A DNA stretch of 64,000 bases, taken from Flavobacteriales bacterium. GTDB taxonomy: Bacteria > Bacteroidota > Bacteroidia > Flavobacteriales > Flavobacteriaceae. Position numbers and translations under genes: made by a program. The notes below the pieces were generated by a model that saw nothing but the letters and a program-made list of their open reading frames with translations, ran no database searches and was not told the origin of the DNA. The DNA is taken from positions 1-64,000 of the forward strand of contig JABMNH010000016.1 in NCBI GenBank assembly GCA_013205245.1. The letters run 5' to 3'. Below are positions 1 through 64,000 of this stretch, in pieces (within the stretch, counting starts at the first letter, position 1; every line of letters begins with the position of its first letter).

Positions 1-32
1 TACTAAGTTCAATTAATAAGTGCAACAGTTAA

Positions 33-64
33 CAAATATCGGAAAGTTAACTTTCCGATATTTG
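33..64. repeat. Perfect 32-bp palindrome upstream of IS30 transposase
   Basis: caaatatcggaaagttaactttccgatatttg is its own reverse complement. Confidence 0.9.
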
Positions 65-82
65 AAAAAAAACTGATTGCCG

Positions 83-1060
83 ATGAATTATCAACAATTA
101 ATCGACTCTCAAAGATACCAAATAGAAGCGTATCTAAAAGCAAAATGTACGATTACACAAATAGCAGTAGAGTTAGGTGTTCATAAAAGTACGATTAGCA
201 GAGAGTTAAGAAGAAACAGTAAAAAGCGAGGATACAATGGAAGCTATGCCATTAAGATGAGTTTAGAACGCAAGAAAGAAAGCTATAAACATCACGCATT
301 TGATGAGAATATGAAACGGTATATTAATAGAAAACTTACCTGTAATCAATGGTCGCCAGAACAGATAAAGGGACGTTGTGATTTAGATAAAATATCTATG
401 GTGAGTATAGAAAGAATTTATCAATATATCTATCAAAACCAATCAGAAGGAGGTACATTGTATTTACACCTTAGAACAGCTCGTAGATGGCGTAAAAAGC
501 GTTTACACAGGAAACACCAAAGAGGTCAGATACCCAATAGGATAATGATAAATCAAAGACCTGAAATAGTAAATACCAAAGAACGTTTTGGCGACTGGGA
601 AGTAGATACTATTATCGGTAAAAACCATAAAACGGCCATTCTTACAGCAACAGAACGTAAAAGTCAATTTGAACTAATGGTTAAAACCGATGGCACTAAA
701 GCGGAATCTATAAGAAAACAAATGATTAACCTATTGGCACCTTTTAAAGAACTGGTTAAAACAATCACATCTGATAATGGAAAAGAATTTGCTAAACATC
801 AAGAAATTAGTGAAAAACTAGAAACAGATTTTTTCTTTGCTGACCCTTACTCACCTTGGCAAAGAGGACTTAATGAATACAACAACAAATTAATAAGACA
901 ATACCTACCTAAAAAAACAGACTTTAACCTCATAAATAACAACACTATAAATATGATTATTAACAAATTAAATAATAGACCAAGAAAATTATTAGGCTAC
1001 AAATCCCCTAATGAAGTATTTTTATCTAATTTTAACCACGCTGGTGCACTTAATAGTTGA
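83..1060 (+). CDS. IS30 family transposase
   Basis: N-terminal HTH (ITQIAVELGVHKSTISRELRRN), DDE-type core (GDWEVDTIIGK, TSDNGKEFAKH, ADPYSPWQRGLNEYNN). Confidence 0.93.
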   Translation: MNYQQLIDSQRYQIEAYLKAKCTITQIAVELGVHKSTISRELRRNSKKRGYNGSYAIKMSLERKKESYKHHAFDENMKRYINRKLTCNQWSPEQIKGRCDLDKISMVSIERIYQYIYQNQSEGGTLYLHLRTARRWRKKRLHRKHQRGQIPNRIMINQRPEIVNTKERFGDWEVDTIIGKNHKTAILTATERKSQFELMVKTDGTKAESIRKQMINLLAPFKELVKTITSDNGKEFAKHQEISEKLETDFFFADPYSPWQRGLNEYNNKLIRQYLPKKTDFNLINNNTINMIINKLNNRPRKLLGYKSPNEVFLSNFNHAGALNS

Positions 1061-1093
1061 ATCTAGCTTTTGAAGATGAAGTCAATTATATAG

Positions 1094-1165
1094 TACCCTC
1101 GCTAGGAATCGAACCTAGATCTAAAGTTTAGGAAACTTTTGTTCTATCCGTTGAACTACGAGGGC
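1094..1165 (-). tRNA. tRNA-Arg(CCT)
   Basis: Reverse complement GCCCTCGTAGTTCAACGGATAGAACAAAAGTTTCCTAAACTTTAGATCTAGGTTCGATTCCTAGCGAGGGTA folds as cloverleaf; anticodon CCT; GGTTCGATTCC T arm. Confidence 0.95.
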
Positions 1166-1269
1166 AAAATGTAGTTGCAAAAATAGCATTTTTGTTGAAG
1201 CCGTAAAACTATAATACCGCATTTAATTTACCTGTTATTTATAGCAACTAAAATGTATATTTGTGTTGT

Positions 1270-2319
1270 ATGATAAAAGCTTCTTTTAAAAAATACGATT
1301 TACATTTTAAGCACCCCAGTGGCACCTCGCGTGGTGTGTTGCGCCATAAAACCACTTATTTCTTACAATTATTAGAAGGTAATAAACAAGGTCTTGGCGA
1401 ATGCGGGTTGTTTAAAGGACTCAGCGCTGATGATGTACCCAATTATGAAGATAAGTTGCGCTGGTTATGTGCAAATATTAATTCCCGTCAAGCGGATTTA
1501 ATAGAAGAATTAAAAGCATATCCTTCCATTCAATTTGGATTAGAACAAGCGTTTCTATCGCTTAAGAGCGAAGATAAATTTATTTTATTCCCCTCTAAAT
1601 TTACTGATGGAAAAGTTGGAATTCCTATAAACGGCTTGATTTGGATGGGCTCAAAAGAGTTTATGAATAAGCAGATTAAAGAGAAATTAAAAGCTGGGTT
1701 CACAACTTTAAAACTAAAAATAGGCGCTATAGATTTTGAGGCCGAATTGGGTTTAATTAAAGCTTTAAGACAAAATTTTTCAGCCAACGACATCGCATTA
1801 CGCGTAGATGCCAATGGTGGTTTTAGTCCACTAGAAGCGCTTGAAAAATTAAAGCGTTTATCAGATTTTGATTTACATTCTATTGAACAACCTATAAAAG
1901 TAAATCAGTGGGAAGTCATGGCGCAACTTTGCGAAAACACCCCTTTGCCCATTGCTTTAGACGAAGAACTTATTGGTATTTTTGACGACGCTAAAAAAGA
2001 ACAGCTCTTGCAAATTATCAAGCCACAATACATCATTTTAAAACCGAGTTTGATTGGTGGTTTTGCCGGTTCAAATACGTGGATTCATCTGGCCGAAAAA
2101 CAAAATATGGGGTGGTGGATAACCTCAGCACTCGAAAGTAATATTGGTTTAAATGCAATTGCGCAATTCACCTACACACTTCAAAATAAATTACCACAAG
2201 GCTTAGGTACAGGCGGTTTGTTTACAAATAATATTGAATCGCCCTTACAGGTTAAAAAAGGCGCCTTATTTTACAACACAGAAAAAACATGGCAAATGCC
2301 AGATTTTAATTTATTATAA
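1270..2319 (+). CDS. menC: o-succinylbenzoate synthase / enolase-superfamily enzyme
   Basis: Enolase superfamily motifs (LKLKIG, RVDANGG, EQP, ALDEEL); same strand as menE-like gene. Confidence 0.8.
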   Translation: MIKASFKKYDLHFKHPSGTSRGVLRHKTTYFLQLLEGNKQGLGECGLFKGLSADDVPNYEDKLRWLCANINSRQADLIEELKAYPSIQFGLEQAFLSLKSEDKFILFPSKFTDGKVGIPINGLIWMGSKEFMNKQIKEKLKAGFTTLKLKIGAIDFEAELGLIKALRQNFSANDIALRVDANGGFSPLEALEKLKRLSDFDLHSIEQPIKVNQWEVMAQLCENTPLPIALDEELIGIFDDAKKEQLLQIIKPQYIILKPSLIGGFAGSNTWIHLAEKQNMGWWITSALESNIGLNAIAQFTYTLQNKLPQGLGTGGLFTNNIESPLQVKKGALFYNTEKTWQMPDFNLL

Positions 2320-2324
2320 ATTAT

Positions 2325-3263
2325 ATGGATTTTATAGCACAAGCGTTTAAAGGAAAAGCACAATGGTATCATTATTTTGGAGGCACTTTATTGTCTTTTT
2401 TTATCATGCAATTTGGGGCTATTCCGTTGGGTATTGCTTCTAGTCTTGTTAAAAATCCAAATTTAAATCCCACAAATCTAAATCCAGGTCTTGATAATAA
2501 TTTATTTTTGTTTTTGATGATAATCCCTTTTGGTTTAGGTTTATGGGGCCTCTATATAAGCATCATTAAAATCCACCGCTTGCCCTTTATAAAAGCTTTA
2601 ACCTCACGACCAAAAATAGATTGGCACCGATTTTTATACGCTTTTTTAGTGTGGTTTTTAATGCTTGTAGCATTTCTGATTTTAGATTTGTTTTTTTATG
2701 AGAACAATTATGTAGGCAATTTTAAACCCATCCCATTTTTAATTTTAGTATTGGTTTCATTTTTATTTATGCCTTTACAGACAAGTTTTGAAGAGCTGCT
2801 TTTTAGAGGTTATCTTATGCAGGGTTTTGGCGTAGTCACACGTAGCAGATTAGCAGCTTTAGTAGTGACGTCATCTATTTTTGGCTTGTTGCATTTTGCC
2901 AATCCAGAGGTTGCTAAACTGGGAAATATTCTTTTGATACATTATATAGCTACGGGTTTTTTATTCGGCATCATTGCCTTAATGGATGACGGTATAGAAC
3001 TTACCTTAGGGTTACATGCCGCCAATAATATCGCAGCAGCTATTTTTGTAACCACCAATTGGTCTGTTTTTCAAACGGATGCTTTGTTTGTCAACATATC
3101 TGAGCCTAAAATAGATTGGACAACCTATGCAACCATAATTGTCATTTATCCAGCAGTATTATTTATATTTTCTAAGAAATATGGCTGGACAAATTGGCGA
3201 CAAAAACTCATGGGTAAAGTAGAAATACCTCTAGAAATTACAGAAGAAATAACGGTAGAATAA
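2325..3263 (+). CDS. CPBP family intramembrane glutamic endopeptidase
   Basis: Multi-TM protein with EELLFRGYLMQ and GLLHFAN / GLHAANN motifs. Confidence 0.85.
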   Translation: MDFIAQAFKGKAQWYHYFGGTLLSFFIMQFGAIPLGIASSLVKNPNLNPTNLNPGLDNNLFLFLMIIPFGLGLWGLYISIIKIHRLPFIKALTSRPKIDWHRFLYAFLVWFLMLVAFLILDLFFYENNYVGNFKPIPFLILVLVSFLFMPLQTSFEELLFRGYLMQGFGVVTRSRLAALVVTSSIFGLLHFANPEVAKLGNILLIHYIATGFLFGIIALMDDGIELTLGLHAANNIAAAIFVTTNWSVFQTDALFVNISEPKIDWTTYATIIVIYPAVLFIFSKKYGWTNWRQKLMGKVEIPLEITEEITVE

Positions 3264-3286
3264 ATAATAACATATTTCTGAACGAA

Positions 3287-4384
3287 GTGAAGCATCTCAA
3301 TAAAATACACAGCAATTTTTCCCTTAACGGATGTAAATTTAAATCTATAAATGATTTATTAAGCTCTTCTGAATCCATTTCTGAGGGTGTATTTCTGTTT
3401 TTAATAGATTGGTTTCATGCCGATGATTTTATTGTAGTTCAGACTTCTGGCTCCACAGGAAAACCAAAAACCATTAAAATTAAAAAAGAATTTATGGTGA
3501 ACAGTGCTTTAGCCACAGGTGACTTTTTTAATTTAAAAGAAGACACAACAGCTTTATTGTGTTTGTCTCCCAATTATATTGCTGGAAAGATAATGTTGGT
3601 ACGCGCGCTTGTTTTGGGTTGGCATTTAGATGTGGTGAATCCGAGTTCCCATCCGCTTGACGGGCATCATAAAACCTATGATTTTTGTGCCATGATACCG
3701 CTTCAGGTTCAGAATTCTTTACTGCAATTAGACCGCATAAAAACACTTATTATTGGGGGCGCAGCTATAGATAAAATTCTTGAGCAACAATTACAAAAGT
3801 TAAAAACACGTGTTTTTGCCACTTACGGCATGACCGAAACCGTGACACATATTGCTGTAAAGCAACTTAATAATTGCCGTACAAATGTCACGTCGAGCGC
3901 CAGCCCGAAAGACTTATTCTGGCAGGCAGTCGAGACGCCTTTTAAAGATAGTTTTAAAACACTTCCCAATGTTTTTATTTCAAAAGATAAGAGAGGTTGT
4001 TTGGTTATAAAGGCCCCAAAAATTTCTGATGCGCCAATCATTACGAACGATTTGGTCGACATTATAGACAGCCAACATTTTAAATGGCTGGGCCGTTATG
4101 ATACAATTATCAATTCTGGTGGCATTAAAATCATCCCAGAAATGGTAGAACAAAAACTCGAAAATATTTTGCTTTTCCGTTTTTTTATCACCGGTTTATC
4201 CGATAAAAAATTAGGCGAAAAGGTCACGCTTGTATGCGAAGGCAAAGCACAAAGTATAGAAAAGCTTCAGATAGAAAAAGTATTGTCGAAATACGAAAAT
4301 CCCAAACAAATTTTATTTGTTGAAAAATTTGTAGAAACCAACACACACAAAATAAACAGAAAGGCGACCTTAAAATTAATCTAA
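3287..4384 (+). CDS. menE: o-succinylbenzoate--CoA ligase-like AMP-binding protein
   Basis: TSGSTGKPK and YGMTET AMP-binding motifs; GTG start; gene context with menC. Confidence 0.8.
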   Translation: MKHLNKIHSNFSLNGCKFKSINDLLSSSESISEGVFLFLIDWFHADDFIVVQTSGSTGKPKTIKIKKEFMVNSALATGDFFNLKEDTTALLCLSPNYIAGKIMLVRALVLGWHLDVVNPSSHPLDGHHKTYDFCAMIPLQVQNSLLQLDRIKTLIIGGAAIDKILEQQLQKLKTRVFATYGMTETVTHIAVKQLNNCRTNVTSSASPKDLFWQAVETPFKDSFKTLPNVFISKDKRGCLVIKAPKISDAPIITNDLVDIIDSQHFKWLGRYDTIINSGGIKIIPEMVEQKLENILLFRFFITGLSDKKLGEKVTLVCEGKAQSIEKLQIEKVLSKYENPKQILFVEKFVETNTHKINRKATLKLI

Positions 4385-4393
4385 ATAATTCTG

Positions 4394-4474
4394 CGATGCT
4401 CTGCATCGAGGTTTCTGCTATGACCTCTCCTTTGGAGAGGTCGGAACTGCTTTTTCGCAGTTCTGGGTGAGGTA
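4394..4474. repeat. Intergenic multi-hairpin palindromic repeat
   Basis: Consecutive hairpins cgatgc-tct-gcatcg (4394-4408), gacctctccTttggagaggtc (4422-4442), gaactgctttttcgcagttc (4444-4463). Confidence 0.6.
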
Positions 4475-4479
4475 AAATA

Positions 4480-4528
4480 AAAAAATTGGCTATTTTGGCT
4501 TTAGAACCAAAATATCCAATTTTTTTTA
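4480..4528. terminator. Bidirectional intrinsic terminator between menE and secA
   Basis: aaaattgg-ctattttgg...ccaaaatat-ccaattttttt hairpin with A/T tracts between convergent genes. Confidence 0.7.
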
Positions 4529-4539
4529 TTGAGAAATAT

Positions 4540-7500
4540 TTAAGCTTCGTCTGTAATAACCCATTCTCCTTTTTCAATAAGCGGAATAGCTTGCTTGTAT
4601 TTAAGCGATTTATTTTCGCCGCTCAAAATATTCTTAATGGTAACATGCTCGTTTCTACCAATTTTACGCTCACTTCTTACAATAGTTTCAACAGCCTGTG
4701 GTGCTTGTGTAGGGTTTGCTTCACCACCTTCGCTTAAGTTGTGAACTTCTTCTTTACTCAATTGCACTTTTTCGCGTTTTGAACTTCTTGCTTGGCTTAC
4801 TTGATTCGGATTTTGATTAGGCAATTCACCTTTAAATAAGAAAGAAACAACCTCTTTATTTATTTTATCAATTAGGTTTTTAAATAATTCAAATGCTTCA
4901 AACTTATAAATTAAAAGCGGATCTTTTTGCTCGTAAGTAGCATTTTGAACCGATTGTTTTAATTCATCCATTTGACGTAGATGGTCTTTCCAAGCTTCGT
5001 CAATAATTGATAAAGTGATATTTTTTTCGAAATCTTTTACCAATTCTGCACCTTTTGAGTAGTAGGCTTGTTTTAAATTTGTAACGACCTGAATGGTTTT
5101 AATACCATCAGTAAAAGGTACAACAATACGTTCGTATTTATCGCCTTGATTTAGATAGACATCTTTAATAACAGGATAGGCCAAAACCGCATTGCGTTCT
5201 ATTTTTTCTTTATAATGCTTAGTGACATTTTGATACAATATCTCGGCTATTTCAGGAATAGTTTTAGACCTAAATTCTTCTTCGGTAATGGGTGATGTAA
5301 ATGAAAAATGGCGGATAAGTTCAAACTCAAAGTTAGGAAAATCACTTGTGTTCTTGTTATCCTCGGTAATCACTTCGCATGTATCATAAATCATATTGAT
5401 AATATCAACCTGAAGGCGATCTCCGTAAAGGGCATGACGGCGGCGTTTGTAAACCACTTCGCGTTGTGCGTTCATTATATCATCATATTCTAGTAAGCGT
5501 TTACGAATACCAAAATTGTTCTCTTCTACTTTACGTTGGGCACGTTCTATAGATTTTGTTATCATAGAATGTTGGATAACTTCGCCATCTTCTAAGCCTA
5601 AACGGTCCATCATTTTGGCGATTTTTTCTGAGCCAAAAAGACGCATTAAATTATCTTCGAGCGACACATAAAATTGTGATGAGCCTGGGTCACCTTGTCG
5701 TCCAGCTCTACCACGTAACTGACGGTCTACACGTCTTGAATCATGACGTTCTGTACCCACAATTGCCAAACCTCCAGCGGCTTTAACTGCGTCAGATAAT
5801 TTAATATCTGTACCACGTCCCGCCATATTTGTGGCAATAGTTACCACGCCAGGGTTACCAGCTGTGGCTACAATATCGGCCTCTTTTTTATGCATTTTGG
5901 CATTTAAAACGTTGTGCTCAATTTTTCTAATTTTAAGCATGCGGCTTAAAAGTTCTGAAATTTCAACAGATGTTGTCCCTACCAAAACAGGTTGTCCTTT
6001 GGCAACAAGTACTGCTATTTCTTCGATAACAGCATTGTATTTTTCGCGTTTGGTTTTGTAAATTAAATCCTCTTCATCTTTTCTAATCAGTGGCATATTG
6101 GTGGGTATTTCTACAACATCTAGTTTGTAGATTTCCCAAAATTCGCCGGCTTCTGTTACAGCAGTACCTGTCATACCAGACAGTTTACGGTACATTCTAA
6201 AATAATTTTGAAGTGTAACTGTAGCAAAAGTTTGAGTTGCATCTTCGATATTTACATTTTCTTTGGCTTCAATAGCTTGGTGTAACCCATCAGAATAGCG
6301 GCGGCCTTCCATAATACGACCCGTTTGTTCATCAACAATTTTAATCTTTCCTTCCATTAAAACGTATTCTACGTCTTTTTCAAAAAGGGTATAGGCTTTT
6401 AATAGTTGATTAAGCGTATGGATGCGTTCACTTTTGACACTAAAATCGCGATATAATTCGTCTTTTAAATTGGCTTTTTTCTCGGGAGCACCATCTAATT
6501 TATCTATTTTACCAAGTTCTACACTGATATCAGGTAAAACAAAAAAACTACCTTCCTTGTCATCGCCAGAAAGGTGATTGATGCCTTTATCGGTTAACTC
6601 AATAGAATTATTTTTTTCGTCGATTACAAAATAAAGATCAGCATCAATTATGGGCATTTCTCTATTGTTATCTTGCATAAAATGGCCTTCAGTTTTTTGA
6701 AGCAAAGCTTTTATGCCTTCTTGACTCAAAAATTTGATAAGGGCTTTACTTTTTGGCAATCCTCTAAAAGCACGGTATAATAAAACACCCCCTTCTTTGG
6801 TATTTCCAGCAACCAAAAGTTTTTTGGCTTCAGCTAAAACACCGGTAAGCAATTGGCGTTGCATATTTACCAATTTGTCAATTTTAGGTTTGAGCTCATT
6901 AAATTCATGACGGTCTCCTTGAGGCGTAGCGCCAGAAATAATTAAAGGTGTCCGCGCATCATCAACTAAAACAGAATCGACCTCATCTACAATGGCATAA
7001 TTAGGAGGTCTTTGAACAAGATCCTCTGGCGTATGCGCCATATTGTCTCTCAAATAATCGAAACCAAATTCATTGTTAGTTCCGTAAGTGATATCGGCAT
7101 TATAGGCTTTTCGTCTCGCTTCAGAATTAGGTTCGTGTAAATCTATACAGTCAATACTTAAACCGTGGAATTGAAAAAGAGGACCCATCCATGCCGAGTC
7201 ACGTTTGGCTAAATAATCGTTTACAGTAACAACGTGAACACCATTTCCTGTTAAAGCATTTAGATAGAGAGGTAAGGTAGCTACAAGTGTTTTACCTTCA
7301 CCAGTCATCATTTCGGCAATTTTACCACCGTGTAAAACGGCACCGCCAATAAGCTGTACATCGTATGGCACCATATCCCAAGTAATAGGTTTTCCGGCGG
7401 CATCCCAAGAATTTTTCCAAATGGCTTTATCGCCATCAAGGCTCACAAAATTGTATTTAGCTGTTAGTTCTCTGTCAAATGGGGTAGCAGTAACAGTTAA

Positions 7501-7881
7501 TGTGGCATTATTTACAAAGCGTTTAGCCGTTTCTTTAACAACGGCAAACGCTTCGGGCATTATGTCTTGTAAAGTAATTTCTGAAGCTTGATAAGCTTCG
7601 TCAATTAGAGAATCGATTTCTTTGTAAAGGACTTCTTTTTGGTCTATATCTACAGTTTCTATTTCTGCTTTAAGCGATTCGATTTTATCATCAAAAGGTT
7701 TTCTAGCTTCTTTTATTTGTAGTTTAAACTGATTGGTTTTATCTCTTAATTGATCTAAAGTTAAGGCGTTTATTTGTGATTCAAATGTTTTAACATTATC
7801 AACTATAGGTTGTAGTGTTTTTAAGTCTTTTTTACTTTTGTCTCCAACAAAAATTTTAAGAACGGAATTTATAATACTCAT
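4540..7881 (-). CDS. secA: Preprotein translocase subunit SecA
   Basis: MMTGEGKT Walker A, DEVDSVLVDDARTPL, TNMAGRGTDIKL motifs; 1113 aa. Confidence 0.97.
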   Translation of the reverse strand: MSIINSVLKIFVGDKSKKDLKTLQPIVDNVKTFESQINALTLDQLRDKTNQFKLQIKEARKPFDDKIESLKAEIETVDIDQKEVLYKEIDSLIDEAYQASEITLQDIMPEAFAVVKETAKRFVNNATLTVTATPFDRELTAKYNFVSLDGDKAIWKNSWDAAGKPITWDMVPYDVQLIGGAVLHGGKIAEMMTGEGKTLVATLPLYLNALTGNGVHVVTVNDYLAKRDSAWMGPLFQFHGLSIDCIDLHEPNSEARRKAYNADITYGTNNEFGFDYLRDNMAHTPEDLVQRPPNYAIVDEVDSVLVDDARTPLIISGATPQGDRHEFNELKPKIDKLVNMQRQLLTGVLAEAKKLLVAGNTKEGGVLLYRAFRGLPKSKALIKFLSQEGIKALLQKTEGHFMQDNNREMPIIDADLYFVIDEKNNSIELTDKGINHLSGDDKEGSFFVLPDISVELGKIDKLDGAPEKKANLKDELYRDFSVKSERIHTLNQLLKAYTLFEKDVEYVLMEGKIKIVDEQTGRIMEGRRYSDGLHQAIEAKENVNIEDATQTFATVTLQNYFRMYRKLSGMTGTAVTEAGEFWEIYKLDVVEIPTNMPLIRKDEEDLIYKTKREKYNAVIEEIAVLVAKGQPVLVGTTSVEISELLSRMLKIRKIEHNVLNAKMHKKEADIVATAGNPGVVTIATNMAGRGTDIKLSDAVKAAGGLAIVGTERHDSRRVDRQLRGRAGRQGDPGSSQFYVSLEDNLMRLFGSEKIAKMMDRLGLEDGEVIQHSMITKSIERAQRKVEENNFGIRKRLLEYDDIMNAQREVVYKRRRHALYGDRLQVDIINMIYDTCEVITEDNKNTSDFPNFEFELIRHFSFTSPITEEEFRSKTIPEIAEILYQNVTKHYKEKIERNAVLAYPVIKDVYLNQGDKYERIVVPFTDGIKTIQVVTNLKQAYYSKGAELVKDFEKNITLSIIDEAWKDHLRQMDELKQSVQNATYEQKDPLLIYKFEAFELFKNLIDKINKEVVSFLFKGELPNQNPNQVSQARSSKREKVQLSKEEVHNLSEGGEANPTQAPQAVETIVRSERKIGRNEHVTIKNILSGENKSLKYKQAIPLIEKGEWVITDEA

Positions 7882-7917
7882 AATGATATGTCAATATTTA
7901 AGGATTCAAATTTAAGC

Positions 7918-7946
7918 AAAAAAAAAGCCTCAACCGAGACTTTAAT
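7918..7946 (-). terminator. Intrinsic terminator downstream of DUF2795 gene
   Basis: Minus strand aagtctc-ggt-tgaggctt followed by T tract. Confidence 0.5.
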
Positions 7947-7948
7947 TT

Positions 7949-8170
7949 TTAATATTCTTCTTCATTCCAAAGGAAATCTTCATCGGTGGGGTAGTCTGGC
8001 CATATTTCCTGGATTAAGTCATAACTTTCACCTTCGTCTTCTAGAGACTGAAGATTTTCTACAACCTCAAGAGGTGCTCCTGTTCTGATTGAATAATCAA
8101 TTAACTCATCTTTTGTAGCGGGCCAAGGCGCGTCACTAAGGTAAGAGGCAAGTTCTAATGTCCAATACAT
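7949..8170 (-). CDS. DUF2795 domain-containing protein
   Basis: 73 aa acidic protein MYWTLELASYLSDAPWPATKDELIDYSIRTGAP... Confidence 0.75.
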   Translation of the reverse strand: MYWTLELASYLSDAPWPATKDELIDYSIRTGAPLEVVENLQSLEDEGESYDLIQEIWPDYPTDEDFLWNEEEY

Positions 8171-8278
8171 AATATTAAAATTAATTTTTTTGCAAAAATA
8201 AATTTTTTATTGACATGAGCAAGTAAATTAACTTTAATTTTTTTAATAAATAAATGAACGTAAAAAATCAGCTATAAA

Positions 8279-8851
8279 TTACTGTTTTTTTGGTATCCAA
8301 AAGATTTCTTTTGCTTTATGTGAAAGAGACAATTTTCGTGCCAACACAAAGAGGTAGTCAGATAGTCGGTTTATGTAGGTAATAATATCTTCTTCAACGG
8401 GGCTTTCTTCTTGTAGCGCCACAATACACCTCTCTGCACGTCTGCAAACGGTTCTTGCTATATGACAAGATGACACAATTGGATGTCCGCCAGGTAAAAT
8501 GAAATGGGTCATTTCTGGAAGTGTTTCATTGAACTTATCTATTTGATGTTCTAAATAAAAAACATCTTGCGTATTTATTTTAGGGATATTTAAGCGTTCT
8601 TTCCCATTTTTTAATTCCTGTTTTAAAGGATCAGTAGCCAACATGGCACCTAAAGTAAAAAGCTGATTTTGGATGTTAAAAAGATCTTTTTTTAAGGATT
8701 CTTGTGTGATGGTATCTCTTAAGAAACCGATATGTGCATTGAGTTCATCTACTGTGCCATAACTTTCTATGCGAAGATTGTTTTTTAAGACCCTACTGCC
8801 TCCAAAAAGAGAGGTTAAACCTTTATCGCCCGTTTTGGTATATATTTTCAT
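8279..8851 (-). CDS. Cob(I)yrinic acid a,c-diamide adenosyltransferase, PduO type
   Basis: MKIYTKTGDKGLTSLFGG...YGTVDELNAHIGFLR; ARTVCRRAER; INRLSDYLFVLAR. Confidence 0.93.
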   Translation of the reverse strand: MKIYTKTGDKGLTSLFGGSRVLKNNLRIESYGTVDELNAHIGFLRDTITQESLKKDLFNIQNQLFTLGAMLATDPLKQELKNGKERLNIPKINTQDVFYLEHQIDKFNETLPEMTHFILPGGHPIVSSCHIARTVCRRAERCIVALQEESPVEEDIITYINRLSDYLFVLARKLSLSHKAKEIFWIPKKQ

Positions 8852-8875
8852 GTGCTTAGATTTTAGTCAAAGATA

Positions 8876-9670
8876 TTAAGTTTTCGTTCTAATATAAAAA
8901 TATTGTTTAGATTGCTCTGTTCTAAAAAACAACAATCCGAAATGAAAGAGATCAATACTCACACTTACTTTTGGATGTGCCATCATTTCGCGCCAAGCTT
9001 CTTGCATTTCTTTACTTAAGTAGATATCATCAAAAATAAAGAGGCTGTCGTTATGCGTTGTTTTTAAACATTGATTGAAATAATCTAGAGTCGCTTCTTT
9101 TTGATGATTGCCGTCAAAATAGATGAAGTCGAATTTGTTTTCGGAAGTCATTTTTGGAAGTATTTTTGAAAATTTACTGGTTATAAATGAAATGGAATTT
9201 AATCCTAATTGTTTTAAATGTGATTTTGCGAAATTTGAAGTTTCAGGGCAACCTTCTATAGTAATGACATTTGATTGATTTTGTTGCGATAATATTAAAG
9301 TTGATAATCCTAATGAAGTGCCTAATTCCAGCACATTTAGTGGTTTGAAATAATCGATAATTTTAATTAGAAGTTTGGCTTTAATATTAGAAATTCCAGC
9401 ATACTTTTCCATGTCGCTGATAATTAGGTGATTGCTTTTAAAATGTTTTGAGCCAGCGCCAAAATCATTGACTTCAATTGAAGTTTTATCAGATTTTAAT
9501 TGATTTTTATAAGATAAAAATGATTGAAAAACAGGATGTGATTTATTCAATTTTTTATCCAAGCAATTGTAGGTAAAATCGAATACAAAAGGTGAATGAA
9601 TACCGTGCTTATTTGTCGATTTAACAAGAAATTTAAAATATGAAAATAATTGATAATACATATCCATCAT
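8876..9670 (-). CDS. Class I SAM-dependent methyltransferase
   Basis: NVLELGTSLGLSTLILS motif I and FDFIYFDGNH; start chosen at an internal ATG of the ORF. Confidence 0.75.
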   Translation of the reverse strand: MMDMYYQLFSYFKFLVKSTNKHGIHSPFVFDFTYNCLDKKLNKSHPVFQSFLSYKNQLKSDKTSIEVNDFGAGSKHFKSNHLIISDMEKYAGISNIKAKLLIKIIDYFKPLNVLELGTSLGLSTLILSQQNQSNVITIEGCPETSNFAKSHLKQLGLNSISFITSKFSKILPKMTSENKFDFIYFDGNHQKEATLDYFNQCLKTTHNDSLFIFDDIYLSKEMQEAWREMMAHPKVSVSIDLFHFGLLFFRTEQSKQYFYIRTKT

Positions 9671-9749
9671 TAATTTTACGAAAATAACTGAAAAATTGGT
9701 AAAATAAACGAATAACCTATATATTTGCTGATTAAGGTAAAAATAAATC

Positions 9750-9935
9750 ATGTGTAAGTTTTTTGTTGCGATAATACTTCTTGTAATTTTAACTTCGTGT
9801 GTGTCTAATAAAAGAACTGTTTACTTTCAAGGAGAACCTTCTTTAAAATCTGATGTGTATAAACTCAATAATGAGCCATATAAACTTCAGGTTAGCGATG
9901 TTTTAGTTGTTAATATTATAAAATTTAATGAATAA
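9750..9935 (+). pseudogene. Truncated polysaccharide export lipoprotein (Wza-like), 5' remnant
   Basis: Lipoprotein signal LLVILTSCVSNKRTVYFQGEP and YKLQVSDVLVVNI typical of Wza N-terminus; ends after 61 aa at the next gene. Confidence 0.75.
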
Positions 9936-11223
9936 TTCTAAGATAGCCATCATAGGTATGGGATATGTGGGTTTGCCTCTTGCAGTTGAATTTGCAAAAA
10001 AATACCAAGTGGTAGGATTTGATATAAATAAATCAAGAATAGCCGATTTAAGAAAAGGAAAAGATTGTACCCTAGAGATCACTAGAGAATCTTTAAACGC
10101 TGTTAATGTAGGTTCATTAAAAAGTTTACACACTAAAGGTCTTTGGTTAACCGATGATTTGGCCGAAATAAAACAAGCTAATTTTTATATTGTTACAGTG
10201 CCAACACCTGTTGATAAAAACAACAAACCAGATTTAACACCCCTTTATAAAGCCAGCGAATCTGTTGGTAAGGTCTTGTCTAAAAACGATATTGTTGTGT
10301 ATGAATCTACAGTTTATCCTGGTGCCACAGAAGAAGAATGTGTGCCGGTTTTAGAACAATTTTCGGGTCTAACTTTTAATAAAGATTTTTTTGTAGGCTA
10401 TTCGCCAGAGCGGATTAACCCCGGAGATAAAGAGCATACCGTTTTAAAAATATTAAAAGTAACATCGGGTTCTACACCCGAGACGGGTGAAAAAGTAGAT
10501 GCTATTTATAAATCGGTTATTACTGCGGGAACCCATTTAGCTCCATCTATAAAAGTAGCCGAAGCCGCCAAAGTCATTGAAAATTCGCAACGCGATATCA
10601 ACATTGCTTTTGTAAACGAATTGTCTAAAATTTTCAATCTGATGGATATCGATACGGCCGAGGTTTTAGAAGCGGCAGGCACTAAGTGGAATTTTCTAAA
10701 ATTTAGTCCGGGTTTAGTAGGCGGTCATTGTATTGGTGTTGATCCTTATTATTTGGCAGAAAGCGCCATAAAATTGGGCTATAATCCAGAAATTATTTTG
10801 GCTGGACGCCGATTAAATGACAGCATGGGGCCTTATGTAGCGCAAGAAACAGTCAAATTAATGATTGCTAAAGACATCCCTGTAAAGGGAAGTAAAGTAT
10901 TGGTTTTAGGTATTACTTTTAAAGAAAATTGCCCAGACATTCGCAATTCTCGCGTGATAGACATCATTAAAGAATTGCAATCATTTAATTGTAATGTTGA
11001 AGTGTATGACCCTTGGGCTTCAGAAGAATCAGTTAAAAAAGAATACAATTTAGATTTAATTAAAGACAAAATCAATTTATCTTCAAATTATGACTCAGTT
11101 GTCATGGCTGTATCTCATAATGAGTTTTTAGGTATTAACATCTCAAAATATGTTAATAAAAAACACGTTATATTTGATGTTAAAGGGATTTTACCAAAAA
11201 AAGCATCAGACAAACGACTTTAA
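9928..11223 (+). CDS. UDP-N-acetylhexosamine dehydrogenase (nucleotide sugar dehydrogenase, TviB/WbpA-like)
   Basis: IGMGYVGLPLAVEFAK, GYSPERINPGD, GGHCIGVDPYYL motifs. Confidence 0.9.
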   Translation: MNNSKIAIIGMGYVGLPLAVEFAKKYQVVGFDINKSRIADLRKGKDCTLEITRESLNAVNVGSLKSLHTKGLWLTDDLAEIKQANFYIVTVPTPVDKNNKPDLTPLYKASESVGKVLSKNDIVVYESTVYPGATEEECVPVLEQFSGLTFNKDFFVGYSPERINPGDKEHTVLKILKVTSGSTPETGEKVDAIYKSVITAGTHLAPSIKVAEAAKVIENSQRDINIAFVNELSKIFNLMDIDTAEVLEAAGTKWNFLKFSPGLVGGHCIGVDPYYLAESAIKLGYNPEIILAGRRLNDSMGPYVAQETVKLMIAKDIPVKGSKVLVLGITFKENCPDIRNSRVIDIIKELQSFNCNVEVYDPWASEESVKKEYNLDLIKDKINLSSNYDSVVMAVSHNEFLGINISKYVNKKHVIFDVKGILPKKASDKRL

Positions 11224-11229
11224 TAAACT

Positions 11230-12273
11230 ATGCCAAAAATACTAATTACAGGAGCTGCCGGTTTTATAGGATTTCATTTGTCTAAGTTGTTAGCCAAAAA
11301 TCATTATAAAGTATTTGGTATTGATAACATCAACGATTATTACGACCCTAATTTAAAGTTAGCACGTTTAGAAAATTTAAACATTAACACTACCGATTTA
11401 GAATACAATAAACCTCTAAAAGGTGACATCATTTTTATTAAATTAGATTTACAGGATCTTGAAAATCTTAAAGAATTATTTAAAAAAGAAAAATTTGATT
11501 TTGTAGTTAATTTAGCGGCTCAAGCAGGTGTGAGGTATTCTTTAATAAATCCGCATTCATATGTTGATAATAACATCACAGGATTTTTAAACATTTTAGA
11601 ATGCTGTCGCGCTTATCCCGTAAAACATTTGGTTTTTGCCTCATCGAGCTCGGTTTACGGATTGAGTGAAGACATTCCGTTTTCGGTGCACAATCATACC
11701 GATCATCCTTTGGCGATGTATGCCGCAAGCAAAAAAGCCAATGAAATGATGGCACATTCGTATGCGCATTTGTTCAATATTCCTGCTACAGGATTGCGAT
11801 TTTTTACAGTCTATGGCCCTTGGGGTCGTCCAGATATGGCTTTGGCCATTTTCACAAAAGCCATTGTAGAAGACAAACCTTTTGAGGTTTTTAATTATGG
11901 GAAAATGAGCCGTGATTTCACTTACGTGGATGACATCGTAGAAAGTATCAAACGTCTTTTACCTTTAGCACCAAAACTGAATAATCCAAAATTTGATGCC
12001 AAACATCCCGATCCATCAATGAGTTCAGCACCCTATCAATTATTTAATATTGGCAATAACAGTCCGGTGCAATTAATGGATTATATTCACGCCATCGAAA
12101 AAGCTGTTGGTAAAAAAGGTAAAATTGTATTTAAGCCCATGCAGCCCGGTGATGTGGCAGCCACTTATGCCGATGTGCAAAGTTTGTATGATTATATCAA
12201 TTTTAAACCAAATACGCCAATAGAACTTGGTATTCAGGCTTTTGTAGATAAATATTTGGAGTTGAATAAGTAA
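11230..12273 (+). CDS. NAD-dependent epimerase (UDP-glucuronate 4-epimerase-like)
   Basis: ITGAAGFIGFHL Rossmann motif, MYAASKKANE, RFFTVYGPWGRPDMA. Confidence 0.9.
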   Translation: MPKILITGAAGFIGFHLSKLLAKNHYKVFGIDNINDYYDPNLKLARLENLNINTTDLEYNKPLKGDIIFIKLDLQDLENLKELFKKEKFDFVVNLAAQAGVRYSLINPHSYVDNNITGFLNILECCRAYPVKHLVFASSSSVYGLSEDIPFSVHNHTDHPLAMYAASKKANEMMAHSYAHLFNIPATGLRFFTVYGPWGRPDMALAIFTKAIVEDKPFEVFNYGKMSRDFTYVDDIVESIKRLLPLAPKLNNPKFDAKHPDPSMSSAPYQLFNIGNNSPVQLMDYIHAIEKAVGKKGKIVFKPMQPGDVAATYADVQSLYDYINFKPNTPIELGIQAFVDKYLELNK

Positions 12274-12498
12274 AATTTTTATGAGCGATAATAAAAATAA
12301 CGATTGGCTTTTTGAGATAAAACCAAAGGATAGTTTAATACGACTTAATTTAAAAGAAGTTTGGCAATACCGTGATTTGCTTTTTTTATTCGTAAAACGA
12401 GATGTGGTTACCTTATACAAACAAATAGTTCTTGGGCCGCTTTGGTATGTCATTCAGCCACTTATAACATCATTAATTTTTACCTTAATTTTTAATAA

Positions 12499-13456
12499 TA
12501 GAGGTGTCTACTTAGCTACTTATGATAATTTCCTTATAACTAGTACTTTTACTTTTCACCATTCTGTTAATTAGGTTATCAAAAATGGTTTGTTTGTGTT
12601 TAGACCTGTTTAATCGATAGCTATATTCGTTTAAATATTTTTTAATATGCTCTTCATGCATCCAAGAATATACACTTCTCAGACCTGCCTTTAGTTGATG
12701 AATTATTGTATTCATTTCAAAAAAGTCAGATACATTACTTTTAATTTGAGTAATATTATAGTCCTTTTTTAAGGGCTGATAACCTTTCCATTTATCGGTT
12801 GTGATTTTTGCATCATTTGAAATATGACTCACAAAAATCTTACTTAATTCTTTAGATGAATAATTATCAATTCTTTTAAAGTAAGCTCGTTTTACTCCTC
12901 GCTTTTTGTCGATTTTTACTGCTGCAACAACCTTTTTCTTTTTACTGTTATTACTCCTTCCTTGCTTCAAATCTTCTTTTCCTCCATAAACAAATTCACC
13001 CACTAAAACATGACCTGTAATAGGGTATAAATCACTGCTTTTCATTGCTAATCGTACTTTGTGCATAAATAACCAAGCTGTTTGACGACTTATATCTAAA
13101 CGTCTTGCCATTTGTGAAGAGGAAACACTTTTTGTTGCACAACTCATCTCAAAAACAATAGTAAATGCTTTTCGAATACCAAATTTGACTTTATGAAACA
13201 ACGTATTTGCAGTTGAACTCTCTATATGATGACACAAATTACAATCTCTAGCATAGTTGAATTTGCGAATGGTACATTTAGTATTATTACATTTTTTACA
13301 TTTAAAGCCATCTTGCCATTTAATCTTTGCCAAATAAAACAAACAGTCTTTATCTGTTTTATAAGTATCAAAAAAATCAATGATACTCTCGCTTTTAAAA
13401 TTTTCCATTCTAAATATATTTTGGATTAAAGATAAGTAACTATATTGACACCTCTA
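12499..13456 (-). mobile_element. IS1595-family insertion sequence
   Basis: Terminal IR tagaggtgtc...gacacctcta, 8-bp direct repeat tttaataa at 12491-12498 and 13457-13464. Confidence 0.9.
12512..13408 (-). CDS. IS1595 family transposase (ISXO2-like)
   Basis: N-terminal zinc ribbon (CKKCNNTKCTIRKFNYARDCNLCHH) plus ISXO2-like DDE domain (GEFVYGGKED, TDKWKGY). Confidence 0.9.
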   Translation of the reverse strand: MENFKSESIIDFFDTYKTDKDCLFYLAKIKWQDGFKCKKCNNTKCTIRKFNYARDCNLCHHIESSTANTLFHKVKFGIRKAFTIVFEMSCATKSVSSSQMARRLDISRQTAWLFMHKVRLAMKSSDLYPITGHVLVGEFVYGGKEDLKQGRSNNSKKKKVVAAVKIDKKRGVKRAYFKRIDNYSSKELSKIFVSHISNDAKITTDKWKGYQPLKKDYNITQIKSNVSDFFEMNTIIHQLKAGLRSVYSWMHEEHIKKYLNEYSYRLNRSKHKQTIFDNLINRMVKSKSTSYKEIIISS

Positions 13457-14104
13457 TTTAATAATATTGCCAATATTTCTACAGGAAGTATTCCGCCATT
13501 TTTGTTTAATCTGGCAGGTGTTATCACTTGGAATTACTTTAAAGAATGTTTAACGGCGACATCAGATACTTTTAAAAAGAACGAAGCTATTTTCGGGAAA
13601 GTTTATTTTCCTAGAATCATTATGCCATTGTCAATAATTGTGTCTAATCTCATAAAATTCGGCATTCAGTTACTGATATTAGTGGCATTTTATATTTATT
13701 TTGTGATGATTGGTTATGACTTAAAACCAAATGGTTTCGTTTTTCTTTTCCCTGTTTTAGTGTTGTTTATGGGAATGCTGGGTTTGGGGATGATTATTTC
13801 GTCTATGGTTACAAAATACCCGCGGTTTAACCTTTCTAGTAAGTTTTGGTGTGCAATTATTGATGTACGTTTCTTTGGTAGTCTTACCTTTGTCATTATT
13901 TCAAGAAAAGGGATATGAATGGGCGGTAAAATACAACCCGATGGCGTATATTATTGAAACTACTAGATTTTTGTTGTTGAATGAAGGTCGGGTTTCTATG
14001 TTTGGCATTGTTTATACAAGTGTTAGCAGCATATTGATTTTATTGGCAGGGATTGTTATTTTTAACAAAACAGAAAAGAGTTTTATTGATACCATATAAG
14101 ATTT

Positions 14105-14422
14105 ATGTCTGAAGTTATATTAAAAATCAAAAATTTATCAAAGCAATACCGATTGGGTGTTGTAGGCACCGGTACCATTAGTCACGATTTAAACCGTTGG
14201 TGGGCAAACATCAGAGGTAAAGAAGATCCCTATTTAAAAATTGACGAAAGTAATGATCGGTCAATCAAAGGAAAATCAAATTATGTGTGGGCTTTAAAAG
14301 ATATCAATTTTGAGGTTAAAAAAGGAGAAGTGCTTGGTATTATTGGTAAAAATGGGGCAGGTAAATCAACCTTGTTAAAAATTCTGTCAAAAGTAACAAG
14401 CCTCTTCTTTAGAGGGCATTAA
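14105..14422 (+). pseudogene. Truncated polysaccharide ABC transporter ATP-binding protein (Wzt-like)
   Basis: [20 protein letters not shown] Walker A present; ORF ends right after it, so signature motif and Walker B are absent. Confidence 0.88.
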
Positions 14423-16017
14423 AAAATTGTAGTACGTTTTCTTAAAAAAACAGTTAACAGTATAAGCATGCTTAAAAACTGTGAAATTCGCGCAATGTAA
14501 TCACCGTATTTTGTATAAAAAGTCAAGTTATTGTTTAATCTAATTTTAGCTTTAATCACACCTTTAATACCGTAATCTAATCGTTTAACAATATCTCCTT
14601 TTTGATTTATAACAGCCGACACGCCTGTATTGGCAGTCCTAACCAAACTACGTCTGTTCTCAATAGCGCGAAGTTTAGAAAGCATTAAATGTTGTTTATG
14701 TCCTTGCGTGTTTTTCCACCAGCCATCATTTGTAATAACGGCTAAAAAATTAGCACCATTTTGTACAAATCCGTTTACAAAATTCCCGTAAATTGATTCG
14801 TAACAAATTATTGGAGCTACATTAAAATTATCCGATGAAAACACATCTCTATTTGATTGTGTCCCGAGAGAAGAAATAGAACCACCCAAATTAATAAGCG
14901 ATTCACCCAAAATGGGTTGTAAAATATTTTTATAAGGAAACAATTCTACACCCGCTACGAGTTTCGATTTGTAATATATTTTTGGTTCATTATGAGCTTT
15001 TATAAAAGCCGCACTATTATACATGTCATACCATTTGTTCTTAGAATTCTTGAACCTATTAGCTGATTCCGACGGTTGTTCAATACTTTGGTATTGTTTG
15101 TAAAAAGTATAGCCCCCAATAAAATTAATATGTGGGTTTGTTTTTGTAAAATCTTTTATAAGTTTATAGGCTTCGGTATTTGTATAATTTTCTTGTAAAA
15201 CAGGATTTGCAAATGTGGTTTCTGGCGCAATAACAAAATTTGTAGTAGAATCAATGACGCCATTTGTCATTGCTATGAGGTTTTTGGCCGATTCTAAATT
15301 AGAAATGTTATATTTTTCTGTATATGAGTCAATATTTGGTTGAATGAGTACAACTTCTGCAATACCAATGGTTTTAGATGAATAAGAATTATATAGATAT
15401 AACGATCCGTAAATGCCTAAAATGATGATTGAAAAGTTGCATAATAAGCCTTTAGATAATTTTTTTAAATCACGTAGTTCAAAGTAATTTTTTAATGATA
15501 AATAGATACCAATATTTACCAACCAAATCCATAAAGTACCACCAAAAACACCTGTATACGCATACCACTGAATCCATTTATGATTGTAAGAAAATCCGTT
15601 ACCTAGGTTTAGCCACGGCCAAGAAAAATCCCAATTCAAAATGAATTTTTCAAAACTAATCCAAAATACAACAAGAAAAAATAGCGCCGTTTTGGCATTG
15701 GCTTTTCTTGCGACTTTATGGTATATAAAAAACACCAAAGTCATTAACGACGCATTGAGCCAAAAAGCAAAGAACATTCCGAAAACAGTAGAATTCCACA
15801 GCCACCACGTTGTAATGGCATTAAATAGTAGAAAAGTTATATAGCTATAGCCTATGAGTTTAAGACCAGCTCTTTTGGTAGCATTTTTTCTTAAATTTTG
15901 TTCAACAAAAAGTAAGGGAACAAACCCAATAAAAAGCAATAATGAAATGCCATACGTAGGCCAAGAAGACCCCAACAATAATCCTGATAAACAAGCTAAA
16001 AGAAAGTTTTTTTTCAT
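14419..16017 (-). CDS. lnt: Apolipoprotein N-acyltransferase
   Basis: Multi-TM N-terminus plus nitrilase-like domain ([25 protein letters not shown]). Confidence 0.92.
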
Positions 16018-16020
16018 AAA

Positions 16021-17091
16021 CTAACGGTATTTTGAAAGGTCTAGTTTAACAGAAAATACATTAGAAAATAAGGTGCCACTGGCACCTCCAATATTACTTA
16101 AAGCATAATCAATTTGAATGCCTTTAATTAAAAATCCAACACCAATATTTGGTTCTAAAACAGTAGATTTTGAACCGTCGAAGTTTTTTGAACGCTGAAA
16201 ATTAGTAACACCAGCTCTTAAAAAAGCCAAATCTTGAAATTTTAATTCAAATCCTAAAGCCGGACTCATACTTATAAATGATGTAGAAATTAAATCGTTT
16301 GTGCGCTTAAAGCGGATGTTCATATCGGCTTCAGCCAAAAGGCTAAAGTCATAATTAAAAACAAATTGTCTGGCAAATCCTAACTGAATTTTAGGAACTG
16401 ATAATTCAAGTGTTTGTGGTAATTCCTGATTTTGACCTGGAATAGCTGCGCTTATTTTATCGAATTCGGTTTGATTGATTGTCCATGCATTAAAAGTAGA
16501 TGTGGCATCCCTCACCATCAATCCAAAATCGTATTTCTCTGATTTATATTGCAACCCGAAATCCATACCAAATCCCCAGGCATTAGCAAATTTACCAATA
16601 ATGCGTCGGATGACTTTGGCATTAAATCCAATACTTAGCCCTTTTTTATTTAGCTTTTTTGCATAAGCCATATTAAAGGCATAATCTGTTGCAGAAAATA
16701 GGCTAATGCGGTTAAAATCTATGTTACCTTGATTGTCAATCAAATCGGTAGTATTTAAAATATCATCCACACCAAAACGCAAAGCGTAAAATGCAATGGT
16801 ACTTTTTCTATTTATAGGGGTGGCATAAGCGGCAAAATCGTAATTGGCAATGCCTTGAAAATATGAGGCGTGCATTAAACTGGCTTCGGTGCCTTCTATA
16901 TTTATTAAACCCGCAGGATTCCAATATCCAGCATTGATTCCTTTGGTTGAAGCTACCACAGCTTTGCCCATTCCAAAAGCATCGGCGCCAACGCCAAGAT
17001 TTAAAAATTCATTAGAAAATTTTCTAAAAACTTGAGCACTTAAGCTGTGTGCAAAGAATAATAAAATTATGGAAAGTGCGAGTTTCTTCAA
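16021..17091 (-). CDS. PorV/PorQ family outer membrane beta-barrel protein
   Basis: Signal peptide; LNLGVGADAFGMGKAVVA...GYWNPAGL typical of PorV/PorQ family. Confidence 0.8.
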   Translation of the reverse strand: MKKLALSIILLFFAHSLSAQVFRKFSNEFLNLGVGADAFGMGKAVVASTKGINAGYWNPAGLINIEGTEASLMHASYFQGIANYDFAAYATPINRKSTIAFYALRFGVDDILNTTDLIDNQGNIDFNRISLFSATDYAFNMAYAKKLNKKGLSIGFNAKVIRRIIGKFANAWGFGMDFGLQYKSEKYDFGLMVRDATSTFNAWTINQTEFDKISAAIPGQNQELPQTLELSVPKIQLGFARQFVFNYDFSLLAEADMNIRFKRTNDLISTSFISMSPALGFELKFQDLAFLRAGVTNFQRSKNFDGSKSTVLEPNIGVGFLIKGIQIDYALSNIGGASGTLFSNVFSVKLDLSKYR

Positions 17092-17151
17092 AAAAGTTTA
17101 ATTTTTACAAATATCATATTTTATAGTTTAATTAACTGAATTTTAAAAAAC

Positions 17152-18135
17152 TTATTGTGATGTGCTACATTCATCATTTAAGAAATTTAAGACACGTTGT
17201 TCAACCCAAAGATTGTTATATTTATTAAATGTGCTGTTAAAGCCTACATGCCCACCATAAGTTGTAGGAAGAAAACTAAAATAAGGATGCTTTTCGGCTA
17301 TTTCAAACGGATAACATCTTCCCATTAAAAAGGGATCGTCTAAAGCATTAATTAATAATGTAGGTTTATTAATTAAAGACAAGAAACCCAAACTGCTATT
17401 TTTATGCCAATATTCTTGGGCACTTTTATAGCCAAAAACAGGCGCTGTAAAAACATTGTCAAAATCGTGAAAGTTTTTTGAAGAAAGAATGGCTTTTATA
17501 TCTAATCCATTATCTGGGAAAGTTGCCATTTTTTCTAAAGCCTTAACTTTTAAAGATTTTAAAAACTTATTCATATAGATATAACTTGCCGATTTTGCCA
17601 ATTGAATTGAAGAATCTTCTAAAGAGCAAGGTGCCGAAATTGCTACTGCGCGTTTAACGAGACTAGGTATCTTATCGGCATATTCGCCCATATATTTTAA
17701 GGTTAAATTCCCGCCAAGGCTAAAACCTACAATGTTTATGTTGTTATAATTATAATTGGCAACAACATGTTTTATTATAAAATCTAGATCGTCTGTTTTA
17801 CCACTGTGATAGGTCTGTAATTTTTTATTGGGTTCACCGCTACACCCTCTTAAATTTACAGCAATAACATCGGTATTTTTTGAATTCAAATAGTGTGTTA
17901 AAGCCAATATATAACTCGATTTTGAACTGCCCTCTAATCCGTGAATGACAATGACAACACGTTTAGAACTGACAGAACTTATGTCTAAATCAATAAAATC
18001 ATCGTCATCTGTAAAGAGGCGTTTTCTTGTATAGTTGATTTTAAAATGAGCAGAAATTGTTTTGTAAATGGTATTAAAATGCCCATTTTTAAAAATGCCC
18101 CAAAGCGGATATGAAGTCTCGTTTAATAAGGGCAT
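17152..18135 (-). CDS. YheT-family alpha/beta hydrolase
   Basis: VIHGLEGSSKSSYI, NLRGCSGEPN, GFSLGGNLTLKY. Confidence 0.85.
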   Translation of the reverse strand: MPLLNETSYPLWGIFKNGHFNTIYKTISAHFKINYTRKRLFTDDDDFIDLDISSVSSKRVVIVIHGLEGSSKSSYILALTHYLNSKNTDVIAVNLRGCSGEPNKKLQTYHSGKTDDLDFIIKHVVANYNYNNINIVGFSLGGNLTLKYMGEYADKIPSLVKRAVAISAPCSLEDSSIQLAKSASYIYMNKFLKSLKVKALEKMATFPDNGLDIKAILSSKNFHDFDNVFTAPVFGYKSAQEYWHKNSSLGFLSLINKPTLLINALDDPFLMGRCYPFEIAEKHPYFSFLPTTYGGHVGFNSTFNKYNNLWVEQRVLNFLNDECSTSQ

Positions 18136-18137
18136 AA

Positions 18138-18881
18138 TTAACTCAAAAATATTTTTAAAATACCAAGGGCGTATTTTGATGCAATGATTTTAGCGAATTT
18201 CTGAAAATCAATCGAAGCATTCTCTTTTGCCTTATCGGATATGGTTCTTATAATGCCAAAATCAATCTTATAATCATAACAAACTTGAGCTACTGCAGCG
18301 CCTTCCATTTCTACACAAAGGGCATCAGGTAAACTGATATTGAGTTCTTCAATTTTTTGTACCGATGAAATAAACTGATCGCCACTAGCAATACCACCAT
18401 AGTATGTTTTAGGATTTGTTATGCCGAATTCTTTTGTGAAAGTTGTGTCTAGATTATTAGAAAATGATTCTAGATATTTTTCAGATGCCATTCTCAATTG
18501 TTGGGTTACAGTTGCATTTGTTTTAAAAGCCGTCTTTTTTATAATAGGAATTTCGAACTGTTTAAATAGAGGTCTGGCATCCATATCGTGCTGATAAAGA
18601 TGTGTGCCAACAACAACATCGCCAATATTTAAATGTTCTTGTAAAGCGCCAGCCACGCCCGTAAAAACAATTTTATTTACTTTAAAACTTTCTATAAGTT
18701 GTGTTGTTGTGATTGCTGCAGCTACTTTTCCCCAATTAGAGAAAACCAAAACCACGGGTTTGTTGTATAAATTTCCTTTATGAAAAGTGCGATTTCCGTG
18801 TGTAGTTGTGGTGACATCCGTCATGCTGTCTAAAACACTGTGAATCTCATCGGGCATGGCACTTATAATTCCTAAATACAT
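18138..18881 (-). CDS. mtnN: 5'-methylthioadenosine/S-adenosylhomocysteine nucleosidase
   Basis: MYLGIISAMPDEI, FTGVAGAL, ASGDQFIS, CVEMEGAAVAQVC. Confidence 0.92.
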   Translation of the reverse strand: MYLGIISAMPDEIHSVLDSMTDVTTTTHGNRTFHKGNLYNKPVVLVFSNWGKVAAAITTTQLIESFKVNKIVFTGVAGALQEHLNIGDVVVGTHLYQHDMDARPLFKQFEIPIIKKTAFKTNATVTQQLRMASEKYLESFSNNLDTTFTKEFGITNPKTYYGGIASGDQFISSVQKIEELNISLPDALCVEMEGAAVAQVCYDYKIDFGIIRTISDKAKENASIDFQKFAKIIASKYALGILKIFLS

Positions 18882-18891
18882 TTTTAATAAA

Positions 18892-19545
18892 TTAAATTAT
18901 TAATCCGTCTTTCATGCTAAGTGTTCTGTCTGCCATTTTAGCCAATTCTAAGTTGTGTGTTACGATGACAAAAGTATGTCCGAATGTGTCGCGTAAATCA
19001 AAAAATAATGCGTGTAAACTATCGGCTGTAGCCGAATCTAGGTTTCCTGTGGGTTCATCGGCAAAAATAACATCTGGTTTGTTTATAAGGGCTCTTGCTA
19101 CAGCCACACGTTGTTGTTCGCCACCAGAAAGTTCGTTTGGATGGTGGTTTAACCGATGCGATAATTGTAAATAATTTAGAATCTCTGTGGCCTCTTTTAC
19201 AACGTCTTTTTTAAGTTTACCTGCAATAAATCCAGGAATACAAACATTTTCTAAAGCTGTAAACTCTGGCAAAAGTTGATGAAATTGAAATATAAATCCG
19301 ATATGAGAATTTCTGAATTTAGATATTTTTTTATCCTTTAAATCTAAAGTCTCCTGATTGTTAATACTTAAAAAAGCACCTTTATTTGGCTGGTCTAAAG
19401 TGCCTAAAATTTGAAGTAAAGTTGTCTTGCCAGCACCAGATGGGCCAACAATGGCAACTATTTCTTTTTTTTTAATATGTAAGTCAATACCTTTTAGGAC
19501 TTGTAAATCTCCAAAAGATTTATAGATGTTTTTGGCTACAATCAT
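18892..19545 (-). CDS. ABC transporter ATP-binding protein (LolD-like)
   Basis: [38 protein letters not shown]. Confidence 0.9.
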
Positions 19546-19587
19546 TGTTGAAATTAAAGTTGTGAAGGTAGGATAATTTACAAATGT

Positions 19588-22005
19588 TTACAACCACGTT
19601 TTAATTTTATTGTAATCTAGATAGTAAACCCATTTTATTGATAAATTTTGTTGAAGCGGTTGCTTAAAAAGATTATTTAAATTATTTGAAAATGATAAAT
19701 GCGATTGGTCGTCTGAATTAAAAATAGAGTTACGGTACAAGACAACCAATTCGCTACCTCTAGAGAATTGCCAAATATAACGCAGATCAAGATTCCAAGA
19801 ATTAAAATTAACATTGTTATTAGAAGTATAACTACTAGGGCTTAATAGGCCGCTATCTTCTAATTTAAAATAATTGTTTTTATAAGTTACAGGTGTCCAA
19901 TTATATCTAAAAGCCATCGTTAATGAGGCTACATCGCTAAAGCTATATTTCCCACTTAATGAATTGACAATAGATTTGTTATTTCTTACACCAAAAATTA
20001 TGCTGTTATCTTCTAAGGTTGTAACATAGCCTTTTCCGCTAAAATTATTTTCAAAATTAAGAGAATAACTTAAAAATAATTTGTCATTGGCACGGTAAAT
20101 AGGCGTTAAACTAAACCAGCAACTATTTTCTTTTTCGTTAAATCGTTTAAAATAACCCATGTTGGCATTGAGTGCAAATTTTTTTCTATAATCGGAAGAA
20201 ATAAATACGTTAAAATTCATTCTAGGATTTTCTATGTAAAAGTTTACATTGTTCCTTGGCTCGTTAAAATCTTTTTGTTTTCCAAAACCTCCGTTAATAT
20301 TGCCACCAAAAGTAAATTGTTTTAAGGTGGTAGCGAAAAAATTTATGTTTACAAAATTACCAGTATAAACACTAGGTTTAAAACGTCTAAACATACCAGC
20401 ATTAAAATTTATGCGATAGCTATTAAATCGTTTTGTAGGTTTAAATATTCGATATGAAACATTCGCGTAAAATTCATTGAAATTATTGCTTTGTTGGAAT
20501 CCTAAATCGTTAATATTATATTTATCATCGGCTAGACTATGACTCAATGAAAAGCGTAAATTTCCTTTAGTTTTATTGTAGGAAAGGTCTGTAGCATAGC
20601 CAGATATTTTTCCTTCAATGGGGTCATTTACCTGACTCACTTTAATGGAACCACGGTAGTTATTTGCATTGGCCTTATCGGATAAATTTAATAACAAAGC
20701 AGAACTGTTGGCTGTTCTAAAATCTTTGCTACGTGATACATTGGTGTTTACAAACGACACAGATGAATTTTTATTAAATTCTTGATCTATAACCAAGACG
20801 TTATAATTTGCCAAAGGTTCTGTAACAACTTTTCGAATATTTTGGGTGTCATTATTTTTTATTACAGCTTCGGTTTTAGCTGTTATAGCGTCTAATACAG
20901 CAATGCCAAGCCCTTTTTTTGTGCGTCCCGAAACTTTAATTGCCGTAATTAGTTTGGCAATATCAGGATTACTTATAATGCTTTCGTTTGAGGCTAAATT
21001 GCTATAAGCATCACCATAATTGACAGGTGTTTTGCCGATACGTCTCGAAAAAAACAGATTTCCTTTGTTTAACAAATCGGCACCTTCTAAAAAGAATTGA
21101 CGTTGTTCTTCGAACTGGGTTTCAAACGGGCCTAAATTCAAAACCAAATTATCAAATCCAGCTTGACTAAAATCGGGATTAATAGTGGCGTCAAGCGTAA
21201 AATTATCACTTAAACCATATTTCACATCTAAACCTAGTTGTGTTTTCATCAAAGTTTTACCTTCAAATTTAGTAACATTAGTTGTGGAAATAGGTAAAAA
21301 ATTGAGTCGGATAGGCGTTTTAATATTAGATAAATTGGATAATATGCCCGAATATTGGTACAAATTCCCTTTGGTTTTATCTACAAAGCTCCAAATATAT
21401 TCTTCTCGACTACTCTGAATGCTTCTATAAAAATTAATATGCCAAGATTGGTCTTTTTCATCAGAAAAACGTAAGGCAGAAAACGGAATTTTCATTTCAA
21501 CATACCAACCTTTATCGTCAAATGAAATCGCGCTAAACCAAACATCGCTCCAACTTAAATCTTCGCCATTAGCAGCCGATATTTTAGCGTCAATCTGAGT
21601 GCCGCTGGCTGTTACAAAAAATTCAGTATCGTTTTGACCGTCTTTAAGGGGATTTATAGTAAATCCAAAAATATCAGATTGCGCAAAATTATCCCGATCG
21701 CTAAATTGTTTCATGATGGTTTCTGGCTTACTATCAAATAAATAACCTGCAACATAAATAGCTTCATTATCATAAGCCAATTTCACCTCTGTCTTCTGGG
21801 TATCAAGTTCTTTATCACCACTGCCAGGTTCTAACATGACAAAGTTTTTAGCTATAGGTAGGTTTTTCCAAGCTTCATCATTTAAATGCCCGTCAATTTT
21901 AGGAGGTTTAGAAATACGTGTGGCAACTAAAGTTTTACGTTTAATCTCTTGGGTAAAGCCTAAAAGGGTGCTCAATAGACAAAGCGTTAAAACTAATTTT
22001 TTCAT
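19588..22005 (-). CDS. DUF5916-like / carbohydrate-binding family 9-like outer membrane protein
   Basis: Signal peptide; PKIDGHLNDEAWKN family-9 CBM-like N-terminus; long beta-barrel-like C-terminus. Confidence 0.75.
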   Translation of the reverse strand: MKKLVLTLCLLSTLLGFTQEIKRKTLVATRISKPPKIDGHLNDEAWKNLPIAKNFVMLEPGSGDKELDTQKTEVKLAYDNEAIYVAGYLFDSKPETIMKQFSDRDNFAQSDIFGFTINPLKDGQNDTEFFVTASGTQIDAKISAANGEDLSWSDVWFSAISFDDKGWYVEMKIPFSALRFSDEKDQSWHINFYRSIQSSREEYIWSFVDKTKGNLYQYSGILSNLSNIKTPIRLNFLPISTTNVTKFEGKTLMKTQLGLDVKYGLSDNFTLDATINPDFSQAGFDNLVLNLGPFETQFEEQRQFFLEGADLLNKGNLFFSRRIGKTPVNYGDAYSNLASNESIISNPDIAKLITAIKVSGRTKKGLGIAVLDAITAKTEAVIKNNDTQNIRKVVTEPLANYNVLVIDQEFNKNSSVSFVNTNVSRSKDFRTANSSALLLNLSDKANANNYRGSIKVSQVNDPIEGKISGYATDLSYNKTKGNLRFSLSHSLADDKYNINDLGFQQSNNFNEFYANVSYRIFKPTKRFNSYRINFNAGMFRRFKPSVYTGNFVNINFFATTLKQFTFGGNINGGFGKQKDFNEPRNNVNFYIENPRMNFNVFISSDYRKKFALNANMGYFKRFNEKENSCWFSLTPIYRANDKLFLSYSLNFENNFSGKGYVTTLEDNSIIFGVRNNKSIVNSLSGKYSFSDVASLTMAFRYNWTPVTYKNNYFKLEDSGLLSPSSYTSNNNVNFNSWNLDLRYIWQFSRGSELVVLYRNSIFNSDDQSHLSFSNNLNNLFKQPLQQNLSIKWVYYLDYNKIKTWL

Positions 22006-22196
22006 AAAGTTGTTTTTGGTCTTAGATAAAAGATTTACTAAAATAAATATTCTATTTTTATCAATTATTAAATATTTGTTAAACTCTTATAAAAGGCATA
22101 AAGAAGTACAAGTTATTACAAACTTTATAAAAAAACAGGGCATATTTTAAATTAGAAATGTAATTTTGTAACATCTTAAATTAAAACAAATAAGTA

Positions 22197-23390
22197 ATGA
22201 ATTTACACGAATATCAAGGCAAAGACATTTTAAGTAGTTTTGGCGTAAAAGTTCAACGCGGTATCGTAGCCGACAATCCTGTAAAAGCATTAGAAGCAGC
22301 AAAACAATTAGCAACAGAAACAGGCACTAGCTGGTGGGTTGTTAAAGCGCAAGTTCATGCTGGTGGACGTGGTAAAGGTGGTGGGGTAAAACTAGCCAAA
22401 AACTTACAAGATGTAGAAAATATTGCAAAAGATATGTTGGGGATGATGTTAATAACACCTCAAACTTCTAAAGAGGGCAAAAGAGTTAATCAAATATTAA
22501 TTACCGAAGATGTTTATTATCCAGGCGAAAGCGAAACAAGTGAGTTTTATATGTCGGTTTTATTAAACAGAGGCATAGGTCGTAATATGATTATGTATTC
22601 TACCGAAGGCGGTATGGATATTGAATCTGTTGCAGAAAACACACCTCATTTAATTTTTACAGAAGAGGTTAATCCTGCCACAGGGTTATTGCCATTTCAA
22701 GCACGTAAAATTGCTTTTAACTTAGGTTTGTCTGGCAAAGCATTTAAAGAGATGACTAAATTTGTAACATCACTTTATACAGCTTATGATAAATCGGATG
22801 CGTCTCTTTTTGAAATAAATCCTGTTTTAAAAACATCTGATAATAATATTTTAGCTGTTGATGCTAAAGTGTCGCTTGATGATAATGCCCTTTTCAGACA
22901 TAAAGATTATGTTGAAATGCGCGATATCCGCGAAGAAAATGCCATAGAAGTTGAAGCAAAAGCAGCCGGATTAAATTATGTTGACCTTGACGGAAATGTG
23001 GGTTGTATGGTTAATGGCGCTGGATTGGCCATGAGCACTATGGATTTAATAAAACAATCTGGTGGCGAACCTGCTAACTTTTTAGATGTTGGTGGTACTG
23101 CCGATGCTGAGCGTGTAGAAAAAGCTTTTAGAATTATATTAAAAGATACAAATGTAAAAACCATTTTGGTTAATATTTTTGGTGGAATTGTGCGTTGCGA
23201 CCGGGTAGCACAAGGTATCGTTGATGCTTATAAAAATATGGGAGACGTCATTAAAGTACCGATTATTGTCCGTTTGCAAGGAACCAATGCCATTGAAGCC
23301 AAAAAACTGATTGATGATAGCGGCTTGAATGTTATTTCTGCAGTTGAATTTCAAGAAGCAGCCGATAAAGTAAAAGAAGTTTTACAATAA
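22197..23390 (+). CDS. sucC: ADP-forming succinate--CoA ligase subunit beta
   Basis: MNLHEYQGKDILSSFGV, VKAQVHAGGRGKGGGVK, NIFGGIVRCD. Confidence 0.97.
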   Translation: MNLHEYQGKDILSSFGVKVQRGIVADNPVKALEAAKQLATETGTSWWVVKAQVHAGGRGKGGGVKLAKNLQDVENIAKDMLGMMLITPQTSKEGKRVNQILITEDVYYPGESETSEFYMSVLLNRGIGRNMIMYSTEGGMDIESVAENTPHLIFTEEVNPATGLLPFQARKIAFNLGLSGKAFKEMTKFVTSLYTAYDKSDASLFEINPVLKTSDNNILAVDAKVSLDDNALFRHKDYVEMRDIREENAIEVEAKAAGLNYVDLDGNVGCMVNGAGLAMSTMDLIKQSGGEPANFLDVGGTADAERVEKAFRIILKDTNVKTILVNIFGGIVRCDRVAQGIVDAYKNMGDVIKVPIIVRLQGTNAIEAKKLIDDSGLNVISAVEFQEAADKVKEVLQ

Positions 23391-23406
23391 AAATAAATTA
23401 TAGATT

Positions 23407-23438
23407 AAAAAAACACGCTGATAAGGCGTGTTTTTTTA
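23407..23438 (+). terminator. Intrinsic terminator after sucC
   Basis: aaaaaacacgc-tgataag-gcgtgtttttttaa. Confidence 0.85.
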
Positions 23439-23466
23439 ATTTTATACTCACTTTAAAAAGCAAAAC

Positions 23467-23676
23467 ATGGATGTAAAAGATAGCAATGGCAATATTTTAA
23501 ATGATGGAGATACTGTAAATGTCACCAAAGATTTAAAAATTAAGGGCATGGCAAAAACCTTAAAACGTGGTGTGCCAATTAAAGGCATCAGGTTGACAAA
23601 TAGTCCAGATGAAGTTGAATGCCGCATCGGTAAAAGTCAGATTGTTTTAAAAACTTGTTTTTTAAAGAAAGCATAA
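23467..23676 (+). CDS. PhnA/YjdM C-terminal-domain small protein
   Basis: VKDSNGNILNDGDTVNVTKDLKIKG...KRGVPIKGIRLT; lacks the zinc-ribbon N-terminus. Confidence 0.8.
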   Translation: MDVKDSNGNILNDGDTVNVTKDLKIKGMAKTLKRGVPIKGIRLTNSPDEVECRIGKSQIVLKTCFLKKA

Positions 23677-23763
23677 GTTTATAATTCATTTTATAAATGC
23701 AATTTTTTCGTAATTATTTAATTACTGGCATAATAATGGCTATGTAAAATAAAAATTAAAACC

Positions 23764-24306
23764 ATGAAAAAAATCTTCCTATCAGCATTATTATTTATTG
23801 TAAGTCTTTCTTTTTTTGCACAAGAAAAGGAACCAATACAACACGAGTTAAAAATTAACATGTCTAATTTAATTGGATTTAAATGGCTAGATGTTGGTTA
23901 TGAACGTCTATTAAACGATGAATCATCGTTTGGTATTGGAACACTTATTAGCTTAGATAATCAAATTGAAGGCGTGGACGGATACCGAACTTTTTCTATC
24001 ACGCCCTATTACCGCCAGTTTTTTTCTAGTAAATATGCACAAGGATTTTTTGTGGAAGCATTTACAATGATTCATTCTGGAAGAGAATACACATATTTTT
24101 ATGACGACCTTCCGCCATACAGCTCACATGAAATAGGAGATAACTACACAGATTTAGCTGTTGGTATTTCAGTAGGTGGCAAATGGGTTACTGAAAGAGG
24201 TTTTGTTGCCGAAGTTTATGCTGGTATTGGCAGAGATATGTTTAATCAAAGTCCCCTTGAAGTTGTTGGGCGCGGAGGTATTTCTATTGGTTACCGATTT
24301 AAATAA
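23764..24306 (+). CDS. Secreted/outer membrane protein, unknown function
   Basis: Signal peptide MKKIFLSALLFIVSLSFFAQ; small beta-barrel-like pattern. Confidence 0.65.
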   Translation: MKKIFLSALLFIVSLSFFAQEKEPIQHELKINMSNLIGFKWLDVGYERLLNDESSFGIGTLISLDNQIEGVDGYRTFSITPYYRQFFSSKYAQGFFVEAFTMIHSGREYTYFYDDLPPYSSHEIGDNYTDLAVGISVGGKWVTERGFVAEVYAGIGRDMFNQSPLEVVGRGGISIGYRFK

Positions 24307-24320
24307 TATATATAAAATTC

Positions 24321-24356
24321 AAAAAAAGAGGCGGTCTTTTCAGACCGCCTCTTTTT
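24321..24356. terminator. Bidirectional intrinsic terminator between convergent genes
   Basis: aaaaagaggcggtct-tttc-agaccgcctctttttag. Confidence 0.9.
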
Positions 24357-24370
24357 AGTTTTATAATATT

Positions 24371-25909
24371 CTAGCATTTCTCTAACCAATATTTTGGCGA
24401 TACTTCTTTAGAAATGATGTCTTTTAAATCAGCAATGTTAACGCGGTCTTGTTTCATAGAGTCGCGGTATCTAATAGTAACGGTATTGTCTTTTAAAGTG
24501 TCGTGATCTACTGTTATGCAAAATGGTGTGCCATTGGCATCTTGACGTCTGTAACGGCGTCCTATGGCATCTTTTTCATCGTAAGTTAAAGTGAAATCAA
24601 ATTTCAAATCAGCCATTATTTGTTTGGCAACTTCGGGCAAACCATCTTTTTTAACCAATGGTAAAATAGCTGCTTTTACTGGGGCTAAAACTGCTGGCAA
24701 TTTTAAAACAGTTCTGGTAGAGCCATCTTCTAAAATTTCGTCTTGAAGCGAATTTGAGAAAACAGCCAAGAACATGCGGTCTAAACCAATAGATGTTTCA
24801 ACAACATAAGGCACATAATTTTCGCCAAGTTCAGGGTCGAAATATTGTAATTTTTTACCAGAGAATTCCTGATGGCTACTCAAATCAAAATCAGTTCTTG
24901 AATGAATGCCTTCTAGCTCTTTAAAACCGAATGGGAATTTAAATTCAATATCTGCGGCGGCATTAGCGTAATGCGCTAATTTATCATGGTCGTGAAAACG
25001 GTAATTATCGGCACCCAAACCAAGCGCCAAATGCCATTTAAGGCGTTTTTCTTTCCAGCTTTCATACCATTTTAATTCCTCACCTGGGCGTACAAAAAAT
25101 TGCATTTCCATTTGTTCAAACTCACGCATTCTAAAAATAAACTGACGTGCCACAATCTCATTTCTAAAGGCTTTACCTGTTTGTGCAATACCAAAAGGGA
25201 TTTTCATACGCCCCGATTTTTGAACGTTTAAAAAATTCACAAAAATACCTTGAGCCGTTTCTGGCCTTAGATATAAATCCATGGCATTTTCGGCAGAAGC
25301 GCCTAATTTTGTACCAAACATCAAGTTAAATTGCTTTACCTCAGTCCAGTTTCTTGAGCCTGTAAGCGGGCATGCAATTTCTAATTCTTCTATCAGTGCT
25401 TTAACGTCGGCTAAATCTTCTTTTTCTAAAGACTGCCCCATGCGTTTTAAAATGGCGTCGCCTTTTTCTTTGTATTGTACTACGCGTTCATTGGTTGCTA
25501 AAAATTCTGCTTTATCAAAAGCATCACCAAAACGTTTGGCTGCTTTGTTAATCTCTTTCTCTATTTTGGCCTCAATTTTTGCTACATAATCCTCAATTAA
25601 AACATCTGCACGGTAGCGTTTTTTAGAGTCTTTATTATCAATAAGAGGGTCGTTAAATGCATCAACATGACCAGAAGCTTTCCAAGTAGTTGGATGCATT
25701 AAAATGGCAGCATCTAAACCTACAATATTGTTGTTCATCTGAACCATGGCTTGCCACCAAAACTCGCGAATATTCTTTTTTAATTCAACGCCATTTTGGC
25801 CGTAATCATAAACAGCACTTAAACCGTCATAGATTTCACTTGACTGAAAAACATAGCCATATTCTTTGGCATGTGCTACTACTTTTTTGAATTTATCTTG
25901 GTCTGCCAT
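24371..25909 (-). CDS. glyS: Glycine--tRNA ligase
   Basis: Class II aaRS; RPETAQGIFVNF, FRNEIVARQFIFRMREFEQMEMQFF. Confidence 0.95.
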   Translation of the reverse strand: MADQDKFKKVVAHAKEYGYVFQSSEIYDGLSAVYDYGQNGVELKKNIREFWWQAMVQMNNNIVGLDAAILMHPTTWKASGHVDAFNDPLIDNKDSKKRYRADVLIEDYVAKIEAKIEKEINKAAKRFGDAFDKAEFLATNERVVQYKEKGDAILKRMGQSLEKEDLADVKALIEELEIACPLTGSRNWTEVKQFNLMFGTKLGASAENAMDLYLRPETAQGIFVNFLNVQKSGRMKIPFGIAQTGKAFRNEIVARQFIFRMREFEQMEMQFFVRPGEELKWYESWKEKRLKWHLALGLGADNYRFHDHDKLAHYANAAADIEFKFPFGFKELEGIHSRTDFDLSSHQEFSGKKLQYFDPELGENYVPYVVETSIGLDRMFLAVFSNSLQDEILEDGSTRTVLKLPAVLAPVKAAILPLVKKDGLPEVAKQIMADLKFDFTLTYDEKDAIGRRYRRQDANGTPFCITVDHDTLKDNTVTIRYRDSMKQDRVNIADLKDIISKEVSPKYWLEKC

Positions 25910-26078
25910 AATTTATATATCGGGTAAAAGTCTAATTTATTTTTTGTGAGTCTTAAAATTGTAATAAGTTGCAAACTTAATCGTAATTGTTAAAAATTAC
26001 TATTTTTTTACTGTATTTTAAGGCGGAAAGTGTACTTTTATATTCCCCTCAAGACTAATTTATTTATTAAAATTAATT

Positions 26079-26768
26079 TTGATGTGGATTTTTAACGACC
26101 TTTTTTACTTATTTTTCCCAAACAGATGTCTTACTTGCGACGAAGCACTTGTAAATTCTGAGCAATTACTATGCACATTTTGTTTACACGATTTGCCTTT
26201 TACTAACCATACAGAAAGTGCAGGAAATGCAGTAGAGCTTTCTTTTTATGGCAGAATTCCGGTTCAATCGGCTACAGCCTTATTATTGTTTTATAAAAAA
26301 GGGAAAGTTCAAAATTTAATTCATTTATTAAAATACAAAGGCCATCAAGAGATTGGGACTTATTTTGGTAACTGGTTTGGTAATGATTTGGCAGCTTCAA
26401 AAAGGTTTAATACGGTAGACTTTGTTATTCCTGTGCCCATGCATCATAAAAAGCTTAAGTTAAGAGGTTACAACCAGGTGGCTAATTTTGGTAAATCTAT
26501 CGCGAAAGCGTTAAAAGTTCCATATATTGATGATAAATTAATTAAAGTATCGTCAACAGCATCTCAAACAAAAAAACACAGAACGGAACGCGTTAAAAAT
26601 GTGAATGAAATATTTACTTTAAATGATGTTCATTTTTTTGAAAACAAACACATTTTATTGGTAGACGATGTGATTACAACAGGCGCCACTTTAGAGGTTT
26701 GTTGTAACGAATTGTTAAAAACAAAAGCTGTGAAAATAAGCATCGCTTCTTTGGCTTTTACAGCCTGA
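26079..26768 (+). CDS. ComF family protein (phosphoribosyltransferase-like)
   Basis: N-terminal CLTCDEAL..CTFC, PVPMHHKKLKLRGYNQ, LLVDDVITTGAT. Confidence 0.92.
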   Translation: MMWIFNDLFYLFFPNRCLTCDEALVNSEQLLCTFCLHDLPFTNHTESAGNAVELSFYGRIPVQSATALLLFYKKGKVQNLIHLLKYKGHQEIGTYFGNWFGNDLAASKRFNTVDFVIPVPMHHKKLKLRGYNQVANFGKSIAKALKVPYIDDKLIKVSSTASQTKKHRTERVKNVNEIFTLNDVHFFENKHILLVDDVITTGATLEVCCNELLKTKAVKISIASLAFTA

Positions 26769-26822
26769 TAAAATTTATAAAAAGTAAAAAAATAAATTGT
26801 TTCTTTGTATCAAATTTTAGAA

Positions 26823-28469
26823 ATGAAATCTCATAATTTCAGAATTGGCATTATTTTTTTATTGATTTTCAGCATTTTTTCTTGTGCTAGAAGAGGGCGT
26901 CCAACAGGTGGGCCAAAAGATGAAGCTGCACCAATAATGGTAACAGCAGAACCCGCTTTTGAAACGGTAAATTTTAAGGCTAAAAAAATTAATATAAATT
27001 TTGATGAGTTTATTAAACTTAAAGATGTTGGCAAACAACTTATAGTTTCACCTCCTTTAAAATACAAACCTGTTGTTACTCCTTTAGGAACAGCAAGTAA
27101 AACACTTAAAATAGAACTGCTAGACACACTTAAAGCAGAGACAACTTATATTTTTAATTTTGGCACGAGCGTACAAGACAACAATGAAGGCAATGTGTTG
27201 TACAATTTTAAATATGTGATGTCTACGGGCAGTTATATCGATTCTCTTAAAATTAATGGAAAAATAAAAGACGCTTTAAGCAATGTGGTTGATAAAGATG
27301 TGGCTATTCTATTGTATAAACTAGATACAGCTTATAACGATTCTATTATTTACAAAGGTTTGCCAAATTATATAGCCAATTCATTAGATACAGTTGTGTG
27401 GGAAATGACCAATATAAAGGAAGGGAAATATTTATTAGCGGCATTAAAACAAAAAAATTACAATTATAAATTTAATCCTAAAACAGATAAAATCGCCTTT
27501 TATAAAGACACCATTCATATCACACCAGATTCTATTAAAACAGTTTCTGATTCACTTTCGACTTTAGCTCTTAAATCTTACGAATTATCTCTTTTTAAAG
27601 AAATTGTAGATTATAAATTAGCACGTCCTTCTGAAGTCGCTATTCAACACATTGTTTTTGGTTATGAAGGTCATGCCAAAGATTTAAAAGTAGAGTTGTT
27701 ATCTGACGTTCCTAAAGACTTTAAATCAGTTCAAGCTTTTGAGATAGATAAAGACACTTTAAACTATTGGTTCAACACACCCAATTTAGATTCGCTGCAA
27801 TTTAAAGTAAGCAACAATACTTTTATTGATACTGTAACCGTAAAATTACGTGCCAAAGAATTCGATTCATTGAAAGTTGGCAGCAATTCAAAAGCGCTTC
27901 TTAATTTTAGAGATGATTTTAAATTGGTGACAAATCAACCCATTACAGAGGTAGATACTTCAAAAATAGTTTTTATTGATAGAGACTCACTTAAAATACC
28001 TTATACCACTAAGATATCAGATTTAAAAAAAGAACTGATATTTAAATTCAATAAAACAGAAAATAATGCCTACAAATTAGTGTTGTTGCCTAAGGCTATA
28101 ACAACTTTTTTTGAAAGCTCTAAAGATACCATCCGTTATAGATTTGCCACTAAAAAGCTCATTGATTATGGCAGTATTTCTCTAAACCTTAACGGTGCCA
28201 AATCATATCCTATAATGCTACAATTGACCGATAAAAATAACAAGGTCATACAGACAAAACATCTAAACAATCCACAAGATGTTATTTTTGATATGATTGA
28301 CCCAGCCGTATATTTTGTGCGTGCTATTTACGATGACAATAAAAATGGCATTTGGGACACCGGCAGTTTTAAAAACAGAATACAACCAGAAACCGTTATT
28401 TATTTTCCAAAAGGAATTGACGTTCGTGCCAATTGGATAGTTAACGAAGTGTTTAATATTTCTAAATAA
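26823..28469 (+). CDS. Ig-like (Big_5-type) domain lipoprotein
   Basis: Lipobox FSIFSCARRGRPTGGPKDEAAP; INFDEFIKLKDVGKQLIVSPPL. Confidence 0.75.
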   Translation: MKSHNFRIGIIFLLIFSIFSCARRGRPTGGPKDEAAPIMVTAEPAFETVNFKAKKININFDEFIKLKDVGKQLIVSPPLKYKPVVTPLGTASKTLKIELLDTLKAETTYIFNFGTSVQDNNEGNVLYNFKYVMSTGSYIDSLKINGKIKDALSNVVDKDVAILLYKLDTAYNDSIIYKGLPNYIANSLDTVVWEMTNIKEGKYLLAALKQKNYNYKFNPKTDKIAFYKDTIHITPDSIKTVSDSLSTLALKSYELSLFKEIVDYKLARPSEVAIQHIVFGYEGHAKDLKVELLSDVPKDFKSVQAFEIDKDTLNYWFNTPNLDSLQFKVSNNTFIDTVTVKLRAKEFDSLKVGSNSKALLNFRDDFKLVTNQPITEVDTSKIVFIDRDSLKIPYTTKISDLKKELIFKFNKTENNAYKLVLLPKAITTFFESSKDTIRYRFATKKLIDYGSISLNLNGAKSYPIMLQLTDKNNKVIQTKHLNNPQDVIFDMIDPAVYFVRAIYDDNKNGIWDTGSFKNRIQPETVIYFPKGIDVRANWIVNEVFNISK

Positions 28470-28570
28470 AGAGAAAGTGTAACACAGCTTACTTAACAAA
28501 TAATTATTTTTTTACTCTTGTTTTAAGTTGCTATATTTGTTGTTTAGAATGAATATAATTAAGAATACTT

Positions 28571-29698
28571 ATGCAATATAAAAAACAAGATATATTAGAT
28601 GCCTTAGATACTATTACAGAACCGGGTACAGGCAAAAGTTTGGTCGAAAGCAATGCTGTTAAAAATGTGGTCATTTTTGGCAAAGAAGTGATAGTAGATG
28701 TGACCATTTCCAATCCTACTTTACAAGCAAAAAAGAAAACTGAAGTCGAAATAATGAAAGTGATTCACGACAAAGTGTATCAAAAATTAGATGTAAAAGT
28801 AAATGTAAAGGCTGTTGTTCCAGAAAAAACAGAACCTCAGAAAAAAGAGAGTCCTTTGCCAAATATTAAAAATATTGTAGCCGTAGCTTCTGGAAAAGGA
28901 GGTGTAGGTAAATCTACAATTACGGCAAATTTGGCTGTTTCATTATCAAAAATGGGATTTAAAGTAGGTATTTTAGATGCCGATGTTTATGGACCATCAA
29001 TACCTATGATGTTTGATGTGCCTTCTGCAAAACCACTTTCTGTGATGGAAGGTGGCCATTCTAAAATGAAACCTATAGAAAGTTATGGCATAAAAATACT
29101 ATCTCTTGGATTTTTTACCGATGCCAATCAAGCGGTTATTTGGCGTGGTGCTATGGCTTCAAAAGCACTAAACCAATTGTTGTTTGATGCCGCTTGGGGC
29201 GAACTCGACTTCTTGTTAATAGATTTACCTCCAGGTACAGGCGACATCCATTTGTCAATTGTACAAACCATTCCGGTTACAGGCGCTGTTATTGTTAGCA
29301 CACCACAAAATATCGCTTTAGCGGATGCCAGAAAAGGTATTGCGATGTTTAAACAAGAAAATATCAACGTACCCGTTTTAGGATTGGTCGAGAACATGAG
29401 CTATTTCACACCAGATGATTTGCCAGAAAATAAATATTATATTTTTGGAAAAGATGGCGCCAAACATTTAGCCGAAGACGAAGAAACAAGATTTTTAGGA
29501 GAAATTCCGTTGGTGCAAAGTATTCGCGAATCTGGCGATGTGGGCCATCCGATAAGTTTACAAGAAAACACTATTTTAGAAGCGGCATTTAAAACCATTG
29601 CTAAAAATGTGGTAGAAGAGTTGATAAAACGCAATGACGATTTGCCACCAACCGAAATTGTAAGAATATCGGCTATGGCAGGTTGTGCTACCAAGTAA
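28571..29698 (+). CDS. Mrp/NBP35 family ATP-binding protein (Fe-S carrier)
   Basis: VASGKGGVGKSTITANLA, DADVYGPSIP, LIDLPPGTGD. Confidence 0.95.
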   Translation: MQYKKQDILDALDTITEPGTGKSLVESNAVKNVVIFGKEVIVDVTISNPTLQAKKKTEVEIMKVIHDKVYQKLDVKVNVKAVVPEKTEPQKKESPLPNIKNIVAVASGKGGVGKSTITANLAVSLSKMGFKVGILDADVYGPSIPMMFDVPSAKPLSVMEGGHSKMKPIESYGIKILSLGFFTDANQAVIWRGAMASKALNQLLFDAAWGELDFLLIDLPPGTGDIHLSIVQTIPVTGAVIVSTPQNIALADARKGIAMFKQENINVPVLGLVENMSYFTPDDLPENKYYIFGKDGAKHLAEDEETRFLGEIPLVQSIRESGDVGHPISLQENTILEAAFKTIAKNVVEELIKRNDDLPPTEIVRISAMAGCATK

Positions 29699-29709
29699 AA
29701 TATATTTTA

Positions 29710-29946
29710 ATGACAGCACAACAAATACATGATAAAGTTGAAGAAGCCCTTGAAGAAATTAGACCTTTTTTAATTTCTGATGGGGGTAATATTAGTCTTG
29801 TAGCTATTGAAGGTAATACGGTTAAAGTAAAACTAGAAGGCACTTGTATAGATTGTACTGTGAATCAAATGACATTAAAAAATGGTGTTGAAGCCACCAT
29901 TAAAAAATATGTACCTCATATATCGGCAGTTATCGAAGTAAAATAA
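29710..29946 (+). CDS. NifU family protein
   Basis: EEIRPFLISDGGNISLV...GTCIDCTVNQMTLKNGVE. Confidence 0.93.
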   Translation: MTAQQIHDKVEEALEEIRPFLISDGGNISLVAIEGNTVKVKLEGTCIDCTVNQMTLKNGVEATIKKYVPHISAVIEVK

Positions 29947-30114
29947 AACAATCAATTATTAGTTATATTTGTTAAAAAGAAAACCAATACATAGAGAATT
30001 TATATTTTTAGGCTTATTGGCCTTGTTAAAATTCTATATAAAACGGAATCCGGAATAAGAAGTAGTTTTTATTTTTTATACTTTAGATTTATTAATTTCT
30101 TAAAACAAAAAACG

Positions 30115-31275
30115 ATGCCTAGATATCATACCTTAGGTAAAATTCCACCTAAACGCCATACCGTTTTTAAAAATAACAAAGGCGATTTTTATTACGAAGA
30201 ACTTTTTGGAACCGTTGGTTTTGATGGCATGTCGTCATTATTGTATCACACGCAAAGACCGACACAAGTAAAAGATATTTTAGAGTCTTACGATGTAACG
30301 CCTAAAATAGCCGTGGCTAAAAACATGAAATCTTTAAGCCTTAACGGATTTAAAGTACCCGCTAAAGCCGATTTTTTAGAAAGCCGTCATGCTGTTTTAG
30401 TCAACAGTGATTGTCAGATAATTTTGGCTGCACCAAAAAAATCATTAACCGATTATTTTTATAAAAACACCGATTCAGACGAGGTGATTTTCATCCATAA
30501 AGGCACAGGTAAACTGCGTACTTTTTTAGGGAATATCGATTTTAAATACGGCGACTATTTGGTTATTCCACGTGGTATGATTTACCAAATTGACTTTGAT
30601 ACAGAAGATAATCGTTTGTTTATAGTAGAATCTAAAAGTCCAGTTTATACGCCTAAAAACTATCGCAATTGGTTTGGGCAACATTTAGAACATGCGCCTT
30701 TTTGCGAGCGCGATATGCATCCGCCAAGTGCCTTAGAAACCTTTAATCAGAAAGGAGATTTTTTATTAAAAGTTAAAAAGCAAGATGCCATGCATCAATA
30801 TGTTTATGCCTATCATCCGTTTAGCGTGGTTGGATGGGATGGTTATAACTATCCTTATAAATTTTCTATTCACGATTTCGAACCGATAACAGGACGTGTT
30901 CATTTGCCACCGCCCATTCATCAAACTTTTGAAGCGGCTGGATTCGTGATTTGTTCTTTTGTACCTCGTTTATACGATTACCATCCAGATGCAATTCCTG
31001 CACCTTACAATCATAGCAATATAGATTCCGATGAGGTTTTGTATTATGTAGATGGCGATTTTATGAGTCGGAATAATATAGAAAAAGGACAAATAACATT
31101 ACATCCGGCGGGTATTCCGCACGGACCACATCCTGGTGCTATGGAACGCAGTATCGGCAAAAAAGAAACCCAAGAACTGGCTGTAATGGTTGATACTTTT
31201 AAACCTTTAATGATGACAGAGACGGCTGTACAAATTCAAAATGAAGATTATTATAAGTCTTGGTTGGAAGATTAA
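30115..31275 (+). CDS. hmgA: Homogentisate 1,2-dioxygenase
   Basis: Cupin fold; HLPPPIHQTFEAAGFVICSFVPR; HPAGIPHGPHPGA; adjacent to HPPD. Confidence 0.92.
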   Translation: MPRYHTLGKIPPKRHTVFKNNKGDFYYEELFGTVGFDGMSSLLYHTQRPTQVKDILESYDVTPKIAVAKNMKSLSLNGFKVPAKADFLESRHAVLVNSDCQIILAAPKKSLTDYFYKNTDSDEVIFIHKGTGKLRTFLGNIDFKYGDYLVIPRGMIYQIDFDTEDNRLFIVESKSPVYTPKNYRNWFGQHLEHAPFCERDMHPPSALETFNQKGDFLLKVKKQDAMHQYVYAYHPFSVVGWDGYNYPYKFSIHDFEPITGRVHLPPPIHQTFEAAGFVICSFVPRLYDYHPDAIPAPYNHSNIDSDEVLYYVDGDFMSRNNIEKGQITLHPAGIPHGPHPGAMERSIGKKETQELAVMVDTFKPLMMTETAVQIQNEDYYKSWLED

Positions 31276-31349
31276 TCAGATAATATAAAATAAAAATAAT
31301 TTTTAATTGGCTTATTTTAGAATTGGCTAATTATCTAATTTAATACACA

Positions 31350-32507
31350 ATGAGTAAATTAAAAAACGTAGAATACGGATTAGAAAAAATATTTGAAGGG
31401 GCACAAGATTTCTTACCTCTTTTAGGGACAGATTATGTTGAGTTCTATGTAGGTAATGCCAAGCAGTCTGCCCACTTTTATAAAACGGCTTTTGGATTTC
31501 AATCGCATGCCTATAAAGGTTTAGAAACGGGCTGTAAAGATTATGCCTCTTATGTGTTAACTCAAGATAAAATTAAATTGGTTTTAACAACACCTTTACA
31601 TTCTAATTCACCAATAAATGATCATTTAGCAAAACACGGTGATGGTGTAAAAGTCATTGCTTTGTGGGTAGAAGATGCCACTAAAGCTTGGGAGGAAACC
31701 ACTAAACGAGACGCTAAATCATTTATGAAACCAACTGTAGAAAAAGATAGTGATGGCGAGGTTGTCCGATCTGGAATTCACACTTACGGTGATGTTGTTC
31801 ATATTTTTGTAGAGCGCAAAAATTATAAAGGACAATTTTTACCGGGTTATAAAAAATGGGAATCAGATTATAATCCAACATCGGTAGGTTTAAAATTTAT
31901 TGACCACATGGTAGGAAACGTAGGTTGGGGAGAAATGGACCTTTGGGTTAAGTGGTATGAAGATGTGATGGGATTTGTTAACTTTTTATCATTCGACGAT
32001 AAACAAATTCACACAGAATACTCCGCTTTAATGAGTAAGGTGATGAGCAACGGAAACGGGCGCATAAAATTTCCAATTAATGAGCCCGCAAAAGCTGCCA
32101 AAAAATCGCAGATTGAAGAATATTTAGATTTTTATGAAGATTCTGGAGCGCAACATATTGCTGTTGCAACCGATGATATTATAGAAACCGTAAAACAATT
32201 AAGAGAAAGAGGCGTTGAGTTTTTACCTGCACCTCCAAAAGCATATTACGATGATATTCCTAACCGACTTGGTGTACATATGAAAATAATGCACGAAGAT
32301 ATAGATGCTTTAAGACGTTTATCAATATTGGTAGATGCCGATGAGGAAGGCTATTTATTGCAAATCTTTACCAAACCTGTAGAAGATAGGCCTACATTAT
32401 TTTTTGAAATTATTCAAAGAATGGGGGCTAAAGGATTTGGCGCAGGTAATTTTAAAGCCTTGTTTGAATCTATAGAAAGAGAGCAAGAATTGCGCGGGAC
32501 GTTGTAA
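31350..32507 (+). CDS. hppD: 4-hydroxyphenylpyruvate dioxygenase
   Basis: VOC fold; VEFYVGNAKQSAHFY, FIDHMVGNV, GAQHIAVATDDI, LLQIFTKP. Confidence 0.95.
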   Translation: MSKLKNVEYGLEKIFEGAQDFLPLLGTDYVEFYVGNAKQSAHFYKTAFGFQSHAYKGLETGCKDYASYVLTQDKIKLVLTTPLHSNSPINDHLAKHGDGVKVIALWVEDATKAWEETTKRDAKSFMKPTVEKDSDGEVVRSGIHTYGDVVHIFVERKNYKGQFLPGYKKWESDYNPTSVGLKFIDHMVGNVGWGEMDLWVKWYEDVMGFVNFLSFDDKQIHTEYSALMSKVMSNGNGRIKFPINEPAKAAKKSQIEEYLDFYEDSGAQHIAVATDDIIETVKQLRERGVEFLPAPPKAYYDDIPNRLGVHMKIMHEDIDALRRLSILVDADEEGYLLQIFTKPVEDRPTLFFEIIQRMGAKGFGAGNFKALFESIEREQELRGTL

Positions 32508-32517
32508 CTAATTTTAT

Positions 32518-32554
32518 GTCATCCTGAGAGCCCCGATTATTCGGGAGAAGGGTA
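32518..32554. repeat. Dispersed intergenic repeat (gtcatcctgag...cgattattcgggagaagggt)
   Basis: Same leading motif gtcaycctgag and agaaggg end as 58902-58930. Confidence 0.5.
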
Positions 32555-32569
32555 TAAAAAAATAGGTTA

Positions 32570-32610
32570 AGAAAACCACAAAGTCATTTAACTTTGCGGT
32601 TTTCTTTTTT
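32570..32610 (+). terminator. Intrinsic terminator after hppD
   Basis: agaaaaccacaaagt-catttaa-ctttgcggttttcttttt. Confidence 0.85.
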
Positions 32611-32684
32611 ACAAACCCAAATCTTTTAATATCAAAGGCTTAATACTTCAATAATTTTCATACTTTTATACAAAGCTTAAAAGT

Positions 32685-34223
32685 ATGCTCGCAAAAGTTT
32701 ATGGCGGCGCGGTTTTTGGCGTCGAGGCAACCACCATCACGGTCGAAGTAAATATTGATAAAGGCATTGGCTACCATCTTGTCGGTTTGCCCGATAACGC
32801 TATTAAAGAGAGCAGTTATCGTATTTCTGCAGCTTTAAAAAACAATGGCTATGTATTCCCTGGTAAAAAAATCACCATCAATATGGCGCCAGCCGATTTA
32901 CGCAAAGAAGGCTCGGCATACGATTTAACTTTGGCTGTGGGAATTTTATCGGCTTCAAGCCAGATAAAAGCAGACAATCTCGATAAATATATTATTATGG
33001 GTGAGTTGTCTCTTGACGGAGGTCTGCAACCTTTTAAAGGTGCTTTGCCTATGGCTATAAAAGCGCGAGACGATGGGTTTAAAGGTTTTATTTTGCCCAA
33101 ACAAAACGCTATGGAAGCTGCCATTGTTGATAAATTAGAAATTTATGCTGTAGAAAACATCAATGAAGTGATTTCCTTTTTTAAGGACCCAACATCTTTA
33201 AAACCTTTAGTCGTCGATACCCGAAAGCAGTTTTATGAAAATTTAGAACATCCCGAATTCGATTTCTCTGATGTCAAAGGACAAGAATCTATAAAACGCT
33301 GTATGGAAATCGCAGCAGCAGGTGGGCATAATGTTATTTTAATTGGCCCTCCCGGAAGTGGAAAAACAATGTTGGCAAAACGATTGCCTACTATTTTACC
33401 GCCTATGACGCTTCAAGAGGCTTTAGAAACCACAAAGATTCATTCGGTTGTGGGACGCGTCAAAGAAAATGTGGGATTGATGAGTCAGCGGCCATTTAGA
33501 TCGCCCCACCATACAATTTCTGATGTAGCTCTCGTTGGCGGTGGTGCCTATCCACAACCCGGAGAAATTTCCTTATCGCATAATGGCGTATTGTTTTTAG
33601 ATGAGTTACCTGAATTTAAACGGACAGTTTTAGAAGTAATGCGACAACCTTTAGAAGACCGTGAGGTCACTATTTCGCGTGCAAAATTTACGGTTACTTA
33701 TCCGTGCAGTATTATGTTGGTGGCAAGTATGAATCCGAGTCCGAGTGGTTATTTTGCCGATGATGAAAAAGCCTTGTCAACATCACCACAAGAAATGCAA
33801 CGCTATTTAAGTAAAATATCTGGACCACTATTAGATCGCATAGATATTCATATAGAAGTGCAGCCCGTTCCGTTTGAAAAACTATCCGAAGAGCGGAAAG
33901 GAGAATCGAGTAAAATCATTAGAGATCGCGTAATTAAAGCCAGAGAAATACAAACTGAACGTTTTAAAGCAAACAAAAATGTGCATTATAATGCGCAGAT
34001 GAGCGTTAAGCAAATTCGCAAGTATTGTGCTTTAGATGCCGAAAGTATGAATTTACTAAAAATAGCCATGGAGCGTTTGGGTTTGTCGGCCAGAGCTTAT
34101 GACCGTATTTTAAAAGTATCGCGTAGTATTGCCGATTTAGAAGCCTCAGAAATTATTACACCAGATCATATTTCGGAAGCTATTCAATACCGCAGTTTGG
34201 ATAGAGAAGGGTGGTTGGGGTAA
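32685..34223 (+). CDS. YifB/ComM family Mg-chelatase-like AAA ATPase
   Basis: [48 protein letters not shown]. Confidence 0.95.
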
Positions 34224-34289
34224 AATAAGTTAAAGGAGCAATGTGGTGTTTTGAAAAAAAATACCTTTGTAATACTGTTTAAATTTCTT

Positions 34290-34901
34290 TTATTTTGAAA
34301 CGTTAACAGAGGCTTCAATTAATACATCATCCCACGTTTTACTAATGCCATCTTTGCCTTTATGTTGGTCAAAACAGGCTTTTATTAATGATTCAAACGC
34401 ATCTCCAATATTCCAATCTGGTAAAGACATTACGCCTTTAAAATTGATGGTATTCCCATCGGATGTGAAAGTTAGGGGAAGACTTTTTGTTACACCATTC
34501 ATTACAACCTCAAGAGAACCCATATTATCTCCATCTACTTGAATAGTACCAGTTAGCAAACTGGTACTTGCCATAACGCCAAAAAATAATTTTTTTAGTT
34601 TACCGTCGCGTTCTTCGTTTTTGCTAAAAATACTGCTTACGGGAATGCTAAATTCTAAATTATTTAATGCCGATTGAGGTGTTTTACCCCCAACTGATTT
34701 AGTGATGTTAACAATATTAAAAACGCCGCTAACGGGTAATTTATCAGTAGTTTTATAAGCGGTCCATTTTACAGTTGCTGTAGAATCTACAACTTTGTAA
34801 ATACCCTCAACAGATTTAGTTTTATCCTTTTGAGATTTTTTACAAGCTTCAAAACTAAATAATATGAAAAAGCTTAAGATAAATATGATTCCTTTTCTCA
34901 T
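34290..34901 (-). CDS. YceI family lipoprotein
   Basis: Lipobox SFEACKKS; ATVKWTAYKTTDKLPVSGVF. Confidence 0.75.
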   Translation of the reverse strand: MRKGIIFILSFFILFSFEACKKSQKDKTKSVEGIYKVVDSTATVKWTAYKTTDKLPVSGVFNIVNITKSVGGKTPQSALNNLEFSIPVSSIFSKNEERDGKLKKLFFGVMASTSLLTGTIQVDGDNMGSLEVVMNGVTKSLPLTFTSDGNTINFKGVMSLPDWNIGDAFESLIKACFDQHKGKDGISKTWDDVLIEASVNVSK

Positions 34902-34908
34902 TGTGTTT

Positions 34909-35187
34909 TTATTCTATTTTTTCTTTAGTTATGGCTTCTACAATGTTTATGTATTCTTCTTTAGATTCTTTTATAGATACACCTTTAAGTTGCATCCAAG
35001 CATTAAATTTAAAAGCATTTCTCACATCTCTTTCATGCGATTTACTTGAAAATCTAGGACTGTCTTTAGTGGCCAATTTGTAATAGGCATATAAACGCAA
35101 CATAATGTCTGGTGGTAAATCGCTTTGATCAATTTTTGAAGCTTTTTGATAAGCAATTTCAAACCTTTCTTTTAGACTTTTCATCAA
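34909..35187 (-). CDS. Acyl-CoA-binding protein
   Basis: RLYAYYKLATKDS..., FKFNAWMQLKGVSIKESKEEYI. Confidence 0.88.
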   Translation of the reverse strand: MMKSLKERFEIAYQKASKIDQSDLPPDIMLRLYAYYKLATKDSPRFSSKSHERDVRNAFKFNAWMQLKGVSIKESKEEYINIVEAITKEKIE

Positions 35188-35834
35188 ATACTGGCAATTA
35201 TAGTTTCGCCACCAACAGCTTTGTCGTTTAAAGAAACATTAATTTTCATGTCCAAAGGTAAAAAAATATCGATACGCGATCCAAATTTAATAAATCCGGC
35301 ATCTTCACCTTGTACGACGGGCATGTCAACTTTGGCGTAATTTACGATGCGCCTAGCTACAGCACCTGCTATTTGGCGGTATAAAATTGAGCCAACTGTT
35401 TTATTTTCAACCACAATTGTGGTGCGTTCGTTTTCTGTAGAAGATTTGGGATGCCAAGCTACCAAGTATTTTCCTGGGTGGTATTTACTGTATTTCACTT
35501 TGCCTCCTGCCGGATATCTGGTTACGTGAACATTTAAAGGCGACATAAATATGGATATTTGACGTCTTTTATCTTTAAAATATTCTGGTTCAAAAACTTC
35601 TTCAATCACAACTATTTTGCCATCCGCTGGAGCGATAATTTGAGAATCGTTTAAAAGTGTATTTCTGTTGGGATTTCTAAAAAATTGAAGTACTAATAAA
35701 AAACAAATCAGCACAAAAACTTCAGTAATTTTTAAGATTAATAGATTGCTTATAAAGTTATCGGCTAACAGAATGCTTGCTACGGTTAACATTCCTGCGA
35801 TACTGATAATTTTAAATCCTTCTTTGTGAAACAT
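35184..35834 (-). CDS. psd: Phosphatidylserine decarboxylase
   Basis: APADGKIVVIEEV, VHVTRYPAGGKV, FIKFGSRIDIFLP. Confidence 0.92.
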   Translation of the reverse strand: MFHKEGFKIISIAGMLTVASILLADNFISNLLILKITEVFVLICFLLVLQFFRNPNRNTLLNDSQIIAPADGKIVVIEEVFEPEYFKDKRRQISIFMSPLNVHVTRYPAGGKVKYSKYHPGKYLVAWHPKSSTENERTTIVVENKTVGSILYRQIAGAVARRIVNYAKVDMPVVQGEDAGFIKFGSRIDIFLPLDMKINVSLNDKAVGGETIIASI

Positions 35835-35840
35835 GAGTTA

Positions 35841-36620
35841 TTAAACGAGTTGTAAAAATAAGTAAACAAATGGAGCCACCAAAATAAGACTGTCAAGGCG
35901 GTCTAAAAAGCCACCATGGCCAGGTATGACATTAGCGCTGTCTTTAACATTTGCGAGACGTTTGAATTTAGATTCAACCAAATCTCCCATAACGGCAAAA
36001 AGGCCAGTGATATTGGCTAAAATAAACCAATGAAGCATATTCAAATTTGGATAATATATAGAAATGATATACGCCATAATATTTGTGGCTACAATACCAC
36101 CAATAAATCCTTCAATAGTTTTGTTAGGCGAAATACGCTCAATAAGTTTGTGTTTACCAATACTTTTGCCAACAATATATGCAAACGAATCATTGGTCCA
36201 AATAAAAATAAATACTGCAATAATTATTGTTGCATCATAACTACCATGAGAAAATGGAATCCGTAATAATAATCCAAATGGTAAAATAATATATATGGTG
36301 CTTAAGAAAAAGTTACTAATATCTTCTTTCGATATTTTTTCGTTGATAAAATAATTTACAAAAGGAATAACAACACTTATTATAGTAAAGGTGTAAATAA
36401 TATATCCGGGAAGATAATCGGTAAAACTAAAAAACAACAAAATAGCAATGACAAAAATCCATTTTTTAGAGAATTTTATAAGCTTGCTAAATTCTTTTAA
36501 GCATAAAAGCATAATAATAAAAAAGACAACATAAAACGTATGTTTAGAATAATAAGTGCTAGATAATAATGTGGCTGCATATATTAAACCAAAAATAGCA
36601 CGCGTAAAAAATTCTTTCAT
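35841..36620 (-). CDS. cdsA: Phosphatidate cytidylyltransferase
   Basis: ISPNKTIEGFIGG and ADVKDSANVIPGHGGFLDRLDS-type CDS signature (NVKDSANVIPGHGGFLDRLDSL). Confidence 0.95.
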   Translation of the reverse strand: MKEFFTRAIFGLIYAATLLSSTYYSKHTFYVVFFIIMLLCLKEFSKLIKFSKKWIFVIAILLFFSFTDYLPGYIIYTFTIISVVIPFVNYFINEKISKEDISNFFLSTIYIILPFGLLLRIPFSHGSYDATIIIAVFIFIWTNDSFAYIVGKSIGKHKLIERISPNKTIEGFIGGIVATNIMAYIISIYYPNLNMLHWFILANITGLFAVMGDLVESKFKRLANVKDSANVIPGHGGFLDRLDSLILVAPFVYLFLQLV

Positions 36621-36623
36621 ATG

Positions 36624-37214
36624 TTAAAGGTCTTCTAGTAAGAGTAAATATAATTGCTTTGTGTTGTTGTTGCCGTAGTTCATAAAATCGTCAGATTCGT
36701 TAAGAGGATTATAACTTTTAATGGCAGCTATATTACTAGGGATGCAGTTTTTTGGATAACGATTTTTCACGCCTGTTAAGCTTTCGCCTTTATTATGAAC
36801 AAGCTGACTTGTTTTTGCAAACACAATAAAATTTTGTGGAAAAATAGGAAGTAGGTGTTCTTTTAATTGCTTTGAAGAAAATAATATACTTCCATCTTCG
36901 GCAATTAAATGTTCACATTTGGTAATAAAGCAATCGCAATTTGCAATATCATTGCTTGTGCTTAGACTTAAATTCTGTGTTAATTTGTTGAGTTTTTCAG
37001 AAAAAATTAAAGGCTTTTGCCACGTTTCTAATTCTAAGATATTTAATAAATTTTCGATTATCTCTTCTTTAGTTTGACAATAAAGAAAACGGCCTCCTTT
37101 ATCAATAAAGTTTTTTACAAATAAATCATCTAAAGACAGGTTTTGAGAATGCGCTGTCTTTACATCGGTTTTTTGAGGAGGTTGTGTTTTAAAAATCTTC
37201 TTAAAAAAATTCAT
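36624..37214 (-). CDS. LUD domain protein (LutC/YkgG-like)
   Basis: IAEDGSILFSSKQ, IVFAKTSQLV; position between cdsA and ftsH. Confidence 0.7.
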   Translation of the reverse strand: MNFFKKIFKTQPPQKTDVKTAHSQNLSLDDLFVKNFIDKGGRFLYCQTKEEIIENLLNILELETWQKPLIFSEKLNKLTQNLSLSTSNDIANCDCFITKCEHLIAEDGSILFSSKQLKEHLLPIFPQNFIVFAKTSQLVHNKGESLTGVKNRYPKNCIPSNIAAIKSYNPLNESDDFMNYGNNNTKQLYLLLLEDL

Positions 37215-37253
37215 AATTGGATTTAACCGTCCAAAAATACAAAAAACAAAATA

Positions 37254-39248
37254 CTAATCTGTCGTTTCTTCTTTATTTTCGCCTTTAACTTCCTCAGTAA
37301 TGTCTTCTATAGGCACAACTTTTTCTTCTTCCTCTTTTTTAAACGGACGTTCTCCAAAAATTCTTATTAGATCATCTCCAAAAATAACCTCTTTTTCTAA
37401 AAGTAAATCGGCCAAAGTTGTCAATTTGTCTTTATGTATATTTAAGATTTCAACGGCACGTTTGTATTGAATATCAATTATTTCATGAATTTCATTATCA
37501 ATAATTCGGGCAGTTTCTTCACTATATGGTTTTGTAAAGTTATAATCACCTTGTCCGCTAGAATCGTAATAAGTTATGTTTCCAATTTTTTTATTTAATC
37601 CATAAATGGTAACAATAGCACGGGCTTGTTTGGTAACTTTCTCTAAATCGTTTAGCGCACCAGTAGAAATTCTGTCGAAAATAACTTCCTCGGCAGCACG
37701 ACCACCAAGCGTAGCACACATTTCGTCAAGCATTTGCTCAGTTTCAACAATCATACGCTCTTCGGGCAGATACCAAGCAGCACCTAAGGATTGTCCTCTT
37801 GGAACGATGGTTACTTTAACCAATGGCGCGGCATGCTCTAACATCCAGCTTACTGTGGCATGACCTGCTTCGTGAAAAGCAATGGTGCGCTTTTCGCGTT
37901 TGGTCATTATTTTATTTTTCTTTTCTAAACCACCTACAATCCTGTCTACAGCATCTAAAAAATCTTGATGGTGAATGCCTTTTTTACCTTTTCTTGCAGC
38001 TATTAAAGCAGACTCGTTACAAACATTGGCAATATCGGCGCCAGAAAACCCTGGTGTTTGTTTAGAGAAGAAGTTAAGATCTACATCTTTGGCTAATTTT
38101 AAAGGCTTTACGTGCACTTTAAAAATAGCTTCGCGTTCACGAATATCTGGCAAGTCAACAAAAATCTGACGGTCAAATCTACCAGCGCGTAATAAGGCTT
38201 TGTCAAGCACATCTGCACGGTTGGTAGCGGCAACTACAATAACGTTAGTGTTTGTACCAAAACCATCCATTTCGGTTAAAAGTTGGTTTAATGTATTTTC
38301 GCGTTCGTCATTTCCACCAGTGATATTACTTTTACCTCTGGCACGACCAACGGCATCAATCTCATCGATAAATATAATTGAAGGCGATTTAGCAGCTGCT
38401 TGTTTAAACAAATCGCGTACACGCGATGCGCCTACACCTACAAACATTTCAACAAAATCTGAACCCGATAATGAGAAAAAAGGCACATCGGCTTCGCCAG
38501 CAACAGCTTTTGCTAGCAAGGTCTTCCCTGTACCTGGAGGGCCAACTAGTAAGGCACCTTTTGGAATCTTACCGCCAAGCGCGGTATATTTATCAGGGTT
38601 TTTAAGAAAATCTACAATTTCTTCTACTTCTTCTTTGGCGCCTTCTAATCCAGCAACATCTTTAAAAGATACTTTTACTTTGGTATTTTGATCGAATAAT
38701 TTGGCTTTAGATTTCCCTATGCTAAATATTTGACCACCGCCACCACCAGCACCACCGCCAGACATACGTTTCATAAAAAACAACCAAATGAGTATCAAAA
38801 ATATAAATGGCGCATACATTAAAAGAGTGTCAAAAATATCGGTTTGAGCGTCGTATTTAATGTCAAAATCTAAGTTGTATTTTGCTTGACTTGCTTTTAA
38901 AGTATTTTCAAAATTTTGTAAATCACCTATTTGATATTGAAATATGGCGCTTGAGCTTGAGAAAAAAGGCGCTTCGGTTTGTTTTTTATAAGCCTCTTTC
39001 TGAAGCGCTTCTTTTTTTATAAATATTTGGGCAATAGATTTGTTTACAATGACAATTTTTGAAACATCATTACTTTCTAAGATGGTTTGAAACTCTTTAC
39101 CTAAAATATTTTTAGTAGATAAATCGCCACCTCTAAATAGAAGAGAGCTTATAAATATAACGGCAACAATGCCATAAATCCAATTGATATTAAATTTTGG
39201 TTTTAAGTCTGGTATTTTATTGTTATTGGGGGTTTTCTTTTTCGCCAT
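37254..39248 (-). CDS. ftsH: ATP-dependent zinc metalloprotease FtsH
   Basis: GPPGTGKTLLAKAVAGEA, FHEAGHATVSW zinc motif, SRH. Confidence 0.97.
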   Translation of the reverse strand: MAKKKTPNNNKIPDLKPKFNINWIYGIVAVIFISSLLFRGGDLSTKNILGKEFQTILESNDVSKIVIVNKSIAQIFIKKEALQKEAYKKQTEAPFFSSSSAIFQYQIGDLQNFENTLKASQAKYNLDFDIKYDAQTDIFDTLLMYAPFIFLILIWLFFMKRMSGGGAGGGGGQIFSIGKSKAKLFDQNTKVKVSFKDVAGLEGAKEEVEEIVDFLKNPDKYTALGGKIPKGALLVGPPGTGKTLLAKAVAGEADVPFFSLSGSDFVEMFVGVGASRVRDLFKQAAAKSPSIIFIDEIDAVGRARGKSNITGGNDERENTLNQLLTEMDGFGTNTNVIVVAATNRADVLDKALLRAGRFDRQIFVDLPDIREREAIFKVHVKPLKLAKDVDLNFFSKQTPGFSGADIANVCNESALIAARKGKKGIHHQDFLDAVDRIVGGLEKKNKIMTKREKRTIAFHEAGHATVSWMLEHAAPLVKVTIVPRGQSLGAAWYLPEERMIVETEQMLDEMCATLGGRAAEEVIFDRISTGALNDLEKVTKQARAIVTIYGLNKKIGNITYYDSSGQGDYNFTKPYSEETARIIDNEIHEIIDIQYKRAVEILNIHKDKLTTLADLLLEKEVIFGDDLIRIFGERPFKKEEEEKVVPIEDITEEVKGENKEETTD

Positions 39249-39270
39249 TTTTTTTTGCTTGAAATATGAT

Positions 39271-39642
39271 TTAATAAGTTGAAGCTATTTCGATGATTTT
39301 TGCATCGCCCCAAAGATTTTCTATATCGTAGAATTCTCTTGTTTGTTTTTGAAAAACATGAACCACCACATGAACGTAGTCCATTAAAACCCAAGTGGCG
39401 TTATTTTCGCCTTCTGTATGCCAAGGTTTTTCTTTGAGTGTTTTACTTACTGTTTTTTGTATAGAACTTGCAATGGCATTTACTTGTGTGTTTGAAGTAC
39501 CGTCGCAAATTATAAAATAACTACAAATGGTATTTTCTAAATCTCTTAAATCTAGAATTTTTATATTTTCTCCTTTAACATCTTCTATTCCTTTTACTAC
39601 TAAGCTTATAAGCTGATCTTGATTGTTGTTTTTATCGGTCAT
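39271..39642 (-). CDS. rsfS: Ribosome silencing factor
   Basis: ICSYFIICDGTSNTQVNAIA, WVLMDYVHVVVHVF. Confidence 0.95.
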   Translation of the reverse strand: MTDKNNNQDQLISLVVKGIEDVKGENIKILDLRDLENTICSYFIICDGTSNTQVNAIASSIQKTVSKTLKEKPWHTEGENNATWVLMDYVHVVVHVFQKQTREFYDIENLWGDAKIIEIASTY

Positions 39643-39713
39643 CTAATCGATTTAATTTAAGATACAAATGTATTAATTTTTATTATTAAACTAACGTATA
39701 TTTGTTTATTGCT

Positions 39714-40448
39714 ATGTTTACAATTGTCAAACTTGATGCCACTAATTCTACCAATTCTTATTTAAAAGAGTGGGCTAAAAAAGCCGATGTTTCTCACGGT
39801 ACAGTTGTACTGGCAAAACATCAGGAATCTGGGCGTGGTCAATTGGGTGCTAAGTGGTTATCTGATAATGGTAAAAACCTTACTTTTAGTATTCTATATA
39901 AATTTTCTAATTTACAAATCACCGATCAGTTTTATTTAAATTGCGCTGTTTCTTTAGCTATATATGATGCGCTTCTTCCAATTATTGGGAAATCTTTAAC
40001 AGTAAAATGGCCAAACGACATAATGTCAGACGATAAAAAAATAGGCGGTATACTTATAGAAAACGCTGTCAAAAATGGTTATATATCACAATCAGTAATA
40101 GGCATAGGCCTAAATGTAAATCAAATTATTTTTTCGGATGAATTACCTGACGCCACTTCTTTAGCAATAATTACACAAAAAACATTCGACTTAGATTCGG
40201 TTCTAGATACTATTTTACAATCTTTGGAAAAAAAGCTAAAGCTTTTAGAATTGGGTCAATTTGCCGATTTAAACAGCGCATACCAAAATACACTATATCG
40301 GCGAAATATATTTTCGAAATTCAATGAAAAAAATAACACTTTTTTAGGAAAAATAATTGGTGTAACGATACAAGGTAAACTTCAAATACAATTAGAAAGT
40401 AACGAATTACGTGAATTTTCTTTAAAAGAAGTACAGTTTATTTTCTAG
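39714..40448 (+). CDS. birA: Biotin--[acetyl-CoA-carboxylase] ligase
   Basis: ESGRGQLGAKW, KWPNDIM, KIGGILIE. Confidence 0.93.
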   Translation: MFTIVKLDATNSTNSYLKEWAKKADVSHGTVVLAKHQESGRGQLGAKWLSDNGKNLTFSILYKFSNLQITDQFYLNCAVSLAIYDALLPIIGKSLTVKWPNDIMSDDKKIGGILIENAVKNGYISQSVIGIGLNVNQIIFSDELPDATSLAIITQKTFDLDSVLDTILQSLEKKLKLLELGQFADLNSAYQNTLYRRNIFSKFNEKNNTFLGKIIGVTIQGKLQIQLESNELREFSLKEVQFIF

Positions 40449-40834
40449 AGATCACTTAGATTTTCCGCTAGGGTATTGATGAATTTTTGAAGCGGATTTT
40501 TTATCATCATCGCCATCATTGGATTAAAATCACCATCAAACTTTAAGTTGATGCTAGCCGATGTTTCGTTTACTGATGCAATGTTTCCTGTTAGCGTAAA
40601 AGGAAATTTATCACTGGCACTTGCAAAAACGATTTTTGATGGTTTTTCGTTTTCATGCAATTTTAATTTGATGCTCGGCATCCCTTTAAGGGCAAAAATA
40701 AAAGCTTGGTCTAAGACTTCAAATTTATCTGTATTTTCGGGCATAATCGTTTCAAAATTTTGAACATCCATCAAAAAATCAAATAACTGATCTGCAGTTT
40801 TATTTACGTTTACAGTTGGGCTTTCTAAATTCAT
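40445..40834 (-). CDS. SRPBCC family protein
   Basis: 129 aa START-like: SPTVNVNKTADQLFDFLMDVQNFETIMP. Confidence 0.7.
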   Translation of the reverse strand: MNLESPTVNVNKTADQLFDFLMDVQNFETIMPENTDKFEVLDQAFIFALKGMPSIKLKLHENEKPSKIVFASASDKFPFTLTGNIASVNETSASINLKFDGDFNPMMAMMIKNPLQKFINTLAENLSDL

Positions 40835-40835
40835 A

Positions 40836-41474
40836 TTAATTCCATTTACTTGGGTTTAGACGCCATTTAATTAACGTCTCTAGATCTTCTTCTTCAATAT
40901 ATTTCGTGTCAATAGCTTGATTTATAAGATTTTCATAATCGCTTAAACAAGTCAAATCTACGTTAGCATTTTTAAAATTTTGAATCGCTTTTTCAAATCC
41001 GTATGAAAAAATAGCGACCATACCTTTAACATTTGCATCGGCATTTCTCAATGCTTCAACAGCGTTTAAACTGCTCATGCCAGTACTTATTAAATCTTCT
41101 ACAATAACAACGTTTTGACCTTTTTCTAAATGCCCTTCAATCTGATTCTGACGCCCATGCTTTTTGGCTTCGGGTCTTACATAAATAAAGGGAAGCCCCA
41201 ATTCTTCTGCAACTAAAACGCCAATGGCAATAGCACCTGTAGCTACACCTGCAATAACATCGGGTTTACCGTATTTTTCTTCTATTGCTTTGGCTAAATT
41301 TTGACGTAAAAAATTGCGAATTGAGATATAAGATAAAGTAATTCTATTGTCGCAATAAATAGGCGATTTCAATCCAGAAGCCCATGTAAATGGGTCGTTT
41401 GGTTGTAATTTAATTGCTTTTATTTGCAAGAGTAACTCAGCAGTTTTTTTTGCTGTATTTTTGTCTAAAATCAT
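40836..41474 (-). CDS. pyrE: Orotate phosphoribosyltransferase
   Basis: FTWASGLKSPIYCDNR, VVIVEDLISTGMSSL. Confidence 0.96.
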   Translation of the reverse strand: MILDKNTAKKTAELLLQIKAIKLQPNDPFTWASGLKSPIYCDNRITLSYISIRNFLRQNLAKAIEEKYGKPDVIAGVATGAIAIGVLVAEELGLPFIYVRPEAKKHGRQNQIEGHLEKGQNVVIVEDLISTGMSSLNAVEALRNADANVKGMVAIFSYGFEKAIQNFKNANVDLTCLSDYENLINQAIDTKYIEEEDLETLIKWRLNPSKWN

Positions 41475-42075
41475 GAGGCAAATGTATATAATTTTTTATA
41501 ACGAAAACCCCATTTATTTATCAGATAATACAGAAAATATTCACAATATAAAATCTTTTGATTTTAAAAGAAGTGATATTTTTGAGCTGCTAAATCAATT
41601 AAAAAATGGCCATTTAAATGGATTCACCTTAACGGATGAAACCTCGGCTGATTTATATCAAGACTTTGTACAACATTTTAAAATTATTGAAGCTGCTGGT
41701 GGTTTGGTCTTTAATGAAACCAAAGAATTGCTTTTTATTTTCAGAAATGGCGTTTGGGATTTACCCAAAGGAAAAATTGAAAAAGGGGAGACAATTGAAG
41801 AAGCCGCTTTACGCGAAGTAGAAGAAGAGTGTGGTGTTACCGATTTAAAACTGGGTAATTTTATAGATAAAACCTATCATATTTACGAATATAAAAATCA
41901 ATTAGTTTTTAAAATAACCCATTGGTTTGAGATGGCTTGTAGCAATCAAAAGTTAACACCACAATTAGAAGAGGGCATTACCAAAGCTGAATTTTTAGAT
42001 GAAAAAGGACAACAAGTAGCTTTAAATACCACCTATGCCAATATTAAATTGTTGGTTGATAATTTGAAATATTAA
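41473..42075 (+). CDS. NUDIX hydrolase
   Basis: Nudix box GKIEKGETIEEAALREVEEECG. Confidence 0.92.
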   Translation: MRQMYIIFYNENPIYLSDNTENIHNIKSFDFKRSDIFELLNQLKNGHLNGFTLTDETSADLYQDFVQHFKIIEAAGGLVFNETKELLFIFRNGVWDLPKGKIEKGETIEEAALREVEEECGVTDLKLGNFIDKTYHIYEYKNQLVFKITHWFEMACSNQKLTPQLEEGITKAEFLDEKGQQVALNTTYANIKLLVDNLKY

Positions 42076-42118
42076 AACATTTAAAAGATATTTCGGCGCT
42101 ATCAAATAGAAAAAAATA

Positions 42119-43855
42119 TTATTTTATCCTATACACAGGATATCTCAAAAAAGCGGGCTCTTTATATTTTGAATGATTGTAGATATAACTGAGTTGTGCA
42201 TACCAATTTTCAGAAAAAGCTTTGTCTGTTTTTTGTTTGGTTTCAAAATCGGCTTTAAGTTGTGGATTATTATTCAAGATTTCAACAGCCAAATCTTCAA
42301 ATACATAAGGCGAAAAGCCTTCTTTTTGTTGCAAAATAGTATCGAAAAAATTCCAATTAAAAAACGAATCTGGTGCTGTGGGCTCTAAAGTTTCTAAAAT
42401 ATATCTGGCGGTATAGGGCATAAGCGGGATAAGGTAATCCCCTTTTTTGACTCTAATCGTTTCTATGCTTGTAGTTGTTTGTGTGTTGTAATGTAAATAA
42501 TGGCCTTCGTAAGCATTTTTACGTGTTTTATAATCGGCAATATGATACACTTCAATCTGAATTAAACTGTCTTTTTCAAGTTGTGTCATCGCCACTTTAT
42601 TGTGTTTTAAACGGGCAATAATTGGCCAAAATCCTTGTGGAATAACATAGGCTTTTGGTATTGCAACACTTGACTTTGGTTTAAAATAATCGTAATAAGT
42701 TACGGGTTTTGTAAAAGGTTTATCACGATAGTATTTCAAACGTTTTAAGCCTGTAACATCACTTTTTATATAGCGCCCCTCAAAACCTTTAAATTGTAAA
42801 GTGCTGGTTTTTGTGCTGTCAATCTCCCAAGTCAAAGGATAGGTTTTTTCTTTAAGAATTTTATCAAAGGCATTTTGTCGCACAGTTTTTATGTTTGTGC
42901 CATTTTTTTGGATAAAATTTAAGGCACTTAACATTAATTCGTAAGTCACTTCAACTCTGGGTTTATAGTCTTTTAACATATGCGTTTCTACCATCATTCC
43001 CAAAGTGTTAAACAGAGTGGTGTAACCCGTTGAATATCTTGGAGAATCCATGAATTGTGAAAAGCCAATTTCGGGCACTTGGTTAAAAACATTAACATAA
43101 GGTGTGGCATCAATACCTTTTTTATGTAAATCAGCTAGCATTTCTGGCATCATTTTATTGTGAAGATAATTACCCAAGTTGCCACCCAATTTATTGTGTT
43201 GGGTAAATAAATGGGTAAGCGTGTATTGATAATCGGCGCCATTACTCACATGATTGTCTATAAAAACATCGGGTTTAACCAGATGAAAAATCTCTGCAAA
43301 TGATTGGGCGTTTTTAGTATCATTTTTGATAAAATCACGATTCAAATCAAAGTTCCGTGCATTGCCTCTAAACCCATATGAAGTTGGTCCATTTTGATTG
43401 ACACGTGTTGTTGCATTGCGATTTAAAGAACCGCCAATATTGTAAATAGGAATGATGGCAATCACAATATTTTCGAAAGATTTTTTTAATCTTTTATTCT
43501 GAACAATATCGCGCAAAAGCATCATACTGGCGTCGATGCCATCGGGTTCGCCGGGATGAATGCCATTGTTTATTAAAATGATATTCTTTTTCGATTTATG
43601 GATTTTATCAAAGTCAAATTCTTTATCGGCACTAAAAATAACGAGGTGTAAGGGTTTGCCAGAATCTGTTAAGCCCATTGCTTTTATACTGATTTCGGGA
43701 TAGACTTTAGCTAATTTTTCATAAAAAGAAATTGTTTCTTGATAGGTGGCGGTATTTAATCCGTTGCTTTTTTCAAAGGGCGTTGTAAAGTCTGTTTTAG
43801 TTTGTGCTGTTGTAGCTAATGAGAAACCTAAAAAGAACAAGAAAAGCTTTCTCAT
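42119..43855 (-). CDS. M14 family metallopeptidase (secreted)
   Basis: Signal peptide; NNGIHPGEPDGID, FDLNRDFIK, DNHVSNG. Confidence 0.88.
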   Translation of the reverse strand: MRKLFLFFLGFSLATTAQTKTDFTTPFEKSNGLNTATYQETISFYEKLAKVYPEISIKAMGLTDSGKPLHLVIFSADKEFDFDKIHKSKKNIILINNGIHPGEPDGIDASMMLLRDIVQNKRLKKSFENIVIAIIPIYNIGGSLNRNATTRVNQNGPTSYGFRGNARNFDLNRDFIKNDTKNAQSFAEIFHLVKPDVFIDNHVSNGADYQYTLTHLFTQHNKLGGNLGNYLHNKMMPEMLADLHKKGIDATPYVNVFNQVPEIGFSQFMDSPRYSTGYTTLFNTLGMMVETHMLKDYKPRVEVTYELMLSALNFIQKNGTNIKTVRQNAFDKILKEKTYPLTWEIDSTKTSTLQFKGFEGRYIKSDVTGLKRLKYYRDKPFTKPVTYYDYFKPKSSVAIPKAYVIPQGFWPIIARLKHNKVAMTQLEKDSLIQIEVYHIADYKTRKNAYEGHYLHYNTQTTTSIETIRVKKGDYLIPLMPYTARYILETLEPTAPDSFFNWNFFDTILQQKEGFSPYVFEDLAVEILNNNPQLKADFETKQKTDKAFSENWYAQLSYIYNHSKYKEPAFLRYPVYRIK

Positions 43856-44316
43856 TTCTTACTTTTAAAACTAACAGATTCTGGCACTAAAATAGACACA
43901 TCGCCATTATTTCTAATAATATCTCTAATGATACTTGAGCTGATAAAGGAGTTTTCTGCGCTGGTCAATAAAAAAACCGTTTCAATATTTGAAAGTTTTC
44001 TATTGGTTTGCGCAATGGCTTTTTCGAATTCAAAATCGGCAGGATTGCGTAAGCCACGCAAAATAAAATCGGCTTCTTGTGTTTTACAATAATCTACTGT
44101 TAAAGTGCTGTACTTATCTACTTTTACTTTGGCTACATTTTCAAAGGTTTTATTGATAAAACCCATGCGCTCATGCAAACTGAACATGTATTTTTTGGTT
44201 GCATTAACACCTACAGCAATAATGATTTCGTCAAATAGCGGTATGGCACGATTAATAATATCAACATGGCCAAGCGTTAGGGGGTCAAAAGATCCTGGAA
44301 ATACAGCTTTTCTCAT
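43852..44316 (-). CDS. coaD: Pantetheine-phosphate adenylyltransferase
   Basis: AVFPGSFDPLTLGHVDII; FISSSIIRDI. Confidence 0.97.
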   Translation of the reverse strand: MRKAVFPGSFDPLTLGHVDIINRAIPLFDEIIIAVGVNATKKYMFSLHERMGFINKTFENVAKVKVDKYSTLTVDYCKTQEADFILRGLRNPADFEFEKAIAQTNRKLSNIETVFLLTSAENSFISSSIIRDIIRNNGDVSILVPESVSFKSKK

Positions 44317-44416
44317 AATTTATTGAAATTGATGTGGTGTAAAAGTAATATTAAAAATTAAAACCAAAAATTATTAGTTGTTGTTGCTAAAAGCCAGCAG
44401 CCAATGGCAAAAAGCT

Positions 44417-45391
44417 CTAATCTTTTAAAGCCATCTCAATAGCATTTGTAAACAAATCTTGTAAACTAATACCAGCAGCACGCGATTGTTGCGGTAAAAG
44501 ACTTTCGTTGGTTAAACCGGGCACGGTATTTAATTCTAAAAAGTAGGGTTCATCACCAATAAAAATAAATTCCGATCGTGAAAAGCCTTTCATATTTAAG
44601 ACTTTGTAAACCTTTTTGGCAACAGCCTTTAGATTTTCTAATTGGATTGCACTAATTCTAGCTGGCGTTATTTCTTGTGATTTGCCATTGTATTTGGCAT
44701 CGTAATCAAAGAAATCATTATCACTTACAATTTCTGTTGGGGGCAAAACTAAAATCTCATTTTGATAGTCGATAACGCCCACCGAAACTTCTGTACCTTC
44801 TAAAAAAGATTCTATCAAAACGGTGCTGTCTTCCGCGAAAGCGATATCTAAGGCCGCAAGTAAATCGGCTTCTTTAAACACTTTACTGATGCCAAAACTA
44901 GAACCTGCCTGATTGGGTTTAACAAAACACGGCATGCCAACTTTGTCTGCAATAGCTTTGGTATTTATAGTTTCGCCTTTACTTATAACAAAAGATGTCG
45001 CCATTTTAATGTCGTAATCTCGCAACACGCTCAGGCAATCTTTTTTATTAAAAGTTAAAGCCATTTGGTAAAAAGGCGCCGATGTATGTTTAATGCCCAA
45101 CAAATCGAAATAAGCACAAAGCAAACCGTCTTCTCCAGGCGAGCCGTGAATGGCATTAAAAACGCAATCGAATTTAATTTTAAATCCGTTAAAGTCAAAA
45201 CTAAAATCCGATTTATCAATTGTGTGTTTTTCGGTGTTGTTAATTACTTCCCACGTCGTGCCAGTAATCATCACACAATAAGCATTGTATTTTGTTTTAT
45301 CAAGATTTTGATACACAACAGTGCCACTTTTTATTGAAATGTCAGCCTCGGTGGAATTGCCACCCATAACTATCGCAATGGTCTTTTTCAA
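44417..45391 (-). CDS. ddl: D-alanine--D-alanine ligase
   Basis: VMGGNSTEADISIKSG, CFVKPNQAGSSFGISK, FLELNTVPGLT. Confidence 0.95.
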   Translation of the reverse strand: MKKTIAIVMGGNSTEADISIKSGTVVYQNLDKTKYNAYCVMITGTTWEVINNTEKHTIDKSDFSFDFNGFKIKFDCVFNAIHGSPGEDGLLCAYFDLLGIKHTSAPFYQMALTFNKKDCLSVLRDYDIKMATSFVISKGETINTKAIADKVGMPCFVKPNQAGSSFGISKVFKEADLLAALDIAFAEDSTVLIESFLEGTEVSVGVIDYQNEILVLPPTEIVSDNDFFDYDAKYNGKSQEITPARISAIQLENLKAVAKKVYKVLNMKGFSRSEFIFIGDEPYFLELNTVPGLTNESLLPQQSRAAGISLQDLFTNAIEMALKD

Positions 45392-45514
45392 ATTTTTTAA
45401 GTAAAGATTCCTTACAAATTTACAAAAATCTTTTATTAAAAATGAGACACAATGTCCGTCGTAATTTGGCGTTTTCTATTTATAAAGTATCTTTGTTCAA
45501 ATTATTAAAAGCCC

Positions 45515-46072
45515 ATGTCATTTTTAAAATATATATTGAGTAAACCCTTCTTAAAATCGCTTATTACAATTGTTGTGATTTTAATTATTTCTGTTTTTGT
45601 GTTGACACGATGGTTGAATTACACAACACATCACAGCGAAAAAATAACAGTGCCCAATCTTGATAAAATGACCTTAACGGATGTTGTTAAATCTTTAGAT
45701 AGCCTACATTTAAAAGCCATAGTGATAGACTCGGCAAGTTTTAATTCCAATTATCCTGTATTATCGGTTATAGAGCAAAGTCCGCTCGCTGGCGATTTTG
45801 TTAAAGAACACAGAAAAATATACCTTACTTTAAATCCGTCAGGATACAGAAAAGTAACCATTCCAAAAATTTATGGCAAAACCTTGCGTCAGGCTGTTAT
45901 TGAAATTAAAAATATTGGTTTGCAGATAGGAGAGGACCCAACCTATATTCCAGACAAAGGAAAAGATGTGGTTCGCGGCTTAAAACTGGGCGAAAGGTAT
46001 TTATTAGAAGGCGATAAAATAGTAAAGAATGCAAAAGTCGAATTTATTTTAGGTGATGGAAAAGGAGAATAA
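45515..46072 (+). CDS. PASTA domain-containing membrane protein
   Basis: N-terminal TM; PASTA repeats VPNLDKMTLTDVVKSLDSL, IPKIYGKTLRQAVIEIKNIGL. Confidence 0.88.
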   Translation: MSFLKYILSKPFLKSLITIVVILIISVFVLTRWLNYTTHHSEKITVPNLDKMTLTDVVKSLDSLHLKAIVIDSASFNSNYPVLSVIEQSPLAGDFVKEHRKIYLTLNPSGYRKVTIPKIYGKTLRQAVIEIKNIGLQIGEDPTYIPDKGKDVVRGLKLGERYLLEGDKIVKNAKVEFILGDGKGE

Positions 46073-47099
46073 ATACCCAATGAGTAAAGAAGATTTTGAA
46101 CAAGAAGAGCTTTACGAACATTTTAAATTTACAGCCAGCGAAGGACAAGAACCTTTACGTGTAGATAAATTTTTGATGAATTTTATCGAAAATGCCACAC
46201 GAAATAAAGTGCAACAAGCCATTAAAGCAGGTGGCGTATTGGTAAACGAAAACACCGTAAAAGCCAATTATAAAGTAAAACCAAAAGACGAAGTGCGTGT
46301 GGTTTTAGCGCATCCACCTCATATCAATTTATTGGTTGCCGAAGATATTCCCATTGACATTGTGTACGAAGATGATGCCGTAATTGTTGTTAATAAAGCT
46401 GCCGGCATGGTAGTGCATCCCGGTCACGGAAATTACAGTGGCACTTTGGTAAACGGTTTGTTACATCACATTGATAATTTACCAACAAATGCGAATGAAC
46501 GCCCCGGATTGGTGCACCGCATTGATAAAGATACAAGTGGCTTATTGGTGGTTGCCAAAACCGAATTTGCCATGGCGCATCTCTCTAAACAATTTTTTGA
46601 TCGCACAACAGAGCGTTTGTATTATGCTTTGGTTTGGGGAAATGTAGAAGAAGACACAGGGACAATTACGGGAAATATAGGCCGCAGTCTTAAAAACCGA
46701 TTGCAAATGAGTGTTTTTCCTGATGGCGATTTCGGCAAACATGCCGTTACACATTATAAAGTCTTAGAGCGTTTTAGTTATGTGACGCTGGTGCAGTGCA
46801 AATTAGAAACGGGTCGCACACATCAAATACGTGCGCATTTTAAACATATTGGGCATACCTTGTTTAACGACGAACGTTATGGTGGCGATTTGATTTTAAA
46901 AGGCACCACCTTTACCAAATACAAACAATTTGTAGATAATTGTTTTAAAATTTTACCACGCCAAGCCTTACACGCCAAAACACTCGGATTTACACATCCC
47001 GTAACGGGCGTTTTTATGCAGTTTAATTCTGATATCCCAGAAGATATGTTGGCTTGTCTAGAAAAATGGCGGAGTTATACCATTAATCAAAAGGAGTAA
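46053..47099 (+). CDS. RluA family pseudouridine synthase
   Basis: S4-like N-terminus, GLVHRIDKDTSGLLVVAKT, TGRTHQIRAHFKHIGH; start may be 46080. Confidence 0.95.
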   Translation: MMEKENKYPMSKEDFEQEELYEHFKFTASEGQEPLRVDKFLMNFIENATRNKVQQAIKAGGVLVNENTVKANYKVKPKDEVRVVLAHPPHINLLVAEDIPIDIVYEDDAVIVVNKAAGMVVHPGHGNYSGTLVNGLLHHIDNLPTNANERPGLVHRIDKDTSGLLVVAKTEFAMAHLSKQFFDRTTERLYYALVWGNVEEDTGTITGNIGRSLKNRLQMSVFPDGDFGKHAVTHYKVLERFSYVTLVQCKLETGRTHQIRAHFKHIGHTLFNDERYGGDLILKGTTFTKYKQFVDNCFKILPRQALHAKTLGFTHPVTGVFMQFNSDIPEDMLACLEKWRSYTINQKE

Positions 47100-47207
47100 A
47101 TTAGTAGTGTTGGATTGCGGGGGCACTTTCTTATTCAAGCTATTCAGAAATTTATGTGGATAAACGTTCGAATACTCATCAATCTTCTCCATTATATTTG
47201 CGTGATT

Positions 47208-48023
47208 TTACGATTTTGGAGGTAGTTTTTTTATTACATAAAAGACAGACGAAGGTGCTATTTTGTTGATTTTATAAATAGCATGATATTTTACATTTTT
47301 TTTAAGAATAGTAGATAAATATTTATCGAAAAGAACATAGAACTTAAATGAATATATAGCCTTTTTAAACATTTTACCCAATGTTTTTTGTAATATAGAA
47401 GTTACTGTAAAACAATATTCTTTTGATATTGTTTTTATGGGGTATTTGCAAAATTCAGAGTCAAAAAAAGATACTGGTATACCACGTTCGTTTTTTGTTA
47501 AACCTACTCTTGGTTTTTGCCAATCACCCATCGAAATTATAGGTTCTCTTAGAAGTAAATGACCATTGGGTTTTAAAACTCTAACAATCTCACTTAGTAC
47601 AAAAGAAACATTTGGGATATGATGCAATGTACCAAAGCATGTAATCAAATCAATAGAGTCTTCATCTAATGGTAATCTACCTTCTATGCTTGGCTTGATA
47701 TACTTTGGAATCAAATTACCTATTTGATTATTTACTAAATTATCGGAAGGTTCAACAATTGTCAAATTAGTTATTTTATTAATTATAGGTTCAAATTCAT
47801 ACCCTCAAGCTGAGCCAAACCCCAAAACATTTTCAAAAGGCAAATCTTTTATTTTTTCAAATCCATGGATTTTATTCATCATATGATATCCATATGAATA
47901 TGAGTCTTTATCCTTACTTCCAAGATCTGCATATCCTTCAGCTTCTTGATTGTACCATTGAGTTATTTTTTCAAGAGAAAAGTCATCTCCATACAGTTTT
48001 TCACCTTTAAAATATTCATTCAT
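47208..48023 (-). pseudogene. Class I SAM-dependent methyltransferase with in-frame TGA
   Basis: Two ORFs (47805-48023, 47208-47765) in the same frame: ...NVLGFGSA*GYEFEPIINKITNLTIVEPSDN...LITCFGTLHHIPNV; TGA at 47805-47807. Confidence 0.8.
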
Positions 48024-48143
48024 ATTTAATTCTAACTTTAAAAAATCATCACTAATGTTAAGACAATCGACTTTAATTGATTATATCATACGATAAGCGA
48101 AGCTAGTTAAAATGTTGTTAAGTAGCAAACTAAATTATCGAGA

Positions 48144-49091
48144 CTATTTTTTCAAAAAATCCAATACAGCTGCTAAACTTTCTTGTGGACTTTCCTCCAT
48201 CGGCACATGACCCACATTTTTTAGAATTTGCAATGTGCTATTGGGTAAATCTTTTTGAAAACGATAGGCACTCTGGGTAGTAATAAGTAAATCTTCTGCT
48301 CCCCAAAGAATGAGTGTGGGTTGTTGGATGGTTTTTATAAGCGTAAAAGCATTGGGAACTTTCTCTAATTTCATTCTATCTACTAAAGCTTGGCGGTTTC
48401 CGGCTCTTAAGGTCAAATCAAAATACCTGTCAACAAGGGCATCTGTTACTTTTGTTTTATCTGCATAAACATTTTCTACGCTAGATCGTACCACAAAACG
48501 CGGTGTAATAAATGTCATAATTTTATTCAATACCGGGGTGCTGGCAATTTTAAAAGCTATAGGTACATCTTCTGATTCTATAGGGTATCCTGACGCATCT
48601 ATTAAAATGAGTTTAGCAACCTTATCGGGATATTTAACAGCGAATTGCCAAGCGATATGTCCTCCCAAAGAGTTACCTGCTAAAATGCATTTTTTTACAC
48701 CTTTTACCACCAAAAAATGATCAATAAACGAAGCGTAATTAGCAATGGAGTACTGTTGATTGACAAAGGGTCCTGTGAGTCCAAAACCAGGAATATCCAT
48801 TCTCAAAACACGTCTGTTGTTTTTTAAAGTAGCTGTCCAGTTATCAAAAGTATGGAGGCTAGAAGCTGTACCATGAATCAATACAATTGGAATGGTGTCG
48901 GTCGGATTTCCTTCATCACGATAGTGAACGTCCATTCCATCTATCGAAATAAAAGCAGAAGGCGATTGGGCATATTTTGCTTTCAATTCTGTTAAAGGGA
49001 TGTCGCGATAACCGTAAAAGCTAATAATAAGAATGACCAACAATCCGATACTGAACAATAAAATTTTAATAATTTTAGTTATTAATTTCAT
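48144..49091 (-). CDS. Alpha/beta hydrolase
   Basis: LIHGTASSLHTFDNW, LAGNSLGGHIAW, VGHVPMEE. Confidence 0.9.
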   Translation of the reverse strand: MKLITKIIKILLFSIGLLVILIISFYGYRDIPLTELKAKYAQSPSAFISIDGMDVHYRDEGNPTDTIPIVLIHGTASSLHTFDNWTATLKNNRRVLRMDIPGFGLTGPFVNQQYSIANYASFIDHFLVVKGVKKCILAGNSLGGHIAWQFAVKYPDKVAKLILIDASGYPIESEDVPIAFKIASTPVLNKIMTFITPRFVVRSSVENVYADKTKVTDALVDRYFDLTLRAGNRQALVDRMKLEKVPNAFTLIKTIQQPTLILWGAEDLLITTQSAYRFQKDLPNSTLQILKNVGHVPMEESPQESLAAVLDFLKK

Positions 49092-49273
49092 GGGGTTTTG
49101 TTTTATAATTTAATTTTTAACAAGGGTAAATAATTGCCCCAATATCAATTTAATATATTTTCTCAAAAACGAAGCTAATTGAAAAAACCTTAAGAAGCAA
49201 ACTAAATTAGTAGAGCTGTTTGTTACTCTTTTTATGAATTGTATATTTACCCACATTTTATATTGTACAATAA

Positions 49274-50032
49274 ATGAAAATAGTCATATCGCCTGCCAAA
49301 TCTTTAGATTACGAAACAACAGTACCAACAGATGCTTTTTCTATACCGGAGTTTTTAGTCAACTCTGAGAAAATACAAAATACCTTAAAAAAGAAATCGG
49401 CTAAAAGCTTGTCTAAATTAATGGCTATTTCAGATAATTTGGGACAGCTTAATTTTGAGCGAAACCAAGAGTGGCAATTGCCATTTACGGCGCAAAATGC
49501 ACGTCAAGCCATATATGCTTTTAAAGGGACGGTTTACGAAGGTTTAGAAGCTTATACTTTATCGCCAAAAAAAATAGAGGATGCACAGCAAAAATTACGC
49601 ATTCTATCTGGGCTTTACGGCTTACTAAAGCCACTCGATTTAATACAACCCTACCGTTTAGAAATGGGCACAAAATTAAAACTTGGACAACGAGAGAATC
49701 TGTATAAATTTTGGGGAGATACCTTAACCAAATCATTAAATAACGAGATGCAAGACGGCGAAGTTTTGCTAAATTTAGCCAGTAACGAATATTTTAAAGT
49801 TCTTCAACCAAAAGTTTTAAAAAACCCAATCATCACACCCGTTTTTAAAGATTTAACAAAAGGCAAGTTAAAAGTGGTGTCGTTTTTCGCCAAAAAAGCG
49901 CGTGGCATGATGGTGCGGTATATTCTTGACAATCAGATTGAAAATATAGAATCTATTAAAAATTTCAATGTAGGTGCTTATGTTTTTGATAGTAAATTAT
50001 CGAATGAAACAACCTTTGTGTTTACACGATAA
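49274..50032 (+). CDS. yaaA: Peroxide stress protein YaaA
   Basis: MKIVISPAKSLDYE, LSGLYGLLKPLDLIQPYRLEMGTKL. Confidence 0.95.
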   Translation: MKIVISPAKSLDYETTVPTDAFSIPEFLVNSEKIQNTLKKKSAKSLSKLMAISDNLGQLNFERNQEWQLPFTAQNARQAIYAFKGTVYEGLEAYTLSPKKIEDAQQKLRILSGLYGLLKPLDLIQPYRLEMGTKLKLGQRENLYKFWGDTLTKSLNNEMQDGEVLLNLASNEYFKVLQPKVLKNPIITPVFKDLTKGKLKVVSFFAKKARGMMVRYILDNQIENIESIKNFNVGAYVFDSKLSNETTFVFTR

Positions 50033-50145
50033 AACAAAGTGAAATTAAATAATTTTTTAAAAACTAAAAAAAAGTTTAGGTCAACAAAAAAAACCATGTA
50101 CATTTGTACCGTTATTTAAACATAACACAAGTTCATTAAATTAAT

Positions 50146-50242
50146 ACTTATCAAGAAAGGTGGAGGGATTGGCCCTGTGAAACCTTAGCAACCCTTAAAT
50201 TTTTTAAGAAGGTGCTAATTCCTGCTAAACAGCAAGATAAGT
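50146..50242 (+). ncRNA. SAM-I (S-box) riboswitch aptamer
   Basis: P1 acttatc/gataagt; AAGAAAGGTGGAGGGATTGGCCCTGTGAAACCTTAGCAACC...AGGTGCTAATTCCTGC matches the S-box core; followed by sulfur-metabolism genes. Confidence 0.93.
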
Positions 50243-50272
50243 CAGAAGATATATTTAAAAAACCTCTTTTGA

Positions 50273-50298
50273 CACCTATGCGTTTGCATGGGTTTTTT
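50273..50298 (+). terminator. Intrinsic terminator, expression platform of SAM riboswitch
   Basis: acctatgc-gttt-gcatgggttttttt. Confidence 0.85.
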
Positions 50299-50338
50299 TA
50301 TGCCTTAAAGCCATTCTTGATAACAAACACAAAAAAGA

Positions 50339-50755
50339 ATGGAAATACAATTAATAAAAACAGACGCGCAATTCGAATTTACAGCCACAAATAATCAGGC
50401 CGTATTGCCTATTTGTGCATCGCCAAGTTTAGGCGCAGTTCAAAATGGCTTTCGCCCGATGGAGCTTTTACTAGTTAGTTTAGCTTCTTGCCTATCTATT
50501 GATGTGTTGACAATTTTGTACAAACAAAAACAAGACATTTCTAAATATACAGTCAAAGTATCGGCCACAAGAAAAGAATCGGAACCACCCGTTTTCGAAA
50601 ATATTGTGGTAAGCCTCTATGTTTGGGGCACCGTAAGCGAGCTAAAACTCGACAAAGCACTCGCGTTAACAAAAGAAAAGTACTGTTCGGTTTATCACAT
50701 TTTAAAACCAACCGCACACATACAAACACAATATTTTTTAAATCATGAGCAGTAA
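50339..50755 (+). CDS. OsmC family protein
   Basis: FRPMELLLVSLASCLSIDVLTIL OsmC motif with Cys. Confidence 0.85.
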   Translation: MEIQLIKTDAQFEFTATNNQAVLPICASPSLGAVQNGFRPMELLLVSLASCLSIDVLTILYKQKQDISKYTVKVSATRKESEPPVFENIVVSLYVWGTVSELKLDKALALTKEKYCSVYHILKPTAHIQTQYFLNHEQ

Positions 50756-51920
50756 AAATTTCGAAACACAAGCCATAAGAACACAAACCTCAAAAACGTC
50801 CTATAAAGAGCATGCAACGCCTTTGTTTTTGACCTCAAGTTTTACATTTGATTCGGCGCAAGAAGGCGAAGCTTTATTTAACGGTCAAGCCGATGGGCAT
50901 ATTTATTCGCGCTTTTCAAATCCCAATGTAGATGAATTTGTAAATAAAATGTGCTTGCTCGAACAAACTGAAAGTGGCGTGGCAACAGCTACAGGTATGG
51001 CAGCTGTATTTACTACTTTTGCTGCCTTGTTAAAATCTGGCGATCATATTGTGGCATCAAAAGCCATTTTTGGCAACTCATTGCATATACTTCAATCTAT
51101 TTTGCCTAATTATGGTATTAGCCATACTTTGGTTGAAATTGACGATAAAGAAGCTTGGCAAAAAGCCGTAACACCACAAACAAAATTGTTGTTTGTAGAG
51201 AGTCCGTCAAACCCCACTTTAAAAATAGCCGATTTATCTTTTTTAGGAAAATTATCTAAAGCGCACAATCTTATTTTTTGTATCGATAATTGTTTTGCCA
51301 CACCTTATTTACAACAACCTGTAAAATTTGGAGCGAACATTATTATCCATTCGGCCACCAAATATATAGATGGACAAGGCCGTGTGTTAGGAGGCGCCAT
51401 TTTAGGTGATAAAAAATATGTCGATTTATGTTACGATTTCATCCGCCGTACAGGCGCAAGCTTATCGCCATTTAATGCGTGGGTTTTGTCAAAAAGTTTA
51501 GAAACCTTGGCCATTAGAATGGACAGGCATTGTGAAAATGCCGAAGCTTTATATCAGTTTTTAGCACAACATTCAGATGTAGAAAAGATTTTTTATCCGT
51601 TTGATAAAAAAAGTCCGCAATACGATTTGGCTAAAAAACAGCAAAAACTAGGTGGTGGTTTGGTAGGTTGTCAGATAAAAGGCGGCAAAGAAAGAGGCAC
51701 GCGTTTTTTAAACGCTTTAAAATTACATTCGTTAACGGCAAATTTGGGTGACACTAGGAGCATAGCAACACATCCTGCTTCTACCACACATTCAAAACTG
51801 AGCGAAGCAGAACAATTAGATTTAGGCATTACAGCCGGATTCATCCGCTTTTCGGTTGGATTAGAACATATAGATGACATCATAGCCGATGTTGCACAAG
51901 CACTCGAAAATTCAAAATGA
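50745..51920 (+). CDS. Cys/Met metabolism PLP-dependent enzyme (O-succinyl/acetylhomoserine sulfhydrylase-like)
   Basis: YSRFSNPNVDEF, TGMAAV, HSATKYIDGQGRVLGG; downstream of SAM riboswitch. Confidence 0.9.
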   Translation: MSSKNFETQAIRTQTSKTSYKEHATPLFLTSSFTFDSAQEGEALFNGQADGHIYSRFSNPNVDEFVNKMCLLEQTESGVATATGMAAVFTTFAALLKSGDHIVASKAIFGNSLHILQSILPNYGISHTLVEIDDKEAWQKAVTPQTKLLFVESPSNPTLKIADLSFLGKLSKAHNLIFCIDNCFATPYLQQPVKFGANIIIHSATKYIDGQGRVLGGAILGDKKYVDLCYDFIRRTGASLSPFNAWVLSKSLETLAIRMDRHCENAEALYQFLAQHSDVEKIFYPFDKKSPQYDLAKKQQKLGGGLVGCQIKGGKERGTRFLNALKLHSLTANLGDTRSIATHPASTTHSKLSEAEQLDLGITAGFIRFSVGLEHIDDIIADVAQALENSK

Positions 51921-52888
51921 ATACACAATATCATACAGTAAAAAACTTTCAGCTAGAATCGGGTGACATCTTGCCCGAACTCAAAATCGCCTATCATACT
52001 TTTGGTGTACAAAATGCCAATCAAGACAATGTGGTGTGGGCATTTCATGCGCTAAGTGCCAATTCTAATGTCTTAGATTGGTGGCCGGGTTTGTTTGGCG
52101 AAAACGATTATTTTAATCCCGAAAAACATTTTATAATTTGTGCCAACGTGATAGGTTCGCCTTATGGAAGTTCTGCGCCAACCGATTTAAATTTTCCTTT
52201 TTTCACCTTGCGGGATGTTGCTAAAGCACATTTGGCTTTGGCCGAAACGCTCAAAATAAATTGTATTGAAGTGGCTATCGGCGGTTCTTTTGGTGGCAAT
52301 CAGGCTTTAGAATTTGCCTATGATTTTACAGGGACTATTAAAAATCTTATTTTATTGGTATCCACTGCCGAAGAATCGGCATGGGGCATTGCCATCCATC
52401 AAGCACAGCGTATGGCATTACAAGCCGATGCCAGTTTTGGCGAAATAAAAGGTGGTAAACAAGGCCTTAAAGCAGCGCGTGCCATTGCCATGTTGACGTA
52501 CAGAACACAAAAATCGTATCAAGATACCCAAACAGATACAGAAGAAAAGGTTTCTGATTTTAAAGCAGCATCGTATATTCAGTATCAGGGCGATAAATTT
52601 GAAAGACGTTTTGATGCCTTGTCGTATTATTATTTGAGTAAATGTTTAGACTCTCATGCTATTGGACGTGGCAGAGGCGGTGTAGAAAAAGCCTTGTCGC
52701 AACTTAAACAACGCTGTCTTTTAATAGGTATAGATTCCGATTTGTTGATAGAACCACATCAGCAAAAATTTATGGCGCGCTATATGCCAAATTCGGTTTA
52801 TAAAGAAATACATTCAGATTTTGGGCACGATGGTTTTTTAATAGAAACCAAAGACATTACCAAACTCATCAATGATTTTTTAGACTAA
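51917..52888 (+). CDS. Homoserine O-acetyltransferase-like alpha/beta hydrolase
   Basis: HALSANSNVLDWW, IGGSFGGNQALEFAY, SDFGHDGFLIE. Confidence 0.85.
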   Translation: MNTQYHTVKNFQLESGDILPELKIAYHTFGVQNANQDNVVWAFHALSANSNVLDWWPGLFGENDYFNPEKHFIICANVIGSPYGSSAPTDLNFPFFTLRDVAKAHLALAETLKINCIEVAIGGSFGGNQALEFAYDFTGTIKNLILLVSTAEESAWGIAIHQAQRMALQADASFGEIKGGKQGLKAARAIAMLTYRTQKSYQDTQTDTEEKVSDFKAASYIQYQGDKFERRFDALSYYYLSKCLDSHAIGRGRGGVEKALSQLKQRCLLIGIDSDLLIEPHQQKFMARYMPNSVYKEIHSDFGHDGFLIETKDITKLINDFLD

Positions 52889-53035
52889 ACAGCATCTTAT
52901 TTACATACATTTCTGCCACTATGTCATTTTTTTATAAATGATTTCTGACAATTCTCTGCATTTAATACGATGGCATAAAGATTGTCATTACAGAATCAGT
53001 TAAAAAACAGAAATTAAAAATTAAATTATAACATT

Positions 53036-54937
53036 ATGAGTAAAATAATAGGAATTGACTTAGGTACAACCAACTCTTGCGTTGCAGTTATGGAAGGTAA
53101 TGAGCCAGTAGTTATACCTAACGCAGAAGGAAAAAGAACAACCCCGTCAATAGTAGGTTTTATAGAAGGTGGCGAACGTAAAGTAGGAGATCCTGCAAAA
53201 CGTCAATCCATTACAAATCCAATAAACACGGTTTATTCTATCAAACGTTTTATGGGGAACAAGTATTCTGAAGATCTTGAAGAAATTGCACGTGTACCTT
53301 ATAAAGTGGTTAAAGGAGATAACAACACACCTCGTGTAGATATTGATGGCCGTTTATATTCGCCTCAAGAAATATCAGCAATGGTACTTCAGAAAATGAA
53401 AAAAACTGCCGAAGATTATTTAGGTCACGATGTAACCGAAGCGGTTATTACTGTGCCTGCTTATTTTAACGATGCGCAACGTCAAGCAACCAAAGAAGCT
53501 GGCGAAATTGCTGGATTAAAAGTGAGTAGAATCATTAACGAACCTACAGCTGCAGCGTTGGCTTATGGTATCGATAAAAAAGGAAAAGATGAAAAAATTG
53601 CTGTGTACGATTTAGGTGGTGGTACTTTTGATATCTCTATTCTTGAAGTTGGCGATGGCGTTTTTGAAGTGCTTTCTACAAATGGGGACACCCATTTAGG
53701 TGGTGACGATTTTGACCAAGTTATTATAGATTGGTTAGCTAACGATTTTAATAAAGAAGAAGGTATTGATTTACGTAAAGACCCAATGGCTTTACAACGT
53801 TTAAAAGAAGCTGCCGAAAAAGCAAAAATTGAATTATCATCAAGCACACAAACAGAAATAAATTTACCTTATGTAACAGCTACAGCTAGTGGTCCAAAAC
53901 ACTTGGTAAAAACATTGACACGTGCAAATTTTGAAAAATTAGCCGATAGCTTAATCAAACGCTCAATGGAGCCAGTTAAAAAAGCATTAAAAGATGCTGA
54001 TTTAAGCATAGGCGATATCGACGAAATAATTTTGGTAGGTGGATCAACCCGCATGCCAGTTATTCAAGAAGTGGTTAAAAAATTCTTTAACAAAGAGCCT
54101 CATAAAGGTGTAAATCCTGATGAAGTTGTAGCTATTGGAGCTGCCATTCAAGGTGGTGTTTTATCTGGCGATGTTAAAGATGTATTGCTTTTAGATGTAA
54201 CGCCTTTGTCTTTAGGTATCGAAACTATGGGTAATGTGATGACAAAATTAATTGAGTCTAACACAACCATCCCAACTAAAAAATCGCAGGTATTTTCTAC
54301 TGCTGTAGACAACCAACCATCTGTAGAAATTCATGTTTTGCAAGGTGAGCGTGCCATGGCAAAAGACAATAAAACCATTGGTAAATTCCATTTAGATGGC
54401 TTGCCACCAGCACAAAGAGGTGTCCCTCAAATCGAAGTGACATTTGATATTGATGCAAATGGTCTTATTAAAGTGTCGGCTTTAGATAAAGCAACTAATA
54501 AATTGCAAGAAATCCGTATTGAAGCGTCTTCTGGTTTAACCGAAGAAGAAATCAAAAAGATGAAAGCTGAAGCTGAAGCTAACGCTGACGCGGATAAAAA
54601 AGCAAGAGAAACTGCTGATAAAATTAATGCTGCCGATGGTATGATTTTCCAAACCGAAAAACAATTGAAAGAATTTGGTGAAAAATTATCTGATGATAAG
54701 AAAAAACCAATTGAAGATGCTTTAGAAGTTTTGAAAAAAGCCCACGAATCGAAAGATTTAGCAGAAATTGACACAGCTATGGAAGTTATTAACGAAGCTT
54801 GGAAAAATGCTTCGGAAGAAATGTACAAAGCAGAGCAACCAGAAGGTGGCGCAGATGCAGGGGCAGGAGAACCAGCACAAGAGGCTGGTACTGCAGACGA
54901 TGCTGTAGAAGATGTTGACTTTGAAGAAGTAAAATAA
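53036..54937 (+). CDS. dnaK: Molecular chaperone DnaK
   Basis: [39 protein letters not shown]. Confidence 0.98.
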
Positions 54938-54960
54938 GTTTACCCTTTTTCATAAATTTA

Positions 54961-54993
54961 AAAACTCAGCTCTTGTAAAAGAGCTGGGTTTTT
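54961..54993 (+). terminator. Intrinsic terminator after dnaK
   Basis: aaaactcagctctt-gtaa-aagagctgggttttt. Confidence 0.85.
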
Positions 54994-55057
54994 GCGTTGA
55001 ATTATGTTATCACCATGAGCGTCCTTTCATTTATGATAAGGATATAAATCACTTATT

Positions 55058-56182
55058 CTAAAGCCATTTTTTTCTTTTAAAATAGAGAAGCATTCCTATG
55101 GCAATAATAGCCATAAGGCCCAACATGATAAAATAGCTATATTTATAATGTAACTCTGGTAAAACGTCAAAGTTAGTGCCATAAACACCTGCTATAAATG
55201 TAAGTGGAATAAAAATAACTGAGAATACTGTTAAAAACATCATCGTATCATTAAGTTTTGTACTCATTGAAGAATGATAGATGTTTAGCTGATCTGATAA
55301 AATTTCTCGGTAACTTTCAGAAGACTCTAATACCTGTTTAAGGTTGTCTTGTAATTCTTTAAAAAAGATAGATGAACTGTCATTTATAAGCTCAGATTCT
55401 ATTTTTGATAAGGCCAAGAGCATTTCTTTTGTAGGACCAATATTTTTTCGGATAAAGTTTAATTCACGTTTGTAAAAATTTATTTTCTCAACAACATTTT
55501 TACTTGGATTCATAATAAAGTTATCCTCAATATCTTCTATCTTTTCTCCTAAAACACTCAGAATATGAATATAATTATCAATAACCACATCTAATAAAGC
55601 AAATGTTAAATAATCAATATTTGAGTTCCTAATTCTCTTTTTTGATGTTCTAATGCGTTCTCTTACGGGTTCAAAAACATCTCCTTTTTTTTCTTGAAAT
55701 GTAATTAATGCAGATTTAGTTAATATAAGACTCAAATTTTCAATAGAAATGATACCAGATTTTTCATTTAGTTGCAACATTTTAACTGAAATATAAATAC
55801 AATTTTCATATTCTTGTATTTTTGGCCGCGTTTCGGTATTCATTACATCGGCAAGAATAAGGCTGTCTAAATTAAACACTTTTGCAAGCTCTTTTATAAT
55901 ATTTATGTTGTGTAAACCATCAATATTCAACCAAGTTACAGTGTCTGAATTTTTAAATTTATTAATATCGCTAACATTTTTTATGATCTCTTCGTTTAAA
56001 TTTAGAGAATCAAAATCAATAATTCTAAGCAATACATTTTCAATTTTTTTATCTCCTCTAAAAGTTAGATCATATGGTGATAACCCAATTTCATGTTTAT
56101 GTTTTTTTATGAATCGTGCCATATTTTTCCTTTTTAAACAATTCTTTTCATCCTCACAAATATAAGACTTTATATATGACAA
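55058..56182 (-). CDS. corA: Magnesium/cobalt transporter CorA
   Basis: C-terminal TM with VYGTNFDVLPEL (CorA GxN motif), LTFIAGVYGTNF. Confidence 0.92.
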   Translation of the reverse strand: MSYIKSYICEDEKNCLKRKNMARFIKKHKHEIGLSPYDLTFRGDKKIENVLLRIIDFDSLNLNEEIIKNVSDINKFKNSDTVTWLNIDGLHNINIIKELAKVFNLDSLILADVMNTETRPKIQEYENCIYISVKMLQLNEKSGIISIENLSLILTKSALITFQEKKGDVFEPVRERIRTSKKRIRNSNIDYLTFALLDVVIDNYIHILSVLGEKIEDIEDNFIMNPSKNVVEKINFYKRELNFIRKNIGPTKEMLLALSKIESELINDSSSIFFKELQDNLKQVLESSESYREILSDQLNIYHSSMSTKLNDTMMFLTVFSVIFIPLTFIAGVYGTNFDVLPELHYKYSYFIMLGLMAIIAIGMLLYFKRKKWL

Positions 56183-56560
56183 GATTTTTTTATATTATCT
56201 AGGACGATATTTTTATCAAGCATATTTGCAATATGCCGGTAAGCACAGGCAAATTTTATTTTTTCACCTTTTACATACCATCCTTTTAAGGAAGGTAATC
56301 CATTAATATGATAATAAATAACGGTATCTGTTGTATAATTTAGATAACTATCTGTGTAGGTAGCTTTCATTTGAACACCCTCCTGTTACAGATGAGTCAA
56401 CGGCCTTCCATTCTTCATTTAATTTGGTAACCGACCTTTTATAAATAGCTTTTTGTTCTTTTACTTTATCGCCATAAGTATCGATAAAATATATTTTTGT
56501 TTTTTGAGAAAAAGAATGTTGGAATGATATTAAAAATAGAATCAGAAATATGTTTTTCAT
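56170..56560 (-). pseudogene. Small secreted protein of unknown function, frameshifted
   Basis: Signal peptide MKNIFLILFLISFQHSFSQ; the two ORFs join as VDSSVTGGVQMKATYTDSYL if one C is removed from ccc 56378-56380. Confidence 0.65.
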
Positions 56561-56658
56561 TGTTGTTGGTTATATGAAGCTATAACAAATATAAACATTT
56601 GTAAATCACAATAAGCTAAAACATAAAGTATTTACAATAAATATATTAGTTGTATCTA

Positions 56659-56751
56659 GTCTTTGCGAGCGTAGCGTGGCAATCTCTTTCAAAACAGTAA
56701 ATAATTTCATGAGATAACCACGTCATCCCGATAGCTATCGGTACTCCTCGT
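56659..56751. repeat. Palindromic intergenic repeat, interrupted at its right end by IS110
   Basis: gtctttgcgag...gtggcaatctc paired with gagataaccac...atcccgatagctatcggtactcctcgt. Confidence 0.7.
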
Positions 56752-56789
56752 ATTCTATGATTAAAACAAATAAAAAATGTTAAATTTAA

Positions 56790-57785
56790 TTAAGCTGCAT
56801 ATTTCATAATATCCACGTATGGTGTCTGACGATTTACAACAGCAAAGATTCTAGATAATAATTTATTCCTAAGAATGTTTATAGTATTCATTTTGTTTTT
56901 ACCTTCAGATACTCTTTTATAATAATAGGTTCTCATTTCTGGGTTGTAATTAATAGATGCTTTAGCACATAGATCTAATAAACTTTTTATTTTTTTATTA
57001 GCTAGATGACTTACTTTTGTTTTACCTCTTATACTTGTTCCTGACGTATTAGGGAAGGGAGCTACGCTACAATAAGAAGCAAACTGTCGCCAACTTTTAA
57101 ATTTAGTAAAGGCTTCGCTGTAGGCAATTATAAATAAAGCCGTTTGTCTGCCAACGCATTTGACACTTGTTATCAGTCTGAAAATATCTTTTAAAGTATT
57201 CTCATTATTGATAATAGTATCTAAACCCTTGTCAACTATATCAATTTGCTTTGTTAAATATTTAATCATTTTTTCTTGCGTTGGTAATAAAATTTCATTG
57301 TCTTTCTTAAGCAACACACGAGAAAATTCTTTTAGAGAAGATTTGTACCCAGCTCTTTGTTTAACTAGTCTATCTCTTAAAGAAAGAAGCCTTTTTAAGT
57401 TAATTATTTCCTCACAAGGCATTTCATATGGTTTAATCTCATCTCTTAATCGGTAACCATAAAGAGCTATTTTTGTAGCGTCTACCTTATCATCTTTACC
57501 TCTTGCAATCCCTAATGATCGTTTAATTTCAAGTCCAGAGACTAAAGCAAAAGGAAGGTTTTGTTCAGTTAAAAACACAGATAATAGATAAGAATAAATA
57601 CCTGTGTGCTCAAAGATAAATAGTGTTTCTTCTTTTGAAAATGGATTATTACAATTAACCCATTTAATTAGTTTTTTAAATCCCTTGTTTGTGTTTTCAA
57701 AGACACTAAACATTTGATTGCTGTGAATCCGAACATCAAATTTTAATTTACTGATGTCAATGCCAATAGTTTGTTTAATTCTCAT
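56790..57785 (-). CDS. IS110 family transposase
   Basis: IGIDISKLKFDV, FEHTGIYSYLL, ARGKDDKVDATKIA; C-terminal transposase_20 (SVKCVGRQTALFIIAYSEAFTKFKSWRQFASYCSVAPFPNTSGTSI). Confidence 0.95.
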   Translation of the reverse strand: MRIKQTIGIDISKLKFDVRIHSNQMFSVFENTNKGFKKLIKWVNCNNPFSKEETLFIFEHTGIYSYLLSVFLTEQNLPFALVSGLEIKRSLGIARGKDDKVDATKIALYGYRLRDEIKPYEMPCEEIINLKRLLSLRDRLVKQRAGYKSSLKEFSRVLLKKDNEILLPTQEKMIKYLTKQIDIVDKGLDTIINNENTLKDIFRLITSVKCVGRQTALFIIAYSEAFTKFKSWRQFASYCSVAPFPNTSGTSIRGKTKVSHLANKKIKSLLDLCAKASINYNPEMRTYYYKRVSEGKNKMNTINILRNKLLSRIFAVVNRQTPYVDIMKYAA

Positions 57786-57804
57786 AACTTTGTATTTAAG
57801 TTTA

Positions 57805-57967
57805 TTAAAATGGTTACTTTGACTAAAACCTTTATGAGGTATTCCGAGGGATATCGGAGCTGAAATTCTATTTGGTCCTTTGTAACCGGGTTATAAAAGA
57901 ATGGGGACTAATACGAGCGATACTTCTAAAAAAACTACGTTAAGACCTAGTTCACCCCATTCTTTTT
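57805..57967 (-). ncRNA. Candidate IS110 bridge RNA (bRNA/seekRNA)
   Basis: Noncoding end upstream of transposase; 12-bp stem aaaagaatgggg/ccccattctttt (57895-57906 / 57955-57966) with 48-nt loop, and second stem-loop closed by ggttac/gtaacc (57812-57817 / 57882-57887); loops contain matches to target and donor. Confidence 0.65.
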
Positions 57968-57975
57968 TCTTTTAA

Positions 57976-57983
57976 CAAATTTA
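57976..57983 (-). promoter_or_regulatory. Candidate Bacteroidota -7 element for bridge RNA
   Basis: Minus-strand TAAATTTG fits TAnnTTTG, about 10 nt before the 57966 stem. Confidence 0.4.
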
Positions 57984-58050
57984 AATGTTTTTTATAGTTT
58001 GCTAATCTAAAGGTTAAGACGCATTTTTTTTGATTTCCCAAAAAAAACTC

Positions 58051-58078
58051 AAAACTCATAATTCAAAACTCATAATTC
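58051..58078. repeat. Tandem duplicate of aaaactcataattc
   Basis: Two exact 14-bp copies at 58051-58064 and 58065-58078. Confidence 0.85.
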
Positions 58079-58090
58079 TTCAAGACTTTG

Positions 58091-58098
58091 TATCTTTG
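58091..58098 (+). promoter_or_regulatory. Candidate Bacteroidota -7 element
   Basis: TATCTTTG fits TAnnTTTG, 17 bp before the exonuclease ATG. Confidence 0.4.
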
Positions 58099-58114
58099 AG
58101 TTTTTAAGAAAATT

Positions 58115-58888
58115 ATGGAATTAAACTTGACAAAACCCATGGTGTTTTTCGATTTAGAAACCACTGGCGTAAATATATCTAAAGACCGCATTGTAGAAAT
58201 TGCTATTTTAAAAGTTTTGCCAAACGGCAATAAAGAAAGTAAAACGTGGTTGGTAAATCCAGAGATTGAAATCCCAAAAGAGGCTTCAGATATTCATGGC
58301 ATTACCAACGAACAAGTGGTAACTGAACCCACTTTTGCGGCACTTGCCCCACAAATTAACGATATGATTAAAGGTTGCGATTTAGCCGGATTTAATTCCA
58401 ACCGATTTGACATTCCGCTTTTAGCCGAAGAAATGTTACGCGTAGGTTTAGATTTCGATATGAAAAACAGACTGGCGGTAGATGTACAGGTTATTTTTCA
58501 TAAAAAAGAACAACGCACTTTAAGTGCGGCCTACCAGTTTTACTGTGGCAAAGATTTAGAAAATGCACACTCTGCCATGGCAGATACCACGGCTACTTAC
58601 GAAGTTCTAAAAGCACAATTAGACAAATATCCCGATTTAGAAAATGATGCTAATTTTTTAGAAGCTTATAGCCACCATAAAAAGAATGCCGATTTTGCCA
58701 ATATGATTGTTTTTGATGAAGATGACGAAGAAGCATTTAATTTTGGAAAACACAAAGGCAAAAAAGTAACCGATGTGTTCGAAAAAGAACCGGGGTATTA
58801 CAATTGGATTCAGAATGCCGACTTTCCGTTATACACCAAGAAAGTTTTAACAGCTGTTAAATTACGCAGCTTAAACACTAAAATATAA
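58115..58888 (+). CDS. 3'-5' exonuclease (DnaQ-like)
   Basis: VFFDLETTGVNISKDRIVEIAI, GFNSNRFDIPLL, HSAMADTTATYEVL. Confidence 0.92.
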   Translation: MELNLTKPMVFFDLETTGVNISKDRIVEIAILKVLPNGNKESKTWLVNPEIEIPKEASDIHGITNEQVVTEPTFAALAPQINDMIKGCDLAGFNSNRFDIPLLAEEMLRVGLDFDMKNRLAVDVQVIFHKKEQRTLSAAYQFYCGKDLENAHSAMADTTATYEVLKAQLDKYPDLENDANFLEAYSHHKKNADFANMIVFDEDDEEAFNFGKHKGKKVTDVFEKEPGYYNWIQNADFPLYTKKVLTAVKLRSLNTKI

Positions 58889-58901
58889 TAAACTTTAAAT
58901 T

Positions 58902-58930
58902 GTCACCCTGAGCGCAGTCGAAGGGTCTTA
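58902..58930. repeat. Dispersed intergenic repeat (gtcaccctgagcgcagtcgaagggtc type)
   Basis: Resembles a common flavobacterial intergenic repeat; related degenerate copy at 32518-32554. Confidence 0.55.
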
Positions 58931-58947
58931 AATATAAAATACAGATT

Positions 58948-59424
58948 ATGCTTGTCCCATTTAATACCTTACCAAAAACATCTAAAGTTTGGATCTACCA
59001 ATCTAACAATGCTTTTTCAGACAGTCAGTTACCAGTAATTAATGACTTGTTAATAAAATTTACAAATCAGTGGCAACGTCATGGCGCCGATTTAGAATCG
59101 TCTTATAAAATAGTTTATAATCAGTTTATAGTTATAGGAGTAAACGATACTGTTTCGGGTTGTTCTATTGATGCTTCGGTACATGTCATCCAAGAAATTG
59201 AGCAACGTTTTAATGTAGATTTAACCAATAAATTACAAACAGCTTTCAGAAATGGCGACAATATAAATACTGTTTCGTTAGCCGATTTTAAAAAATATGT
59301 GGCACTTGGTAAAATAAATGACCTAACAATTGTGTTTAACAATATGGCAGATTCAATAGCTGCTTTTGAAACTGAATGGGAAGTGCCTACCAATAAAAGT
59401 TGGCATAAAAAATATTTTAATTAA
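58948..59424 (+). CDS. Conserved protein of unknown function
   Basis: 158 aa open frame between exonuclease and GH3 genes, no motif recognised with certainty. Confidence 0.7.
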   Translation: MLVPFNTLPKTSKVWIYQSNNAFSDSQLPVINDLLIKFTNQWQRHGADLESSYKIVYNQFIVIGVNDTVSGCSIDASVHVIQEIEQRFNVDLTNKLQTAFRNGDNINTVSLADFKKYVALGKINDLTIVFNNMADSIAAFETEWEVPTNKSWHKKYFN

Positions 59425-59433
59425 AGCGTAGAT

Positions 59434-62385
59434 ATGCGGTTAAAACTGATAAGTATTGTTTTTGTTTTGCTTTACGCGGTGATATCACATGCGCAAACAA
59501 ATCCTTTATCCGTAAAGGATTTTCAAAAACAGCAACAATGGGTTGACAGTGTTTATAAAACGCTTAGTCTTGATGAAAAAATAGGGCAACTATTTATGGT
59601 GCCAGCCTATTCTAACTTGGATAAAAAGCACGAAAAATCTGTTAAAAACCTTATTAAAAAGTACCATATAGGCAGTCTTATTTTTATGCAAGGCACACCT
59701 CAAAAACAGGCGAAACTTAACAATAATTACCAAGCACTTTCTAAAGTACCTTTGCTTATTGGTTTTGATGGCGAATGGGGTTTAAATATGCGTTTAGAAA
59801 ACACCTATCGTTTTCCGTGGAATATGACCCTTGGCGCGATTCAAGATAATGACCTAATCACACAATTTGGAAAACGTGTGGGCGAACAATGCAAACGTTT
59901 GGGGATTCATGTCAATTTTGCACCCGTGGTAGATGTGAATACAAATCCACTAAACCCCATTATTGGCAACCGTTCTTTTGGCCAAGACCCAAATAATGTG
60001 ACAGAAAAATCTTTGGCCTTTATGCAAGGCATTCAAAGTGAAAATGTACTAACAACCGCCAAACATTTTCCCGGGCACGGCGATACAGCAACCGATTCTC
60101 ATTTAGGTTTACCAACCGTTTTACATAGCAAAGCTTATATTGATAGTGTCGATTTAAAACCATACAAAATACTTATAAATAATGGTTTAACAGGCGTTAT
60201 GGTAGCGCATTTAAACGTACCTAGTTTAGAGCCGACACCTAATTTACCAACCTCTTTGTCCTCGAATGTAATCAATGGATTGCTAAAAAAAGACTTGGGT
60301 TTTAAAGGGCTTGTTTTTACTGATGCTTTAAATATGAAAGGCGTTGCCAATTTTGGCAAAACCACAACAGTCGATTTTAAAGCTTTTCAGGCTGGCAATG
60401 ATGTGATGATGTTTTCGGCAAACATTCCTAAAGCCATTAAAAAAATTAAGAAGGCCGTTTTAAATGGCGCTATTTCTAAATACCGATTAGATGCTTCTGT
60501 AAAAAAGATATTAATGGCTAAATATTGGGCTGGTTTAAACCATTATCAACCTGTAAAAACAAATAATCTTGAAACTGATTTGGTAACAATTGAAGATGCT
60601 ATTTTACACCGAAAATTAGTTAATGCCTCTATTACTTTGGTTAAAAATGAATTTGATTTGGTGCCCATTGCAGATGTTGCTCAAAAAATAGCCTATGTGA
60701 AATTAGGCGATGCACCCAATGATGAATTTGTTAGCACTTTAAAAAAATACACCCGTGTTGATGTTGTTTCTGGGACAAGTATCGCACAATTAAATGCCAA
60801 ACTCCAAGCCTACGATTTGGTTATTGTTGGTTTTCATAAAAGCAATGATAATCCATGGAAAAGCTATAAATTTTCAGATACTGACTTAGAAACCTTAAAA
60901 AGTATTGCTAGAAATAATGAAGTGATTTTAGATGTTTTTGCCAGTCCGTATGCACTGTTGCAAATAAAATCATTTACAGATATTGAAGCTGTTGTGGTAT
61001 CATATCAAAACAGTAATATAGCGCAAAATATTTCGGGGCAAATACTTTTTGGGGCATTGCAAGCCAGTGGTAAATTACCTGTAAGTATTCACGATGATTT
61101 TGCTATGGGTCAAGGTATTTATACTAAAAATCTGCAACGCTTATCTTATGGTTTGCCCGAAGAAGTGGGTATGAGCAGTCTAAAATTGGCACGATTAGAT
61201 TCTATAGCCAACGCCGTTTTAGAAGAAAAAATGGCGCCGGGCATGCAACTGCTTGTGGCGCGACATGGGAAAGTAATTTTTCAAAAAAGTTACGGCTTTT
61301 ATACAGATAAAAATACTGAAAAAGTGAACAATAATAGTTTATATGATTTGGCATCACTCACAAAAATATTAGGTACTTTACCTTTAGTTATGAAAGCTTA
61401 CGAAGAAGGTTCATTTAATTTGGAAACCCGTTTAGATTCACTTTTCCCTGTTTTAATTGGGAGCAATAAAGACACCGTTACAGTAAAAGAAGTCTTGTCG
61501 CATGTGGGTAGGTTGCAAACATGGATTCCGTATTATTTAAAAACGATAGATAGTGTCACTCATCAACCTTTATCGCAATATTATCACAGTACAAAATCAG
61601 ATAAATTCAATATTCAGGTAGCTAAAGACTTGTATTTACGAAGCGATTATGCCGATAGTATTTATCAGGCTATAGCCGATGAACCACAGCGCGAAGAGAA
61701 AGGCTATAAATACAGCGGTTTGGTGTTTTATTTGTTTAAAAATTACTTCGAAAATCAGTACAAAAAACCAATGCAAGATTTAGATAATCAATATTTCTAC
61801 AAACCATTAGGAGCGCAAAATCTAGGTTATTTGCCTTTAAATAAATTTGATAAAACACGCATAGTACCAACTGAGAAGGACGCTTATTACAGACACCAAT
61901 TATTGCGTGGTTATGTGCACGATATGGGCGCTGCTATGATGGGTGGTGTAAGTGGGAATGCGGGTTTATTCTCAAATGCCAATGATGTTGCTAAAATGAT
62001 GCAAATGTATTTGCAAAAAGGGACCTATGGAGGTAAACGTTATTTTAAATCGAAAACTATTGACAGGTTTAACCAACGCTATTACGAAAAAGACAATGTA
62101 AGACGTGGTTTGGGTTTTGATAAACCACAATTAGATCCAGAAGTAATAGCAACCTGTGGTTGTGTGTCTGATAAGAGTTTTGGACATAGTGGTTTTACAG
62201 GAAACTTTGCATGGGCAGATCCAGAAAGTGAGGTTGTGTACGTATTTTTATCGAATAGGGTTTATCCAACAATGGCAAACATCACTTTAGCCAAAAAGGA
62301 TATTCGGACTAAAACACAACAGATAATTCAAGAAGCACTTATTGATTTTTATAAGGCACCCACTTTAGCAAAAAAGCCAAACTGA
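59434..62385 (+). CDS. GH3 family beta-N-acetylhexosaminidase-like / beta-lactamase (serine hydrolase) fusion
   Basis: GH3 motifs (AKHFPGHGDTATDSH, GVMVAHLNVP, FTDALNMKG) then serine beta-lactamase SLTK-type motif (YDLASLTKILGT). Confidence 0.9.
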   Translation: MRLKLISIVFVLLYAVISHAQTNPLSVKDFQKQQQWVDSVYKTLSLDEKIGQLFMVPAYSNLDKKHEKSVKNLIKKYHIGSLIFMQGTPQKQAKLNNNYQALSKVPLLIGFDGEWGLNMRLENTYRFPWNMTLGAIQDNDLITQFGKRVGEQCKRLGIHVNFAPVVDVNTNPLNPIIGNRSFGQDPNNVTEKSLAFMQGIQSENVLTTAKHFPGHGDTATDSHLGLPTVLHSKAYIDSVDLKPYKILINNGLTGVMVAHLNVPSLEPTPNLPTSLSSNVINGLLKKDLGFKGLVFTDALNMKGVANFGKTTTVDFKAFQAGNDVMMFSANIPKAIKKIKKAVLNGAISKYRLDASVKKILMAKYWAGLNHYQPVKTNNLETDLVTIEDAILHRKLVNASITLVKNEFDLVPIADVAQKIAYVKLGDAPNDEFVSTLKKYTRVDVVSGTSIAQLNAKLQAYDLVIVGFHKSNDNPWKSYKFSDTDLETLKSIARNNEVILDVFASPYALLQIKSFTDIEAVVVSYQNSNIAQNISGQILFGALQASGKLPVSIHDDFAMGQGIYTKNLQRLSYGLPEEVGMSSLKLARLDSIANAVLEEKMAPGMQLLVARHGKVIFQKSYGFYTDKNTEKVNNNSLYDLASLTKILGTLPLVMKAYEEGSFNLETRLDSLFPVLIGSNKDTVTVKEVLSHVGRLQTWIPYYLKTIDSVTHQPLSQYYHSTKSDKFNIQVAKDLYLRSDYADSIYQAIADEPQREEKGYKYSGLVFYLFKNYFENQYKKPMQDLDNQYFYKPLGAQNLGYLPLNKFDKTRIVPTEKDAYYRHQLLRGYVHDMGAAMMGGVSGNAGLFSNANDVAKMMQMYLQKGTYGGKRYFKSKTIDRFNQRYYEKDNVRRGLGFDKPQLDPEVIATCGCVSDKSFGHSGFTGNFAWADPESEVVYVFLSNRVYPTMANITLAKKDIRTKTQQIIQEALIDFYKAPTLAKKPN

Positions 62386-63382
62386 CACAGACTGTCAAAA
62401 AATAGAGGCCCACATTTAATCCGAAAAAGCTATAAACTATAAAGGTTTGTAAAAGGCAGAATAGTGGGATGAGTATTACGTGTAAAGCGAATCTAAAAGT
62501 GCCAAAAAAGATGGGGTCTTTTATTTTTTGTTTCAGAATTTTCCAAATTAAATAAGGCAACCAAGCACTTAAAGCTGTTATTGCGAACACCAATTTATAC
62601 CAAAAATTGACAGGTTTTTTATCTTCTCTTAAAACTGTTTCTTTTGGAAGATTATGTAGCAATTCATTTGTTTCTAACGGGTTTAAAAAATTGGCGTTTA
62701 AAGCTTTTAATTGCTTTATTTTTCCATCATAAGTTTTTAAATCTTCTATATGAACAGTGAGTTTTTTAAGTTCATCACTTGTTTTTGCCACCATTTGTCT
62801 GGTTGATAAATGCACATCAGAAGCATCGTAAAAGGGGTTTGCCAAAAATGCTTTTCCGTAGTAAAGCGAAATACTTTGCGGATATGTAATATGAGCATCA
62901 TAGTTAATACCAACAGGCACAATATAAATTTTAAGATCTTTATATGTGTCTAAAGCGCCAAAAATAATGCGGGTAAAACCTTTGCTTAATTGGCGCACAC
63001 GTCTGTTTAAATGATGATCGCCTTCAGGAAAAATAGCGATTGTTTTTTTGTCGTTTAAAAGCTTAAAACAGGTATTAAACACTTCTGTATTTTTATTTAA
63101 ACTTTGCCAACCATCTCTGATGCGGTAAATAGGAATCATCCGTAAAGAATTGAAAAATCTTCTATTAAATGGGTTGCTAAAAACTGAAGCACGCGATAAA
63201 AAATAAGCTTTGCTATTATTTGTTGTGGCAAGCATGATTGAATCTAAAAGGGCATTTTCGTGGTTTGCCACAAAAAGAACAGCTTCGTTTTTTGGAATAT
63301 TTTGGAGACCTACAACTTTTGTCTTTTTAAAATAAAAAAACAAAATGGCTCTAATATAGCTTCTTATCAACACATAAAACAT
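62339..63382 (-). CDS. 1-acyl-sn-glycerol-3-phosphate acyltransferase-like protein
   Basis: FVANHENALLDSIML (HX4D variant), IFPEGDHH. Confidence 0.85.
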   Translation of the reverse strand: MFYVLIRSYIRAILFFYFKKTKVVGLQNIPKNEAVLFVANHENALLDSIMLATTNNSKAYFLSRASVFSNPFNRRFFNSLRMIPIYRIRDGWQSLNKNTEVFNTCFKLLNDKKTIAIFPEGDHHLNRRVRQLSKGFTRIIFGALDTYKDLKIYIVPVGINYDAHITYPQSISLYYGKAFLANPFYDASDVHLSTRQMVAKTSDELKKLTVHIEDLKTYDGKIKQLKALNANFLNPLETNELLHNLPKETVLREDKKPVNFWYKLVFAITALSAWLPYLIWKILKQKIKDPIFFGTFRFALHVILIPLFCLLQTFIVYSFFGLNVGLYFLTVCVSLAFLLKWVPYKNQ

Positions 63383-63384
63383 AG

Positions 63385-64000
63385 CTATTTTACTTTTTTA
63401 TGAGACCAATAAAACCCCAAACCGAGGCCAGAAATAATATGCCAAATACCCCAAGTAGCTGCAATTAAAGCCATGCCGCCCAAACCGTGAAAGAAAGTAA
63501 ATATGAGTAAAAGGCCCAAGCCACTATTTTGTATGCCAGTTTCTATAGCCAGTGTTCTTTGATTTTGCTGTGATAACTTAAAGGTTTTAGCTGTAAGATA
63601 CCCTGTTAAAATGGCTAGAAAATTATGTAAAATCACGATTAAAAGCACCTCAAAAATATATTTTTTAAGCACTTCGAAATTTGTAATAATAGCGATGGCT
63701 ACCAAACAAATAAAAATAGAAACCGAAATAAACTTCAATGGTTTTACGATAATATGTGTTGTTTTTGGAAGATATCTACTGGCGGTCATTCCTAAAATTA
63801 GTGGAATGCCTAAAATTAACGCGATGACTTTAATTAATTCATAAGGATTTAGTTCGATGCTTTTTAAAATGACAGATGTTGGGTGGTACAAATTGCTCCA
63901 CAATTCGAAATTAAATGGTGTTAAAAACATGGCTAACAGGGTAGAAAATGCGGTTAGGCTAATAGACAAAGCTGTGTTTCCTTTGGCTAATTTTGTAATG
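63385..64000 (-). CDS. Bile acid:sodium symporter family protein, 5' end outside window
   Basis: Reading frame stays open to the window edge (KLAKGNTALSISLTAFSTLLA); BASS-like ETGIQNSGLGLLLIF. Confidence 0.85.
   Translation of the reverse strand, partial: ITKLAKGNTALSISLTAFSTLLAMFLTPFNFELWSNLYHPTSVILKSIELNPYELIKVIALILGIPLILGMTASRYLPKTTHIIVKPLKFISVSIFICLVAIAIITNFEVLKKYIFEVLLIVILHNFLAILTGYLTAKTFKLSQQNQRTLAIETGIQNSGLGLLLIFTFFHGLGGMALIAATWGIWHIISGLGLGFYWSHKKVK

Follow-up and report, generated by a model that had tools for sequence, protein, structure and literature searches.

The element and the repeat that it interrupts

The window analysed here, a stretch of 64,000 nucleotides from a Flavobacteriaceae bacterium, contains a complete IS110 element on the minus strand (56752-58012, 1261 bp excluding the core copies, core AC), in which a single recombinase gene is preceded by a long noncoding end and followed by a short one. 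Elsewhere in the window, a tRNA gene is found at 1094-1165 (minus strand) and a SAM riboswitch at 50145-50243 (plus strand, 92 bits). The parts of the element and of its target are listed below, with the basis for each placement in brackets.

56752-58012, minus strand: whole element (intact repeat copies elsewhere in the genome, and ends conserved among relatives)
57786-58012, minus strand: left end, 227 nt, noncoding, upstream of the gene
56790-57785, minus strand: IS110 recombinase, 331 aa (Pfam and NCBIfam matches, alignment to IS621 and ISCro4)
56752-56789, minus strand: right end, 38 nt, noncoding, downstream of the gene
58013-58014, minus strand: core dinucleotide AC at the left junction (sequence; intact target copies)
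56750-56751, minus strand: core dinucleotide AC at the right junction (sequence; same as at the left junction and in the intact target copies)
56659-56749, no strand assigned: right part of the split target repeat, whose other end lies at 58015-58022 (repeat copies in the genome)

When joined, the flanks of the element read gcGTCTTAACGAGGAGTACC..., a sequence from a palindromic repeat, about 100 bp long, that is dispersed in the genome. The rebuilt site, GTCTTAACGAGGAG, is found uninterrupted in two other contigs of the same genome (C63 and C3), and related copies are present on further contigs. Because these uninterrupted copies exist, the ends at 56752 and 58012 and their common core AC can be set without any argument from the guides, and the boundaries proposed in the initial annotation are thereby fixed. 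A query built from the target side gave seven matches in the genome, one of them the copy split by the element, and the terminal motif of the repeat, GTCWTNNCGAG, occurs 37 times compared with 7 for the reversed control. The ends of the element are conserved among relatives (CATAG[AG]ATAC and CTTTAG), and the insertion is at a specific site at which donor and target have just the core in common, as is characteristic of the IS110 group. The split repeat itself (56659-56751 and 58013-58022) is MITE- or REP-like, with ends of the form GTC[AT]TNNCGAG. There is a single copy of the element in its own genome, and it is absent from the only other genome of the genus, where the upstream gene order differs, so that no clean empty allele can be taken from it.

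The recombinase comprises a DEDD (RuvC-like) domain and a Tnp domain with the catalytic serine. It matches the Pfam families DEDD_Tnp_IS110 (2.7e-20) and Transposase_20 (9.7e-17), as well as the NCBIfam model NF033542 for IS110 family RNA-guided transposases (4.2e-43, over the cut-off). In an alignment with IS621 (8wt6) and ISCro4 (9t56), residues D10, E59, D99, D102 and S248 correspond to D11, E60, D102, D105 and S241 of IS621 (numbering according to PMC11208158). Some of the related recombinases appear to be broken: the one at 1501-2489 of locus L055 has a split reading frame, and those of L021, L129 and L130 also seem interrupted; the three G033 copies each contain a single in-frame TAA.

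A predicted two-loop RNA in the upstream noncoding end

A bridge-RNA-like element of 163 nt lies on the minus strand upstream of the recombinase gene. It was located with a covariance model built from 31 relatives of the recombinase, which were taken from the same family and from species genomes, with the window excluded. The model matches the window with 115.3 bits (E 1.6e-18) over all 145 of its positions, the next best place reaching only E 0.13, and the noncoding end folds 3.4 standard deviations below its dinucleotide shuffles. Its features are the following, all on the minus strand.

57976-57983: TAAATTTG, which matches the Bacteroidota promoter element TAnnTTTG exactly and lies 10 nt ahead of the RNA match
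57803-57965: bridge-RNA match, consisting of target-binding loop, linker and donor-binding loop (covariance model)
57895-57966: target-binding loop (loop 1) with a 12-bp closing stem (stem covariation)
57938-57946: left target guide (LTG), GUCUUAAC plus G, with the core AC at bases 7-8 (8/9 match to the left flank and core)
57913-57917: right target guide (RTG) CUCGU, pairing with target ACGAG (sequence; relatives)
57910-57912: target-loop handshake guide AUU, pairing with donor AAT adjoining the core (contiguous with the RTG; covariation)
57812-57887: donor-binding loop (loop 2), closed by GGUUAC/GUAACC with inner GAC/GUC (stem covariation)
57865-57871: left donor guide (LDG) AUAGAAU, equal to the right end (covariation)
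57843-57858: additional hairpin at the donor-loop apex, longer than in relatives (an insertion with respect to the model)
57828-57834: right donor guide (RDG) UAAAGGU, pairing with the core AC and the adjoining CTTTA (sequence; hardly varies in the clade)

The closing stem of loop 1 (57895-57906/57955-57966) is paired at 12 of 12 positions, and among the relatives seven of the ten modelled pairs show changes on both sides. For loop 2, the 6-bp arms (57882-57887/57812-57817) are fully paired in 31 of the 32 sequences, in many compensatory forms, and the inner pair is GAC/GUC in 17 sequences and AAC/GUU in 15. These arms were counted separately from an RNAalifold run on a MAFFT alignment, which recovered just the loop-1 stem because the loop-2 arms were misaligned. 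The donor loop is expanded by 14-16 nt at its apex, between LDG and RDG, a region of variable length among relatives. The hairpin found there (TCCGATATCCCTCGGA, minus sense) is absent from the relatives; the possibility that it is a copy of a dispersed repeat was rejected, since it occurs once in the genome. A further block of the noncoding end varies within the clade: between the element tip and the RNA, a purine-rich stretch, AAAGAGGGGGTCTGGGGGAGAC, is conserved in many relatives (L015, L016, L020, L022, L025, L049, L051 and others), others have a T-rich block instead, and the window element has no such purine-rich block.

The promoter-like motif had been noted in the initial annotation as lying just before the proposed RNA start, and it holds as an exact match. 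Within 60 nt upstream of the RNA, an exact TAnnTTTG is present in 10 of 32 elements, compared with 1.6 expected and a maximum of 8 in 1000 shuffles. This enrichment across the clade suggests that the motif is probably a phylum-specific promoter element.

None of the 4227 Rfam models covers the bridge RNA at its gathering score, the search returning just a sub-threshold chance match (E 0.44). Bridge RNAs have been predicted in 85.7% of catalogued IS110 members (Durrant et al. 2024, PMC11208160), so the existence of one here is expected. Membership of the IS1111 group was rejected, as the RNA lies upstream of the gene and the downstream end measures 38 nt.

Guides, targets and donor ends among relatives

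The initial annotation had read four guide segments directly from the minus-sense RNA, and all of its coordinates, including those of the stems and the core, hold on the raw sequence. The guide order LTG-RTG-LDG-RDG, the strand sense, the two-loop form and the element type agree with the scheme described for IS621 (PMC11208160, PMC11208158). The initial annotation took the joint pattern, not the individual matches, as the evidence; when the noncoding end was shuffled 20,000 times with dinucleotides preserved, all four segments together occurred in no shuffle, and the single-segment rates were 0.005, 0.093, 0.030 and 0.105 (product about 1.5e-6, or about 6e-8 with the order required). The strong evidence for these guides comes from the comparison across relatives.

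Loop 1 contains GUCUUAACG and CUCGU. The identity of nine nucleotides claimed for the first of these is correct for eight, which cover the left target and the core; the ninth base (G) lies one past the core. The complementarity of CUCGU to the target ACGAG is confirmed for the core and the 3 bp beyond it, after which there is a mismatch. Compared with most relatives, the window LTG is shifted by one base in the 5' direction, away from the inner stem. Alignment of 28 relatives with their own flanks shows that guides and targets covary: the LTG agrees with its left flank at 206 of 252 positions, whereas shuffling of the flanks among elements gives 102 +/- 8 and the observed value was attained in 0 of 20,000 shuffles; for the RTG the count is 128 of 140 (49 +/- 7 shuffled). 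As the flanks lie outside the element, this test is less affected by the relatedness of the elements than the donor and handshake tests presented below. The relatives insert into many unrelated sequences, each of which fits its own RNA loop. Copies with an identical loop 1 and unrelated flanks had been put forward as evidence that would speak against the guides; what was found is the one copy in the element's own genome and, in three multi-copy genomes (G399 with four same-loop copies, G101 and G033 with two each), similar targets, with right flanks that are the same or nearly so and left flanks differing at 1-4 of 9 positions.

On the donor side, both loop-2 segments of the initial reading were verified, AUAGAAU being identical to the right end and UAAAGGU complementary to the left end plus core. 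The window LDG matches the donor up to the core and not into it. Among relatives, the LDG tracks the right end (e.g. GGAT/GGAT and TTAGATT/TTAGATT), with 187 matches compared with 170.5 +/- 2.3 in shuffles that ignore the relatedness of the elements (0 of 50,000 reach the observed value). An addition to the initial reading is the handshake guide AUU, whose position covaries with the donor end (76 matches compared with 68.3 +/- 1.8, reached by 13 of 50,000 shuffles, relatedness again ignored). Since AUU follows the RTG and pairs with the donor end, CUCGU-AUU pairs unbroken with the recombinant right junction, AATACGAG, in the manner of the handshake guides of IS621. For the donor-loop handshake base, 12 of 25 matches were counted compared with 8.4 in shuffles, which does not amount to significant covariation.

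The clade also yielded three relatives with two tandem target-binding loops, at the loci L143 (1-10001), L144 (1-11001) and L145 (1-12001) (also L026-L028). They belong to three genera, and their recombinases are 48-50% identical to that of the window. Their additional target-binding loop precedes the usual one by about 100 nt. Counted from the usual loop, the right end follows after 1.6 to 3.6 kb, with an intact target copy located about 200 nt inside it. Between the recombinase and the right end, L143 and L144 enclose mercury-transport cargo, with genes for a MerT-type transporter and an ArsR-type regulator; L143 additionally encloses a cation efflux protein, and its right side carries genes for SSB, RadC and a DUF5712 protein (the Pfam search covered L143 only; judged by eye, its proteins and those of L144 are nearly identical). 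The sites considered for the two loops are ACTATGGG and TCTATGGG. In L144 the right guides of the two loops fit two variants of the site, 6/6 and 5/6, one located at the right end and the other intact inside the element; the right-guide fit is weaker in L143 (4/6 and 5/6), and in L145 both sites are identical. This fit of guides to sites is suggestive only, and the idea that a single bridge transcript could be directed to two sites and contribute to the uptake of cargo is best regarded as speculative, with the odds against it.

Proposed mode of action, alternative readings and relation to known systems

Taken together, the element is very probably a complete IS110-group insertion sequence that works like IS621, by way of a bridge RNA. 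The upstream noncoding end would be transcribed into this RNA, loop 1 of which would pair with both target strands, the LTG with the bottom strand of GTCTTA plus core AC and the RTG with the top strand ACGAG. Loop 2 would pair with the donor formed on joining of the right and left ends, the LDG with the bottom strand of ATAGAAT and the RDG with the top strand AC-CTTTA. The recombinase would bind the RNA in a ribonucleoprotein and cut next to the core, strand exchange would be helped by the AUU handshake guide, and the circle would be inserted with only the core duplicated. In this case the target is the end of a dispersed palindromic repeat.

Several observations do not fit perfectly with a functional element of this kind: it is present as a single genome copy, the LTG is offset by one base, the RTG is short, the donor loop is expanded by 14-16 nt and its handshake base lacks significant covariation. 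The first four of these would also be accounted for if the element had once worked by way of a bridge RNA and had since lost its activity, with a guide out of register and a donor loop damaged by the inserted hairpin. Such a reading is compatible with the preferred one regarding the identity of the RNA and differs from it regarding present activity. We consider it possible but rather unlikely, given that the open reading frame keeps all five catalytic residues and that all four guides still match. Furthermore, of the three distinct forms among the four copies in the multi-copy genome G399, two likewise score best at a comparable offset of one base, and the expansion sits at the LDG-RDG apex, where relatives vary in length.

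The other two alternatives concern the role of the RNA itself. Structured leaders occur ahead of transposase genes, and the structure lies directly upstream of the recombinase start, as would be expected of a merely cis-acting leader or attenuator whose guide matches are coincidental. At the level of the clade this is refuted by the covariation of the loop-1 guides with DNA outside the element (28 relatives, 0 of 20,000 shuffles), and for the window element it can be regarded as extremely improbable. Scarcely more probable is that a protein-DNA or hairpin signal serves to recognise the repeat, an idea put forward for IS elements entering REP sequences before bridge RNAs were known, with the RNA employed otherwise; the target is indeed a palindromic repeat end, but the relatives enter many unrelated sequences, each in accordance with its own loop.

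Compared with IS621 (Durrant et al. 2024, PMC11208160; Hiraizumi et al. 2024, PMC11208158), the bridge-RNA element described here has the same DEDD recombinase with catalytic serine, the same long upstream and short downstream noncoding ends, a target loop followed by a donor loop, the same guide order and strand sense, a dinucleotide core, a handshake position after the RTG and a palindromic repeat as target. It differs in its distant recombinase (phmmer E 1.9e-14) and in its core, which is AC here and N-C at the left junctions of the clade (GC 13, TC 7, AC 4, CC 1), while that of IS621 is CT. In addition, the RDG is a contiguous 7 nt instead of split, no 5' stem-loop is seen ahead of the target loop, the donor loop carries an extra hairpin, and the TAnnTTTG motif lies inside the left end, whereas the promoter of IS621 is built at the end junction. 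These differences are variations on the known scheme. As in ISEc21 and the IS1111-type seekRNA elements (Siddiquee et al. 2024, PMC11187229), an RNA encoded in the noncoding region has matches to both strands of the target and relatives are naturally re-targeted; the order of the matches, bottom strand before top strand, is that of ISEc21, which is of the IS110 type, while in IS1111 members the RNA is downstream and the guide order reversed. The best match of the recombinase among solved structures is ISCro4 (PDB 9t56, E 4.2e-15), the comparison covering the recombinase.

The mechanism was described in 2024, and the element is a solid further example of it, not a new mechanism. Its value is that of a clean native example accompanied by clade data: one raw element was enough for the bridge-RNA guides to be read, and comparison then validated them. 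To the known systems it adds a clade of Bacteroidota whose core is not CT and which has a probable phylum-specific promoter element; in this clade, at a distance from IS621, the target-loop handshake guide covaries with the donor end. The naturally re-targeted relatives, together with their targets, are useful for studying and choosing programmable recombinases.
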